Source: Acidithiobacillus sp. (GTDB lineage: Bacteria; Pseudomonadota; Gammaproteobacteria; Acidithiobacillales; Acidithiobacillaceae). Taken from it: a stretch of 64,000 nucleotides of DNA. Under the pieces are notes generated by a model. The model saw only the letters and a list, made by a program, of their open reading frames with translations. It did no database searches and was not told the DNA's origin. A program made the position numbers and the translations under genes. How positions within the stretch are numbered: position 1 is the first letter of the stretch; each line of letters opens with the position of its first letter. The stretch lies in contig NZ_DAHVHY010000004.1 of the NCBI RefSeq assembly GCF_027322205.1, positions 1 through 64,000 on the forward strand. The letters run 5' to 3'. This document shows positions 1 through 64,000 of this stretch, in pieces.

Positions 1-533
1 GCGCCCAGGTGGGCGATGAGCAGATAGAGGAACCCGGCGCGTTGGCTATCGGCTTTTTCATGTTCCGTCACTACCAGAAAATACGAGGCCAGCGCCATGC
101 TTTCCCAAGCGACCAGAAAGGTGAAGGCGTTGGCCGCCAGCAGAACCAGCCCCATCCCCAGCAGAAAAACGTGGTATTGGAGCATCAAGCGGCGCAGTGC
201 CGGCCCGGGCAGGGAGCGGAAATAGCCGGTGGCAAACAGTGCTACCGCGCAGGCCAGCAGTCCCAGCAGGATCAGGAAAAATCCCGAGAGGGGATCGATC
301 TGGAAAGACCAGGGCAGCGCGGGGAGGGGGCCGCGCAGTTGCAGATGGTCCGGGGTGGCCGTCAGCGCGGTGAATCCGGCGGTGGTCAGGAGCAGGGCGA
401 CCATGCTGCTGAGGGGGAAGACCAGGCGGCAGGCGAGGGTCGGCCAGCCGCCCAGCAGAAAACCCGATAACCCCAGGCCCAGCCAGAGCAGTAATGCCCC
501 GGTGGCCAGATCCAGGGGCAGGCAGGAGATCAC
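1..533 (-). CDS. Hydrogenase-4 component B / complex I antiporter-like subunit (HyfB family), 3' part truncated by window edge
   Basis: Reverse-strand translation from GTG at 533: MISCLPLDLATGALLLWLGLGLSGFLLGG...FLVAWESMALASYFLVVTEHEKADSQRAGFLYLLIAHLG. Hydrophobic, with the WESMALASYFLV motif typical of HyfB/NuoL-like proteins. The reading frame runs off the window start. Confidence 0.75.
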   Translation of the reverse strand, partial: MISCLPLDLATGALLLWLGLGLSGFLLGGWPTLACRLVFPLSSMVALLLTTAGFTALTATPDHLQLRGPLPALPWSFQIDPLSGFFLILLGLLACAVALFATGYFRSLPGPALRRLMLQYHVFLLGMGLVLLAANAFTFLVAWESMALASYFLVVTEHEKADSQRAGFLYLLIAHLG

Positions 534-1075
534 TGGGCCACCACCACCAGCAGAGTAGTCGCGCCGTCACCGTGGTTGTGCCAGTTGTGGGGTAGGCGCG
601 GATCATAGTAGATGGCGTCGCCTTCTTTCAGCGCTGTCGATATGCCGCTTTGCTCAAAGGTGGCCGTCCCGCGGGTGACAATGGCGAACTCTTCGCCGTC
701 GGCGCTGGCGTAGGGGTGTTCACCACACTCTCCACCGGGTTCGAGCACCATCAGCAAGGGTTGCATCTTTTTTTGCGGCAGGCCGCGGGTCAACGGTTCC
801 AGTGAAGCATGGGAACCGGCGCTGTAAACCTTGCGGCGGTCACCGACGCGCATGATCAATGGTAAACCTGCCGTTTCTCCGTCATCAAAAATCGCGACGA
901 TAGGAATCTGCAGCGCTACGCAGATTTTCTCCAGCGTGGCGATGGAGGGGGAGTTCTGCCCGGTCTCGATCTGCGAGAGGGCGCTGGGTGAAATTTCGGC
1001 ACGTGCCGCCAGCCCGCGCACGGACCAACCCTTATCCTCGCGGAGTTGGCGAATTTTTTTGCAGACTTGTTCCAT
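530..1075 (-). CDS. XRE-family transcriptional regulator with C-terminal cupin domain
   Basis: N-terminal HTH (KIRQLREDKGWSVRGLAARAEISPSALSQIETGQNSPSIATLEKIC) and C-terminal cupin (EPGGECGEHPYASADGEEFAIVTRGTATFEQ...LPHNWHNHGDG). Confidence 0.9.
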   Translation of the reverse strand: MEQVCKKIRQLREDKGWSVRGLAARAEISPSALSQIETGQNSPSIATLEKICVALQIPIVAIFDDGETAGLPLIMRVGDRRKVYSAGSHASLEPLTRGLPQKKMQPLLMVLEPGGECGEHPYASADGEEFAIVTRGTATFEQSGISTALKEGDAIYYDPRLPHNWHNHGDGATTLLVVVAQ

Positions 1076-1144
1076 GCACAGAAGTGTACGTTAAAACATG
1101 CATCATGCAATCTATTTTGAACGATGGTTGATTAACGTGCCTCG

Positions 1145-2320
1145 TTAAAGAAATGCGGCGATGGCATCCTGTAGACGGCCAAATCTGATCCGCTCCTGTT
1201 CCAGCCGTAATCCGGGGCGGAGGCGATTGTCGCGGAGGATGTCGTAGAGGACGCGCTCGCTTTCGGTCAGGCGAGGCAAATCCTGTATGGTGGGCTTGTC
1301 TTCCTCACCCCAGAAATCCCGATGCGCCATCAGGGTTGCTTCATCCATGAGCAAGGTCTGCACCTGCGGAAAGTACTTGCGCAATTGGTCGAGGATGGCG
1401 AAGCCGTGGGTGTCGATGTCTCCCCAATAATGGAGAGTACAGTGCCCAAGCCAATGGGCCTGGGACAGTGCGTCCCAGCCGTAACCCGCGCCAAAAATGA
1501 CGATGGCGTTGGAGATACGGGGGAAGGCGAGGAAGTTGGTCTCATTTTCGGTGATGAAGACTCTGCGGACCGGTAAATCCAGGGTGGAAAAGCTGGCGGC
1601 ATCCAGGGTGATGTCGGGACAGCATGTACCGGGGAGCAGTGTTATCCTGGCATCCAGCAGCCGAAAGCGGATGCGCAGCGTTTTGTCGAGGAAGCCGTAG
1701 CGAGCAGCAAACTGGCTGACACCTCGATACTCTGGGGCGATGGCCTCTGCGGGCAGGAGAGCATCGCAGAGTTCGGACAGCACGGTGCGGTGCGCTTCGA
1801 CAAACTTGCTGTGGATGCCGGGAATATCCACCTGACGCAGGTAGATACCGGGGCGGGGATGGTCCGCCACCCAGTCCAGCACCGCCAGCAGTTGCGGCCA
1901 GACGGCAGCGTAGTCCAGCGCCTGCAGCGGTTTTCGGTGCAGCCAATCCAGCAGTGCAGGGTGCCGGGCTGCCGTTGATGTCCATATTGCCAGAAAACGC
2001 CGGGCATCGGGCTGCTTGCTGATCAGGGCGAGGGCATCGTCTGCGGTATCGACCCAGAGGGCGGCGGGCAGCCGTTGTACGCCGAGTACCCGGTGCCGTG
2101 TCTCGCGCCATTCGATGCGAATCTTCGGGGTGGCAGTCAGGGTGCAGATCCAGTCACGGACGGCGGCGAATTGTTCGGGCAGCTCTGCTGAATTCGGGTT
2201 TTTCAGGGTCAGCCGCAAGGGGAAAAGCGCAGCATCGGCGGTCAGTGCCCGCAGCAACTCCCCGCGCTCCCAGAGCCGCTGGAGCTGCTTGCGGACATCC
2301 GCCGCAGAGGTCCAGTTCAC
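1145..2320 (-). CDS. jetD: Wadjet system protein JetD (DUF3322/DUF2220, Toprim-like nuclease subunit)
   Basis: 391 aa, DUF3322-DUF2220-like sequence ([22 protein letters not shown]...[13 protein letters not shown]...[11 protein letters not shown]...[19 protein letters not shown]). Last gene of a jetABCD-ordered operon and overlaps jetC by 4 bp. Confidence 0.88.
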
Positions 2321-5300
2321 GGGGCGAAGTCTGCCTTGTGCGCACGGTATTCCGCGATAGACAGGTTACGCAATTTGGAGTCCTTGCCACCTTCGTTGTG
2401 CACGAAGCCGACGTGGGCGACGAAGGGCTCGATGATGTGGATTTTCTGTAGCGGTGTGACAATAAGCAGTTGCAGGTTGAGTTGCTGGAAGAGACGCAAC
2501 CCGTACTGTGCCGACTCGTCGGAGCCACGACCGAAGGCCTCGTCAATGACCACGAAGCGGAAGGAGCGGGAGCGCACCGCGCCCCATTCCAGACCGAACT
2601 GATAGGCGAGACTGGCAGCGAGAATGGTATAGGCCAGTTTCTCCTTCTGCCCGCCGGACTTGCCGCCGGAGTCGGTGTAGTGCTCGTGTTCGCTGTCATC
2701 CGCGCGCCAGCGCTCGCTGGCGGCGAAAAGGAACCAGTTGCGCACGTCAGTGACTTTGGCGGTCCAGCGGCGATCCTGATCGGACAAGCCTTCGCGGCCC
2801 CGGAAGCGGTCAATGATGCTTTTGACCTGCAAAAACTTGCTTTCGGAATACTGGGCATCTTCGGAGCCGGTCAGCGTTCCTTCGGTGCAGCTGCGCAGTT
2901 CGGTCTGAAAGTCGCGGGTTTCGGCGTCGGGGCTGGGTTGGGATTCCAGTACGATATAACGACCGGGGTTATAGTCGATCTGCGCCAGGGATTCGTTGAT
3001 CCGGGTGATGCGTTCCCTGATGGTTTCGCGCTCGCGGGCAAGTTGCGCGTTAAAGTTGGCGATCTCGTTGATGGTGTTGACGTTGAGCAGTTCTTTGAAG
3101 CGAGACTCAAAGCGCGGCAGGTCGTCACTGTTCAGGGTATCGAGCAGATTCTGATATTCAAAACCAGCAGCCAGACTGGCATCGAAATCCTCGGTTTCCA
3201 GTTTGTAGGTGTCCTTGAAGGCAGACATGGCCTTGATGATTTTCTCGGCCAGCCCAGCGATTTTTTTGTTTTCGCTATCCATCTTGCTCTGCAGCCATTG
3301 GCGCAGTTCCTGCTCGCGGCTCTCGCAGGATTCAATGGTGAGTTGGTACTCACCGGCCGGTTGACTACGCAGTGCCTCCAGCTTTTGTGACAGAATCGGG
3401 TCAGCGGTGTTTCCCGCCAGTTGTTGCTGGGTTTCCTCCTGCAGTTTTTCAGTATCGCTCCGGCGCTGTTCCAGCTTGGAACGTTTGTCTTTGACCGCTT
3501 CCAGTTGGGTCTCGGTACTGCTGAGGCTCTGGGAGGCGTCCTGTAACTGTACATTCAGAGACTTAAGGATGTCTGACGCTGATTCCAGCGCCTGCCGTTC
3601 GTCCTCCAGGCGGGCGATTTCGGTGGTGATGGTTGCCCAGTCCAGTTCTTCATAGTCGTTGAATTCCTCTAGGCGGGCGAGGGTCTGTAGCCGCTCCCCC
3701 AGCCCCTTGCGGGCTGACTGGATGGCGCTCAGGCGGTTGCCGACTTCACTGAGAAAGGTTGCGAGCTGGCGCTGGCTAGCTTCCAGCGCGGCAATTTTAG
3801 CGGCGTTGCTCCAGCCCAGCACATAGCGGCTGCGATCATCGATGCGGTGACGGTCATCCTTTTCATGGCGTCCGCCGGGGTCTTTGATCTGGCCGACGCG
3901 GGTGATGGCGCGAGTCTCGCGGCGGAACTGCTCCGGGGTGCGGCAACAGGCCACGTCGAAACGATGGACCATTTCCCGCTCCAGCCAGTCGTAGAAGGGG
4001 GAATCAGGTTTGACAGAGAGTTTGCGAAGCAGGGAATCCGGGTGCAGTTCGGGCATTTCGCCCAGCTTGCGTGGTCGCACATGGAAATAGACCAGGCGCC
4101 CGCGCAATTGATTGCTGTCTACCCAGGCCGCTACAGCGGCGTAGTGGGCATCGGGCACCAGCAGGGACAGCCCGAAGTTGTGCAGCAAACGCTCTGCCGC
4201 ACCTTCCCAGGCACTATCCTCTGGCCGCACCTGAAGGAGTTCACCGGCAAAGGGCATTTCTTCTTCGTCCACGCCCAGCGCTGCACAGAGAGTACTGCGA
4301 ATCTGGATTTGCCGGGTGTCGATGTTACTGCGGCGTTGCTTCAGACTGGTGATTTCCACGCTTCGGAGTTCATACTCCTCGCGTCCTTTGCGAACGGTGA
4401 AATCCTCTTCCCGCTCCTGATTCTCCAGACCCGTCGCCTGCTCGCGCAGGCGCTCGCTGAGCTCGCCCAGTTGACCGCGCTGTTCCTGAAAAGCCGCCGC
4501 ATTTGCGGCGGGAGTCGCGGACATTTTCTCGACAAGCTCAACGTAACGGTCCGCCTTGTGCCGACGGCGGTCACGTTCCTGCCCGGCGCGCTGAATCTCC
4601 ATGCGCAACTGCTCCAAGCGGTTGCCGCCGTTCTGGGCGATAGCCTGATGGATGGCATCGACGGCCAGGCGTTGTTCGCTGCGGCGCTGATCCAGCCGTT
4701 GCACCTGCGCATCCAGACGGGTCCACTCTTCGTTGATACCGGTGAGGCGTTTGTCCAGCAGGGCCAGTTTCAGTCCGGCGAAGTGGGCACGCAGGCTTTC
4801 GCGGCACTGACGCAGATCATCGACCGTGTTTTCCAGGCTCCGGTATTGCGCGCAGTCGGCCACCAGCGGTGTCAGCAGTTGCACCTGACGCTTGGCCTTG
4901 AGCACGGCGGCATGGGCGCGGCTGAGGTTGTCGAAATGGGTGATGAGGGCGCCGATGCGCGGGGCGACGTCGAAGGGTTCCAGCATGTGACTGCGCACGA
5001 AGTCGGTGAGATTGCCCACGGATTTCATGGAGACGGTCTGGTGGAAGAGTTCCAGGGCTTGGTCGTTTTCAATGCCGAAGCGACGGCGGAACCATGCGCT
5101 GTATTTGGGAAAACTGTCTTCGATGTCGATGCCTCCGTCGCGCAGGCGCTTGCGCAACTGGCCAATGTCGGTGCCGAATCCGGAAAAATCACGGGTGATG
5201 GAGAGATCGCTTTCGGCCATGGCAAAGAAGCGGGCGGGCTGGCCCTGGGCATCCTTCATCCAGAAGATTTGCGCCAGGGTCACCGTGGATTCATAACCCG

Positions 5301-5685
5301 CATTATGGAAGACGCCGAGAATCACCGAGTAGCTGTTCTGACCGCGCAGAGCCACGGGTTTGGCCGCGCCCGTCACCTCATTGCGCTCCGATTTGTAATG
5401 CCCGAGTACGTAAGAGCGCAGGCTGCGCTCCTTGCTGTCGGCACCGGCGGCCTTGTTGTAGGCGATGCGCTGGGCTGGGACCAGCAGGGTGGTGACGGCA
5501 TCTACCAGGGTAGACTTGCCGGAGCCAATGTCGCCGGTCAGCAGCCCGTTCTGGCCGTCCAGAGTGAGGGTCCAGACGCGCTGGTCGAAGGTACCCCAGT
5601 TGAAGACTTCCAGCCGTTGCAGGCGAAAACCCGAGAGGGTGTCGTCGCCGAGAAAATCCAGTTCCAGCGCTTGCGCTTCAATCAT
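2317..5685 (-). CDS. jetC: Wadjet system SMC-like ATPase JetC
   Basis: Walker [21 protein letters not shown], long coiled coil, signature [21 protein letters not shown], Walker [18 protein letters not shown]. Start chosen at [38 protein letters not shown], overlapping jetB by 8 bp. Confidence 0.92.
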
Positions 5686-6304
5686 TGGCAGTGTCCTCTG
5701 CGCGGCCTTCCACGCCGCTGCATTGTGCCTGATAGTCTGCCAGTCTCTGGTCAAAATCCGCCAGCCATTGCGCGTCGACAAAGGCCTTGAGGATACGCCG
5801 CACTTCAAAGCTGGCCGGGCCGCTGCTGGTCTTCAAGCGGCGCAGAAAACCCAGCTCGACAATTTTGTTGATGTGATTCTCGATCTGATCGACGATACGG
5901 GTCTCATTGCTGCTGTCGGGCAGGAAAACCCGCAGCAGTTCGACGATTTCCTCGCGACTCAGCACCAGACGAGTGTCGTCGCCGCCGGCATCGAATTCCG
6001 CCAGCTTTTTGCGCAGCAGGGCGAGTAGCAGGCTCACCGGAAAAGACAAAGATCGGCGGGCAATCAGGCGGGGCAGGGGTGTCACGCCCGGATCAGCGGA
6101 TTCCGGACGGCTTTTCAGAAAGGCATAGCCTTCGGCTTCGTCGAGGACCAGTTCCAGACCAAGTACGGAGATATAATCCCGCGCCTGCGGGTGCAGATTC
6201 AGCAGGTCGCCCCACAGGCGCTCATTGCCTTCCCGGTAGATCACGCCTTTGAGAAGGGGAATCACGAGTGTGGAAAGGCTTGCGGTTTCTTCTTCCATAC
6301 TCAC
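5678..6304 (-). CDS. jetB: Wadjet system protein JetB (DUF4194, kleisin-interacting/KITE-like)
   Basis: 208 aa with DUF4194-like sequence ([53 protein letters not shown]...), located between jetA and jetC. Confidence 0.9.
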
Positions 6305-7749
6305 CTCAGAAAAATGATGCGTGGCAACTGTGCCATTTTCTCGACGACAACGTTATTTCGGTTGCGGGCGCGCCAGCGAATCTGTTCTGGTGTGTCCTCA
6401 TCCACCGCCGTTTTGAAGGTCACGCTGCCGAGTTGCAGGTAGACCACCAGCTCCGCCAACCCCTGGCGCAAGGGCTGGGATTCAGTCAGTTCACGTAGAG
6501 TAATTTGGGCGTGGTCCTGCAAGGCGCGATGGATATGGCCTGTCAGTTGGGTCGTATCCACGAAAACCTGCTGGTAGAGCGCTGCGGCATCGACATCGTC
6601 TTCCCCGGCTTGCAGGGCGATTGCCGCAATCAGGGGCTTGAGAGTGGGGGTGTGCAAAGGTCTTTCCATGGGCAGTTCAATGCGGGCGCTCAGCTCCGCC
6701 ATTTCCATGACATCGCTCGTCGGTAGATCATCGCGCAGGGCCAGCGCCTTGGCTTCGATGCCGTGCAGAATGTCCATGATGCGCCGGTTTTCCAGCCAGG
6801 TCTTATCGTCCAGAAAGCGCCGCAGTTGCTGGGAGAGTTGCGCCACGGTGCGCTGGGTGTGTTCACCGGCTTCCAGCCAGTCGTAATGTACCCGCCGCAT
6901 GCGGGCGTCGGGTCGGAGTGCCGCCACCGGCCCCAACCCCAGTACCTGGTCGAGCATCGCCGTCAGTTCTTCCTGCCGCTGGCTGGACATGAGAAAGTCC
7001 CAGAAGGCGCGAAAGCTGCGCCCCTGATCGGAATCGGCGATGGCATCGCGTTCTCCCATGATCTCCTCCAGCAATGCCCCTTTGGCGCCTTCCCAAAGGG
7101 CAATGCGCTCGCGCACCCGCCGGTCCAGCAAGCGGAAGTTATGCTCCACTTCGCGGAAGTCGCCCAACAGTTCTCGCGCCAGTTGCGTAAATTGCTGAAA
7201 GCGGTCCTTGAGGGCGGTGTCATCCAGCAGAGTAATGTCGCCTGCCAGCACCCGCGCGATTTCCACGTCGATTTCATCCCGCCGTTTCTGCAACTCGGCC
7301 ATACGGATAGCGGGGTCGCTCTCGCTGCCCTCACTCATCTGTCTGAGCAGGTCGAAGAGGGTGAGTAGGCGCGATTCTGTCCCGACAAACTGTCGTGCTG
7401 TGAGGCTGTTCAGCCAGGCGATGGCCTTCTCCGTGGCCGGCGTCAGGTCAAACTGAGGTTCGTCACTGCCTTGCGCATAGAACTTACGTAGCCAGGATTT
7501 TTCCGGATTGGCCCAGTCATTCAGATAGTCGAGTGCGTCTTTGGGAAACGCTTCCGGCCCCAGCCGCTGGCGCAGGGCATAGAGCTCATCTTCCAGTGCC
7601 CCGGCCAGATCGGCGGCGGAAATGATGCGTACATTGGGCAGTACGAAGACCCGATGCAGAAAACTCGCCACCAGCGGCGCATGGTCCGAGCGCAGCAAGC
7701 GCCACGCCGGATGGTAGTTGCGCAGGGCGTCGAGGGTGATGAAGTCCAT
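6301..7749 (-). CDS. jetA: Wadjet system protein JetA (DUF3375, kleisin-like)
   Basis: 482 aa, DUF3375-like N terminus (LDALRNYHPAWRLLRSDHAPLVASFLHRVFV) and PMERPLHTP motif. First gene of the operon, 4-bp overlap with jetB. Confidence 0.9.
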   Translation of the reverse strand: MDFITLDALRNYHPAWRLLRSDHAPLVASFLHRVFVLPNVRIISAADLAGALEDELYALRQRLGPEAFPKDALDYLNDWANPEKSWLRKFYAQGSDEPQFDLTPATEKAIAWLNSLTARQFVGTESRLLTLFDLLRQMSEGSESDPAIRMAELQKRRDEIDVEIARVLAGDITLLDDTALKDRFQQFTQLARELLGDFREVEHNFRLLDRRVRERIALWEGAKGALLEEIMGERDAIADSDQGRSFRAFWDFLMSSQRQEELTAMLDQVLGLGPVAALRPDARMRRVHYDWLEAGEHTQRTVAQLSQQLRRFLDDKTWLENRRIMDILHGIEAKALALRDDLPTSDVMEMAELSARIELPMERPLHTPTLKPLIAAIALQAGEDDVDAAALYQQVFVDTTQLTGHIHRALQDHAQITLRELTESQPLRQGLAELVVYLQLGSVTFKTAVDEDTPEQIRWRARNRNNVVVEKMAQLPRIIFLR

Positions 7750-7775
7750 GGCTTTCAGCTTTCCCGATCTTTCCG

Positions 7776-8867
7776 CTACACGTTAAACAAAAAATTCAGC
7801 ACATCTCCATCCTGTACCACATATTCCTTGCCCTCGGCGCGCATTTTGCCCCCTTCTTTTGCCCCGTGTTCGCCCTTGTACCGAACGAAATCGTCATAGG
7901 CGATGGTCTGGGCGCGGATGAAGCCACGTTCAAAATCACTGTGAATAACCCCCGCCGCCTGTGGCGCCGTGGCGCCCACCGGGATGGTCCAGGCGCGGAC
8001 CTCTTTGACGCCGGCAGTGAAGTAGGTCTGCAGACCCAGTAAGTGGTACGCCGAACGGATGATGCGGTTGAGGCCGGGCTCCTCCAGCCCCAAGTCCTGC
8101 AGGAAAGCGCTTTGCTCCTCCGGCTCCAGTTCTGCCAGTTCTGACTCAATGGCGGCGCAAACCGGGACGACGCTGGCGTGCTGTTCAGCGGCCCAAGCCT
8201 CCAGCGGCGCCCGCCAGGGACCATCCTGCAACTCGTCCTCGGCCACATTCGCGATGACCATCAGGGGCTTCATGGTCAGCAGGCAGAGGCTGCGCAGATG
8301 CTCTTGCTCCTCGCTGTTCAGATTCAGGCTGGCGGCCGGCTTGCCTTCATTGAGGTGGGGCAGGAGGCGGGTCATGGCGGCAACTTCAGCCACCGCGTCC
8401 TTGTTGCCCCCCTTGGCCTGCCGCGCCACCCGCGCCTGGGCCTTCTCCACGGTGCTGAGGTCAGCCAGAATCAGCTCCGTCAGCACCACCTCCAGATCCG
8501 CCACCGGGTCTACATGGCCACTCACATGGACCACGTTGGGGTCCTCAAAGCAGCGAGTGACCAAGGCAATGGCATCTGTCTCACGGATATGGGCGAGAAA
8601 CTGGTTGCCCAGACCCTCACCCTGTGCCGCGCCCGCCACCAGCCCGGCGATGTCCACGAACCCCATGGTGGCGTGCTGTACCTTCTGTGGTTTGACGATC
8701 TCTGCGAGGGTCTCAAGCCGGGGATCCGGCACCGCCACCAGACCGACGTTCGGCTCAATCGTGCAGAAGGGATAGTTCTCCGCCGCGATACCCGCCCTGG
8801 TGATGGCGTTGAAAAGGGTGGATTTGCCGACATTGGGTAAGCCGACGATGCCGCAGGCCAAAGCCAT
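7776..8867 (-). CDS. ychF: Redox-regulated/ribosome-binding ATPase YchF
   Basis: [42 protein letters not shown]; full-length 363 aa YchF/OLA1. Confidence 0.97.
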
Positions 8868-8876
8868 AAGAAACTC

Positions 8877-9446
8877 CTAATCGCTATGCAGCGTTTTTTG
8901 TGCCGCATCCGTGCGGCCGCTGAGAAAATCGGGAAGTACGCCGAGACTGCGTTCAATCGCCTCGTCAATCAGGGCGTTATCCGCTGCCGTCGGAGCGCCA
9001 AGCACATAACCGATGACCGCATCTTTGTGCCCCGGATGGCCGATACCGATGCGCAGCCGCCAGTAATCGCGGGTGCCCAGGGCATGGTCGAGATCGCGTA
9101 AGCCGTTGTGCCCGCCATGACCACCACCGCGTTTCAGCCGTGCCGTACCTGGGGGCAGGTCCAGCTCATCATGAATCACCAGAATCCGTTCTACGGGCAC
9201 TTTATAAAAGGCGGCCATAGCCTGTACCGGGCCACCGCTGCGGTTCATGAAATCCTGAGGCATACACAGCCCCAGTTCCAGTCCGGAAGCGCGTGCCGTA
9301 GCGGCCAGGCAATGCCAGCGCTTCTCCATACGCAAAGACGCCCCGACCCGATCCGCAAGGGTCTGGAGCGTCCAAAAACCGGCATTATGGCGGGTCCGGG
9401 CATATTCCGCGCCGGGGTTACCCAAGCCCGCCAACAACCAGTCCAT
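8877..9446 (-). CDS. pth: Peptidyl-tRNA hydrolase
   Basis: LLAGLGNPGAEYARTRHNAGFWTLQ...LVIHDELDLPPGTARLKRGGGHGGHNGLRDL. Confidence 0.97.
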   Translation of the reverse strand: MDWLLAGLGNPGAEYARTRHNAGFWTLQTLADRVGASLRMEKRWHCLAATARASGLELGLCMPQDFMNRSGGPVQAMAAFYKVPVERILVIHDELDLPPGTARLKRGGGHGGHNGLRDLDHALGTRDYWRLRIGIGHPGHKDAVIGYVLGAPTAADNALIDEAIERSLGVLPDFLSGRTDAAQKTLHSD

Positions 9447-9452
9447 AAGGCC

Positions 9453-10061
9453 TCAGGCGGTGGTCTCCGGGGCTTCTTCCGCCTCGGCACCAGTACGCGG
9501 ATTGTGGATGGAGACGATTTCCTTGTCATCCTCATGCTGCAGGGGCAGGAGGATGATGCCTTCGGGCACCGTGATCTGGGACAGGTGCAGACTTTCCCCC
9601 ACCAGCAGCTTGCCAATGTCGATTTCAATGGCCTCTGGCAGGCGGCCCACCGGGGCTTCCACTTCCACTTCCACCAGGGCGCGGTGCAGTACACCGCCGG
9701 CCTTGATACCAGCACAGGTCGTCTCGTTTAGGAAGTGGATAGGTACGTGCAAATGCACCCGCTCACCGGCATGAACACGTAAAAAGTCCATATGCAGGAC
9801 CTCTTCCTTGTAGGGATGCATCTGAATGTCGCGGATCAGCGCGGTTTCTTTCCCTTTGGGGAATTCCAGGGTGATGACGCTGGTATAGGCGCGGTCATCG
9901 GGCAGCAGTTTGCGGAGCAGGCGGGCTTCAATGCTGAGACCCAGCGCCGGCTTGCCGTCTCCGTACAGCACGGCGGGCACCATACCGGTACGGCGCAGGC
10001 GGCGGCTGGCCCGGCGGCCATTTTCTTCACGCGGCTCGGCCGCAATCGCAAAATCTGTCAT
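9453..10061 (-). CDS. rplY: 50S ribosomal protein L25/general stress protein Ctc
   Basis: 202 aa L25/TL5/CTC family sequence; synteny with pth and ychF. Confidence 0.93.
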   Translation of the reverse strand: MTDFAIAAEPREENGRRASRRLRRTGMVPAVLYGDGKPALGLSIEARLLRKLLPDDRAYTSVITLEFPKGKETALIRDIQMHPYKEEVLHMDFLRVHAGERVHLHVPIHFLNETTCAGIKAGGVLHRALVEVEVEAPVGRLPEAIEIDIGKLLVGESLHLSQITVPEGIILLPLQHEDDKEIVSIHNPRTGAEAEEAPETTA

Positions 10062-10073
10062 TTTTTGGACTCC

Positions 10074-11984
10074 TTATGGTGTCATGGAATGAGCGGGGCG
10101 AGGGTTGACAGGACCTTTCTCCCCAATAGCAAGGGGCGCATCATAATGCGCTGTGGGTTTTTCGGCAACCTTTTCTGGTGGTTTTTCATCGGGCTGCAAA
10201 TAGGCTTTGATCACCGCGCGAGCCACCGGCAGGGCTTGCCAGGCATTGTGCCCGCCATATTCCACTACCACGGCGACGGCGATTTTGGGGTGATGCACCG
10301 GCGCCCAACCGATAAAAAGAGAGTCGTTGTTATAGACGGTGTGGCCATTTTTATAACCCACCGGTACTTGTGCCGTGCCTGTTTTCCCGGCAATGGTAAT
10401 GCCGGGAATGCTGATGGTATGACAGGTGCCGGTGGTGACACAGGCCTCCATACCCTTATGGATGGCATGCATGGCCGCCGCCGAAATATGCAGATTAACA
10501 GGTGGCGCATGAGGAATGGGTGTTGTCTGGCCGGTATTCGGATTGATGAGCGCTTTGGCGACCTGGGGCTGAACCAGATAGCCGCCGTTGGCGAGGGCGG
10601 CGACCGCGCGGGCCAACTGCAATGGCGTTTCCAGCAAATAACCCTGACCGATTCCGAGAATGACGGAATCTCCCGTGTACCAGGGCGCATGCAGATGCTT
10701 ACGCTTCCAGGCCGGAGTCGGCACCAGACCACTGGCACCGCCCGGCAGATCGATGGGAGTTTTTCTGCCGAAGCCAAATCGCCACAGGGCCTTGTCCTGC
10801 AGGGCGATGCCCATTTTCACTGCGAGCTTGTAGTAAAAGACGTCTACCGACCAGGCTAGCGCCTTGGTCAGGCCGGTGTTGCCGAATCCCGCACGGTTCC
10901 AGTCCCAATAGGTGTGGCCGCCGAGCTGATAATTGCCCGCACAGAAGGTATGAAAATCCGGAGTGATGACGCCTTCCTGCACCGCCTCTATGGAATAGAA
11001 GGGTTTGGCGCAGGATCCCGGTGGATAGAGACCATTGTCCGCACGGTTCATCAGCGGCCGCCCTGGGTTATCCAGGAGACTCTGCCAGTGGGCCGTGCTG
11101 ATGCCGTCCACGAACCAGTTGGCGTTGAAGCTGGGGCTGGTGACCATGGCCAGTACGGCGCCATTGTCAGGGTCCAAAGCGACGATGGCGCCGCGATACC
11201 CCTTGCCTTTTTGTAAAGCTGCTGCCCCCGCCTGTTGCACGCGCAGGCGCAGATGGGTGAGCAAATTATCTCCGGGGTGCGTCGGCATCTCACGCAGCGT
11301 ACCCACCTGTAGCCCGCGCGCGTCGATATCCTTGATCCTATAGCCCATGGTGCCGCGTAGTTGGCGCTCGTAATAGCGCTCCAGGCCATTCTTGCCGATA
11401 TAATTACGCCCGACATAATTGCGGGCGTGAAAATCCTGCAGATCGGCGGCAGTAACAGGGCCGACATAGCCGACGACGTGGGAGAAAAGTGCATCATAGG
11501 GATAATAGCGATGCAGCAAGGCGACCACTCGCACGCCGGGTAGGTCCAGCGCGCGTACGGCTACAGCGGCGATCTGCGCTGGTGTCAGATTGGTCTTGAG
11601 GACCACTGGATCGAAATCCGGTTTTCCCAGGCGCAAATCCTGAAATTGGCGCATATCGTCTGCGCTCAGACCGAGCATCTGCTGCAGACGCTGCAACGTC
11701 TCCTGCAAATGGGGCACCTGGTCGGGGGTGATTTCCAGGGCATAGGTAGGCTGGTTTTCCGCCAGCGCCGCACCATGATCGGCAAGCACCAGACCGCGGG
11801 GCGGGGCGACGGGGACGAGAGCTACATGATTATCGTAAGCCAGTGTGCGGAACTTGGAAAAATGTAGTATTTCAAGGTCCATAATACGTAATGCCACGGC
11901 GAGAATCGCCAATAGCATCAGCACCGTCGCGACGCCGAGTCGGAAGCGGAAGCTGCTATGCTGGTCAGGATCAGAAAGAGGCAT
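10074..11984 (-). CDS. mrdA: Penicillin-binding protein 2
   Basis: Start chosen at MPLSDPDQHSSFRFRLGV. Class B PBP: ...GLYPPGSCAKPFYSIEAVQEG..., SVDVFYYKLA, AGKTGTAQVP. Confidence 0.88.
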   Translation of the reverse strand: MPLSDPDQHSSFRFRLGVATVLMLLAILAVALRIMDLEILHFSKFRTLAYDNHVALVPVAPPRGLVLADHGAALAENQPTYALEITPDQVPHLQETLQRLQQMLGLSADDMRQFQDLRLGKPDFDPVVLKTNLTPAQIAAVAVRALDLPGVRVVALLHRYYPYDALFSHVVGYVGPVTAADLQDFHARNYVGRNYIGKNGLERYYERQLRGTMGYRIKDIDARGLQVGTLREMPTHPGDNLLTHLRLRVQQAGAAALQKGKGYRGAIVALDPDNGAVLAMVTSPSFNANWFVDGISTAHWQSLLDNPGRPLMNRADNGLYPPGSCAKPFYSIEAVQEGVITPDFHTFCAGNYQLGGHTYWDWNRAGFGNTGLTKALAWSVDVFYYKLAVKMGIALQDKALWRFGFGRKTPIDLPGGASGLVPTPAWKRKHLHAPWYTGDSVILGIGQGYLLETPLQLARAVAALANGGYLVQPQVAKALINPNTGQTTPIPHAPPVNLHISAAAMHAIHKGMEACVTTGTCHTISIPGITIAGKTGTAQVPVGYKNGHTVYNNDSLFIGWAPVHHPKIAVAVVVEYGGHNAWQALPVARAVIKAYLQPDEKPPEKVAEKPTAHYDAPLAIGEKGPVNPRPAHSMTP

Positions 11985-12072
11985 AATCGGGAACGACCTG
12001 GTTCGGTTTGCAAATGACTGGGGCGCTTCGTACACTCGGAAGCAAAATCCTTGGTGAGATGGGGTGGCGCAG

Positions 12073-12311
12073 TGTTGGAGTCCCGTTTTGAATCTCTGTT
12101 CGCAGAGCTGGAAAGCATTGTAACGGATTATCGCGGATTGCGTCGTCATCTGGAAGGAGACGGGCGTGACAAGCGTTCGCTGCAGGGTCTGCAAAAACAA
12201 ATCCAGATGCTCGATGCCGAAAATGTCTTGCTGCGGGAACGTCAGGAAGGGATATGCCGGCGCTTGAGTGAGTTGCTCGCGCAGGTGAGCCAGTGGGAAA
12301 ACGAAGCATAA
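12073..12311 (+). CDS. Small coiled-coil protein, TIGR02449/ZapB-like, upstream of zapA
   Basis: LESRFESLFAELESIVTDYRGLRRHLEG...LRERQEGICRRLSELLAQVSQWENEA, just upstream of zapA. Start uncertain (the ORF is open from 12051). Confidence 0.65.
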
Positions 12312-12327
12312 AACCATACTGATGGAG

Positions 12328-12648
12328 ATGAACGTGCCAGAAACAACCCGCAGTTCCACCACCCATCACGTCACTATCACTTTGCTGGGGCAAAGTTATC
12401 AGGTGCCCTGCCAACCTGAAGAGCAGGTACTGCTGCTGGAGGCGGTGGCATTACTGAATCAGCAGCTCGAAGCCACCCGGGCCGGAGGCCGCACGATTGG
12501 TAAGGAGCGCACGGCGCTGATGGTGGCGGTTAATCTAGCAGCAGATCTGCAGCGTGCGCGCCAGGAATTGCAGGCGCGCGATGATCAACTCGATGCTGTG
12601 GAGGCCCGCTTGCGCTGGCTGGTTGACATGGGTAAGGGGGCGGAGTAG
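12328..12648 (+). CDS. zapA: Cell division protein ZapA
   Basis: HHVTITLLGQSYQVPCQPEEQVLLLEAVALLNQQLEATR...TALMVAVNLAADL. Confidence 0.88.
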   Translation: MNVPETTRSSTTHHVTITLLGQSYQVPCQPEEQVLLLEAVALLNQQLEATRAGGRTIGKERTALMVAVNLAADLQRARQELQARDDQLDAVEARLRWLVDMGKGAE

Positions 12649-12654
12649 CTTGGT

Positions 12655-12840
12655 TCCAGCCTCCTGCGGGGCGCGAGTAGCCGAGATGATTCCTGAACCA
12701 ACATTGTCTATCCAGGGAATTCTCAGTCATCATCGTGGTGTGCAGCTCCCTTGCGGAGTGGCCTGAAGCGGTGTGTGGATTCCCACCTGTACATCAGGTT
12801 CTGGGGGTAGCGGGCTGCACGACCCAGGCGGGGGGTTCTT
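12655..12840 (+). ncRNA. ssrS: 6S RNA (SsrS); boundaries approximate
   Basis: Non-coding gap in the conserved zapA-ssrS-fthC position. Eye alignment to E. coli 6S: 'GGATTCCCACCTGTACATCAGGTTCTGGGGGTAGCGGGCTGC' resembles 'ACATTCACCTTGAACCAAGGGTTCAAGGGTTACAGCCTGC', and 'AGCCGAGATGATTCCTGAACCA' resembles the 5' strand. Confidence 0.72.
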
Positions 12841-13455
12841 TTGTTTTCAGGGCCGGATGATATACCCGCGAAAAGCCCATTACGCCGACGCATGCGTCAG
12901 CAGCGGCGTGACCTTTCCGCCGAGGCATTATATTCCGCAGCCGTGGCCTTGTCTGACCATTTGGTGCGTCTCAACCACTTTCAGCGGGCTCGCCATATCG
13001 GCCTCTACTGGCCCATGCAGGGTGAAATCAGTCCCTTGCCGATCATGCAGCATCCCATTGCGGCCAATAAGCATTTTTATCTGCCCGTGCTCGCCGGGCA
13101 TTTTGCGCGCAGCCTGCGCTTTGCGCCCCTTCACTCCAATGTAGTCCTGCGCCATAATCGCTTTCGCATTCCCGAGCCGCAGGTGTCTCCCCGCCAGCAC
13201 TGTTCTGTGCGTGAACTGGATTTGCTGATCCTGCCGCTGGTGGCTTTTGACGCCGAAGGTTATCGTCTGGGGATGGGGGGGGGCTTCTATGATCGCAGTC
13301 TGGCGCATCTGCCCCACCGTCGCAGTTGGCGGCGACCTCGGCTGATCGGGGTAGGTCATGCTTTTCAGGAAGTGCCCCATGTGCCCAGAGAGCCCTGGGA
13401 TATCCCCCTGGGCATTGTCTGTACGGAAATGGGTTGCTACAGAATCAGATCATGA
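12841..13455 (+). CDS. fthC: 5-formyltetrahydrofolate cyclo-ligase
   Basis: LRRRMRQQRRDLS...GLYWPMQGEISPLPI...LLILPLVAFDAEGYRLGMGGGFYDR. Start uncertain. Confidence 0.92.
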   Translation: MFSGPDDIPAKSPLRRRMRQQRRDLSAEALYSAAVALSDHLVRLNHFQRARHIGLYWPMQGEISPLPIMQHPIAANKHFYLPVLAGHFARSLRFAPLHSNVVLRHNRFRIPEPQVSPRQHCSVRELDLLILPLVAFDAEGYRLGMGGGFYDRSLAHLPHRRSWRRPRLIGVGHAFQEVPHVPREPWDIPLGIVCTEMGCYRIRS

Positions 13456-15264
13456 TGGAACGGAAGCGCAACGATTTTCCGCTGTTGCCGTTGCTCCCTC
13501 TAGCCAGGCACGGCGACGCGCAAGGACGACATCATCCACATCCTCTAGCGATTCCAGCCAGACCGTATCCTGTGGAGGCGGGGCGGGGGTCAGTTGAGTT
13601 TCCCTAAGAATATCATCGCGGAAGAACTGAACACGTAGCGCAGCGCCCGCGGGAGCCGCATCCAGTTGTGCCGGTAATTGTTCCGCTGTAGTCCGGACGC
13701 CATCAATGGCGACGAGAATGTCGTCCGGAGACAACCCTGCCTGCTCTGCCGGGCCGCCACTCTGCACATGGCGCAACTGAGCACCCAGCGCGTGCGGACG
13801 CCAGTGCGCACCCAGCCAGACCTGCGGGGTTTTTTCGCAGGCCTGTCCGCCTTCATCCTGCGGGCCGTTGGCGGCGCGCAGGTGCAGCGCAATGCCCATT
13901 TCCGCCAACAGCGCGCGCAACGGCAGGTCGGTCTTCTCGGTAATCCAAGCCTCCAAACGCGCAGCGAGCGTCCGCCCGGCGAGCGCCTCGACCAGATTGA
14001 TGCATTGGCCTTCCGGCAGTGCTTTGCCGGTGCGGCCGTAATCTTGCCACAGCCGGACGAGCAAGGTGTCGAGACTCTGGCTGCCGGCACTCTCCAGGCG
14101 CAAACTGAGGTCCAGACAGAGGGCCAGCAGGGCGCCCTTGTTATAATAACTGATCTCAAAGTTGGCGCTGTTGACGTGCGGATGATAGAGCTTGATCCAG
14201 GCATCTTCACTGGATTCCCCCAGACTTTGCAGGAAACGTCCGGGGCGGCGCAGCAGACGGGTCAGCTCCTTCCCGACGCCGCGCAGGTATTGCGCGGGCG
14301 TGGTCAGATCGGCGCGGCGCAGGCAGAGATCATCATAGTAGGAGGTGATACCCTCGAATATCCAGAGGTCGCGGGTGAGCGCCTCCCGGTCCAGGGTACT
14401 GGTGCCGAGCACCGCGGGACGAATGGCCTGCACCAGCCAGCTATGGAAATACTCGTGACTGACCAGACCCAGGAAGCGCTGATAATGGTCGTCGTTGCGG
14501 CCACTCAGGTCATCCCGGGCGCAAAGGAGGGCGCTGGAAGCGCGATGCTCCAATCCCCCATAACCATCAGTACTGGTCATGCACAGAAAGTGGTACTCGG
14601 CAAAGGCGGCATCGCCCCAGAAACGCTGCTGCCAGTCACAGATGCGCGTCAGGTCGGGACCCAGCCGTTGCAGGTCTGCCTGATGGCCTCCTTGAATGAG
14701 CAGGTGATGGGGCCGCCCTCCTGCCGAAAAGTCCAGCAGAGTGAGCCTGCCCATGAGCAGCGGATGATCAATGAAGGCGCGATACTCAGAGGCAATAAAG
14801 CGGCCCCAGCCCCAGGTCGCACCGCTCTGCCGGGGGAGGGCGGTGGCCACCTGCCAATCTTCCGGACCCTCCAGGAGGACTACATGCGCTTGGTCTTCCT
14901 GCCCCAGGACCCGCAAGTAAATGGCCGGGCCGTTAAAAAAGCCCCCCTGATCATCCAGATATGCCGTGCGTACTGAGCGGTCGAAAGCGTACACGGTATA
15001 ATGGATGACGACCGGGCCATGCCCCGCCGCGAGACGCCAGCGGTCCTTACCGGTTTTGTGCAGGGCGACATCCTGCCCATTACGCGCTGCGCGGATTTGT
15101 GTCACATGGCGGGCGAGGTCGCGGATAGTATAGCTGCCGGGCACCCATGCGGGCAGGGCGAGGATTTGTCCTTCCGGGTCCGGTGCGGAAATACTCAGGG
15201 ATACTCGAAAAAGGTGTGCCTGCGGCTCGGCGCTGATCTGGTAATTCAGTGGGACAGAACTCAA
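13450..15264 (-). CDS. M61-family (glycyl aminopeptidase-like) metallopeptidase with PDZ domain
   Basis: YQISAEPQAHLFRVSLSISAPDPEGQILALPAWVPGSYTIRDLARHV...LGLVSHEYFHSWLVQAIRP (HExxH-type) and C-terminal PDZ (AEQAGLSPDDILVAIDGV). Putative TTG start at 15264 preceded by AGGAG. Confidence 0.88.
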   Translation of the reverse strand: MSSVPLNYQISAEPQAHLFRVSLSISAPDPEGQILALPAWVPGSYTIRDLARHVTQIRAARNGQDVALHKTGKDRWRLAAGHGPVVIHYTVYAFDRSVRTAYLDDQGGFFNGPAIYLRVLGQEDQAHVVLLEGPEDWQVATALPRQSGATWGWGRFIASEYRAFIDHPLLMGRLTLLDFSAGGRPHHLLIQGGHQADLQRLGPDLTRICDWQQRFWGDAAFAEYHFLCMTSTDGYGGLEHRASSALLCARDDLSGRNDDHYQRFLGLVSHEYFHSWLVQAIRPAVLGTSTLDREALTRDLWIFEGITSYYDDLCLRRADLTTPAQYLRGVGKELTRLLRRPGRFLQSLGESSEDAWIKLYHPHVNSANFEISYYNKGALLALCLDLSLRLESAGSQSLDTLLVRLWQDYGRTGKALPEGQCINLVEALAGRTLAARLEAWITEKTDLPLRALLAEMGIALHLRAANGPQDEGGQACEKTPQVWLGAHWRPHALGAQLRHVQSGGPAEQAGLSPDDILVAIDGVRTTAEQLPAQLDAAPAGAALRVQFFRDDILRETQLTPAPPPQDTVWLESLEDVDDVVLARRRAWLEGATATAENRCASVPS

Positions 15265-15370
15265 GGCAGCACTCCTAACGCCAGGCGGCGGCCACCACCG
15301 GTTGCCAGCCCCCTCCCTGCAGATCAATGGCGATGACGATGCTCTGCATGGATTGAATATGCATGATTGC

Positions 15371-16024
15371 TCAGAATACGAAGCGGGTCGGCAGCGGCTT
15401 GTGACGCAAGGGCGGAACTTCTGTCTCGAAGAGTTCCGAGCTTTCAAAGATGCCTGGCTGGGAGTGGACGATCCGCCGCACCCGCATGGCGGGGCCGGTG
15501 CCGAGAATGGCGATCAACCGCCCACCGATGGTTAGTTGCTCTTTGAAGGCATCCGGCAGCACCGGCAAGGATCCGGTGATACAGATGGCATCATAGGGGG
15601 CATTCCCTGCCCAACCAAGGGAACCATCACCAACATGCAGGTGGGCATTATGCACGCCCTGCACCCGCAAACAGCCTTCTGCCGTTCGGGAGAGTTCGGC
15701 GCGATCCTCGACACTGTGTACCATCCCCGCGAGTTGTGCCATCAGTGCCGTCAGGTAGCCGCTTCCGGTACCGATCTCCAGCACCCGATCCTGTTCACGC
15801 AGATCCAGTTCCTGCAAGACCCGTGCCTCCATCTTCGGCGTCCACATGATCTCGCCATGCCCCAAAGGCAAATTAAAATCAGCAAAAGCCAAATGCCGAT
15901 ATGGGGTCGGCACGAAAAGTTCACGCTTCACTTGCGCAACAGTGGCCAGCACACGGGGGTCGAGTACATCCCAAGTGCGAATCTGAGTGTCAATCATGGT
16001 ACGGCGGAGGGCATCAAAGTCCAT
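15371..16024 (-). CDS. Protein-L-isoaspartate O-methyltransferase family protein
   Basis: MDFDALRRTMIDTQIRTWDVLDPRVL...VLEIGTGSGYLTALMAQLAGMVHSVE. Pcm-like SAM methyltransferase. Confidence 0.88.
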   Translation of the reverse strand: MDFDALRRTMIDTQIRTWDVLDPRVLATVAQVKRELFVPTPYRHLAFADFNLPLGHGEIMWTPKMEARVLQELDLREQDRVLEIGTGSGYLTALMAQLAGMVHSVEDRAELSRTAEGCLRVQGVHNAHLHVGDGSLGWAGNAPYDAICITGSLPVLPDAFKEQLTIGGRLIAILGTGPAMRVRRIVHSQPGIFESSELFETEVPPLRHKPLPTRFVF

Positions 16025-16177
16025 AGAGAAAATCAGGGTTCCAGTGGTTTTCCGCCATTTAGGCATGGGTCTTGTGGCAAGTCAATCCACCGCCTACGGG
16101 CGCGCCCGCAAGCGGGTGATTGGCTTGGCGTCCGTCCTGTGCTCCAATAGCCTTTAGGTACTGCAAAGGAGCTCTTC

Positions 16178-17116
16178 TTGGAAAGCCGTGCACACGCGCT
16201 GGTAGCACTCATTTTTTTGGCCGTTCTGGGGGTCGGAGTGGCGGTAGTCGGCATGTGGATGCATCGTGGTGCGCGGCCGGGCATCGTCTTCGACGTGATT
16301 TCCCCCTACAGCGTTGCGGGTCTCACCCTTCAGGCACCGGTGCGCTTCAAAGGGGTGCGGGTGGGAGACGTAACCGCGATTGGTCTGGATCCGGCGAATC
16401 CGCGCATGATCAGGGTGCAGATCATTGTGGATAAGGCGACACCCATTACCCGCGCGACCTTCGCCGAACTGGCACCGCAAGGGGTGACCGGGCTGAGTTA
16501 TTTGTCCCTGACCGATCATGGTACTAATTTCGCGCCTTTGCCGAGGGTGTCCGGGCGACCGGCTGAAATTCCCATGCATCCCAGCTTTTTTGAGGTGCTG
16601 TCCCGTAATGGCGAATCGCTGGTGAATCGCAGCAACGAGTTGGCTGTCCGCCTGACTTCACTGTTAACTGACGATAATCGCACACGTTTTGCGCAGACGC
16701 TTATTCATGTGGATCAGGCCACAGACCAGTTGGTGCAAATCGAGACCGCATTATTGCCGACCCTTAAAGCACTGCCTGCCATGGTCGCTGCCACCCGGTC
16801 CACCATGGAGGCGAGCCATCTGCTCATTGCCCATCTTGATGCGCTGACCGTGGCGGCGCAAGCGCCGCTGGCGGATACGGCGGAGGCTGCCAAGTCACTG
16901 CGTGGACTCAGTGTTGCTGGAGAGCGGGCGGCAAATACCCTCAATTACGACACCTTACCGCAGGTGGATCGCCTCACCCAAAGCCTGATGACCAGCAGTG
17001 CGGCGTTAGAGGATCTCAGCCATTCGCTGCAGCGTTCCCCGCAATCATTGCTCTACGGCGATCGTGGCCCGCCGCCGGGACCGGGTGAGTCGGGCTTTTC
17101 CGCAGGAGGAAACTGA
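16178..17116 (+). CDS. MlaD/MCE-domain lipid-transport protein
   Basis: TTG start; N-terminal TM, then MCE domain (PYSVAGLTLQAPVRFKGVRVGDVTAIGLDPANPRMIRVQIIVDKATPITRATFAELAPQGVTGLSYLSL). Confidence 0.88.
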   Translation: MESRAHALVALIFLAVLGVGVAVVGMWMHRGARPGIVFDVISPYSVAGLTLQAPVRFKGVRVGDVTAIGLDPANPRMIRVQIIVDKATPITRATFAELAPQGVTGLSYLSLTDHGTNFAPLPRVSGRPAEIPMHPSFFEVLSRNGESLVNRSNELAVRLTSLLTDDNRTRFAQTLIHVDQATDQLVQIETALLPTLKALPAMVAATRSTMEASHLLIAHLDALTVAAQAPLADTAEAAKSLRGLSVAGERAANTLNYDTLPQVDRLTQSLMTSSAALEDLSHSLQRSPQSLLYGDRGPPPGPGESGFSAGGN

Positions 17117-17120
17117 GCGC

Positions 17121-17786
17121 ATGCGACACCCTTTTTCTAAATGTTCATCAGCAGGGAAGCGCATAATGCTGGCAGGCCTGGTTCTGCTTGTCGCTGGTTG
17201 CGCCACCAGCGTCCCATGGCGGGTGCCCTACGATATCACGCCGCCGCATCTCGCCCTTCCGGCCAGCAATACGGGCACAACGACGGCGCTGCCCGTGTTG
17301 CGTTTGGCTCGGGTCAGCGCCGCGCATTGGCTGAAAGCGGACACCTACCAGTATCATTTGCTCTATCAGGAGCCACAGCGCCTGCTGGCCTACCGGGATG
17401 CCCGCTGGATCGGCACCCCGCCGCAGATGATTGCCAGCCGCTTGCAACATCAATTGGAAGACTCCGGCCAGTGGCGGGCGGTTTTGGCGGGGCAGTCCAG
17501 AGGCACAGCGACCTGGCTGTTGCAGGTCAGACTGACGGACTTCGTGGTGAATTTCAGCGGGCCGGAGGCGGGCAAGGCACTGGTCGCCGGGACCGCGACG
17601 CTGGTGAATACTGCTGATTATCAGGTGGCTGCCCAGCACAGTTTTCGTTTCACCGAGACGCTTCCCCGTGCGAGTGCGCAGGGCGGTGCCGTGGCCATGG
17701 CCGGGGCAAGTGAACGTTTTGTCACAGCGGTGAGTGGTTGGGCCGCGCAGGTGGCAGGCACCGGGAAGTCTGCGCTCCGGCCTTAG
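17121..17786 (+). CDS. ABC-type transport auxiliary lipoprotein (PqiC/DUF330-like)
   Basis: Lipobox-containing N terminus (IMLAGLVLLVAGCATS), LRLARVSAAHWLKADTYQYHLLYQEPQRLLAYRDARWIGTPPQMIASRL. Confidence 0.82.
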   Translation: MRHPFSKCSSAGKRIMLAGLVLLVAGCATSVPWRVPYDITPPHLALPASNTGTTTALPVLRLARVSAAHWLKADTYQYHLLYQEPQRLLAYRDARWIGTPPQMIASRLQHQLEDSGQWRAVLAGQSRGTATWLLQVRLTDFVVNFSGPEAGKALVAGTATLVNTADYQVAAQHSFRFTETLPRASAQGGAVAMAGASERFVTAVSGWAAQVAGTGKSALRP

Positions 17787-17795
17787 GGTTTTACT

Positions 17796-18272
17796 TCACT
17801 CCTCCTGGTGCTTGACCACCAGCACCGGACAACTGGCGTAATGGATAATGTTGTTGGCGACGGAACCCAGCAGCAATCGGCCAATGGCGCCGTGGCCATG
17901 ACTGCCCACTACCAGCATATCCACTGCATGAGCCTTGCCGAAGGCAATCACCGCCTTCCCGATATTCTCCCCACTTTCCTCCAGTTCTACCCGCGGTGTG
18001 ATGCCGTCTTCGGCTATGGATTGGCGCAGTTTTTCCATCTCGGCATGGGCCAGATGGAGCAGCTTTTCGCGCAGATCCAGGGTCGGCGGCAGAATTTCTT
18101 CCGGCATCTGCAGATTGAGCATTTGCGGGTTGAAAATGTGGAGCATGGTGAGCCGGGCGTCGTGTAATTGGGCCTCTTGCGCCGCCATCCGGGCGGTGTA
18201 CAGGGCCATCGGCGAAAAATCGACGGCCACCAAAATATGCTTTATGGGGGTCTTTACGGGTGATTTATCCAC
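17796..18272 (-). CDS. Universal stress protein (UspA family)
   Basis: HILVAVDFSPMALYTARMAAQEA...MLVVGSHGHGAIGRLLLGSVANNIIHYASCPVLVVK; GTG start overlapping the proS stop. Confidence 0.95.
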   Translation of the reverse strand: MDKSPVKTPIKHILVAVDFSPMALYTARMAAQEAQLHDARLTMLHIFNPQMLNLQMPEEILPPTLDLREKLLHLAHAEMEKLRQSIAEDGITPRVELEESGENIGKAVIAFGKAHAVDMLVVGSHGHGAIGRLLLGSVANNIIHYASCPVLVVKHQEE

Positions 18273-19977
18273 GAGGATGCTCCTTGCACAGGTGGTTCAT
18301 GAGTTGCGTTTCGTCCAGCAGCACGTTTTCGGTGGCGCGTCGCGCCCGGTATTCCCAAACGCCCTGTGCCAGCACTTTGTCACTGACCACGATGCGATGA
18401 GGCAGACCGATCAGATCCATGGTGGCAAACTGTACCCCCGGACGCTCATCGCGGTCGTCGAGTAGTACGCTGTAGCCCTGCGCCTCCAGGCGATCATGCA
18501 GGGCTTGAGCGGCGGCGGCCACTTCCGGCGACTTGCGCGCATTGATGGCGACGATGCCGACTTCAAAGGGCGCCAGGGCCACTGGCCAGGTGATGCCGCG
18601 ATCATCAAAATGCTGCTCCACCGCCGCTGCCACCACCCGCGACACACCGATACCATAGCAGCCCATAGTCACAGGGGTGTCGCGGCCGGTCTCGTCCAGC
18701 ACGGTAATACCCATGCTCTTGCTGTAGAGTTCCCCGAGTTGAAAGACATGCCCCACTTCGATGCCACGACGGATACTTAAAGTGCCCGTGGCACAATGGG
18801 GGCAGCCATCCCCGGCGCGGACATTGCGCAGATCGGCCGCTTCCGGGCGCGGCAAATCCCGGTCCCAGTTCAGATTGATCCAGTGCAGTTCCGCCGCATT
18901 GGCGCCGGTGCTGAAATTGGCCACGCCAAGGGCGCGGTGATCCGCCATAATGGGGATAGGCAGCCGCAGGTCCTTGGGGCCGATAAAGCCCAAGGGTGCG
19001 CCCGTGGCCGATATCGCTTCCTCCGGGCTGGCCAGTTGCACGTTCTGCGCGTCCAGCGCATGTCCGGCCTTGATCAGATTCAACTCGTCATCGCCGCGCA
19101 ACAACAACATGACTATCTTGCCGTCGGCGACCACCAACACGGTCTTGACGATGTTGGCGGCGCTGATGCCCAGATGTTCTGCCTGCTCCGCCACCGTGCG
19201 GATGCCCGGCGTCTGCACCTGCCCGGCAGGCAGCGGTGCCTCCGTCCCGGCGGGTTCCGGGCGACTTTGGGCCTTTTCCATGTTGGCGGCATACGCGCAG
19301 TGGTGACATGAGACGATGGCATCTTCCCCCGAATCCGCCAGCACATGAAACTCATGGGAGCGCTTGCCGCCAATAGCCCCGTTATCCGCCTCCACCGCAC
19401 GGAAGTTCAGCCCGAGGCGGGTGAACACCCGCTGATAGGCCTCATACATGGTCTGATAGGTGATCTCCAGCGAAGCGTGATCCATATGGAAGGAATAGGC
19501 ATCCTTCATGATGAACTCACGTCCGCGCATCAGCCCGAAGCGGGGGCGGATTTCATCGCGAAACTTGGTCTGAATCTGGTAGAAATTGACGGGAAGTTGT
19601 CGGTAAGAGTGAATCTCCCGCCGTACCAGATCGCTAATGACTTCCTCATGGGTGGGTCCCAAGCAAAAATCGCGGTTATGACGATCCCGCAAGCGCAGCA
19701 GCTCCGGGCCGTACTGCTCCCAGCGCCCCGACTCCTGCCACAGCTCGGCGGGCTGCACCAGCGGCATTAGCAGTTCCTGCGCGCCGCTGCGGTCCATCTC
19801 CTCGCGCACCACCCGCTCCACCTTGCGCAACACTCGCAAACCCAAGGGCATCCAGGTGTACAAGCCAGAAGCCAGGCGGCGGATAAAACCCCCGCGCAGC
19901 AATAGCTGGTGGCTGATGAGCTCCGCCTCGGCGGGTGTCTCCTTAAGGGTGGGGACGAATATCTGACTGGCGCGCAT
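18265..19977 (-). CDS. proS: Prolyl-tRNA synthetase
   Basis: MRASQIFVPTLKETPAEAELISHQLLLRGGFIRRLASGLYTWMPLGLRVLRKVE; full-length bacterial-type ProRS with insertion domain. Confidence 0.97.
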   Translation of the reverse strand: MRASQIFVPTLKETPAEAELISHQLLLRGGFIRRLASGLYTWMPLGLRVLRKVERVVREEMDRSGAQELLMPLVQPAELWQESGRWEQYGPELLRLRDRHNRDFCLGPTHEEVISDLVRREIHSYRQLPVNFYQIQTKFRDEIRPRFGLMRGREFIMKDAYSFHMDHASLEITYQTMYEAYQRVFTRLGLNFRAVEADNGAIGGKRSHEFHVLADSGEDAIVSCHHCAYAANMEKAQSRPEPAGTEAPLPAGQVQTPGIRTVAEQAEHLGISAANIVKTVLVVADGKIVMLLLRGDDELNLIKAGHALDAQNVQLASPEEAISATGAPLGFIGPKDLRLPIPIMADHRALGVANFSTGANAAELHWINLNWDRDLPRPEAADLRNVRAGDGCPHCATGTLSIRRGIEVGHVFQLGELYSKSMGITVLDETGRDTPVTMGCYGIGVSRVVAAAVEQHFDDRGITWPVALAPFEVGIVAINARKSPEVAAAAQALHDRLEAQGYSVLLDDRDERPGVQFATMDLIGLPHRIVVSDKVLAQGVWEYRARRATENVLLDETQLMNHLCKEHPRG

Positions 19978-20184
19978 AAAAAGTCCTGTTGAGTCGTAGC
20001 ATACAGTGTAAGAAAGGGCAGGAGACATAGGAAGGGGCGGTGCGCGCCAAGTCTGGCGACGGATCAAATGGAGATGGTGACGCGATGCATTTTGCCGACC
20101 TGATTCGCGGTGGGAGATCTGCGCGCCTGATTCTGGAAGCCTTGGGCAGAACGGAGAGTGTCCCGCCGCCCTGGTGATTTAAAC

Positions 20185-20589
20185 CTAAGCCTGCTTTCGC
20201 ATATTCTCTATTTCCCGCTCCAGCTTTTCCAGCCGTGTAAGCACGGCATCGGGATAGGTTGGTTGCCGCATGTTCAGAATGGCGGAAGTGAGGGCATCCA
20301 GCCGGGTATCCATGCGGGAAAAGCCTTCTTCCATGCGTTCGGTCAGGTGATCCACTCGGGCATTGATACTTGAGCTCAAGGTATCGATGCGGGCATCCAT
20401 GCGGGAGAACCCTTCTTCCATTCTTCCGGTGAGACGATCCACGCGGGCATCCAGACGATCGATGCCCTGTCCATTCTCCCGCAGATCCTTTTCCAGCGCG
20501 TCAAGCCGCAGGCGCAAGAATTCCACGCCGGGAGCGATGACGCTTTCCAGCACCTTGCGCAGACTGTCGATGGTTTCTTGAATATCCAT
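20185..20589 (-). CDS. Hypothetical coiled-coil protein with a duplicated 29-residue unit
   Basis: MDIQETIDSLRKVLESVIAPGVEFLRLRLDALEKDL... with repeats RVDRLTGRMEEGFSRMDARIDTLSSSINA / RVDHLTERMEEGFSRMDTRLDALTSAILN. Confidence 0.7.
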   Translation of the reverse strand: MDIQETIDSLRKVLESVIAPGVEFLRLRLDALEKDLRENGQGIDRLDARVDRLTGRMEEGFSRMDARIDTLSSSINARVDHLTERMEEGFSRMDTRLDALTSAILNMRQPTYPDAVLTRLEKLEREIENMRKQA

Positions 20590-20828
20590 GCTGGAGAGTT
20601 TAGCCGCATTCCGCCTTACCCACAAACCCCACCGCCTTGTGAACGGCTCGTTACTGCGTAACGACCAGTATCTTGCGGATTTGCTGTTTGTGCTGTAACG
20701 TCATCCACCAATAAAACGCGATCCAACTTCATCCACCCATCGTTGCCATACTGCACCAGCAACCTGTAGCGAAGTGCAGCGTTTTAATCAAGATAACCGT
20801 ACAACATTGGCTATCTTGTTGTTTTTAT

Positions 20829-20904
20829 TGGCGTCCCCATGGGGGTTCGAACCCCAGTTACCGCCGTGAAAGGGCGGTGTCCTAGGCCACTAGACGATGG
20901 GGAC
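20829..20904 (-). tRNA. tRNA-Glu (anticodon TTC), CCA encoded
   Basis: Reverse complement GTCCCCATCGTCTAGTGGCCTAGGACACCGCCCTTTCACGGCGGTAACTGGGGTTCGAACCCCCATGGGGACGCCA folds as a 76-nt cloverleaf. Confidence 0.97.
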
Positions 20905-21041
20905 CTGGACAGCGCTGAGAATCCTACACAGAACGGACGCACGGGGCAAGTGTTGTTTCACCGGTGTTTGCGGATGCACACGCGTAGCCCGGCGGGTGCA
21001 TCTTCGGGTAGACTAAGCCTCTCGCAACTCAAAAATCCAGG

Positions 21042-21503
21042 ATGAAAGGACTTATGGACGAACAAGAAGCAGTTTTTATGATCGAGCGCATTTACGTGAA
21101 GGACATCTCTTTTGAGTCGCCTAACGCGCCGTTGAGTTTTGTGCAAACTGAGGCGCCGACCGTAGATGTGGGCCTGAATACCGCCAGTAACGTAGTGGAG
21201 GGCATGGATGGCCTTACCGAAGTGACGCTGACAGTCACAGTCAAGGCGAAGGCGGGCGAAAGCACTTACTTTGCGGTGGAGGTTCAGCAGTCTGGTTTGT
21301 TCCGCATTCAGAATATTCCGGAGGAGCACATACCCGCCCTGATAGCCGTGCATTGTCCGACGATACTGTTCCCTTACGCGCGGGAAGTGGTGGCGGATAT
21401 GGTAGGCCGCGGTGGTTTCCAGCCTCTGCACCTGCATCCGGTCAATTTCGAGGCACTGTATCAGCAGGCACAGGTCCAGCAACAGAACTATACGACGCAA
21501 TAA
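21042..21503 (+). CDS. secB: Protein-export chaperone SecB
   Basis: RIYVKDISFESPNAPLSF...IPALIAVHCPTILFPYAREVVADMVGRGGFQPLHLHPVNFEALYQQ. Confidence 0.96.
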   Translation: MKGLMDEQEAVFMIERIYVKDISFESPNAPLSFVQTEAPTVDVGLNTASNVVEGMDGLTEVTLTVTVKAKAGESTYFAVEVQQSGLFRIQNIPEEHIPALIAVHCPTILFPYAREVVADMVGRGGFQPLHLHPVNFEALYQQAQVQQQNYTTQ

Positions 21504-21506
21504 ACC

Positions 21507-22529
21507 ATGCGCTGGGCGGTGCTGGGGGGCGGTCACTGGGGGACCGCCCTGGCGGTTTATCTGCTTCGGCAGGGGCATGCCGTGCAGCTCTGGGGGCGGT
21601 GCGCCGAGCGTCTGCCTTGCCAGCCCGTCCGCGCGGATCTGTTTCCCATATTCCCGCAGGGCGCGCGGCCTGAAGGTCTGCGCTGTACTGTGGACCTCAC
21701 CGCTGCGGTACGAGACAGTGAGGGTATAGTGCTCGCCATACCCAGCCATGCCTTGCGCGGTCTGATGACGAGTCTGCGCTCCTGTCTGCCTCCCGCTACT
21801 TTGCTGGTCCTCGCCAGTAAAGGGCTGGAGACGCAGACGGCTTTGCGCCTTGATCAGGTATTGCAGGAAACCGTGCCGGATGCGCCGTTGGTGGTGCTCT
21901 CTGGTCCGAGTTTTGCCCACGACTTGATTCTGGGAAAACCATTGGCGATGACGGCAGCGTCCACCGATCTGGTCCATGCTCAGCGGGTGGCCGAGGCCTT
22001 TGGCAGTGCGCAGATGCGGGTCTACACCAGTGATGATGTAGCGGGGGTCTGTCTGGGTGGGGCGATCAAAAATGTGCTGGCGATTGCTGCTGGCATTTCT
22101 GATGGGTTGGGGAATGGCGACAGTGCGCGTGCCGCGCTCATCACCCGCGGGATGGCAGAATTGCATCGCCTGGGAACGGCGCTGGGGGGGCGAACCGAGA
22201 CCTTCATGGGCCTGGCCGGTGCCGGTGACTTGATCCTCACCGCGAGCAGCGACTTGTCGCGGAACCGCCGGGTGGGAATCGGCCTGGGCCGCGGCTTGAG
22301 TCTGGAAGCGGTGCTGCGCGAGATTGGTGAAGAGGCCGAGGGCGTACGTACCGCGCAAGCCTTGTTCCAGCTTGCACAGCGTCTGGGCGTGGATATGCCG
22401 ATCACCGAGCAGGTATATCGCGTGCTCTTTGAGGGCACGGCGCCGCGCGCTGCGAGCGATGTGCTGATGCGCCGCGCCCTGCGTTCCGAATTGCATATGC
22501 CGTCCGATGCCGCGTTTTCCTCGCGCTAG
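21507..22529 (+). CDS. gpsA: NAD(P)H-dependent glycerol-3-phosphate dehydrogenase
   Basis: AVLGGGHWGTALAVYLLRQGHAVQLWGR...IPSHALRGL...NVLAIAAGISDGLGNGDSARAALITRGMAEL. Confidence 0.96.
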   Translation: MRWAVLGGGHWGTALAVYLLRQGHAVQLWGRCAERLPCQPVRADLFPIFPQGARPEGLRCTVDLTAAVRDSEGIVLAIPSHALRGLMTSLRSCLPPATLLVLASKGLETQTALRLDQVLQETVPDAPLVVLSGPSFAHDLILGKPLAMTAASTDLVHAQRVAEAFGSAQMRVYTSDDVAGVCLGGAIKNVLAIAAGISDGLGNGDSARAALITRGMAELHRLGTALGGRTETFMGLAGAGDLILTASSDLSRNRRVGIGLGRGLSLEAVLREIGEEAEGVRTAQALFQLAQRLGVDMPITEQVYRVLFEGTAPRAASDVLMRRALRSELHMPSDAAFSSR

Positions 22530-22687
22530 CGGGTGCGTAAGCCCGGATTGGGTGATGACAGTGCATCGTGTGCGTCTGCGCAGGATGGGGCCATGGGTCT
22601 GCAAGACTTGCAGAATGGGCCTGGGATCGTTACATTGCCGCCAGATGACAGGGTGTTTTGCACACCCGGATAAATAGAATAAGGAGT

Positions 22688-23755
22688 TTGGATGTCACCA
22701 GACAAGACCGCATGTTGACGGCAGCGCTGGCGCAGGCTTTGGCGTATCAGGCACAAAGTCTTCAGGCTGTTTCGCGGACTTTTGCCCTGACGATTCCTCA
22801 GTTGCCGGAAGCCTTGCGGGACGCGGTCGGTAATGGCTACCTGTTATGCCGAATTGCCGACACTATCGAAGACGATCCGGATTTGCCCTGGGAAAAAAAG
22901 GCCTACTGGCAGGCGGAGTTTCTCAAGGTGGTGGAGGGTGCGGGCGATGCCGCCGCTTTCGCCGCGGCATTTGGGGCGGCTCTGTCGGCAGCGATGCCGG
23001 AAGCCGAGCACGATCTGATTCGTCATACCCCTGAGGTCGTTGCCATTACCCACAGTTTCACTCCGACGCAGCAGTCTGCGCTGTCCCGCTGCGTGCGGAT
23101 CATGGGTATGGGGATGGCGGAGTTTCAGCAGCACGCTTCGTTGCAGGGGCTTGCGGACATGGCGGCGATGGATCGCTACTGCTACGTAGTGGCGGGCGTC
23201 GTCGGCGAAATGCTCACCAGCCTTTTTGTGGACTATGAGCCGCGACTGGCGCCGCATGATGCGGAGATGCAGCAGCTTGCCGTGTCTTTTGGGCAGGGCT
23301 TGCAGATGACCAATATCCTCAAGGATATCTGGGATGACTGGCAGCGCGGTGTGAGTTGGATGCCACGCGCAGTGTTCCAGCGTCATGGTTGCGATATTGC
23401 CGCGGTGCAACCCGGCAGCCATGATCCGGCTTTTGCGGCGGGCCTCAGTGAACTGCTGGGTATTGCCGCCGGGCATTTGCAGAATGCGCTGCGTTATACG
23501 CTGCTGATTCCGGCCGAGCAGACGGGGATGCGCGATTTCTGTCTCTGGGCTATTGCCATGGCGGTGTTAACGCTGCGGCGGATCTCCGAAAACCCCGTTT
23601 TTGCTTCTGGGAGCGAAGTGAAAATCAGCCGGAGCACGGTGCATCGGGTGGTGTTCCTGTCGCGCCTGCTGCATCGCTCCGACATGCTCTTGCAACTGAG
23701 CTTCCGGGTGGGTGTCAAACCGCTATCGCTGTCTCCTGCCGCAGGGCGACCATGA
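22688..23755 (+). CDS. Squalene/phytoene synthase family protein (farnesyl-diphosphate farnesyltransferase-like)
   Basis: VSRTFALTIPQLPEALRDAVGNGYLLCRIADTIEDDP and NILKDIWDDWQRG motifs; start uncertain (22658, TTG 22688 or ATG 22712). Overlaps shc. Confidence 0.88.
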   Translation: MDVTRQDRMLTAALAQALAYQAQSLQAVSRTFALTIPQLPEALRDAVGNGYLLCRIADTIEDDPDLPWEKKAYWQAEFLKVVEGAGDAAAFAAAFGAALSAAMPEAEHDLIRHTPEVVAITHSFTPTQQSALSRCVRIMGMGMAEFQQHASLQGLADMAAMDRYCYVVAGVVGEMLTSLFVDYEPRLAPHDAEMQQLAVSFGQGLQMTNILKDIWDDWQRGVSWMPRAVFQRHGCDIAAVQPGSHDPAFAAGLSELLGIAAGHLQNALRYTLLIPAEQTGMRDFCLWAIAMAVLTLRRISENPVFASGSEVKISRSTVHRVVFLSRLLHRSDMLLQLSFRVGVKPLSLSPAAGRP

Positions 23756-25683
23756 ATCGTATCCTGCAACCCATGCGCTACGGCGCGCGCATGTTTCGCA
23801 CGCCGCTGGATCGGGTCATTGCTGAAGCGCGTACCGCCCTAAGCGGTCTGCAGGCGGAAGATGGCCACTGGTGCTTCGAGTTTGAAGCGGATTGCACCAT
23901 CTCCGCCGAATATATTCTGATGCAGCACTACATGGACGAGCGCGATGGGGCTCTGGAGGCCAAGATCGCCGTCTATCTGCGCAATAAACAGGCGGATCAC
24001 GGCGGCTGGCCCCTTTATTACGGAGGTCCTTTTGACCTGAGTGCTTCGGTAAAGGCTTATTACGCCCTCAAGCTGGCAGGGGATAATCCGGAGTTGCCGC
24101 ATATGCGGCGCGCCCGTGAAGCCATCCTGGCGCATGGCGGGGCGGAACACGCCAATGTGTTCACGCGCATTACCCTGGCACTGTTTGCCCAGGTGCCGTG
24201 GCGGGCCGTGCCCTTTATTCCGGTGGAAATCATGCTGTTGCCGCGCTGGTTCCCCTTTGGTATTTACAAGGTGGCATCCTGGTCGCGCACGGTGATGGTG
24301 CCGCTGTTTATTTTGTGTAGCCTTAAGGCGCGGGCCAAGAATCCCTTGCAAGTACACATCCGCGAACTGTTCCGGCGGCCGCCGGAACAGATTGCGGACT
24401 ACTTCAGCCATGCCCGGCAAGGCATTGTGGCGCATCTCTTTTTGTCTCTGGATCGATTTTGGCGGTTGATGGAAGACTGGATACCCCGGAGTATTCGGCG
24501 CCGTGCCCTGAAGAGGGCGGAGGCGTGGTTTATTGCGCGGATCAACGGGGAGGATGGCCTCAATGGCATTTTCCCGGCTATGGTGAACGCGCACGAGGCG
24601 TTGGAATTGCTCGGTTATTCATCCGACCATGTCTATCGCCAGCAAACGCGGGCAGCCCTGCGTAAATTGGTGGTGGAGCGGGCAACCGACGCCTACTGTC
24701 AGCCCTGTGTGTCACCGGTCTGGGACACCTGCCTCGCGCTCCATGCGTTGCTGGAGCAGGATGGTGAGGTGTCTCCGGCGGTGCAAAGCGGTATCCAATG
24801 GCTCAAGGACCGTCAAATTGGTGCCGAACCCGGCGATTGGCAGGAACAGCGGCCCAATTTGGCGGGCGGTGGTTGGGCCTTTCAATACGCTAACCCTTAT
24901 TATCCGGATCTGGATGACACGGCAGCGGTGGGTTGGGCACTGGCGCGGGCTGGGCGTGCGGAAGATCGCGACAGTATCGAAAGGGCGGCGAACTGGTTGG
25001 CCGGCATGCAATCCAGTAACGGCGGGTTTGCGGCTTACGATGTGGATAATACGCACTATTACCTCAACGAAATTCCCTTTGCCGATCACAAGGCACTGCT
25101 GGACCCGCCGACAGCCGATGTCACCGGGCGGGTCGTGGCCTTTCTGGCACATCTGGCGCGACCACGGGATCGCGACATTTTGCGGCGTGCCGTGGCATAC
25201 CTGTTGCGTGAACAGGAGTCATCGGGGGCTTGGTTCGGGCGCTGGGGGACCAATTACATCTACGGGACCTGGTCCGTGCTTATGGCGCTGGCTGAGCTGG
25301 ATGATCCTTCTCTGAAGCCTGCCATGGAACGTGCAGCGTATTGGTTGCGCGCGGTACAACAGAGCGACGGCGGCTGGGGTGAAAACAATGACTCCTACGG
25401 CGATTCCGGGCTTGCCGGTATGGGTCAGACTTCTACTGCAGCGCAGACAGCCTGGGCCTGCCTCGGCCTGATGGCGGCGGGAGATCGGGATAGTACCGCC
25501 TTGCATCGTGGTATGGCCTGGTTGCAGATGCACCAGGAAGGGGATGGTTGCTGGCCGGACCTTTTCTTCAATGCGCCCGGATTCCCCAAAGTTTTTTACC
25601 TGATTTATCATGGCTACAGCTTGTATTTTCCGCTCTGGGCGCTAGCTCGTTACCGGAATTTGGGATGTATCGCCGGCGATTAG
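23752..25683 (+). CDS. shc: Squalene-hopene cyclase
   Basis: QW repeats (QAEDGHWCFEFEADCTI, QADHGGWPLYYGG, QQSDGGWGENNDSYGD) and DVDNTHYYLNEIPFADHKALLDPPTADVTGRV. Confidence 0.97.
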   Translation: MNRILQPMRYGARMFRTPLDRVIAEARTALSGLQAEDGHWCFEFEADCTISAEYILMQHYMDERDGALEAKIAVYLRNKQADHGGWPLYYGGPFDLSASVKAYYALKLAGDNPELPHMRRAREAILAHGGAEHANVFTRITLALFAQVPWRAVPFIPVEIMLLPRWFPFGIYKVASWSRTVMVPLFILCSLKARAKNPLQVHIRELFRRPPEQIADYFSHARQGIVAHLFLSLDRFWRLMEDWIPRSIRRRALKRAEAWFIARINGEDGLNGIFPAMVNAHEALELLGYSSDHVYRQQTRAALRKLVVERATDAYCQPCVSPVWDTCLALHALLEQDGEVSPAVQSGIQWLKDRQIGAEPGDWQEQRPNLAGGGWAFQYANPYYPDLDDTAAVGWALARAGRAEDRDSIERAANWLAGMQSSNGGFAAYDVDNTHYYLNEIPFADHKALLDPPTADVTGRVVAFLAHLARPRDRDILRRAVAYLLREQESSGAWFGRWGTNYIYGTWSVLMALAELDDPSLKPAMERAAYWLRAVQQSDGGWGENNDSYGDSGLAGMGQTSTAAQTAWACLGLMAAGDRDSTALHRGMAWLQMHQEGDGCWPDLFFNAPGFPKVFYLIYHGYSLYFPLWALARYRNLGCIAGD

Positions 25684-26372
25684 GGGTGGTGGTGGCCTTG
25701 GACGCGGAGGCGCAGGCTCTCCATGCCGGTGCCCTGCGCCATGATGTGGTGGTAGAGGTGAACGCGCAGCTCTTGCTGGTGGTCTCGGGCATGGGGCCGG
25801 AGCGGGCGATGGCGGCGGCGCGTACGCTGCTTGCTGCGGGTGTCGATGGGTTGGTCTCCTGGGGTACGGCGGGTGCCTTGCAGCTGGAACGGCAGCCGGG
25901 AGATTTGCTGTTGCCGGAAGTCGTGTTCTGGGCCAGCCAGACCTGGTCGGTGGATTTGGCATGGCGTACGATTCTGGTGCAATCCCTGTCCTTTCCCGCC
26001 TACGCTGGGGGGCTACTCTCGGTAGCTACTCCTTGCAGTTCGGTGGCGGCTAAAGCAGCCTACTTGTCGGATTATCCGTCAGCACAGGGGGTAGATATGG
26101 AAAGTGGTGCCATTGCTGCGGTTGCCGGTGCTGCAGGCAAGCCATTTGTGGTGATCCGCAGTATTGTGGATCCTGCGGATCAGTTCCTGCCAGACGCAGC
26201 CACGGGGGGGGTCGATGCGTACGGTGGTCTGCAGGCGCGCAAACTCATGCGCGGGTTATTGCGCCACCCTGCTGCGTGCGTTGATTTGATGCGTTTGGGC
26301 GCGCAGATGCAGAAGGCGCTGAAAACTTTACGCGCGGTTGCGCCGGGTCTGCAGGCGGGGAGGGTGGCATGA
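25665..26372 (+). CDS. hpnG: Hopanoid-associated phosphorylase (HpnG)
   Basis: Nucleoside phosphorylase-like (GVVVALDAEAQAL...VSGMGPERAMAAARTLLAAGVDGLVSWGTAGALQ...GVDMESGAIAAVAGAAGKPFVVIRSIVDPA) directly after shc. Confidence 0.88.
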   Translation: MYRRRLGVVVALDAEAQALHAGALRHDVVVEVNAQLLLVVSGMGPERAMAAARTLLAAGVDGLVSWGTAGALQLERQPGDLLLPEVVFWASQTWSVDLAWRTILVQSLSFPAYAGGLLSVATPCSSVAAKAAYLSDYPSAQGVDMESGAIAAVAGAAGKPFVVIRSIVDPADQFLPDAATGGVDAYGGLQARKLMRGLLRHPAACVDLMRLGAQMQKALKTLRAVAPGLQAGRVA

Positions 26373-27358
26373 AGGCCTTGCTGACCGGTGCATCGGGTTT
26401 TGTGGGTGGTGCGGTGTTGCGCCGACTGCTGGCCGAGGGGCTGGAAGTGCGGGTGTTGCATCGTGCTGGTGCCGATCCGAGCAACTGGCAAGGACTGAAC
26501 GTGGAGTTGGCGGTCGGTGACCTGACGGATGGCCTCACTCTGGATAACGCGGTCGCCGGTTGCCAGGCGGTCTTTCATGTGGCAGCGGATTACCGGATCT
26601 GGGTACCTGAGCCGCATGCCATGTACGCCGCCAATGTAGGGGGTAGCGAACGCCTGGTGCGCGCAGCGCTCAACGCGGGTGTCGAACGGATCGTCTATAC
26701 CAGCAGTGTTGCCGTACTGGGCCATTATGCCGATGGCCGGGAGGCGGATGAAGAAGTGCCCTCTCATCTGAGCGAGATGATCGGTCATTATAAACGCTCC
26801 AAGTTTCTGGCGGAGGAGGCCCTGCGTACTCTGTGCCAGGATGAAGATGCCCCCATCGTCATCGTAAACCCCTCGATGCCCATAGGCCCGGCGGATCGCA
26901 AGCCGACCCCCACCGGGCGGATGGTGCGCGATGCCGCGGCGGGCCGTATGCCGGCCTATGTGGATACCGGTCTGAATGTGGTGCATGTCGATGATGTGGC
27001 CATGGGCCATTGGCAGGCGTTTACCGATGGTCGGGCGGGGGAGCGCTATATTCTCGGTGGCGATAATCTCCCGCTGGCGGCGATCCTCACCCGCATTGCC
27101 GGCCTCACCGGGCATCACTCGCCGTGGCTGCGTATTCCGCGGCGCCTGCTTTATCCCCTGGCCTGGGGCGCAGAGAACATGGTACGGCTGCGCGGTAAGG
27201 GGACGCCGCTGGTGACCGTCGATGAACTGCGTATGGCCGCGCACAAAATGTACTTTTCATCGGCCAAGGCGGAGCAGGTCTTGCATTATACCCATCGTCC
27301 TGCAGAGGAAGCGTTGCGGGATGCCGTACAATGGTTTGCTGAGTACCGCTATTTATAG
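26369..27358 (+). CDS. hpnA: Hopanoid-associated sugar epimerase (HpnA)
   Basis: NAD-dependent epimerase (LLTGASGFVGGAVLRRLLAEGLEVRVLHR) within the hpn cluster. Confidence 0.9.
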   Translation: MKALLTGASGFVGGAVLRRLLAEGLEVRVLHRAGADPSNWQGLNVELAVGDLTDGLTLDNAVAGCQAVFHVAADYRIWVPEPHAMYAANVGGSERLVRAALNAGVERIVYTSSVAVLGHYADGREADEEVPSHLSEMIGHYKRSKFLAEEALRTLCQDEDAPIVIVNPSMPIGPADRKPTPTGRMVRDAAAGRMPAYVDTGLNVVHVDDVAMGHWQAFTDGRAGERYILGGDNLPLAAILTRIAGLTGHHSPWLRIPRRLLYPLAWGAENMVRLRGKGTPLVTVDELRMAAHKMYFSSAKAEQVLHYTHRPAEEALRDAVQWFAEYRYL

Positions 27359-27397
27359 CATGTCTGTCCATTTGCTCGGTGCGGGTTTGGGGAATTT

Positions 27398-28558
27398 GTG
27401 CTCTGGTGGCTAGGGGCTACGGCGGCGCTGCTTTCTCTGGTCGCCATCGCCTATTTGTTGCTGGCGCTCTGGGCGATGGGGCACTGGCATCCGTTGTTGC
27501 CGGAGCGCGATGCTGGCGCCACAGAAGAGGCCGTGTGCGACTGGCCCGGCATCAGTGTGCTCAAGCCCCTGTATGGCGATGCGGATTATCTTTACCCCGC
27601 GCTGCGCAGTTTTTGTAACCAGGACTACCCAATCTTTGAAATTGTTTTTGGCGTGCAGCGCCCGACCGATCCTGCTATTGCTGTGGTGCAACGTCTGCAA
27701 GCCGAATTTCCGGCCTTGTCCCTGCGCTGGGTGTGTTCAGAAGCGCACATCGGCAGTAATCCCAAGGTCAATAATCTGGCGGGCATCCTCGCCGCCTGTC
27801 GTTATGACAATCTGGTGATCAGCGACGCGGACATCGCTGTTGGCCCCCATTATTTGCGCCAGATTTGCGCGCCCCTGCAAAATGGGGATGTGGGGGTGGT
27901 CACTTGCCTCTATCGGGCGCGTCCGGTGGTGACATTCTGGTCGCAGGTGCTGGCCAGTCAGGTGAACAGTCTGTTTTTGCCTTCGGTGCTGGTGGCCGCG
28001 CGCCTGGGTCCCAATATCTTCTGTGGCGGGGCAACCATGGCCTTGCGTCGTGTCACCCTGGAGGCCTTTGGCGGACTGCCCCGGTTGGCGGATCATCTGG
28101 CGGATGATTACTGGCTCGGCGCCTATAGCCGTCAGCTGGGGCAACGTACCTGGCTGGCGAACTACGTGGTCGATACGATAGTACAAGAGGCCGGTTTTCG
28201 CGCGTTTTATCAGCATGCGTTGCGCTGGTCGCGCACCACTCGGGCGGTACAGCCACTGGGGTACAGTTTCTCTTTTTTGAGCTATCCGCTACCCTTGGTG
28301 CTGGTGCTGTCTCCCTGGATGGGCTTCTGGGGCGGGTTGCCGTTAGGTGTGGTTCTTGTCTTGCGCCTCGTGTACCATAGGCAGATTAAGCACAAACTCA
28401 GTGCAGACAGTTCTTTCGGAGTGGCCCTGCTGGGAGATTTCCTGGGCCTGTGGATTTGGTTTCATGCCCTTTTCGCGCGGCGAATTGCCTGGCGAGGGTC
28501 GCAATTTGCCATCGGCGCCGACGGGCGGATGGATGGCCATGACGGAGCAAAACAATGA
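27398..28558 (+). CDS. hpnI: Hopanoid biosynthesis glycosyltransferase HpnI
   Basis: Ceramide glucosyltransferase-like GT21 (GISVLKPLYGDADYLYPALRSFCNQDYPIFEIVFGVQRPTDPAI...VISDADIAVGPHYLRQI). Confidence 0.9.
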   Translation: MLWWLGATAALLSLVAIAYLLLALWAMGHWHPLLPERDAGATEEAVCDWPGISVLKPLYGDADYLYPALRSFCNQDYPIFEIVFGVQRPTDPAIAVVQRLQAEFPALSLRWVCSEAHIGSNPKVNNLAGILAACRYDNLVISDADIAVGPHYLRQICAPLQNGDVGVVTCLYRARPVVTFWSQVLASQVNSLFLPSVLVAARLGPNIFCGGATMALRRVTLEAFGGLPRLADHLADDYWLGAYSRQLGQRTWLANYVVDTIVQEAGFRAFYQHALRWSRTTRAVQPLGYSFSFLSYPLPLVLVLSPWMGFWGGLPLGVVLVLRLVYHRQIKHKLSADSSFGVALLGDFLGLWIWFHALFARRIAWRGSQFAIGADGRMDGHDGAKQ

Positions 28559-29985
28559 CGATGAAAACGCTTTTCTTGCAAGCCCCTTCTTTTGAAGGGT
28601 TTGACGGTGGCGCCGGTTCGCGCTATCAGGCCAAGCGGGAAATTCGCTCTTTCTGGTTCCCCACCTGGCTGGCCCAACCCGCCGCCATGATCCCCGGCAG
28701 TCGTTTGCTGGATGCCCCTCCAGGGGATGTCAGTGTCGAAGAGACCTTGCAGGTGGCGGCAGCGTATGAGTTGTGCATTATTCACACCAGCACCCCGTCT
28801 TTCCCTTCAGATGTACGCATGGCCGAGTTGCTCAAGGAGCACTACCCCAAAATGCTGATCGGTATGGTTGGCGCCAAGGTGGCGGTAGAGCCGGAAGAAT
28901 CCCTGCAAGAGGCTTCCGCTGCTGTCGATTTTGTGGCCCGCGAAGAGTTCGACTATACCCTCAAGGAAATAGCGGAAGGGCGGCCCCTCAGTGAAGTGGA
29001 CGGCATCACCTATCGCTCCAGCAATGGTCAGATCGTCCATAATCCCGATCGTGCCATGATTGAAGACATGGATGCCTTGCCCTTTGTCTCCGAAGTGTAC
29101 AAGCGCGATCTACACATTGAAGACTATTTCATTGGCTATCTGAAGCACCCCTATATTTCTTTTTACACCGGGCGTGGTTGCCGCTCGCAGTGCACCTTCT
29201 GCCTCTGGCCGCAGACTGTTGGCGGACATCGCTATCGCACGCGCAGTGCCGCCAGCGTCATTGACGAGGTGCGCTACATCCAGAAGAACTTTCCGCAGGT
29301 TAAGGAAATCTTCTTCGACGATGACACCTTTACCGATGATCGCCCCCGCGCCGAAGAGATCGCCATCGGCCTTGGCAAGCTGGGGGTGACCTGGTCCTGT
29401 AATGCCAAGGCCAATGTGCCCTATGAGACCCTCAAGGTGCTCAAGGAAAACGGTTTGCGTTTGCTGCTGGTGGGTTATGAGTCGGGTGATCAGCAGATTC
29501 TCAATAATATCAAAAAGGGCATCAAAATCGAGGCAGCGCGTAAATTTACCGCCGATTGCCATAAGTTGGGGATTGTGATTCATGGTACCTTCATTCTCGG
29601 CCTGCCCGGTGAGACGAAGGAGACCATTCAAAAGACCATCGACTTCGCCAAGGAAATCAATCCCCATACCATTCAGGTCTCGCTGGCCGCGCCCTATCCG
29701 GGCACTTTCATGTACAATCAGGCCAAGCAGGAAGGCTGGCTGACAGACGAGGATGAAGCCCATCTGGTCAATGACCGTGGTGTGCAGATCAGCCCCATGA
29801 GCTACCCGCATCTTAATCATACGGAAATCTTTGATTCGGTAGAGATGATGTACAAGCGTTTCTATTTCCGCGCGGGTAAGATCGCCGAAATCACGGGCGA
29901 AATGCTCAAGAGCACCCAGATGATGAAACGGCGTCTGCGTGAGGGCGTCGAATTCGTTCGCTTCCTGCGGCAGCGTCACGGCTGA
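28555..29985 (+). CDS. hpnJ: Hopanoid biosynthesis radical SAM protein HpnJ
   Basis: MTMKTLFLQAPSFEGFDGGAGSRYQAKREIRSFWFPTWLAQPAAMIPGSRLLDAPP, radical SAM CRSQCTFCLWPQTVGGHRYRTRSA. Confidence 0.95.
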   Translation: MTMKTLFLQAPSFEGFDGGAGSRYQAKREIRSFWFPTWLAQPAAMIPGSRLLDAPPGDVSVEETLQVAAAYELCIIHTSTPSFPSDVRMAELLKEHYPKMLIGMVGAKVAVEPEESLQEASAAVDFVAREEFDYTLKEIAEGRPLSEVDGITYRSSNGQIVHNPDRAMIEDMDALPFVSEVYKRDLHIEDYFIGYLKHPYISFYTGRGCRSQCTFCLWPQTVGGHRYRTRSAASVIDEVRYIQKNFPQVKEIFFDDDTFTDDRPRAEEIAIGLGKLGVTWSCNAKANVPYETLKVLKENGLRLLLVGYESGDQQILNNIKKGIKIEAARKFTADCHKLGIVIHGTFILGLPGETKETIQKTIDFAKEINPHTIQVSLAAPYPGTFMYNQAKQEGWLTDEDEAHLVNDRGVQISPMSYPHLNHTEIFDSVEMMYKRFYFRAGKIAEITGEMLKSTQMMKRRLREGVEFVRFLRQRHG

Positions 29986-29986
29986 A

Positions 29987-30862
29987 GTGGGGCAGGTCGG
30001 CGGTCGGCGGGTCATCTTTAACGCCGACGACTTCGGCTTGGATCTGGCGGTGAATGAAGCAGTGGAGTCGGCACATCGTGATGGTGTGTTGACCACCGCC
30101 AGTCTTATGGTGGCAGCCCCAGCGGCTGAGGATGCAATTGCCCGTGCCCAAAAACTGCCGCAACTGGGCGTAGGTCTGCATCTTACACTGGTAGACGGTG
30201 CACCCCTGCTACCCCCGGAGCAAGTGCCTGATTTGATAGATGGGCAGGGGCGTTTTGCGGCTGATCTCTGGCGGCGCGGGCTGCGTTATTTCTTTCTGCC
30301 CCGGGTGAGAAAACAACTGGCGGCTGAGATTCACGCCCAATTTGTGGCTTTTGCGGCCACCGGTTTAGCACTGGATCACGCCAATGCCCACAAGCATCTG
30401 CATTTGCACCCCACGGTACTGACGCTGATGCTGGATGTTGGGGCGGAGTTTGGTTTGCGGGCGGTGCGCTTGCCTTGGGAACCTTTGCAGGCAGCGCGCT
30501 GTGGCGGTGCAAAGGGTTTGGCGCCTGCACTGTGGTCTTTTTTTCTATACCCCTGGCTGGCGCGCATGCGCCGCCAACTGGACCGTCGTCAGGTCATGCA
30601 TAATGATCTGCTCTACGGTCTGGACGCCACGGGTCATATGGATGAAACGCGCCTGCTCCGAATGCTCCATTGCCTGCCCGCGACAGGAATTGCAGAAATC
30701 TATTTCCATCCGGCAACAACACAGACCTTTGCGCTGCATACCCTGATGCCGGAGTATGAGCAGCACGTCGAGTGGACGGCATTAATGAGTCCTCGGGTAA
30801 AAGATTATTTACGCAATCAAGATATCGTGAAGGGTACTTTTGGTGATTTTGCTGTCCGTTGA
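29987..30862 (+). CDS. hpnK: Hopanoid biosynthesis-associated deacetylase HpnK (YdjC/ChbG-like)
   Basis: RRVIFNADDFGLDLAVNEAVESAHRDGVLTTASLMVAAPAAEDAIARAQKLPQLGVGLHLTLVDG; putative GTG start at 29987. Confidence 0.92.
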   Translation: MGQVGGRRVIFNADDFGLDLAVNEAVESAHRDGVLTTASLMVAAPAAEDAIARAQKLPQLGVGLHLTLVDGAPLLPPEQVPDLIDGQGRFAADLWRRGLRYFFLPRVRKQLAAEIHAQFVAFAATGLALDHANAHKHLHLHPTVLTLMLDVGAEFGLRAVRLPWEPLQAARCGGAKGLAPALWSFFLYPWLARMRRQLDRRQVMHNDLLYGLDATGHMDETRLLRMLHCLPATGIAEIYFHPATTQTFALHTLMPEYEQHVEWTALMSPRVKDYLRNQDIVKGTFGDFAVR

Positions 30863-33545
30863 TCGTTTTCTGCAGCGTGCTGGGATGCGTATCTCCCAGG
30901 CTTTGGTGGCTTTGGTGGATCTTGCGGTGCGGCGCGCTGTCTGGATGCTGGTGGCCATTGCCTCGGCTACGCTGCTCGCTCTGGTTTATGCGGTTGGCCA
31001 TTTTTCCGTCGATACCGATACCAGCCATGCCTTATCTCGTGATCTGCCCTTTCAGCAGCGTGAAGTGGATTATCAAAAAGCCTTTCCTCAAGATAAAAAC
31101 ACCATTGTGGTCGTCCTGCAGGGTAAAAACCGGAATCTCACAGATGTGGCGGTCGACCGTTTGAGCGTCTGGCTGCGTGCCCGTCCCCAGTCTTTTCATG
31201 ACGTGTATGTGCCCGGCGGCGGGGCTTTTTTTCAGCGCAACGGTTTACTCTACCTCTCCCCGAAAAAAGTACAGGATTTCGCCAACCGCATCACCGATGC
31301 CCAGCCGCTCATTGCCAGACTCTCTGCAGATCCCAGCCTGAACGGACTCAGTGACCTGTTAAGCATGGCGATCGATCAACGCTTGACCAATGGTGTCCAT
31401 CTGTCGGGATTAACGGCCATTTTTTCTGCCATGGATCGGGCGCTCACCGCACAGATGCAAGGTAAGCCCTATGAAATCCTGTGGAGTGAACTTATGGGGG
31501 GCGACCTGGCCCAAGTGGGGCCAGCGCAACGCTTCATCATTATTCAGCCCGCTCTGAATTATCAGTCTCTGGAACCAGCCGCGGCGGCTATCCATACTTT
31601 GCGCTCTGGCCTCGCCTCGCTTAATCTGAACGCTGCACATGGGGTGGATGTTGGGGTGACCGGCGGCGCGGTACTGGATGCGGAACAATTGAAAACGGTG
31701 AGTCAGGGTGCGGCTGTTTCCATGGCACTGACGCTCAGTCTTGAAATTATTTTGCTGATCATTGCATTGCGCTCATTGCGTCTGGTCTCCGGGGTACTGA
31801 TCGGGCTAATTGCGGGCATGATTTTAACCACCGCCTGGGCGCTGTTTTTTATTGGTCCCTTTAATCTTATTTCAGTAGCCTTTGCCATTCTTTTCATCGG
31901 GCTGGGCGTTGATTTTGGCATTCAGTTCTGCCTGCGCTACCGGGAAGAAATTTTTAACGGCGCACCCCACCGGCATGCCATGCAGCGGGTGACGCATGGC
32001 CTGGGTGGTGCCTTAAGTCTCGCCGCTGTTGCGGCTGCCTTCAGTTTTTATGCTTTTGTACCTACCAGCTATGCGGGTATTGTCGATCTTGGGCTGATTT
32101 CCGGCACCAGCATGCTCGTTGCCCTTTTTATGACACTCACCTTCCTGCCCGCGTTTTTGACCCTCTGGCCGATGGTGATTACCGGTACAAAGCCGACGTA
32201 CTATCCGCACATGCACCATATTCCTACCTTGGTACGTCACCCTATCCACCGTTATGCCTACTATGTACTGGGTGGTGTGACCCTGCTGGCGCTGGCATCA
32301 GTGCCGCTGGCATTACGCACTTCCTTCGATTTTAATCCGTTGCACATGATCGACAGCCATGCCGAGGGAGTGCGCGTTTTTGAAAAACTCCTCGCTGATC
32401 CGCAGACAGCCCCTTATCGCATTGAAGTACTCTCGCCTAATCTTGCTGCGGCCCAGGCCCTTGCCCGGCGGGTGGAACAGTTGCCCACGGTGGCTCATGC
32501 TCTGACGGTTTCCAGCTATATCCCGGAACATCAAGCGGAGAAGTTGGCCATTTTGCAGAATCTGCAGATTCTGGTGCCGCCCTTTTCACTGTTGATGCCC
32601 GCCAGTTTGCGGCCACCGACGTCGGATACCAGCGCAAATCTCGCGGATCTGGTAACAAAATTGCGAAATCTCGCGCAAAAAGATGGTGAGAGCACACACG
32701 ACGGACAGGCGGCTGCAGCGCTGGCTGGTCATCTGGAGCAGTTTTTGGCGAAGGACGGCACTGACCATAAAGCGATCGCGGATCTGCAAACACGGGTGAT
32801 GGGGACTTTACCCGGTGAGTTGCGGCGACTCGGCATGGCCTTGTCGGCTGCCCCGGTGACTTTGCAGACTTTGCCGGAGTCCCTGCGGGATCGCTATATG
32901 GCAGCCTCTGGCCAGGCGCGGGTGGAGATTTTCCCTAAAGCCAATCTCGGTAAGAACCGGGCGATGGTAACTTTTGTGCAGAGCGTGCTGAAGGTGGAAC
33001 CGAACGCCGTGGGGACGCCGGTGATGCTGGTTCAGGGCGGAGAGGCAGTGCTCGGGGCTTTTCAGGAGGCTACCTTTATTGCGCTGGTAGCCATCAGCTT
33101 ACTGCTCCTCCTGGCTTTGCGCAGTTACCGGGATGTTCTGTTGATCATGATTCCGTTACTGCTGGCAGCATTGTTCACGGTGGCGGCCATGCGTTTGTTC
33201 GGGTTGAGCTTCAATCTGGGCAACATAATCGTTCTGCCGTTGCTTATCGGCCTCGGCGTGGCGTTTGCCATTTACATTGTGGTGCGTTGGCGCAATGGGG
33301 TGGATGTGGCGCATTTACTCGGCACATCCACGCCCATGGCGGTCTTTTTTAGCGGGCTCACGACCCTCAGCGCCTTTGGCAGTATGGCTGTTTCCCGCGA
33401 TCCCGGCATGGCCAGCTTAGGTGAGACACTAAGCCTCGCGCTGGCCATTGTGCTGCTGTGCATTCTGATTATACTTCCGGCTTTGCTGCTGCTCCTAACC
33501 CCATCACCGCGCGAAGATGGTATCGCTCAGGATGAAGGTAGCTGA
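30840..33545 (+). CDS. hpnN: Hopanoid RND transporter HpnN (MMPL family)
   Basis: 901 aa RND/MMPL with two TM bundles (FAILFIGLGVDFGIQFCLRYREE; IIVLPLLIGLGVAFAIYIVVRWR) inside the hpn cluster. Confidence 0.92.
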   Translation: MVILLSVDRFLQRAGMRISQALVALVDLAVRRAVWMLVAIASATLLALVYAVGHFSVDTDTSHALSRDLPFQQREVDYQKAFPQDKNTIVVVLQGKNRNLTDVAVDRLSVWLRARPQSFHDVYVPGGGAFFQRNGLLYLSPKKVQDFANRITDAQPLIARLSADPSLNGLSDLLSMAIDQRLTNGVHLSGLTAIFSAMDRALTAQMQGKPYEILWSELMGGDLAQVGPAQRFIIIQPALNYQSLEPAAAAIHTLRSGLASLNLNAAHGVDVGVTGGAVLDAEQLKTVSQGAAVSMALTLSLEIILLIIALRSLRLVSGVLIGLIAGMILTTAWALFFIGPFNLISVAFAILFIGLGVDFGIQFCLRYREEIFNGAPHRHAMQRVTHGLGGALSLAAVAAAFSFYAFVPTSYAGIVDLGLISGTSMLVALFMTLTFLPAFLTLWPMVITGTKPTYYPHMHHIPTLVRHPIHRYAYYVLGGVTLLALASVPLALRTSFDFNPLHMIDSHAEGVRVFEKLLADPQTAPYRIEVLSPNLAAAQALARRVEQLPTVAHALTVSSYIPEHQAEKLAILQNLQILVPPFSLLMPASLRPPTSDTSANLADLVTKLRNLAQKDGESTHDGQAAAALAGHLEQFLAKDGTDHKAIADLQTRVMGTLPGELRRLGMALSAAPVTLQTLPESLRDRYMAASGQARVEIFPKANLGKNRAMVTFVQSVLKVEPNAVGTPVMLVQGGEAVLGAFQEATFIALVAISLLLLLALRSYRDVLLIMIPLLLAALFTVAAMRLFGLSFNLGNIIVLPLLIGLGVAFAIYIVVRWRNGVDVAHLLGTSTPMAVFFSGLTTLSAFGSMAVSRDPGMASLGETLSLALAIVLLCILIILPALLLLLTPSPREDGIAQDEGS

Positions 33546-34569
33546 TTTGTTAAAACGGACGGGCAATCTCATGTTTTTGGTGGTTGGCCTGCTCGGTCTG
33601 GGTTTGTCTGCCTTTCTGATCGTGCAGGCCGGTGTTTTCGACATTGTGAAATTATTGGCGGTAGCCGGCTGTGGTCTGTTCTGGCTGCTCCCCTTTCACC
33701 TGCTGCCGCAATCTCTGGATGTGCTGAGCTGGCAGTGGCTGCTGCGCGGTGAAGCGCGCGCCCGCTACTGGTTTTTACTTTGGGTCGCGCTGGTCCGCGA
33801 GGCGGTCAATGGTCTCCTGCCGGTGGCACGGGTGGGCGGTGATTTGCTCGGTGTACGTCTCTTGACTCGCTATGGCGTACCCGGCTATATCGCCGGGGCG
33901 AGTGTTATGGTCGAAGTCACTTTGACCTTATTGAGCCAGTTTGCTTTCACGCTGGCGGGGCTCATGGTGCTTAGTTACGAGGTAAGTGATCACCATCTGC
34001 AACTTGATGTGGTGTTTCTTTTGGCGCTGGTATTGCCGCTGCTGGTGGTCTTTGTCTGGATGCAGCGGCACTGGGGTTTATTCACTGTTTTACAGATGCT
34101 GATGAAAAAACTTCTGGGTGGTAAGGACCTGCTCGCGCTCATGGGCGATCCGCAATGTCTGGATGCCGAAATTCGCAGACTCTACGCCCGCCACTGGAGC
34201 CTGCTTCCGGCCAATTTCTGGCAACTGGCGAGTCTGTTGGCAGGCACCGCAGAGGTCTGGTTTACCTTCTGGCTGCTGCGGCATCCCATCCCTTTCTGGG
34301 CGGCGCTGCTCATGGAAAGCCTGGGGCAGGCACTGCGCAGCATGGCCTTTCTGGTGCCTGGAGGACTGGGGGTACAGGAGGGCGGTTTTATCCTTTTCGG
34401 CAGTGCTATCGGGGTGGGTCCCGACCTGGCGCTGGCCTTTTCGCTGGCACGGCGTTTCCGGGAAATCGTGCTGGGCATCCCAGTACTCTTGTCTTGGCAA
34501 GCATCAGAAGGCCATTATATACGTCTTCAGTGGCGGCAGAGGCATGGCAATGAGGAGAGCGTTTCATGA
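33517..34569 (+). CDS. hpnL: HpnL (lysylphosphatidylglycerol synthase/UPF0104-like membrane protein)
   Basis: Multi-TM protein ALVREAVNGLLPVARVGGDLLGVRLLTRYGVPG; overlaps hpnN. ATG 33532 is an alternative start. Confidence 0.87.
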   Translation: MVSLRMKVADLLKRTGNLMFLVVGLLGLGLSAFLIVQAGVFDIVKLLAVAGCGLFWLLPFHLLPQSLDVLSWQWLLRGEARARYWFLLWVALVREAVNGLLPVARVGGDLLGVRLLTRYGVPGYIAGASVMVEVTLTLLSQFAFTLAGLMVLSYEVSDHHLQLDVVFLLALVLPLLVVFVWMQRHWGLFTVLQMLMKKLLGGKDLLALMGDPQCLDAEIRRLYARHWSLLPANFWQLASLLAGTAEVWFTFWLLRHPIPFWAALLMESLGQALRSMAFLVPGGLGVQEGGFILFGSAIGVGPDLALAFSLARRFREIVLGIPVLLSWQASEGHYIRLQWRQRHGNEESVS

Positions 34570-34617
34570 TCGTCATGTCTTTGACTATGGGTTCCAATAC
34601 CCTAAACATTTGTGACC

Positions 34618-34648
34618 TTGTCCCACATACGCTTTGGTATGTTATACT
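34618..34648 (+). promoter_or_regulatory. Candidate promoter and operator upstream of hpnH
   Basis: TTGTCC (34618-34623), 19-nt spacer and TATACT (34643-34648). Inverted repeat ACATAC-GCTTTG-GTATGT (34625-34642) fills the spacer. Confidence 0.4.
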
Positions 34649-34708
34649 GGGCGCAGGTTGTTGTTCATTACTTACATGCTGCGTTGCAGCGATGCGGGGT
34701 ATTTTATC

Positions 34709-35812
34709 ATGGGCGTTCCTTTAATTCAGAGCTATCGGGTAGGACGCTACATCCTTGCGCAGAAATTGCGGGGGCGTAAGCGCTACCCATTAGTGCTGAT
34801 GCTGGAGCCATTATTCCGCTGCAATCTTGCCTGTGCAGGGTGCGGCAAAATTGATTATCCCGATGAAACCCTCGACCAACGTCTCTCTGTGGAGGAGTGT
34901 ATTGGCGCCGCTGAGGAATGTGGCGCGCCTATTGTTTCCATCGCCGGTGGCGAGCCGCTGATTCACAAGGATATGCCCGCCGTCGTGGAGGGCCTCGTCG
35001 AGCGTAAGCGCTTTGTCTATCTTTGCACCAACGCGCTACTCCTCAAAAAACGTATGGATGATTATCAACCGTCCCCATACCTGACCTTCTCGGTGCATCT
35101 GGATGGCAACGAACATCGTCATGATGATTCCGTGTGTCAGCCCGGCACTTATCAGCGTGCCGCAGCGGCGATCCGCGAAGCCGTAGCAAGAGGCTTCCGG
35201 GTCACGGTCAACTGCACCCTCTTCCAGGGAGAAGGTGCTGAAGAAGTGGCGAGCTTCCTGGATGATTGCAAGGCCCTGGGTGTCGAGGGTGTGACCATCT
35301 CGCCGGGGTTCAATTACGAGCGGGCACCGCAGCAGGAGGTATTTATCCAGCGGCGTGCCTCACGCCAGCTTTTTCGCGATATCTTCCGGATGGGTAAGGA
35401 GCGCAAGGCAAACTGGACATTCAATCAATCCAGCCTGTTTTTGGATTTTCTGGCAGGCAACCAGAATTATCAGTGCACGCCCTGGGGCAATCCCACCCGC
35501 AACATTTTTGGTTGGCAGAAGCCATGCTATCTGCTGGTCAGCGAGGGTTATGCGCAGACTTTCAATGAGTTGATGGAGACAACGCCGTGGGATAAATATG
35601 GCGTGGGAGTGAATGGAAAGTGTGACCAATGTCAGGTGCATTCCGGTTTTGAGCCGACAGCCGTCAATGATACCTTCACCCATCCGCTGCGAGCCTTGAA
35701 AGTGGCGCTGCGCGGTCCGCGCACGGAGGGGCCGATGGCGCCGGATATGCCAGTGTCGCCGCCTCCTCAGAGTCCCGGTCACCCGGTCTTCCCATTGCGC
35801 GTCGAACGTTGA
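34709..35812 (+). CDS. hpnH: Adenosyl-hopene transferase HpnH (radical SAM)
   Basis: MGVPLIQSYRVGRYILAQKLRGRKRYPLVLMLEPLFRCNLACAGCGKIDYP; classic HpnH N terminus. Confidence 0.97.
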   Translation: MGVPLIQSYRVGRYILAQKLRGRKRYPLVLMLEPLFRCNLACAGCGKIDYPDETLDQRLSVEECIGAAEECGAPIVSIAGGEPLIHKDMPAVVEGLVERKRFVYLCTNALLLKKRMDDYQPSPYLTFSVHLDGNEHRHDDSVCQPGTYQRAAAAIREAVARGFRVTVNCTLFQGEGAEEVASFLDDCKALGVEGVTISPGFNYERAPQQEVFIQRRASRQLFRDIFRMGKERKANWTFNQSSLFLDFLAGNQNYQCTPWGNPTRNIFGWQKPCYLLVSEGYAQTFNELMETTPWDKYGVGVNGKCDQCQVHSGFEPTAVNDTFTHPLRALKVALRGPRTEGPMAPDMPVSPPPQSPGHPVFPLRVER

Positions 35813-35858
35813 GATGAATTTCGAGTCCTCATAAAATCGGAATGAATCCGGAGGAGTT

Positions 35859-36527
35859 ATGCTGAATAAGTCTGTAATAATGCTGTTAACCTGTGCGGTG
35901 ACGGGCATCACCCCGGCGCTCTCCGCAGCGGCGGTGACCGCGCCAGCGGCATCCATGTCTGCAACATCAGCGGATAAGACGATCCTTGCGAATACGCCGG
36001 AAGCAACCATCAATGCATTGGATGCTGCTCTCATCAAATCCATGCAGGGTGGCAGCCGGTTGGGTTACCGTGGTCGTTACCGCATTGTCGCCCCAGTGGT
36101 ACAGACTGTTTTTGATTATCCGCGAATCGCCAGCCTGACACTGGGCGCCCTGTGGAATAAGCTTAATCCGGGACAGCAAAAAGAATTTGTCGAAGTGCTT
36201 GCCGATTACACCGCAGCCACTTATGCAGCGCGTTTCGACAGCTTCAATGGGGAACGTTTTGCTATCGTGAGCAGCGAAACTTTGCAGCACGGTACGGAAG
36301 GGATATTCAGTACCTTTACACAGCGCAATGGTAAGGTGCATCGCTTTGATTATATTCTCCAGAAACAGGGAGATCAGTGGCGTATCGTTAATGTCGTCGC
36401 GGATGGGGTCAGCGATCTCTCCCTGAAGCGGGCGGAGTATACCGAAACCGTGCAGAAAAAGGGTTTTGCCGCACTGATTGCACACCTGAAAGCGCAAATT
36501 GCCGGTTACGCCAAAGGGTCCCAATGA
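35859..36527 (+). CDS. hpnM: MlaC/Ttg2D-like periplasmic phospholipid/hopanoid-binding protein (HpnM family)
   Basis: Signal peptide; VQTVFDYPRIASLTLGALWNKLNPGQQKEFVEVLADYTAATYAARFDSFNGERF...DYILQKQGDQWRIVNVVADGVSDLSLKRAEYT. Confidence 0.87.
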   Translation: MLNKSVIMLLTCAVTGITPALSAAAVTAPAASMSATSADKTILANTPEATINALDAALIKSMQGGSRLGYRGRYRIVAPVVQTVFDYPRIASLTLGALWNKLNPGQQKEFVEVLADYTAATYAARFDSFNGERFAIVSSETLQHGTEGIFSTFTQRNGKVHRFDYILQKQGDQWRIVNVVADGVSDLSLKRAEYTETVQKKGFAALIAHLKAQIAGYAKGSQ

Positions 36528-37330
36528 AGCGATCAGTTGCGTATTTGTCAGGGGTGACGCTGGCCTTTGGCGTGTTGACGTTATCGGGCTGTGCCACGGT
36601 AAATGGGCCTCAGAGTGCTGCAGGATCTTCCGCAGACCCCTTGGCGGTCATCAATAAGCCGATGTTTCATCTGAATATGGGTCTTTATGACTATGTGCTG
36701 GAGCCGGTAGCCACCGGGTACAAAGCCGTGACCCCGGATTTCGTCCGCGATGGGGTCAGCAATGTATTCTCCAATGTGGATATGCCCTATATTTTTATCA
36801 ACGACTTCCTGCAGGGGCGTGGTCAGCAGGGCATGGAAGACCTCAGCCGATTCCTCGTCAATTCGGTATTTGGCCTGGGTGGACTCTTCGATGTGGCAAA
36901 TGATCTGGATCTGCCCGAACATGACAATAGCCTGGGGGTCACGCTGGGTGTCTGGGGAGTGCCGCAGGGTCCCTATCTGGTTCTGCCATTTTACGGACCC
37001 AGCTCACTACGCAGCTTGCCTGGTCTGGCGATGACGATTTTTGTCGGACCAGCATACTATCTGACCAGTGCTCCGGCGCAGTACGCCCTGACTGGTATGG
37101 GAATTGTCAACACGGGCTATATCGATGGGCCTAAAATTCGTATGGTCCAGGATGCGGTTAATCCTTATGTGTTTATGCGTAATGCCTGGGAACAGCATGA
37201 GCAGTACCTGATTTCCGGTGGTGCCGTCAATAAAAACCAGTTGTTGGAGGGTCTGGAACTGCCGCCACCAGTGGTCGGCACGCCAGATCAAACCACTCAG
37301 AGTCACGAAAGCAAAAAAGGAAATCCATAA
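36524..37330 (+). CDS. mlaA: MlaA/VacJ-family lipoprotein
   Basis: Lipobox LTLSGCAT; DPLAVINKPMFHLNMGLYDYVLEPVATGYKAVTPDFVRDGVSNVFSNVDMPYIFINDFLQG...LPEHDNSLGVTLGVWGVPQGPYLVLPFYGPSSLR. Confidence 0.94.
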   Translation: MKRSVAYLSGVTLAFGVLTLSGCATVNGPQSAAGSSADPLAVINKPMFHLNMGLYDYVLEPVATGYKAVTPDFVRDGVSNVFSNVDMPYIFINDFLQGRGQQGMEDLSRFLVNSVFGLGGLFDVANDLDLPEHDNSLGVTLGVWGVPQGPYLVLPFYGPSSLRSLPGLAMTIFVGPAYYLTSAPAQYALTGMGIVNTGYIDGPKIRMVQDAVNPYVFMRNAWEQHEQYLISGGAVNKNQLLEGLELPPPVVGTPDQTTQSHESKKGNP

Positions 37331-37332
37331 TC

Positions 37333-37620
37333 ATGGCCTTCGATCAGGATAGTGTGCGGCGCACGGCACATCTGGCCCGTATTGCGCTGCCGCCGACAGA
37401 AATACCCGCAGTGGCCGATCAGTTGGAACGTATCATGGAGCTGGTGGAAGAACTACGTGCGATTGGGACGACGGGTGTCCCAACCATGGCCCATCCCCTG
37501 GATCTGGATCAGCCCTTGCGTCCGGACACGGTCGGCAATCATGATCAGCGTGAGGTACTTATGGCCAGCGCCCCGGCGGCTGATCATGGGCTTTTTCTCG
37601 TCCCCAAAGTTATCGAGTAG
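37333..37620 (+). CDS. gatC: Asp-tRNA(Asn)/Glu-tRNA(Gln) amidotransferase subunit C
   Basis: 95 aa GatC sequence [50 protein letters not shown]. Confidence 0.95.
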
Positions 37621-37630
37621 GAGCCACATT

Positions 37631-39103
37631 TTGGAACTCCACGAATCCTCCCTGCGTGAACTCCGCCAGGGTTTGCAAGAGCGGGATTTTTCTTCCGTAG
37701 AATTGACTACGACGCTGCTGAAGCGGATCTCTGCCCTCAATCCGATGCTGAATGCCTTTGTCACGGTTACCGAGGGTGAAGCTCTCGCCGCCGCCGCGAC
37801 GGCGGATGCGCGGCGTGCGGCCGGTGAGGATGGTCCCTTACTCGGCATTCCTCTGGCCCATAAGGACATCTTCTGCACCGCGGGAGTGCGTACCACGTGT
37901 GGTTCCAAGATGCTGGAGCGCTTTGTCGCGCCCTACAACGCCACTGTGGTCGAGCGGCTGGCGGCAGAGGGCGTGGTTATGCTGGGTAAGCTGAATATGG
38001 ATGAATTCGCTATGGGTTCCTCCAACGAGAACAGTCATTTTGGTCCGGTGCGTAATCCCTGGCATACCGGTATGGTGCCCGGTGGCTCTTCCGGGGGCTC
38101 TGCTGCTGCAGTGGCGGCGGGTCTGGTCCCAGTGGCGACCGGCACGGATACCGGGGGTTCTATTCGCCAGCCAGCCGCCTTTTGTGGTATCACGGGCATC
38201 AAGCCGACTTATGGTCGGGTCTCCCGTTACGGCATGATCGCCTTTGCTTCCAGCCTGGATCAGGGCGGACCTATGGCGCGTAACGCCGAGGACTGTGCAT
38301 TGTTGCTGAACGTGATGGCGGCCCATGATCCGCGCGATTCTACCAGTCATCCGGCCGCCGCCAGTGATTTTTTGCGCGGGCTGGATCGCCCTTTGCAAGG
38401 CTTGCGGGTGGGGGTTCCGGAGGAGTTTTTCGGTGCTGGTCTTGATCCAGAGGTGGCTGCCGCCGTGCAGGCGGGTATTGCGGAGCTCGCCCGGCAGGGC
38501 GCTGCGGTGCGGTCCATTCGCTTGCCGAATAATCCCCATGCGGTGAGCACGTACTATGTATTGGCCCCAGCCGAGGCCTCCAGCAATCTGGCGCGTTTTG
38601 ACGGGGTGCGCTATACCCATCGGACGGCGAATCCTGCCGACTTGGCCGATTTGTATCAGCATAGCCGGTATGAGGGCTTTGGTGCGGAGGTGCGGCGACG
38701 TATTCTCGTGGGTACCTATGTACTTTCTGCAGGTTACTATGATGCCTATTATCGCAAGGCCCAGCAGGTGCGCGGCCTGATTCGTGAGGATTTCCGGCGA
38801 GCTTTTGCGGAAGTGGATGTGATCGTCGGACCGACCACGCCGACTCCGGCCTTTCCGCTGGGGGCCAAAAATGCGGATCCGGTAGCCATGTATCTGGCGG
38901 ATATTTATACCATTGCGGTGAATCTGGCGGGTATTCCTGCGGCAAGCATTCCCTGTGGCTTCACGGCGGCCGGGTTGCCTATTGGCATGCAGTTGATGGG
39001 GGATTACTTCGCCGATGACCTCTTGCTTAATGTGGCGCATCGCTATCAACGGGAAACCCAATGGCATCGCACACATCCGTCCTTGCAGGCGGGGGAGGTT
39101 TGA
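37631..39103 (+). CDS. gatA: Asp-tRNA(Asn)/Glu-tRNA(Gln) amidotransferase subunit A
   Basis: TTG start [33 protein letters not shown]; amidase signature [51 protein letters not shown]. Confidence 0.96.
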
Positions 39104-39105
39104 GT

Positions 39106-40536
39106 ATGGACTGGGAAGTTGTCATCGGTCTGGAAGTCCACGCTCAGCTCAATACCGCCACCAAAATATTTTGCGGTTGTCCGACCACTTTCGGAGCGGA
39201 GCCTAACACGCACACTTGCCCGGTCTGTCTGGCGATGCCCGGTGCTCTGCCGGTCCTCAATGCAGCAGCAGTAGATAAGGCTATTGCTCTGGGGTTGGCG
39301 ATTGGCGCGGAGCTGAATCGGCGCAGTATTTTTGCTCGCAAAAACTACTTTTACCCCGATCTGCCCAAGGGCTATCAGATCAGCCAGTACGAGCTGCCCG
39401 TCGTCGGCAGGGGGTCGCTGACGGTGCAGTTGGCTGACGGGGTGGAAAAGGTTGTGGGTGTCACCCGTGCCCACCTTGAAGAAGACGCCGGTAAATCACT
39501 TCACGAGGCCTTTATCGGTCAGTCCGGCATCGACCTGAATCGTGCGGGCACACCGTTGTTGGAAATCGTGTCGGAGCCGGATATGCGGTCGTCGGTCGAG
39601 GCGGTGGCGTATCTCAAGAAACTGCATGCCCTGGTGCGTTATCTGGATATTTGCGATGGCAACATGCAGGAAGGCTCCTTCCGTTGTGACGCCAACGTCT
39701 CTCTGCGGCGGCCGGGTGCGGCATACGGGACCCGGGCAGAGATTAAGAATCTCAACTCCTTTCGTTTTCTGGAAAAGGCGATTGAATACGAGATCGTTCG
39801 CCAGCGCGATATTCTGGAGAGCGGTGGTCAAATTGTGCAGGAAACCCGTCTCTATGACGCCAATCGCGACGAAACCCGCTCCATGCGCAGCAAGGAAGAA
39901 GCCAACGACTACCGCTACTTTCCCGACCCCGACCTGCTACCGTTGGTGCTGGCCGAGTCGCGTATTGAACGGGTACGGGACACCCTTCCTGAGTTGCCTG
40001 ATGCCAAGCGTGCCCGCTTTATGCGTCAGTACGCGCTAACGGCCTACGATGCGGGGGTGCTCACCGCCGGCCGTGTCCTGGCAGATTGCTACGAGCAGGT
40101 GGCCGCCGGTGTGGATGGTAAGCTGGCGGCGAACTGGGTCATGGGCGATCTGCTCGGCGCCCTCAACAAGGCGGGTATTGAGATTGAGGATTGCCCGGTG
40201 CCTGCAGAAAAACTGCGTCTGCTGGTTCAGCGAATCGAGGATCAGACGATCTCTGGAAAAATCGCCAAAGAAGTTTTTGAGGAGATTTTCTATCGTGGTG
40301 GCGAGGTGGACGCTATTATTGATAGTCGGGGTCTGCGGCAGATCACCGATGGGGCGGCTATTGCGGCGATGGTGGATACCATTGTGACGGCCAATCCACA
40401 ACAGGCGGCCGATTTCCGCGCCGGAAAGGACAAACTGCTGGGTTTCTTTGTGGGTCAGGTGATGAAAGCCAGTCAGGGGAAAGCCAATCCTGATCAGGTA
40501 AACGCTATTTTGCTGGAGCGTTTGCAGAAAGGTTAG
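39106..40536 (+). CDS. gatB: Asp-tRNA(Asn)/Glu-tRNA(Gln) amidotransferase subunit B
   Basis: [52 protein letters not shown]. Confidence 0.98.
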
Positions 40537-40557
40537 TGCAAGCGAGATCTGTTCATG

Positions 40558-40598
40558 TGAAAGGGGCACCCTGGAACCGCCAGAGTGCCCCTTTGTTG
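40558..40598 (+). terminator. Intrinsic terminator, possibly bidirectional, between gatB and a convergent gene
   Basis: Hairpin AAAGGGGCACCCTGG-AACCG-CCAGAGTGCCCCTTT followed by a T-rich tract (TTTGTTGTT); A tract on the other side. Confidence 0.85.
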
Positions 40599-40611
40599 TT
40601 GAGTCAGCCGA

Positions 40612-41163
40612 TCAGGAGACCGGAACTGTTGCCGGTACGTCCTTGACCAGTTTCAGAAAGGCGCTGAATGGACCCATGTTCTCCATGGCTTCCATTTTCG
40701 GACCCTTGAAATTCAAGTCGCCCCACATCATGGCCATCATGGGTGAACCCATGTGGTGCCAGTTATGGGTGGTAGCCCACATCTTGTAGTCGTAATTGTA
40801 GTTAAGTTTGGTGACTTTGATGGGGCCGCCATAGATGCATTCGGCTTTGCCCCCCTTCAGGGCGATTTCGAGTTGCACGGGCGGGGTGGTCTTCATGTTG
40901 GAGTCAGAAACCTCCATTACCTTGTAACCTTTGCCACCATTGTTTTTGGCCCAGGAACCGGCCAGCTTGTCGGTTAATGTTGGGCTGTTGTTCCAGGCAG
41001 TGCAGAGATTTTGCGCCCAGGCAGGGGACATAAAAGCCGGAGCAGTGGCGGGGGCCTGGGTAGTGCTGTTTGTTGCCGCAGAGGGGGCGCCGGCTGCCAC
41101 AGCCATTGTCGACCCCGCCAAACCAAGCCCCAAGATGGTAGCTATTGTCATTTTTTTGAACAT
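40612..41163 (-). CDS. Exported protein with SCP2 (sterol carrier)-like domain
   Basis: Signal peptide MFKKMTIATILGLGLAGSTMAVAAG; LCTAWNNSPTLTDKLAGSWAKNNGGKGYKVMEVSDSNMKTTPPVQLEIALKGGKAECIYGG resembles SCP2-type domains; Met-rich C-terminal half. Confidence 0.6.
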   Translation of the reverse strand: MFKKMTIATILGLGLAGSTMAVAAGAPSAATNSTTQAPATAPAFMSPAWAQNLCTAWNNSPTLTDKLAGSWAKNNGGKGYKVMEVSDSNMKTTPPVQLEIALKGGKAECIYGGPIKVTKLNYNYDYKMWATTHNWHHMGSPMMAMMWGDLNFKGPKMEAMENMGPFSAFLKLVKDVPATVPVS

Positions 41164-41366
41164 CGACCTCTCCTCCATATTGCATATTACTATCGCCGCG
41201 CTCCAAGATGAGCGCATAAGTAGTATAGCCTCTGGTGGGTGTTGCTGGTACCAAGGTATTTTTAATTGCTCGATAAATAAGCAGAAAATCATTATATAAG
41301 ATTTTAGTGGGGGGGGTGTTGCCTCCATTCCCATCGGGCAGCACTTTCGTTAAACTACTGGGCCAC

Positions 41367-41677
41367 GGAGGTGTGGCAGAGTGGTTGATTGCACCGGTCT
41401 TGTCCCCAAATCGAGCCCTTGCCGGGAAACGGGCAGGGTGGCAGGAATCAAATTCGGCGAAGCCCCTGGTATATCCGAGGTAACGCCGAGCCAAGCCGGG
41501 ATTGTTCCGGAAGGTGTAGAGATCAGACGGTTCCCACCTACAGCCTCGCGGCCAGGGTGAAGGCATGATCCAGACTCCAAAAGGGTCCTTGTGGCCCTGT
41601 GGCGAAAACCATAGCGGGTAAGGAAAACCGGCAGGGGTTAACACCCCTCGTGAGTTCGAATCTCACCGCCTCCGCCA
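41367..41677 (+). tRNA. tRNA-Ser (anticodon TGA), interrupted by a group I intron; exons 41367-41401 and 41623-41677, CCA encoded
   Basis: Joined exons GGAGGTGTGGCAGAGTGGTTGATTGCACCGGTCTT+GAAAACCGGCAGGGGTTAACACCCCTCGTGAGTTCGAATCTCACCGCCTCCGCCA give a 90-nt class II cloverleaf: anticodon stem CCGGT/ACCGG, loop CTTGAAA, long variable arm, T arm GTGAG-TTCGAAT-CTCAC, discriminator G. Confidence 0.95.
41402..41622 (+). other. Group I intron (IC3-like), 221 nt, inside the tRNA-Ser(UGA) anticodon
   Basis: Conserved core segments TTCGGCGAA...GTAACGCCGAGCCAAGC, GGAAGGTGTAGAGATCAGACGG..CCCACC, GGTGAAGGCATGATCCAGA. 5' exon ends in U, intron ends in G; candidate IGS GAG (41413-41415) pairs with exon CUU (41399-41401), giving the U.G splice-site wobble. 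No internal ORF. Confidence 0.93.
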
Positions 41678-41781
41678 TTAAATGACAGGGATCCCTGAAT
41701 ATTCAGGAGATTTTTTTGGCGATTCGGCCTCGTCTTGCTTCAGATCCTATCGAGCCAAGAGAATAATAAGCAGGAGCGTCC

Positions 41782-42429
41782 ATGGGTGGTCTAAAGTGGT
41801 CAAGCATTGTGCCGGTTTGTGGACTGTTGCTGGCGTCTTTTGCCGCAGGGGCACAGGCCGATGTGCTTGGATCTGGCTGGCAATCGCTGAAAAGCTGGGG
41901 GCAAAATCAGTGGTCAGCGGCCACCGCCGCACTGCCGCACACGCCAGTAACGGTGCCGGCGCAAGGGACGATTGAAGTGGCTTTCTCGCCGCCGGGCGGG
42001 GCGACGGCGGCCATTGTGCAGGCGGTCGGCGAGGCGAAGCAACGGGTCTGGGTGCAAGCCTATAGTTTCACCAGCGCGCCGATTGCCAAGGCCGTGCTCA
42101 ATGCCGCCAAAAGAGGCGTCGAGGTGAAGGTGGTGCTGGACAAGAGTCAGCGCACCCAGAAATATTCGGTGGCCGATTTTTTCGCTAACCAGGGTGTGTC
42201 CGTTTACATTGATGACCAGCACGCTATTGCCCATAACAAGGTGATGGTGATCGATTCGGGAACACTGATCATGGGCAGCTTTAATTTCAGTAAGGCGGCA
42301 GAGCAGGCCAACGCCGAAAATCTCCTGATATTTCGCGGAAGTCCTGCACTACAGCAGCTCTACGCTGACAACTTCCGCTTTCATCTCAGCCACTCGACGC
42401 CCTACACGGCGCGCCACGGCCTGGATTAG
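41782..42429 (+). CDS. Exported phospholipase D-like (single HKD, Nuc-type) nuclease/phospholipase
   Basis: Signal peptide; IEVAFSPPGGATAAIVQAVGEAKQRVWVQAYSFTSAPIAKAVLNAAKRGVEVKVVLDKSQ...HNKVMVIDSGTLIMGSFNFSKAAEQANAENLL. Confidence 0.9.
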   Translation: MGGLKWSSIVPVCGLLLASFAAGAQADVLGSGWQSLKSWGQNQWSAATAALPHTPVTVPAQGTIEVAFSPPGGATAAIVQAVGEAKQRVWVQAYSFTSAPIAKAVLNAAKRGVEVKVVLDKSQRTQKYSVADFFANQGVSVYIDDQHAIAHNKVMVIDSGTLIMGSFNFSKAAEQANAENLLIFRGSPALQQLYADNFRFHLSHSTPYTARHGLD

Positions 42430-42435
42430 GCCAGC

Positions 42436-43674
42436 CTAGACGAGCCCTTCCAGCAACTGTACATCGACCAGACTGCCGGCCTTGGCATGCTCCGCTTCGG
42501 CCGCGAGAATGATCAGGCAGTCGGCATGGGCCAGTCCACTCATAATATGCGAGGCCTGCTGACCAATCCCCGTCACCTGTAGTCCAGTGGGGGTCTGCAG
42601 CAGCCGACCGCGCTGGAAATCGGTGCGTCCCCCCTTCTTCTTGAGATCTTCTGCCAAAGGAAGCCGTAGCAGCGGAGCGGTCCAGGGTGTCGTTTTGCCC
42701 ATGCGCTTGAGGATGCTGGGACGTACGAACTGGTAAAACGTCACCACGGTGGCAACAGGGTTGCCGGGCAGACCAAAAAATATGGCATCGCCCAGTTGTC
42801 CGAAGGCCAGAGGACGCCCTGGTTTCATGTTTATTTTCCAGAAATTGATGGTGCCGAAGCGGCCGAGGAGTTCGGCGATGTAGTCGGCGTCGCCCACCGA
42901 GACGCCGCCGGTGCTGATCACCATATCGGCCATGGTTGCGGCGTTGTGCAGTGCCTGTTCGAGCTGCTCAGGATCGTCGGCGATACGGCCGAGATCGAGA
43001 ATTTCACAGCCGAGGCGTTGCAGCATGCCGTGCAGGGCATAACGGTTACTGTCGTAGATTTGTCCTGGACCCAGCGCGCCGCCCAATGGGCGTAACTCAT
43101 CGCCGGTAGAGAAAAATGCGACCCGCAGACGGCGATACACGGCGAGTTCAGCAACGCCCAGACTGGCGAGCAGCCCGATTTGGGCGGGACGCAGCCAGGT
43201 TCCGGCTTCAAGGGCCAGGGCTCCGGCCTGCAGGTCCTCACCGGACTGGCGGATATTCGCTCCCGTCCTGCTGATCGCCTGCGGAGTGACTTGATCAGCG
43301 TGGACTTCTGCCTGCTCTTGAACGAGTACGGCATCCGCGTCTTCCGGGACCACGGCGCCGGTCATAATACGTACACACTCGTCGGCACCGACATGCCCCT
43401 TGAAGGGATGCCCGGCAAAAGACTGGCCGATGATGCGTCGTACGGCATCGCCGTCCATGCTGCGCAGGGCGTAGCCATCCATGGCCGAATTGGACCAGGC
43501 AGGCACGTTGGCTGGGGCGTGAATGTTAGTGGCCAGTACCCGTCCCAGCGCATGGACGAGATGGATATTTTCGGTACCTTGCACCGGCAGGCTGGCCGCG
43601 AGGATGGCATCCCGTGCATCGGCGACGCTTTTAGCCAGGGAATCATGTTCGTTACCACCACAACAGTGAGCCAT
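42436..43674 (-). CDS. moeA: Molybdopterin molybdenumtransferase MoeA
   Basis: ANVPAWSNSAMDGYALRS...FFSTGDELRPLGGALGPGQIYDSNRYALHGML...ISTGGVSVGDADYIAELL...FFGLPGNPVATVVTF. Confidence 0.96.
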   Translation of the reverse strand: MAHCCGGNEHDSLAKSVADARDAILAASLPVQGTENIHLVHALGRVLATNIHAPANVPAWSNSAMDGYALRSMDGDAVRRIIGQSFAGHPFKGHVGADECVRIMTGAVVPEDADAVLVQEQAEVHADQVTPQAISRTGANIRQSGEDLQAGALALEAGTWLRPAQIGLLASLGVAELAVYRRLRVAFFSTGDELRPLGGALGPGQIYDSNRYALHGMLQRLGCEILDLGRIADDPEQLEQALHNAATMADMVISTGGVSVGDADYIAELLGRFGTINFWKINMKPGRPLAFGQLGDAIFFGLPGNPVATVVTFYQFVRPSILKRMGKTTPWTAPLLRLPLAEDLKKKGGRTDFQRGRLLQTPTGLQVTGIGQQASHIMSGLAHADCLIILAAEAEHAKAGSLVDVQLLEGLV

Positions 43675-43676
43675 GT

Positions 43677-44171
43677 TTAATCTTCCTTTTTTATCCATTG
43701 CCGGATGAATTGCGCGATGGCGGACGGCGCATTCAGGTCCAGTTGAACGCCGGGAATGTCCAGAACGCTATCTGTCGCCACGGCCATGATGCAGGGGTCA
43801 TTTGCCGCAAGCAGGGGACGCCCGAGACCTGGCCGGTGCACTTCGATTTTCGGCACCGCCAGTGCCTTGTTCCCCTCCATCAGGAGAAGGTCTGGCAGTG
43901 GTTGCAGGCTGGCGCTGATGGTCTCCAGGCTGACTTCTGCCGGAGCAGGTGTGCTCATAAACCAGCGTTTCGGACCCTGCAGTAATACGGTATCTGCACC
44001 TGCCTCCCGTAAACGGTAACTGTCTTTTCCCGGTACATCCCAGTCCACATCATGATGGGTCGACTTGACGACGGCGACCTTCAGTCCATATCCGCGCAGC
44101 AGGGGAATCAGGGCGCAGAGCAGGGTGGTCTTACCGCTACCGCTATATCCTACCACACCGAGCGTTTTCAT
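43677..44171 (-). CDS. mobB: Molybdopterin-guanine dinucleotide biosynthesis protein MobB
   Basis: MKTLGVVGYSGSGKTTLLCALIPLLRGYGLKVAVVKSTHHDVDWDVPGKDSYRLREAGA. Confidence 0.96.
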   Translation of the reverse strand: MKTLGVVGYSGSGKTTLLCALIPLLRGYGLKVAVVKSTHHDVDWDVPGKDSYRLREAGADTVLLQGPKRWFMSTPAPAEVSLETISASLQPLPDLLLMEGNKALAVPKIEVHRPGLGRPLLAANDPCIMAVATDSVLDIPGVQLDLNAPSAIAQFIRQWIKKED

Positions 44172-44782
44172 GTCATATCCTCTGGATGATTGCAGTTACG
44201 CAGCAGGTCGGCCGACAGGGTAAGAGCGGCAAAAGGAATGTCCTGGAACCAGCCTTGCGCTCGCCGCCCGCCGCCGTCCAGATAACGCTGTAGCTGGGGC
44301 AGCAGATCGCAGCGGCACAGGCAGATGACAGCGTGCCAATGCTTGGCGCTGCGCACTACCACGAGGTCATGTCCGCCTTTGGCCTGCCACATGCGGCGCA
44401 CGATATCCTGGGGTAAATAGGGACCGTCTACCGGGATGCTGGCTACCCAGGCTTGCGTCGCGGCATGCATTCCGGCGGCCAGGCCCATGAGCGGACCCTG
44501 AAAATCTGCCGTCAGATCAGAGACGACCGGATACCCCCATTGTGCATAACGCTCCAGATTGCGGTTGGCGCTGATGACGATGTCGGTACAATCCCCGTGC
44601 AGGATGGCGATGGCCCGCTCGATCAGGGGATTTCCCTGCCAGTTCAGCCAGCCTTTATCCGCACCACCCATGCGACGACCGGCGCCACCGGCCAGAATGA
44701 TTCCGGTGACCGGCAGCTGTTGTTGTGCGTTCCGCGCATTGGGTGTGTATATGGGTGCCGGGGTGCTGATGGACGGGTTCAC
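44168..44782 (-). CDS. mobA: Molybdenum cofactor guanylyltransferase MobA
   Basis: VTGIILAGGAGRRMGGADKGWLNWQGNPLIERAIAIL...IPVDGPYLPQDIV. Confidence 0.95.
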   Translation of the reverse strand: MNPSISTPAPIYTPNARNAQQQLPVTGIILAGGAGRRMGGADKGWLNWQGNPLIERAIAILHGDCTDIVISANRNLERYAQWGYPVVSDLTADFQGPLMGLAAGMHAATQAWVASIPVDGPYLPQDIVRRMWQAKGGHDLVVVRSAKHWHAVICLCRCDLLPQLQRYLDGGGRRAQGWFQDIPFAALTLSADLLRNCNHPEDMT

Positions 44783-44855
44783 GGGTGTCGTGCCTTGCTG
44801 GCAATGCCTATGCTATCCTTCCACAATTCTTTCCTGAGGAAAACCCGGAGCGGTT

Positions 44856-45413
44856 ATGTGGAATTGGTTGCGGGGCAAGATGGAGCCTGTCGCCCCGTCC
44901 AGCGGAGTCGTGATAGATGCGGGTATCCCGGCGCAGGATCGGGTGGCGGAGCTCCCCTTACCGGAGCCCCTTTTTGTTCTGCACTACAACGGATTCGGTC
45001 TGTTGCCGGAAAATCCCGAGCTGCGTCGGATTCTGCTGGAGACGGCGCGGGGTGGTGACTTCCTCCGGGACATGCCGCGCGTCAGCGCCCAGCAATTGGC
45101 GGCAAGGGCCGGATTGCAGGTGCGCTTTGGCGTGGATGCCGACACCGTGGTGCGTTTCTTTCGGGTGCTGCACGCCGAGATTACTCGGCGCATGTATGTG
45201 GAAGCCGCCCGGGAGCGCGAAGGCGCGGCGGGGCTGCGCCTGACTCTGCGTAAGCCGGAAACGGCCACCCCGGAAGACCAGGCCATCGTCAATGCCGATG
45301 CCCACGGCCTTGGTGCCGGGGTCTATCCCTTTACCCATATTCCCGAAAACCCCCATCCGGGGACGGAAAACCCTTTTATTATTCGCGTCGTGATGAAAAA
45401 GGATCTGGTATGA
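44856..45413 (+). CDS. Conserved hypothetical protein, translationally coupled to leuB
   Basis: 185 aa, no family recognised; stop overlaps the leuB start by 4 bp (ATGA). Confidence 0.75.
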
Positions 45414-46486
45414 AAAAAATAGCCATCTTCGCCGGTGACGGCATTGGTCCGGAAATCGTGGCGGCTGCCCGGCAAGTGTTGGATGCCGTGGATCAGGCCG
45501 CCTACCTGGGCCTGCGCTGTAGCGAAGGCCCAGTGGGCGGGGCCGCGCTGGACGCCAGCGATGATCCCTTGCCGGCAGCCTCTTTGCAGTTGGCCATGGA
45601 GGCGGATGCGGTCATTTTGGGCGCGGTGGGCGGCCCCCGCTGGGACGCGTATCCACCCGCCAAACGTCCGGAACAGGGACTGCTGCGCCTGCGCAAAGGC
45701 CTGGACCTCTATGCGAACCTGCGCCCAGCGCAGATTTTTCCGCAGTTGCTGGATGCTTCCCCGCTACGCCCGGAGCTGGTACGTGATGTCGATATCCTGG
45801 TGGTGCGCGAGCTGACCGGGGACATCTACTTCGGTCAGCCGCGCGGTCTGGAAGTGGTCGACGGCAAGCGCCGCGGCTTTAACACCATGGTCTATGACGA
45901 GGATGAAATCCGCCGTATCGCCCATGTGGCCTTCCGCGCCGCCCAGGGACGCCGTAGGCAGCTGTGCTCGGTGGACAAGGCCAACGTCCTGGAGGCCACG
46001 CGTCTGTGGCGCGAGGTGGTCACCGAAGTGGCGCGGGACTATCCCGATGTGCAGCTCAGCCACATGTATGTGGATAATGCCGCTATGCAACTGATCCGTG
46101 CCCCGGCACAGTTCGACGTGCTGCTGACCGGCAATATGTTCGGTGACATTCTTTCTGACGAAGCCAGTCAGTTGACCGGTTCTATCGGGATGCTGCCCTC
46201 GGCTTCACTGGGTGAAGGTCGGGCGATGTATGAACCTATTCATGGCTCGGCGCCGGACATAGCCGGGCAGGACAAGGCGAATCCCCTGGCCACGATTCTG
46301 TCGGTGGCGATGATGCTGCGGCATTCCCTCAACGCCGAACCCTGGGCGCAGCGAGTGGAAGCGGCGGTGCAGCGAGTGCTGGATCAGGGCTTGCGCACGG
46401 CGGATATTGCAGCGCCGGGGACGCCGGTAATTGGCACCAAAGCCATGGGTGCCGCGGTGGTCAACGCCCTGAACCTGAAGGATTGA
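45410..46486 (+). CDS. leuB: 3-isopropylmalate dehydrogenase
   Basis: [25 protein letters not shown]...[30 protein letters not shown]...[13 protein letters not shown]. Confidence 0.98.
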
Positions 46487-46493
46487 TACGCAG

Positions 46494-47516
46494 ATGCAAA
46501 AATCACGATACAACGTGGCTATTCTGGGAGCTACCGGAGCTGTCGGTGAGGTCATGCTGCAGATTCTCGAGCAGCGGAAGTTTCCGGTGGATAAACTCTA
46601 TCTGCTGGCCAGCAGCCATTCGGCGGGTGGGCGCCTGCCCTTCACGGGCAAGCAGGTTCTGGTGCGAGATGCGGCGACTTTCGACTGGTCGCAAGCCGAT
46701 ATCGGGCTGTTTTCTGCCGGTGCCAAGGTCAGCGCAGAGTATGCTCCAAAGGCGGTGGCCGCGGGGTGTGTAGTCATCGACAACACCTCTCAGTTCCGCT
46801 ATGACGATGAAATCCCGTTGGTGGTGCCCGAAGTGAATCCGCAGCGGGTTGCCGATTACCGGCGCCACGGTATCATCGCCAACCCCAATTGTTCGACTAT
46901 CCAGATGCTGCTGGCGCTCAAGCCTATTGCCGATGCGGCAGGTATCGAGCGGGTGGTGGTGGCGACTTATCAGGCGGTCAGCGGTGCGGGCCGGCGGGCT
47001 ATTGAAGAACTGGGGCAGCAAACCCTGGCGATTTTCCGTCATGAAGAGGGCGTTGCCGAGGTGTTTTCCAAGCGGATCGCCTTCAACTGCCTACCGCAAA
47101 TAGATGTTTTTCAGGATAACGGCTACACCAAGGAAGAGATGAAGATGCTTTGGGAGACCCGTAAGATCCTGGAGATTTCGGACATTGCGCTGACTGCCAC
47201 TTGTGTGCGGGTACCCGTGTTTTACGGTCATTCCGAAGCGGTCAACATAGTAACCCGCGAGTTGATTACGCCAGAGACCGTCCGCACGTTGTTGGAAAAG
47301 GCACCAGGCGTCATTGTTGTCGATGATCGCAGCACTGCTGCCTGGCCCTCAGCGTTGGATGCGGCAGGGCAGGATGCCACCTATGTGGGTCGCATTCGCG
47401 GCGATTGTTCCCATGAACGTGGAATCAATTTCTGGGTAGTGGCTGACAATATTCGCAAAGGGGCGGCGCTGAACAGTGTACAGATTGCAGAGTTGCTGAT
47501 TCGCGACTATTTATAG
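46494..47516 (+). CDS. asd: Aspartate-semialdehyde dehydrogenase
   Basis: YNVAILGATGAVGEVMLQILEQRKFPVDKLYLLAS...GIIANPNCSTIQMLLALKPI. Confidence 0.97.
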   Translation: MQKSRYNVAILGATGAVGEVMLQILEQRKFPVDKLYLLASSHSAGGRLPFTGKQVLVRDAATFDWSQADIGLFSAGAKVSAEYAPKAVAAGCVVIDNTSQFRYDDEIPLVVPEVNPQRVADYRRHGIIANPNCSTIQMLLALKPIADAAGIERVVVATYQAVSGAGRRAIEELGQQTLAIFRHEEGVAEVFSKRIAFNCLPQIDVFQDNGYTKEEMKMLWETRKILEISDIALTATCVRVPVFYGHSEAVNIVTRELITPETVRTLLEKAPGVIVVDDRSTAAWPSALDAAGQDATYVGRIRGDCSHERGINFWVVADNIRKGAALNSVQIAELLIRDYL

Positions 47517-47578
47517 AGACGTTATTGGCAACCATAAGCTTGCCGAACTGCGCTTCTGTTACCAAAATGAGGAAGATA

Positions 47579-49882
47579 ATGATGGACAAGAAGAACTGGT
47601 TGTGGGCCATGGCTGGCATGGGTCTCCTCTTGCCGGGTATGGCGCAGGCGCTGGGACTTGGCGAGTTGCAAGTGCTTTCGGCACCGGGAGAGCCTTTCCG
47701 TGCAGAAATTTCCATACAGTCGCTGAACCCGCAAAGTGAAGCTAGCCTCAGTGCCGGTCTGGCACCTGCCAGCGCCTTCGCAATGATCAATCTTCCCAAG
47801 GCGGGCGCACTGGATCACTGGCATTTTACGGTGCGAAGTGGTAACAGACCGTCTATATTGATCAGCAGTCCACTACCGCTGAACCAGCCTGCGCTGCATT
47901 TCCTGGTGCAGCTCGATTGGTCGGGTGGACAGATGGTACGCGAATACGCTGCATATAGTGCCGGGAATAGCTTGGCTCCCACGCTGCGATCAGTTGCACC
48001 TGTTCCTCCGTCTGGTACCTCGTCGGCATTTCCGACAATGTCGCAGCCCATCCGTCATGCAGCACCTGCACCTATTTATCATGGTTGGTCCAAGGTAAGT
48101 CGTTATGGTCCGGTGCCCGCCAATGGATCTCTGTTCCAGATTGCCCAATATATTACACGCAATAATGCGGTCACCCTCGACCAGGTCATGGCCGCTCTGG
48201 TGAAGGCTAACCCGCAAGCCTTCAAGGGTGGTAATCCTGCGTACCTCTATGCCGGGAGCATCCTGACGGTGCCTGGTCTGGCGCAGGTGCAGTCCGCTTC
48301 ACCGGCACAGGCCAGCGCTTGGTTGTCCGCCCAGCGTGCTGGGAGCGGCGTGCCTGTTGTCGCTACTACGCCTGCTGCGCCGACTGCAATACCTTCATCA
48401 GGTGCCGTTTCTGCATCGGTCGTATCAGCGGTAAAATCCGCTGGTAACGCGACGCATCTGGTGCTTTCCAGTGCGCCTGCGGCAGTGGTGACTGCTTCCG
48501 TAGCCAGCGTGGTGTCCGCTGCCAGCGCCGGTCAGTTGCAGGTGCCGATGCCGGTTGCTGTGCTTCGTGATGATAATCAAAAGTTGATGGCGGAGGTGGC
48601 CAGCCTGGGCCAGCGTCTGAGTGCAGAGGAGCGTCTGTTGGCCAGTCAGGGGGCACAACTCGCGACCCTTTCACGGACGGCGACAGGTAACAGCAGTCTT
48701 TTCAGTAATATTCCGTTGCTCATATCGTTAGGTGGCAATATTCTTCTGTTGATTTTGTTTCTCTGGATGCTGCGTCGTCAAAAAGAGGCGGAACGGCGTC
48801 AGCGCGAGATTTCGCAGCGGGTTTCTACTTTGAGTGCGGCACCTGCACCTAAGGGGGCGGGGTCCCAACCCCAGTCTCCCATGCCGGTGCTTAGTGCAGC
48901 GCCTCCTCTCGTTGTATCGCCGCCGTCGAATGTTCAGTCTACCGTGGTCGGCGTACCCGCACTCGATGCTCTGTCAGATCTTGCCCCATCTGCAGAGTAT
49001 CCGGAAAGTGCCAAAAATGCATACACGGGTGCCGAAGTCGATCCGCTTGAACAAGCCGATCTCTACCTGACCTACGGTAAGGCAGAACAAGCAGTCATCG
49101 TACTCAATGAAGCTCTCGAAGAGAATCCGCGGCGTAAGGAACTGTACGTCAAACTACTCGATATTTATGCCAACCTGGATCGCCATGAGGAGTATCTGGA
49201 CCTCGCTGAGCGCATGCGGGGGCGTTTCGGACCGCATAATGCTGCGTGGCAGGAAGTGGCTGCACAAGGGGTCCGGCTCTTTCCCGGTAATGCGCTCTTT
49301 GCCGCCTCCGCGGAGACGACGGCGACAGTTCCCGAGCCTGTTACTGAGATATCGTTGCCTGCTGAGCCCGTGGAAGAGTCCGCGGCACACGCTCCCTTGG
49401 ATATGCTGGATTTCCACTTTGACCATGCCCCTGTGGAGCCGACTGCAGCGGCAGAAGAAAGCGCATTCCCGCCGGAGGAAAAAGCCCGGCTTCTGCAAGA
49501 CATTGACGAGCAGTTCCGGTTGATGGATGAGATACACGGAACCAATGGGACGCTGGATATCGATTCAAAATCAGAAGAATCGTCTGCAGCGCGGGAATCT
49601 CCATCGGTCGCGCCCCTGTTCGGCTTGACCCGGCATGATGAGCCATCCACGCCCGCTCTGCCCGCTTCTAACGCCACACCAGCGGAATTTCCTGATACCG
49701 GGGAACCATCTGCTACCATGGATGTTGCGGATTGGGATGCAGTCGGCACCAAGCTCGACTTGGCCAAGGCCTATGTGGAAATGGGAGACAGCGAATCAGC
49801 GCGCGATCTGCTCGAAGAAGTGACTCAGGAAGGTAGCAGCGCTCAACAGGAAGAAGCCAGGCAGTTGCTGAAAAGTTTTTAA
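47579..49882 (+). CDS. fimV: FimV-family polar/pilus assembly protein
   Basis: LGLGELQVLSAPGEPFRAEISI N-terminal domain, LysM-like region, C-terminal FimV domain (TKLDLAKAYVEMGDSESARDLLEEVTQEGSSAQQEEARQLL); asd-fimV-truA synteny. Confidence 0.9.
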   Translation: MMDKKNWLWAMAGMGLLLPGMAQALGLGELQVLSAPGEPFRAEISIQSLNPQSEASLSAGLAPASAFAMINLPKAGALDHWHFTVRSGNRPSILISSPLPLNQPALHFLVQLDWSGGQMVREYAAYSAGNSLAPTLRSVAPVPPSGTSSAFPTMSQPIRHAAPAPIYHGWSKVSRYGPVPANGSLFQIAQYITRNNAVTLDQVMAALVKANPQAFKGGNPAYLYAGSILTVPGLAQVQSASPAQASAWLSAQRAGSGVPVVATTPAAPTAIPSSGAVSASVVSAVKSAGNATHLVLSSAPAAVVTASVASVVSAASAGQLQVPMPVAVLRDDNQKLMAEVASLGQRLSAEERLLASQGAQLATLSRTATGNSSLFSNIPLLISLGGNILLLILFLWMLRRQKEAERRQREISQRVSTLSAAPAPKGAGSQPQSPMPVLSAAPPLVVSPPSNVQSTVVGVPALDALSDLAPSAEYPESAKNAYTGAEVDPLEQADLYLTYGKAEQAVIVLNEALEENPRRKELYVKLLDIYANLDRHEEYLDLAERMRGRFGPHNAAWQEVAAQGVRLFPGNALFAASAETTATVPEPVTEISLPAEPVEESAAHAPLDMLDFHFDHAPVEPTAAAEESAFPPEEKARLLQDIDEQFRLMDEIHGTNGTLDIDSKSEESSAARESPSVAPLFGLTRHDEPSTPALPASNATPAEFPDTGEPSATMDVADWDAVGTKLDLAKAYVEMGDSESARDLLEEVTQEGSSAQQEEARQLLKSF

Positions 49883-49888
49883 CCGGGT

Positions 49889-50710
49889 TTGGAAGTGGAA
49901 TTAGTCGTGCCAAGGCCCGGTACTCGCTGGGCCTTGGGGCTTGAATATGATGGCAATGGATTCTGTGGCTGGCAACGGCAGTTGAATCAGGAAAGCGTAC
50001 AAGGTGTTCTGGAAACAGCGCTGAGTCGCGTGGCCCAGTGTCCGGTCACCGTTATCGTCGCCGGGCGTACCGATACGGGGGTGCATGCCCTGTGTCAGGT
50101 GGTGCATTTTGACAGCCCGGTCGTGCGTCCCCCCGAGGCCTGGGTACGTGGCGCCAATACCTTCCTGCCCAAAGGGGTGGCTCTGCGTTGGGCCCGGATC
50201 GTCCCGGACCGTTTCCACGCCCGTTTTTCCGCCACGGCGCGGCGTTATCGGTATGTGATTCTCAATCGTCGTGAAAAATCCGCACTATGGCGGAATCACA
50301 CCGCCTGGATATATAGCCCTTTGGATGTGCAAGCCATGCAGGCAGCAGCGCAAACTCTGGTAGGTATCCATGATTTTTCCGCCTTTCGCGCCTCTGCCTG
50401 TCAGGCTAAAAGTCCCATACGGAATTTGTGTCAACTTCAGGTCACTCGCCGGGGCGATCTGATTGCCATTGATGCCGAGGCTAACGGTTTCCTGCATCAT
50501 ATGGTGCGTAATCTTGCGGGGGTGCTGATTGCCATTGGCAGAGGCGACCGACCCGTGGACTGGGCAGCGGAGGTGCTGGCCCGCCGCGATCGCTGCCAAG
50601 CTGGCGTTACGGCCCCGCCGAGCGGTCTCTATTTTGTAGCGCCGCGTTATCCTGCGGAGTTCGGGCTGCCGGTGGATGCGGTGGATGCCGGTTTCTTGAT
50701 GGGGGTGTAA
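49889..50710 (+). CDS. truA: tRNA pseudouridine(38-40) synthase
   Basis: WALGLEYDGNGFCGWQRQLNQESVQGVLE...VAGRTDTGVHALCQVVHFDS. Confidence 0.97.
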   Translation: MEVELVVPRPGTRWALGLEYDGNGFCGWQRQLNQESVQGVLETALSRVAQCPVTVIVAGRTDTGVHALCQVVHFDSPVVRPPEAWVRGANTFLPKGVALRWARIVPDRFHARFSATARRYRYVILNRREKSALWRNHTAWIYSPLDVQAMQAAAQTLVGIHDFSAFRASACQAKSPIRNLCQLQVTRRGDLIAIDAEANGFLHHMVRNLAGVLIAIGRGDRPVDWAAEVLARRDRCQAGVTAPPSGLYFVAPRYPAEFGLPVDAVDAGFLMGV

Positions 50711-50770
50711 CGGGCGCGACCGAATGGCTGCACTCATGCTTTCTGCATGCCGCGGTGTTAGAATGTACCG

Positions 50771-51382
50771 ATGGTGCGTATCAAGATATGCGGTATCACA
50801 AATGCAGAGGACGCGCGCGCAGCGGCGGCCGTCGGTGCGGATGCCATCGGACTGGTGTTCTACCGTAAAAGTCCGCGGGCCTTGGATGCTGCGTGTACCC
50901 AGGAAATTCTCACGGCCTTGCCGCCCTTCATTACGCGCGTCGGCCTTTTTGTCAACGCGGATACTGCTGAAGTGGCAGCTACTCTGCAGTGGTGCCCTTT
51001 GGATGTCCTGCAATTTCATGGTGATGAATCGCCATCCTTCTGTCGCAATTTTGGCCGACCTTATATTAAGGTACTGCGGGTGACGGCAGCGCAAGATTTG
51101 CGACCAGTGGTGGATGCTTATCATGACGCGCAAGGGTTGCTGCTGGACTGTGCAGCGCCGGGAGTGTGGGGCGGATCGGGCCAGAGCTTCAACTGGTGGC
51201 AACTGCCGGATTTGGGTAAACCCTGGATTTTAGCCGGCGGTTTGAATGCCGGGAATGTTGCCGAAGCTATCGCTATCGCCCGGCCTTATGCGGTAGATGT
51301 GAGCAGCGGGGTGGAACTGTCGCCCGGACGCAAAGATCATGACAAAATGGCGCAGTTTGTCGCGCGGGTGCGCAGTATCTGA
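50771..51382 (+). CDS. trpF: Phosphoribosylanthranilate isomerase
   Basis: [35 protein letters not shown]...[14 protein letters not shown]. Confidence 0.97.
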
Positions 51383-51392
51383 GGGAGAGAAC

Positions 51393-52592
51393 ATGGGAAC
51401 TTATGCTTTGCCGGACGCATCCGGGCACTATGGTCCTTATGGCGGGCGTTTTGTTGCAGAAACCCTGATTCCGGCGTTGGAGGAACTGGAACATGCCTAC
51501 CAGGAGGCGCAACGGGATCCTGAGTTTCGTGCCGAGCTGCACAGTGAGTTGCGCCAGTTCGTCGGTCGTCCCAACCCGCTCTATCATGCGGAGCACGTCT
51601 CCAAGGAACTGGGTGGTGCGCAGATTTACCTCAAGCGGGAAGATCTCAACCACACCGGTGCGCACAAAATCAATAATGCCGTCGGTCAGGCCTTGCTCGC
51701 CCGGCGCATGGGCAAAAAACGGGTAATCGCCGAGACGGGCGCAGGACAGCATGGCGTCGCCACCGCGACGGTCGCGACTCGCTATGGCATGGAATGCCTA
51801 GTGTATATGGGCGAGGAGGATATCCAGCGCCAGTCCAGCAATGTGTTTCGCATGCGTTTGCTGGGTGCGCAGGTGACGGCGGTCAGCAGTGGTACCCGTA
51901 CCCTCAAAGACGCGCTCAACGAAGCTTTGCGTGATTGGGTAACCAATGTCGAAAGCACTTTTTATGTGATCGGAACGGCGGCGGGACCGCATCCTTATCC
52001 GGTCATGGTGCGGGACTTCCACCGGGTCATCGGCGACGAAGCGCGGGTCCAGTGCCTTGAACTGACGGGGCGACTCCCCGATTGCTTGATCGCCTGCGTG
52101 GGGGGAGGCAGTAATGCCATCGGCCTATTTTATCCTTTTATCGAAGATAAGGCGGTGCGGATGATCGGGGTCGAAGCGGGTGGTCTGGGTCTCAGCACTG
52201 GACAACACGCAGCCCCTCTGACCACCGGACGTCCAGGGGTGCTGCATGGTAACCGGACCTACCTGATGGAAGATGAGGACGGCCAGATACTGCCGACGCA
52301 CTCCATCTCGGCGGGGCTGGATTATCCGGGGGTGGGGCCTGAACATGCTTATCTGAAGGATAGCGGGCGGGCAGAATATGTGGCCGCTACCGATGCAGAA
52401 GCGCTGGCCGCCTTCCATCGCCTGTGCCGCACCGAGGGCATCATTCCGGCACTGGAAACCGCCCATGCACTGGCCCATGCCTTCCGTCTGGCGCCGACCA
52501 TGCGCTCTGATCAAACCATTATTGTTAACCTGTCCGGGCGAGGCGATAAGGATATTCACACCGTCGCCGCTCTTGAGGGTATTCATTTATGA
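51393..52592 (+). CDS. trpB: Tryptophan synthase beta subunit
   Basis: [21 protein letters not shown]...[48 protein letters not shown]. Confidence 0.98.
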
Positions 52593-53407
52593 GTCGTCTG
52601 GCCGGGCTGTTTGCTCAACTACAGAATGCGGGTCGTGCCGCCCTCATTCCTTTTATGACGGCGGGTGACCCCTCGCTGACCGCGACCGTGCCCCTGATGC
52701 ACGCGCTGGTCGCTGCCGGGGCCGATGCCATCGAACTGGGGATGCCCTTTTCCGACCCCATGGCCGATGGTCCCAGCATCCAGCGCGCCAGTGAGCGGGC
52801 GCTGGCGCGGGGAGTGAAGCTGCGTATGGTTCTGGAGTGGGTGCGCGAATTCCGCACGACCAACAGCTACACGCCCATCATCCTTATGGGGTATTTGAAT
52901 CCGGTGGAAGCCATGGGCATCACCCCGTTCGCTGAGGCCGCCGCGACGGCGGGGGTGGACGGGGTCATTTTGGTGGATCTGACCCCGGAGGAGGGGCGCG
53001 GCGAAGCCGTTGCCCTCCAGCAGTGCGGTATTGATCCCATTTTCCTGCTGGCGCCGACCAGCGGCCAGGAACGCATGGTGACTGTCCGCAGTATGGGCAG
53101 TGGCTTTGTGTATTATGTCTCTCTGCGCGGCATTACCGGCGCAGCCCAGGCGGACTGGGCAGCAGTGTTGCAACGGGTACAGAACCTGCGTCAGCAACTG
53201 GGCCTGCCTGTCGCCATCGGTTTTGGCATTCGTGATGCGGCGACGGTGGCGCAGGTGGCGGCCAGCGCCGACGCGGTGGTCGTAGGCAGTGCACTGGTCG
53301 ATCAACTGGCGGAATGTGCGACGGATCAGGAAGCCGTTGCGACGGCCATCCGCTTCATCAAGCCCCTGGCCCAGGCCGTGCGAACAACGGAAAGGAGAAG
53401 TGCATGA
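52589..53407 (+). CDS. trpA: Tryptophan synthase alpha subunit
   Basis: [55 protein letters not shown]. Confidence 0.98.
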
Positions 53408-54288
53408 GCTGGTTTGATCGGGTGCTGCCGCCCAAAATCAAAAAAGCGTCCATAGAGACCCCCAGTGCAACCGAAAATAAGCGCACCGTACCCGAGGGTC
53501 TGTGGTCCAAGTGCCCCACCTGTCAGGCGGTGCTCTATCGTACAGAGTTGGAGGAGAACCTGTTCGTCTGTCCCCATTGCGGACACCATCAGCGGATCAG
53601 TGCCCGGCAGCGTCTGGATTTCTTCCTTGATACGGAGCCCCGCCTGGAGATCGCGAAGGAATATGTTCCCGTGGATCCCCTGCGTTTCAAGGATCAGAAG
53701 CGCTATAAGGATCGTCTGCAGGAGGCCCAGGCCAAGTCCGGGGAGAAAGATGCCCTGGTGGTGATGCGCGGACTCCTCGAAGGGCGTCCGGTGGTAGTCG
53801 CCGCTTTTGTCTTTGAGTTTATGGGTGGCAGTATGGGCTCGGTGGTGGGTGCCCGTTTTGCCAAGGCGGCGGAGACAGCGCTGACGGAACGTTGTCCACT
53901 GGTCTGCTTCAGTGCCAGCGGTGGGGCCAGGATGCAGGAGGGGCTCTTTTCGCTGATGCAGATGGCCAAGACTTCCGCCGCCGTAGAGCGACTGGCCAAG
54001 GCAGGGGTGCCCTTCATCTCGGTGCTCACCGACCCGACTATGGGCGGCGTTTCTGCCAGTCTGGCCACCTTGGGGGATATCCTGATTGCGGAGCCCAAGG
54101 CACTGATCGGCTTCGCCGGACCACGGGTGATCGAGCAGACCATCCGTGAAAAGCTGCCGGAGGGTTTTCAGCGCTCAGAGTATTTGCTGGAGCACGGCGC
54201 CATTGACCAGATTGTCGATCGTCGCCAGATGCGCACGGTAGTGAGCGAGATGCTGGGGATGCTGACTCATGCCGAGAGTGCGCATTAA
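53404..54288 (+). CDS. accD: Acetyl-CoA carboxylase carboxyltransferase subunit beta
   Basis: Zn ribbon [52 protein letters not shown]. Confidence 0.98.
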
Positions 54289-55600
54289 GAGCCGGGCACG
54301 CTGGCGACCGATGGCGTCTTTGCCGGATACCCTCAGTGACCGGGTCGTTGAACTTGCCGGGCCGCCCGAGCAAATCGCCATGGGTCTGGAGCGGATGCTG
54401 GATGCTTTGGCGGCACTGAAGATTCCCGCACGTTTGCCCATGCCGGTGATTTTGGTGGGGGGCACCAATGGCAAGGGCTCCACGGTGGCTTATCTGGAGG
54501 CCTTCTATCGCCAGACGGGCTATCGCGTTGGCGCTTATACCAGTCCGCACCTCTGGCAGTTTACCGAACGTCTGCGGCTGGATGGTAGACCTGCACCCGA
54601 GTTCCTATGGCATCAGCTACTTACAGAAATAGCCGACGCAGCACACCAGATTCCGCTCACCTATTTTGAGATAACGACCCTCGCTGCGGTGCGGATGATG
54701 CTGGCTGCCGGAGTCGATGTGGCGATTCTGGAAGTCGGCCTGGGGGGACGTCTGGATGCGGTCAATGCCTTTACCCCTGATTGTAGCATCGTAACCACCG
54801 TGGACCTGGATCATCAGGACTGGCTGGGGTCCGATCGCGCGTCCATCGGTCGGGAAAAGGCGGGTATCTTCCGTCGCGGGGTGCCTGCCCTCTATGGGGA
54901 TATGGAAGACCCCTGCGCTTCGGTATTGGAAGCGGCGATATGCGCTGACGTACCCTTGCAGCAGTTGGGGCGGGACTTTCGTATTGATCCTCTGCTCGGG
55001 AAGTGGTCAGGATTCGGGCAGGAGAAACAGGTGCCTGCGCCCTTGTGGGCAGCGCCGGCACAATGGGCTAATCTGGCTCTGGCGGTGGCAGCACTGTCCT
55101 TGTTGGAAGCGAAGCTGCCGGTGCCCGATACGGCGATCTCCGCATGGACGCAGGCGCCGGAGTTGCCGGGACGCTGCCAGTGGCGCCAGCCCTGGGGTCA
55201 GGGCGGCCCTGACCTGCTGGTGGATGTCGCCCACAACCCCCAAGCGGCGCGGCAACTGGCGACATTGCTGGCCGCGCGAAAAGGTGCTGCGCGTTGTCAC
55301 GCCATTGTCGGTATGCTTGCTGACAAAGATATGGCCGGGACGCTCGCGCCACTGTTGCACTGGGTGGATGCCTGGCATGTGCTGGAGATCACCGATACGC
55401 CACGTGCGGCTGCGGCGGCGCAGCTTTGCGACATGCTGGAGGGAATGAATGCGATAATGGTGTCTGTAGATGTCGACATGGAACAGGCCCTGGAGGCGGT
55501 GAAAACGACTCTGGCGGGTGGCGATATTCTGCTCTGTTTCGGTTCCTTTCACCTCGTCAAGCAGTTGCCCATGGCGTGGCTGCAGAGTGACCCGGCATGA
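54269..55600 (+). CDS. folC: Bifunctional folylpolyglutamate/dihydrofolate synthase
   Basis: [50 protein letters not shown]. Confidence 0.95.
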
Positions 55601-56094
55601 TGTTCTGGGTAGATGTCACTACCATGGGTCTGGTGGTGCTGTCCGCTCTTTGGGGGCTTTTCCGCGGAATGGTGCGCGAGTTTTTTTCACTGGTGGCATG
55701 GGTTGGCGGATTTTATGTGGCGTGGAATTGGGGCGGAAGTTGGCTGGCGCCCCGGTTGTCGTCTCAGATCCCAGCAGGTTGGAAGGTGCCGCTGGCTTCT
55801 TTTATCCTTTTTTTTGCTTGTCTGATCGTTGGTACTCTGTGCGCTTTCCTGGTCCGTAAGCTATTATATGGCATTGGTTTCGGGGCGACGGATCGCTTTT
55901 TGGGGGCTTTCTTTGGTTTCTTGCGGGGACTGGTGCTGATTGCCATTGTGGTCACCTTGGTGCAGTCCTCGGCTTTGTCCCAGTCTCCTTGGTGGGAGAA
56001 TTCCTGGTTGGCACAGGAGCCGGTGAAACACTGGTCGCAATTGTTGACGGCACCTGCCGTGTCCTATTTGGAGTCGCAAAAAATTGCAAAATGA
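55597..56094 (+). CDS. cvpA: CvpA family protein
   Basis: Four-TM protein between folC and purF; WVDVTTMGLVVLSALWGLFRGMVREFFSLVAWVGGFYVAW. Confidence 0.9.
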   Translation: MMFWVDVTTMGLVVLSALWGLFRGMVREFFSLVAWVGGFYVAWNWGGSWLAPRLSSQIPAGWKVPLASFILFFACLIVGTLCAFLVRKLLYGIGFGATDRFLGAFFGFLRGLVLIAIVVTLVQSSALSQSPWWENSWLAQEPVKHWSQLLTAPAVSYLESQKIAK

Positions 56095-57529
56095 CAATAT
56101 GATGCAGCATATCGTGGATGACGATCATTTTCATGATGAATGCGGGGTCATTGGTGTATTTGGTCATCCGGAAGCCGCCAATCTGACCTATCTCGGCCTC
56201 TATGCCCTGCAACACCGGGGGCAGGAGTCGGCGGGTATTGTTTCTGGCGATCAGGGCAAGCTTTATGTGCAGCGCGGTATGGGGCGGGTGGCCGATGTCT
56301 TCGGGCTGGAGCAGATCAGCAAGCTGCCCGGTGAACAGGCAATCGGTCATGTGCGCTATTCCACTGCAGGGGGTTCCGTACTGCGGAATACCCAGCCGGT
56401 ATTTATCAATTATCGCCATGGCGCCTTTGCCGTCGGTCACAATGGTAATCTGGTTAATGCGGCTGAACTCCGCACCCGCTTGGAGCGGGAAGGGGCTATA
56501 TTCCACACGGATATGGACACCGAGGTTATCGTGCATCTGTTGGCACGGGTGCCGGGCGATGATACGGGTACTCGCCTGGCAGCAGCACTGCGGCAGGTTT
56601 CCGGCGCCTATTCGCTGGTCTGTCTGACGGAGAGCCGGCTGATTGGGGTGCGGGATCCCATGGGCTTTCGGCCACTGGTACTGGGAAGACTGATTGACTC
56701 GGGTGGCTTTGTGCTGGCCTCTGAGACTTGCGCTCTTGACCTCATGGGGGCGGAATTCGTTCGCGACATCGAGCCGGGCGAGCTGATCATTATTTCCAAA
56801 GAGGGTATCGAGAGCCGCAAGCCTTTTGTGCCCGTCGGTCGGCGCATGTGCGTCTTTGAATATATCTATTTCGCCCGTCCGGACAGTGTGCTCGATGGTA
56901 TCCATGTGTACTCGGCGCGCAAACGCATCGGTCAGGCGCTGGCACGTCTGCATCCGCGGGAGGCAGACCTGGTGGTGCCCGTTCCTGATTCCGGTGTCGC
57001 CGCGGCTATGGGCTACGCGGAGGCTTCCGGTCTGCCCTTCGAGTTGGGTCTGATCCGTAACCACTATGTGGGACGCACTTTCATCCAACCGGCACAGCGC
57101 GGGCGCGATTTCGGGGTGAAGGTCAAGCTCAATGCCCAGCCCAACATCCTGCGGGGCAAGCGAGTGATCCTGGTGGATGATTCTATTGTGCGCGGTACGA
57201 CCAGCGCTAAGATTGTCAGTTTGGTACGGGCTGCCGGCGCGCGCGAGGTGCATTTTGTGGTCAGCGCGCCGCCTACCATCGGACCTTGCTATTATGGCAT
57301 TGATACCCCGGAGCGCTCTCAGCTCATTGCCGCCCAGCACAGTATAGAAGAGGTGCGCAAAATCATTGGTGCCGACAGCCTGGGTTACATCAGTCTGGGG
57401 GCGCTGTATGAGGCAGTGGGCGGGCGTGAACAGGGTTTTTGCGATGCCTGTTTCAGTGATGACTACCCCTTGCCGACGCCGGAAGGACACGGCTCGCGGC
57501 AATTGCATCTGATCAAGGAGCTGCGATGA
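56084..57529 (+). CDS. purF: Amidophosphoribosyltransferase
   Basis: HDECGVIGVFGHPEAANLTYLGLYALQHRGQESAGIV...ILVDDSIVRGTTSAKIV. Alternative start near 56099-56102. Confidence 0.97.
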   Translation: MQNDNMMQHIVDDDHFHDECGVIGVFGHPEAANLTYLGLYALQHRGQESAGIVSGDQGKLYVQRGMGRVADVFGLEQISKLPGEQAIGHVRYSTAGGSVLRNTQPVFINYRHGAFAVGHNGNLVNAAELRTRLEREGAIFHTDMDTEVIVHLLARVPGDDTGTRLAAALRQVSGAYSLVCLTESRLIGVRDPMGFRPLVLGRLIDSGGFVLASETCALDLMGAEFVRDIEPGELIIISKEGIESRKPFVPVGRRMCVFEYIYFARPDSVLDGIHVYSARKRIGQALARLHPREADLVVPVPDSGVAAAMGYAEASGLPFELGLIRNHYVGRTFIQPAQRGRDFGVKVKLNAQPNILRGKRVILVDDSIVRGTTSAKIVSLVRAAGAREVHFVVSAPPTIGPCYYGIDTPERSQLIAAQHSIEEVRKIIGADSLGYISLGALYEAVGGREQGFCDACFSDDYPLPTPEGHGSRQLHLIKELR

Positions 57530-58740
57530 ACCCCAAGGATTCCAACCCTGGCTGGGCAGTGCAACTGCGCCCGGAAACCCTCGCCATCCGGGCCGGCATC
57601 CACCGCACCGAGGAACAGGAGCACAGCGAGGCCATCTTCCCGACTTCCAGCTTTGTTTTTGACTCGGCAGAAGAGGCCGCGGAGCGCTTTGCCGGACGGG
57701 CGCCGGGGAATGTCTATGCGCGCTTCACCAATCCTACGGTGCGTACTTTTGAAGAGCGACTGGCGGCGCTGGAGGGCACAGAAGCCTGTGTCGCCACGGC
57801 CTCTGGCATGGCCGCCTGCCTGACCGTCTTCATGGGGATGCTCAAGGCGGGCGATCATATCGTCGCCTCCCGCTCTATTTTTGGTACGACGGTGCAACTG
57901 CTCAGTAATATTCTCGGCCGCTTCGGGGTGGAGACCAGCTTTGTGCCGCTGGCGGATGTGGGGGCCTGGCGTGCCGCATTGCGTCCCAATACCCGGGTGC
58001 TCTTCCTCGAAACACCTTCTAATCCGCTGACCGAGGTTGGCGACATGCAGGCCTTGGCAGATCTGGCCCATGCCCATGATGCCTGGCTGGTGGTGGACAA
58101 CTGTTTCTGTACCCCGGCCTTGCAACAGCCCCTCAAGTTTGGTGCCGATCTGGTTGTTCACTCCGCCACCAAGTATCTGGACGGGCAGGGGAGAACCCTG
58201 GGCGGGGCGGTTTGCGGCAGTACCGAACTGCTCAATAGCGGGCCACGTAATTTCGTGCGTACGGCGGGTCCGAGTCTCAGTCCTTTCAACGCCTGGGTGC
58301 AGCTCAAAGGCCTGGAGACTCTTGGGCTGCGTATGGAGCGTCATTGCGCCAATGCCCAGCAGATTGCCGAATGGCTGGAGGCACGGCCGGAGGTGACACA
58401 GGTCTATTATCCGGGCCTCAAGAGCCATCCCCAGCAAGCCTTGGCGGCGCACCAGCAACGCCTGCCGGGTGCCATTCTGTCTTTTGATCTGCGTGGCGGC
58501 CAGACAGCGGCGTGGGCCTTTGTGGATGCCCTGCGCCTGCTCTCCCTGACCGCTAATCTCGGGGATGCCAAGACCACCATTACCCACCCTGCCAGCACGA
58601 CCCACAGCAGGGTCAGTCCTGAAGCACGGGCAGCGGCGGGGATTGGCGATGGGTTGTTGCGGATCAGTGTCGGTCTGGAGCATCCTGATGATCTTCGCGA
58701 TGATCTGGAGCGCGGCTTTGTCGCTCTTGCAGCCCCCTGA
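57526..58740 (+). CDS. metZ: O-succinylhomoserine sulfhydrylase
   Basis: LRPETLAIRAGIHRTEEQEHSEAIFPTSSFVFDSAEEAAERF...VVHSATKYLDGQGRTLGGAVCGS; purF-metZ synteny. Confidence 0.93.
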   Translation: MNPKDSNPGWAVQLRPETLAIRAGIHRTEEQEHSEAIFPTSSFVFDSAEEAAERFAGRAPGNVYARFTNPTVRTFEERLAALEGTEACVATASGMAACLTVFMGMLKAGDHIVASRSIFGTTVQLLSNILGRFGVETSFVPLADVGAWRAALRPNTRVLFLETPSNPLTEVGDMQALADLAHAHDAWLVVDNCFCTPALQQPLKFGADLVVHSATKYLDGQGRTLGGAVCGSTELLNSGPRNFVRTAGPSLSPFNAWVQLKGLETLGLRMERHCANAQQIAEWLEARPEVTQVYYPGLKSHPQQALAAHQQRLPGAILSFDLRGGQTAAWAFVDALRLLSLTANLGDAKTTITHPASTTHSRVSPEARAAAGIGDGLLRISVGLEHPDDLRDDLERGFVALAAP

Positions 58741-58802
58741 TTTGCGCTGTGCTTGGACAGCAGCATGTTTTCCCGCCATTTTTCAACTACGGAGATAATG
58801 AA

Positions 58803-59396
58803 ATGACAAGATTCCGTGCATTACAACGTTATGGACTTCAGCCGGACACGCGTATCTGCATGTTTGATAATGGGATACCGTTGACCGTGACGCCCAGTGA
58901 CATGGCGATCAAAAGTATGACCGACCTCAGTCGGGTACCCGCTGTGACGATGAAGCCGGAAACTACTATTGATCAGGCCCTGCAACGCATGATTCATGCG
59001 GGTGTTCGTATGCTTTTTGTGCTGGATGACTTCGGTACGCTGATCGGCCTGGCCACCGCCCGTGACCTCATGGGTGAAAAGCCCGTCAAACTGGCTGCCG
59101 AAAACCACGTCATGCGGGACTCCATCAAGGTGCAGGATATCATGGTGCCTCTGGGTCAGATTGATGTACTCGATTTCGCTGAAGTGGAGCGGTCTACCGT
59201 GGGAGATGTCGTCCTCACCCTGCGCAAGACGGGGCGTCAGCATGCCCTGGTGCGTGAGAAAACGCCCCGCGGTGAAGAGATTCGCGGTGTTTTTTCCATC
59301 AGCCAGATAGCGCGACAACTGGGGGCGCCCATTCAGACCAACGATGTAGTGCAGAGTTTTGCTGGGCTGGAGCAACTCATCACCAGTGATGACTGA
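58803..59396 (+). CDS. CBS domain-containing protein
   Basis: VPAVTMKPETTIDQALQRMIHAGVRMLFVLDDFGTLIGLATARDLMGEKP...TGRQHALVREKTPRGEEIRGVFSISQIARQLG. Confidence 0.88.
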   Translation: MTRFRALQRYGLQPDTRICMFDNGIPLTVTPSDMAIKSMTDLSRVPAVTMKPETTIDQALQRMIHAGVRMLFVLDDFGTLIGLATARDLMGEKPVKLAAENHVMRDSIKVQDIMVPLGQIDVLDFAEVERSTVGDVVLTLRKTGRQHALVREKTPRGEEIRGVFSISQIARQLGAPIQTNDVVQSFAGLEQLITSDD

Positions 59397-59434
59397 ACGA
59401 CACCCCCGCCACGGGCGGGCGGGAGTGGTCTCCC

Positions 59435-60760
59435 GTGCATGAGATCAACGGGCTGCTGCTGGCAGCCCTGCTGATTCTGCTGAATGGTTTTTTTGTTGCG
59501 GCAGAATTTGCGCTGGTGCGATTACGCAGTACCCATGCCCGTACTCTGGCCCAGGAGTATGGATTGCGCGGGCGCATTCTAATGCGGATGCATCGGCGGC
59601 TGGATGTTTATCTCTCTGCCACGCAACTCGGTATTACTATTGCGTCGTTGGGTATCGGTTGGGTGGGTGAACCCACCGTCGCGCGTTTGCTCCAACCCCT
59701 GTTCAGGATTTTTGGGATGACCGATCACACATTATTGAAGTCCGTTTCTTTTGCCGTCGGCTTTGCTCTAATCTCCTTTGTTGTCATTGTGATTGGGGAA
59801 CTGGTGCCCAAATCTCTGGCGATCCGCAAGGTGGAGGCGGTGTCTCTGTGGACCGGTGCACCCCTCTATGCCTTCTATTGGCTGATGTACCCGGCGATCT
59901 GGGTGCTCAATGGCGCGACCCGCATTGTGTTGCGCCTCTTTGCGCTACGGGTGGATCAGCATGCCGGTGATGCACCTCATTCCCGCGATGAACTGGCGAT
60001 GATCTTGGCCCTCAGTCAGGCGCAAGGCACCCTCGGTCAACGCACTGGAGACATCCTCGATCGCACCCTGGATTTTACGGAGCTGACAGCGGGCGATTTG
60101 ATGCGTCCTGCTGCCGAGATGGTCTGTCTGATGCTGGAAGATAGCCCCGAGGAAATCCGCCAGGTGATGATGCGCCATCGCTTTACCCGCTATCCGGTGT
60201 GTGAGGGAGATCGCCAGCATGTCGTCGGATTGCTCCACGTCAAGGATGCTTTTGCGGCACTGTCAAGGCGCCCCGACCTGGGTGACATGAGGCAACTTCT
60301 GCGTCCGCTACCCTCCGTAGGCAAGGCATTACCAGCCATGGATCTGCTGACACATTTTCGCTCCGGGCACCCGCATTTTGCGCTGGTGGTGGATGACCTC
60401 GGGACCATCACTGGCTTTGTCACTCTGGATCATGTGCTGGAAAGCCTGCTTGGGGCCATCCCCGATGAATTCCGCCACCAGCGTCAGGAGTGGCGGCGAC
60501 GCCTCGATGGCAGTTGGGTGGGTTCTGGCAGTCTCTCGCTGTATTCCCTGGAACGCAGCCTCCACATCGATATTGACGAAGAGACCGCAGATACCATCGG
60601 TGGTCTGGTCATGCGCCAGCTCGAAAGAGTCCCGGAAGAAGGGGAGCGGGTCGCTTTTACCGACTTCGACGTGGTAGTCTTGCGCAAAAATGGCCCACGC
60701 ATCACGCTGGTGCAAGTGATCCCGCATCTTGACCAACCTGAATCCGACTGGTTTTCCTGA
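59435..60760 (+). CDS. Hemolysin-type/CorC-HlyC family membrane protein (CNNM/DUF21 + CBS + CorC_HlyC)
   Basis: LLLAALLILLNGFFVAAEFALVRLRSTHARTLAQEYGLRGRILMRMHRRLDVYLSATQLGITIASLGIGWVGEP. Confidence 0.95.
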   Translation: MHEINGLLLAALLILLNGFFVAAEFALVRLRSTHARTLAQEYGLRGRILMRMHRRLDVYLSATQLGITIASLGIGWVGEPTVARLLQPLFRIFGMTDHTLLKSVSFAVGFALISFVVIVIGELVPKSLAIRKVEAVSLWTGAPLYAFYWLMYPAIWVLNGATRIVLRLFALRVDQHAGDAPHSRDELAMILALSQAQGTLGQRTGDILDRTLDFTELTAGDLMRPAAEMVCLMLEDSPEEIRQVMMRHRFTRYPVCEGDRQHVVGLLHVKDAFAALSRRPDLGDMRQLLRPLPSVGKALPAMDLLTHFRSGHPHFALVVDDLGTITGFVTLDHVLESLLGAIPDEFRHQRQEWRRRLDGSWVGSGSLSLYSLERSLHIDIDEETADTIGGLVMRQLERVPEEGERVAFTDFDVVVLRKNGPRITLVQVIPHLDQPESDWFS

Positions 60761-60768
60761 TATTTTCC

Positions 60769-62918
<2,150 letters not shown>

Positions 62919-62952
62919 AGGCTACAATGGCGACCCGCGAACCTGACTTGGA

Positions 62953-63294
62953 GTGCATATGAACTTTTCGCCTATTGTCAATGCTTATGCCGGAACTGCG
63001 GCAGGGGGTGGTTCAGATTCCATTTTCATGCAGATCGTCCCGCTACTTGTCATTTTCGCTATTTTTTATTTTCTGCTTATCCGTCCGCAGATGAGAAAGG
63101 CGAAAGCTCAACGCCAGCTTATTTCGGCAATCTCCAAGGGCGACGAGGTGATCACTCAGGGTGGCCTGGCCGGGCGGATCATGCAAGTGGGTGAGGATTA
63201 TCTGCAACTTGAAATTGCTGAAGGGGTCATTGTAAAAGTTCAGCGGGTCTCAGTGATGTTACTGTTGCCCAAAGGGACATTGAAAAAACTGTAA
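62953..63294 (+). CDS. yajC: Preprotein translocase subunit YajC
   Basis: FMQIVPLLVIFAIFYFLLIRPQMRKAKAQRQLISAISKGDEVITQGGLAGRI. ATG 62959 is an alternative start. Confidence 0.95.
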   Translation: MHMNFSPIVNAYAGTAAGGGSDSIFMQIVPLLVIFAIFYFLLIRPQMRKAKAQRQLISAISKGDEVITQGGLAGRIMQVGEDYLQLEIAEGVIVKVQRVSVMLLLPKGTLKKL

Positions 63295-63304
63295 AGGCTC
63301 GTTC

Positions 63305-64000
63305 ATGACCCGTTATCCTTGGTGGAAGTACCTGATTATCCTCGCAGTCGTATTGCCTTCCCTGTTTTACGCGCTGCCCAACTTCTATGGCTGGCACTCC
63401 GCCGTAGAGGTACGCGCTCCCGCGGGGACCCTCCTGCCGCCGGTGGCCACGATGCAGGACTGGCTGCAAGTGGCTAAAATTCCGGTCACTCGCGTCGACT
63501 CGGATGAGGAGGGCAGCACTTTCTTTTTCCCCAACGATGATGCCCAGGGCCTGGCCGAAACGTTACTGCAACGTAAACTCCCGACCAATGCCCAGGTAGT
63601 TCTCTCGCAGATGTCGGCAGAGCCGGACTGGTTAAGCAGTCTCGGTGGCAAGCCCGTCAATCTGGGTCTTGATCTGCGCGGCGGTGTGTACCTCCTGCTG
63701 CGTGTCGACACCAATGCCGTTATCAAACATGCTCTGGAGCAGGACAGCGGCAGCTTGCGCACCTTCCTCCGCCACCAGAATCTGCAATATCTGGCAGTCA
63801 ACATGACCGGGCCGCAAAGTCTCGCCATCGAGATGGAAAATACCGCAGTCGCGGCGCAGGCGCAAAAGGCTATCGCCGGGCATTACCCCGATTATGCCAT
63901 CACCCTGCAGCCTAACGCGGTGTTAGGCGTAAGTATTACCCCCGATGCCGCCAAGAAAATGAAGGACGATGCGCTGCAACAGGCCATCGTCGTTATTCGC
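63305..64000 (+). CDS. secD: Protein translocase subunit SecD, 3' truncated by window edge
   Basis: MTRYPWWKYLIILAVVLPSLFYALPNFYG...KPVNLGLDLRGGVYLLLRVDTNAVI; runs off the window. Confidence 0.96.
   Translation, partial: MTRYPWWKYLIILAVVLPSLFYALPNFYGWHSAVEVRAPAGTLLPPVATMQDWLQVAKIPVTRVDSDEEGSTFFFPNDDAQGLAETLLQRKLPTNAQVVLSQMSAEPDWLSSLGGKPVNLGLDLRGGVYLLLRVDTNAVIKHALEQDSGSLRTFLRHQNLQYLAVNMTGPQSLAIEMENTAVAAQAQKAIAGHYPDYAITLQPNAVLGVSITPDAAKKMKDDALQQAIVVIR

Follow-up and report, generated by a model that had tools for sequence, protein, structure and literature searches.

A group I intron within the anticodon of the tRNA-Ser(UGA) gene of Acidithiobacillaceae, with an internal guide matched to its host tRNA

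Introduction

The Acidithiobacillaceae include well-studied biomining bacteria, and in one Acidithiobacillus genome (2.28 Mb in 150 contigs) the gene for tRNA-Ser(UGA) appears to be broken inside its own anticodon. What is the sequence that breaks it, where did it come from, and how is the codon UCA read in cells that carry it? We address these questions for a contiguous stretch of 64,000 nucleotides, referred to here as the window, for which an earlier note made from the letters alone had proposed a tRNA gene split by a group I intron. It is, in our judgement, very probable that the insert is an IC3-like group I intron lodged between bases 34 and 35 of a chromosomal tRNA-Ser(UGA), that it derives from a lineage residing in tRNA-Leu with its guide re-fitted to the new host, and that its predicted splicing yields the tRNA that reads UCA.

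Anatomy of the interrupted gene

The interrupted gene lies on the forward strand at positions 41367-41677, a length of 311 nt made up of a 90-nt tRNA and a 221-nt insert. The 5' exon (41367..41401), called by intron-allowing ARAGORN and with a matching exon in relatives, ends in C32-U33-U34 and is followed by the IC3-like group I intron (41402..41622, with the omega G at 41622), which is delimited by ARAGORN, alignment and pair covariation, and then by the 3' exon (41623..41677, from ARAGORN), which begins with G35-A36 and ends in an encoded CCA. When the exons are joined without 41402-41622, ARAGORN restores a 90-nt tRNA-Ser(tga) with a complete cloverleaf, and on the raw window its intron-allowing mode finds a tRNA-Ser(UGA) with a 221-nt intron after base 34, in agreement with the gene structure and the U34/G35 insertion point that the earlier note had put forward. 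Intron and 3' exon share the first letter G, and the letters alone would also permit a site at 35/36; the site at 34/35 was chosen because the rule of a U before the intron and an omega G at its end, together with the P1 and P10 pairings, selects it. An ARAGORN intron call alone is no proof, since the same mode also gave a tRNA-Pro with a 706-nt intron in the window (c19737-20539), which was rejected as a false positive overlapping protein-coding sequence (by eye proS). The proof that the locus is real is the conservation of the interrupted tRNA in further genomes, and we regard it as confirmed that this is a tRNA-Ser(UGA) gene carrying a group I intron between U34 and G35. At 41419, 41608 and 41643 the window has bases that occur in none of the alignment's 14 other full-length tRNA-Ser introns. 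Elsewhere in the window, a 6S RNA gene lies at 12658-12838 (67.5 bits, RF00013).

The interrupted tRNA-Ser(UGA) of the window escapes the Rfam tRNA model as well as a default tRNA scan, as had been foreseen for bacterial tRNA tools. The general Rfam group I model RF00028, named in the earlier note as a check, does match the window intron, but at 18.7 bits and so below its curated threshold of 50; it gives no match at E 0.01 for the copy in genome G014 (L014), and scores the intron of a tRNA-Ser(UGA) on a viral contig (L382, see below) at 53.4 bits. The low score is a detection limit of a broad model and not a defining biological feature, and it fits the report that archaeal group I introns were missed by the single RF00028 model and found by subgroup models (PMC6125680). 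Our family model R1 scores the window intron at 164 bits, a figure to be read with the window sequence itself included in the model. No sense-strand ORF of 80 aa or more is present inside the intron, for which 221 nt would be too short, and the earlier view that it encodes no homing endonuclease accordingly holds. Introns of the archaeal and eukaryotic BHB class typically sit at 37/38, whereas the window insert sits at 34/35 and has group I structure; judged on these two features it falls outside that class.

Ribozyme fold and covariation

The fold is organised around an internal guide, UCGAG (41411..41415, forward strand, as are all elements given here), which is placed by alignment, pair counts and a host-specific tally of guides. 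Its GAG pairs with exon bases C32-U33-U34 to form P1, with a U34.G pair at the splice site, and its UC pairs with G35-A36 of the 3' exon to form P10. P2 follows as a hairpin with a GAAA tetraloop (41417..41438) in which six pairs show double-sided change. P3 (41444..41534), placed by alignment and covariation, is formed by 41444-41449 with 41529-41534 and encloses P4 (41454-41459/41484-41489), P5, P6 (41490-41492/41513-41515) and P6a. P7 (41521..41570) joins 41521-41525 to 41566-41570 in a pseudoknot with P3; its first pair, G-C, is invariant, and one of its pairs is compensatory in the alignment. P8 (41535..41559) shows an A-U to G-C compensation at one pair, and P9 (41600..41611), supported by alignment and covariation, is a hairpin with a GAAA loop. 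In the window copy a C.A mismatch closes the P9 loop, 41608 being A whereas G stands there in the alignment's 14 other full-length tRNA-Ser introns, and several members have mismatches in P2 and P8.

These pairings were assessed in an alignment of 16 sequences, namely 15 tRNA-Ser introns and one tRNA-Leu(CAA) intron. Of the alignment cells that belong to the 54 proposed pairs (P1-P10), 96.8% are paired, a percentage favoured by the fact that the structure was written by hand from the window's own sequence; the double-sided changes are not biased in this way, and they occur at 17 pairs, against 5.8 in shuffled alignments and at most 7 when the structure is slid by one to three columns. The covariation score is likewise 0.180 against 0.075 shuffled, and P3 of the tRNA-Leu(CAA) homologue L035 is largely exchanged for compensatory pairs. 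A group I core from P3 to P8 with the P3/P7 pseudoknot is therefore present in the alignment, which bears out the folding that the earlier note had predicted. Its account of the splice sites also stands: U closes the 5' exon and G the intron, P1 is CUU/GAG, and the U34.G pair is found in 15 of 15 full-length tRNA-Ser members, with P10 reading UC/GA in serine hosts and UU/AA in leucine hosts.

We infer a course of splicing in which the transcript would fold into P3-P8 and a guanosine bound in P7 would cut the CUU/GAG P1 helix behind U34. In the second step this U34, now free, would attack after the omega G at 41622, with P10 (UC/GA) holding the 3' exon in place, and the product would be a 90-nt tRNA-Ser reading UCA.

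Relatives in other tRNA hosts

A scan of public genomes with the core pattern, to which the loci already collected were added, gave at least 123 copies, nearly all at 34/35 and mostly in proteobacterial records. Among the matches listed the hosts are tRNA-Leu(UAA) (at least 88), tRNA-Leu(CAA) (at least 24) and tRNA-Ser(UGA) (at least 6, all from Acidithiobacillaceae), with at least 4 copies lacking an assigned host; one copy was mislabelled by the host call and reads as Leu(UAA). With the covariance model, additional copies came to light in 25 of 273 other genomes from the class and, in an overlapping sample, in 40 of 398 other genomes from the phylum. The hosts examined among these read as Leu(UAA), Arg(CCU), Ile(CAU) and Lys(UUU), manual reading having been needed for several that ARAGORN had mislabelled. 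The tRNA-Ser(tga) calls in three genomes of the phylum (L321, L325 and L328) and the tRNA-Gln(ctg) calls in L185-L190 and L194 were discarded, these being by eye tRNA-Leu(UAA) and tRNA-Ile(CAU). The introns of L170, L192 and L193, read as tRNA-Ile(CAU), sit at 33/34, compared with 36/37 in L185-L190. Two further loci (L179 c1387-1720 and L184 c1329-1698) read as tRNA-Lys(UUU) with group I introns after base 35, a host that to our knowledge has not been described for group I introns in Proteobacteria. The phage records searched showed no similarity to the intron, and plasmid records gave partial matches only, mostly from Mycetohabitans and Bradyrhizobium.

The nearest relatives among the matches listed are the IC3 introns of tRNA-Leu(UAA), known from bacteria and plastids, which share the 34/35 site, a GAG guide facing CUU and a homologous core, as the kinship proposed in the earlier note would lead one to expect; they differ in their leucine host, the window intron having instead a tRNA-Ser(UGA) host and, to match G35, a C for U in the P10 letter. 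The tRNA-Leu(CAA) introns of Proteobacteria (at least 24 copies), of which we found no description in the open literature, have the same site and core as the tRNA-Ser intron, but there the 5' exon ends in C34 and a C-G pair stands at the splice site in place of U.G. Loci of this kind include L035 (c550-868), L061, L067 and L111, and across the greater part of the core the window intron shares 73% identity with its tRNA-Leu(CAA) counterpart in G037. The introns of tRNA-Ile(CAU), of the Azoarcus kind, and of tRNA-Arg(CCU) are also tRNA introns with related cores, yet they occupy other sites (for Ile, by eye, 33/34 or 36/37) and their cores are more distant, at 30-92 bits compared with 140-166. 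In core trees, which rest on about 139 columns and have correspondingly limited resolution, the serine group joins a clade of Leu(UAA/CAA) introns with support of 96/94, other Leu(UAA) introns branch outside it, and the serine clade alone is weakly supported in one tree (73/46). Core comparison therefore supports membership of the intron in the IC3-like group I introns of bacterial tRNAs, with core homology to those of tRNA-Leu(UAA).

The guide and its host

The most informative result comes from the guide, which varies with the host in a simple manner. Among the matches listed, the exon context CUU|AA of tRNA-Leu(UAA) is accompanied by the guide UU-GAG in 88 of 88 cases, CUC|AA of tRNA-Leu(CAA) by the same guide in 22 of 24 (the other two seem misregistered by one base), and CUU|GA of tRNA-Ser(UGA) by UC-GAG in six of six; in the full-length aligned tRNA-Ser copies the guide is UC-G(A/G)G in 15 of 15. 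UCGAG is complementary to C32-U33-U34-G35-A36 and so spans both exons, its relation to them being that of codon to anticodon. As the target loops of Leu(UAA) and Ser(UGA) have CUU in common and differ solely at base 35, a move from leucine to serine would need a single change in P10, from U to C. The comparison favours such a shift of host from tRNA-Leu to tRNA-Ser with a one-letter P10 change, both because the core tree joins the serine introns to those of Leu(UAA/CAA) with other Leu(UAA) introns outside and because the guide matches the anticodon of the host; its direction, and with it descent from a tRNA-Leu(UAA)/(CAA) lineage whose guide UUGAG served CUU|AA or CUC|AA, is what we infer from these patterns. 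More generally, GAG would suit every tRNA that has C32-U33-U34, and the pair of bases ahead of it matches codon positions one and two (UU for Leu, UC for Ser).

Interrupted tRNAs on viral and phage-like contigs

Related or parallel introns in tRNA-Ser(UGA) occur in phage-like and large viral contigs. A 47.5-kb contig with genes for a lambda-like tail fibre, an endolysin and a spanin (L352) carries, about 300 bases from its end, a tRNA-Ser(UGA) with a 244-nt intron (8391-8724), which scores 105 bits to the model and groups with the Acidithiobacillus serine introns (99/100) on a long branch; the tRNA may be bacterial, situated at the edge or attachment site of a prophage. In the tRNA-Ser(UGA) of a 151-kb viral contig (L382, c494-787) a group I intron of 208 nt occupies 34/35; the best tree separates it from those of Acidithiobacillus, although a single serine clade is not rejected (p 0.39). 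A 363-kb viral contig (L346, IMGVR_UViG_3300028886_000029) holds a tRNA-Ser(UGA) and a tRNA-Gln(UUG) with group I-like introns of 722 and 556 nt (c981-1791 and c2156-2783), and another (L393) has the same interrupted tRNA-Ser(UGA) and tRNA-Gln (8152-8962 and 10550-11177), identical over the 3,259 bases compared, as well as a tRNA-Arg(UCU) with a 554-nt group I-like intron that by eye has AG as the two guide letters before GAG. In both of these contigs the interrupted tRNAs lie in a tRNA array, with free-standing GIY-YIG and HNH-like endonuclease genes nearby. A 2014 review knew phage group I introns only from protein-coding genes (PMC3984707), whereas the hosts on the viral contigs here are tRNA-Ser(UGA), tRNA-Gln and tRNA-Arg. 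It is tempting, though we offer it only tentatively, to see the guide as a portable anticodon reader, by which a two-letter change could re-home the intron, and to suppose that a distinct tRNA-Ser(UGA) lineage may spread between bacteria with phages.

Distribution in the family and origin of the insert

The survey of relatives for the same insertion, suggested in the earlier note, showed the intron in 16 of 29 genomes of Acidithiobacillaceae, one copy each, with the whole interrupted tRNA-Ser(UGA) seen in 15 of the 16; in the draft G015 the contig stops short of the 3' exon. Beyond the window, the interrupted tRNA is found in full length in 14 further genomes, among them the same-genus relative A. 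ferrianus (L142), and in truncated form in G015, with an insert of 210-221 nt at the same place and an identity of 81-98%. An uninterrupted tRNA-Ser(UGA) was confirmed in 11 of the 13 intron-minus genomes, and in G023, a further one, the BLAST matches are split in the same way. Within the genus the upstream gene adjoins the tRNA in genomes with the intron as well as in those without it, and it does so in some other genera too; exons and ribozyme core are conserved with compensatory changes across four genera. On a GatB tree, from which the intron-plus G028 is absent, the 13 absences form two clades, seven species within the genus and six in a sister genus, in which the early-branching G025 retains the intron; sister genomes mostly have sister introns.

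An assembly chimera, or a chance insert merely resembling a tRNA intron, might be suspected in a window that also yielded one false ARAGORN intron call, but the chance of this is negligible given the same locus in many independent assemblies, some with chromosome-sized contigs, at the identity noted above, and an upstream flank conserved in much of the family. A real intron could still have entered this site repeatedly and independently within the family, for instance by phage-mediated transfer, and the patchy presence and the related serine intron close to the end of the phage-like L352 speak for this; we nevertheless consider it unlikely, as the absences fall into two clean GatB clades and sister genomes mostly share sister introns. 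The presence of the intron fits one ancestral gain and two losses, which we prefer because these three events compare with four independent gains.

Dependence on splicing

The earlier note had raised the matter of an intact tRNA-Ser(UGA) alongside the interrupted gene, and here the genomes differ: such a copy was found in G014 and none in the tRNA inventories of G011 and G000. The single contig of G011 has 41 recognised tRNAs besides the interrupted gene, with CGA, GCU and GGA as the only serine anticodons and no tRNA-Ile in the list, so that a tRNA could lie hidden in masked or overlooked sequence; the serine set of G000 is the same. Under standard wobble rules none of these other serine tRNAs reads UCA, and UCA codons are in use, 10 in all in six of the seven window genes counted. 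Since UCA is used and no other reader was found, the interrupted gene must be spliced in G011, and genomes of this kind should depend on the predicted ribozyme splicing for their UCA-reading tRNA. The supposition that the interrupted gene is always the sole tRNA-Ser(UGA) was dropped because G014 has a second, divergent, intronless tRNA-Ser(UGA) (L231 c1455-1545) in a tRNA array with 14 or more genes, and dependence on splicing is thus not universal. In A. ferrooxidans ATCC 23270 a tRNA array lies on a putative conjugative element (PMC5468388), and a work cited there describes, by its title, a tRNA-array segment as dispensable. Strains without that segment would depend on the intron-bearing gene.

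The array copy in G014 also provides the argument for regarding the interrupted gene as dead, a pseudogene whose codon is read by another tRNA, but this seems to us very improbable, since no other tRNA-Ser(UGA) was found in G011 or G000 and exons and core have been kept across four genera with compensatory changes. Somewhat less remote, though still improbable, is that the intron is a genuine group I intron that is not self-sufficient and splices in cells only with a host protein such as a tRNA synthetase or an RNA chaperone. The P9 closing mismatch of the window copy and the P2 and P8 mismatches of several members point that way, and certain group I introns are known to have protein helpers of this sort (PMC3984707); on the other side, the core helices are intact, the core is close in length to those of relatives and there is no large deletion. 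The reading that we prefer thus remains that of a group I intron predicted to splice to the UCA reader.

Significance

The insert is best read as a functional group I intron in a new host tRNA. The kind of element is known, and what is new is the host, the re-fitting of the guide and the expected dependence of an essential tRNA on the intron; the open literature searched yielded no previous account of a bacterial tRNA-Ser as group I host, although absence is not proven thereby. A serine isoacceptor is added to the hosts of bacterial group I introns, and natural covariation shows how a guide gets re-fitted when an intron changes its tRNA. As default ARAGORN, the Rfam tRNA model and RF00028 at threshold leave this tRNA-Ser(UGA) unannotated, tRNA counts are biased. 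For the Acidithiobacillaceae themselves, sister clades that cleanly possess or lack the intron open the cost and the loss of such introns to testing.
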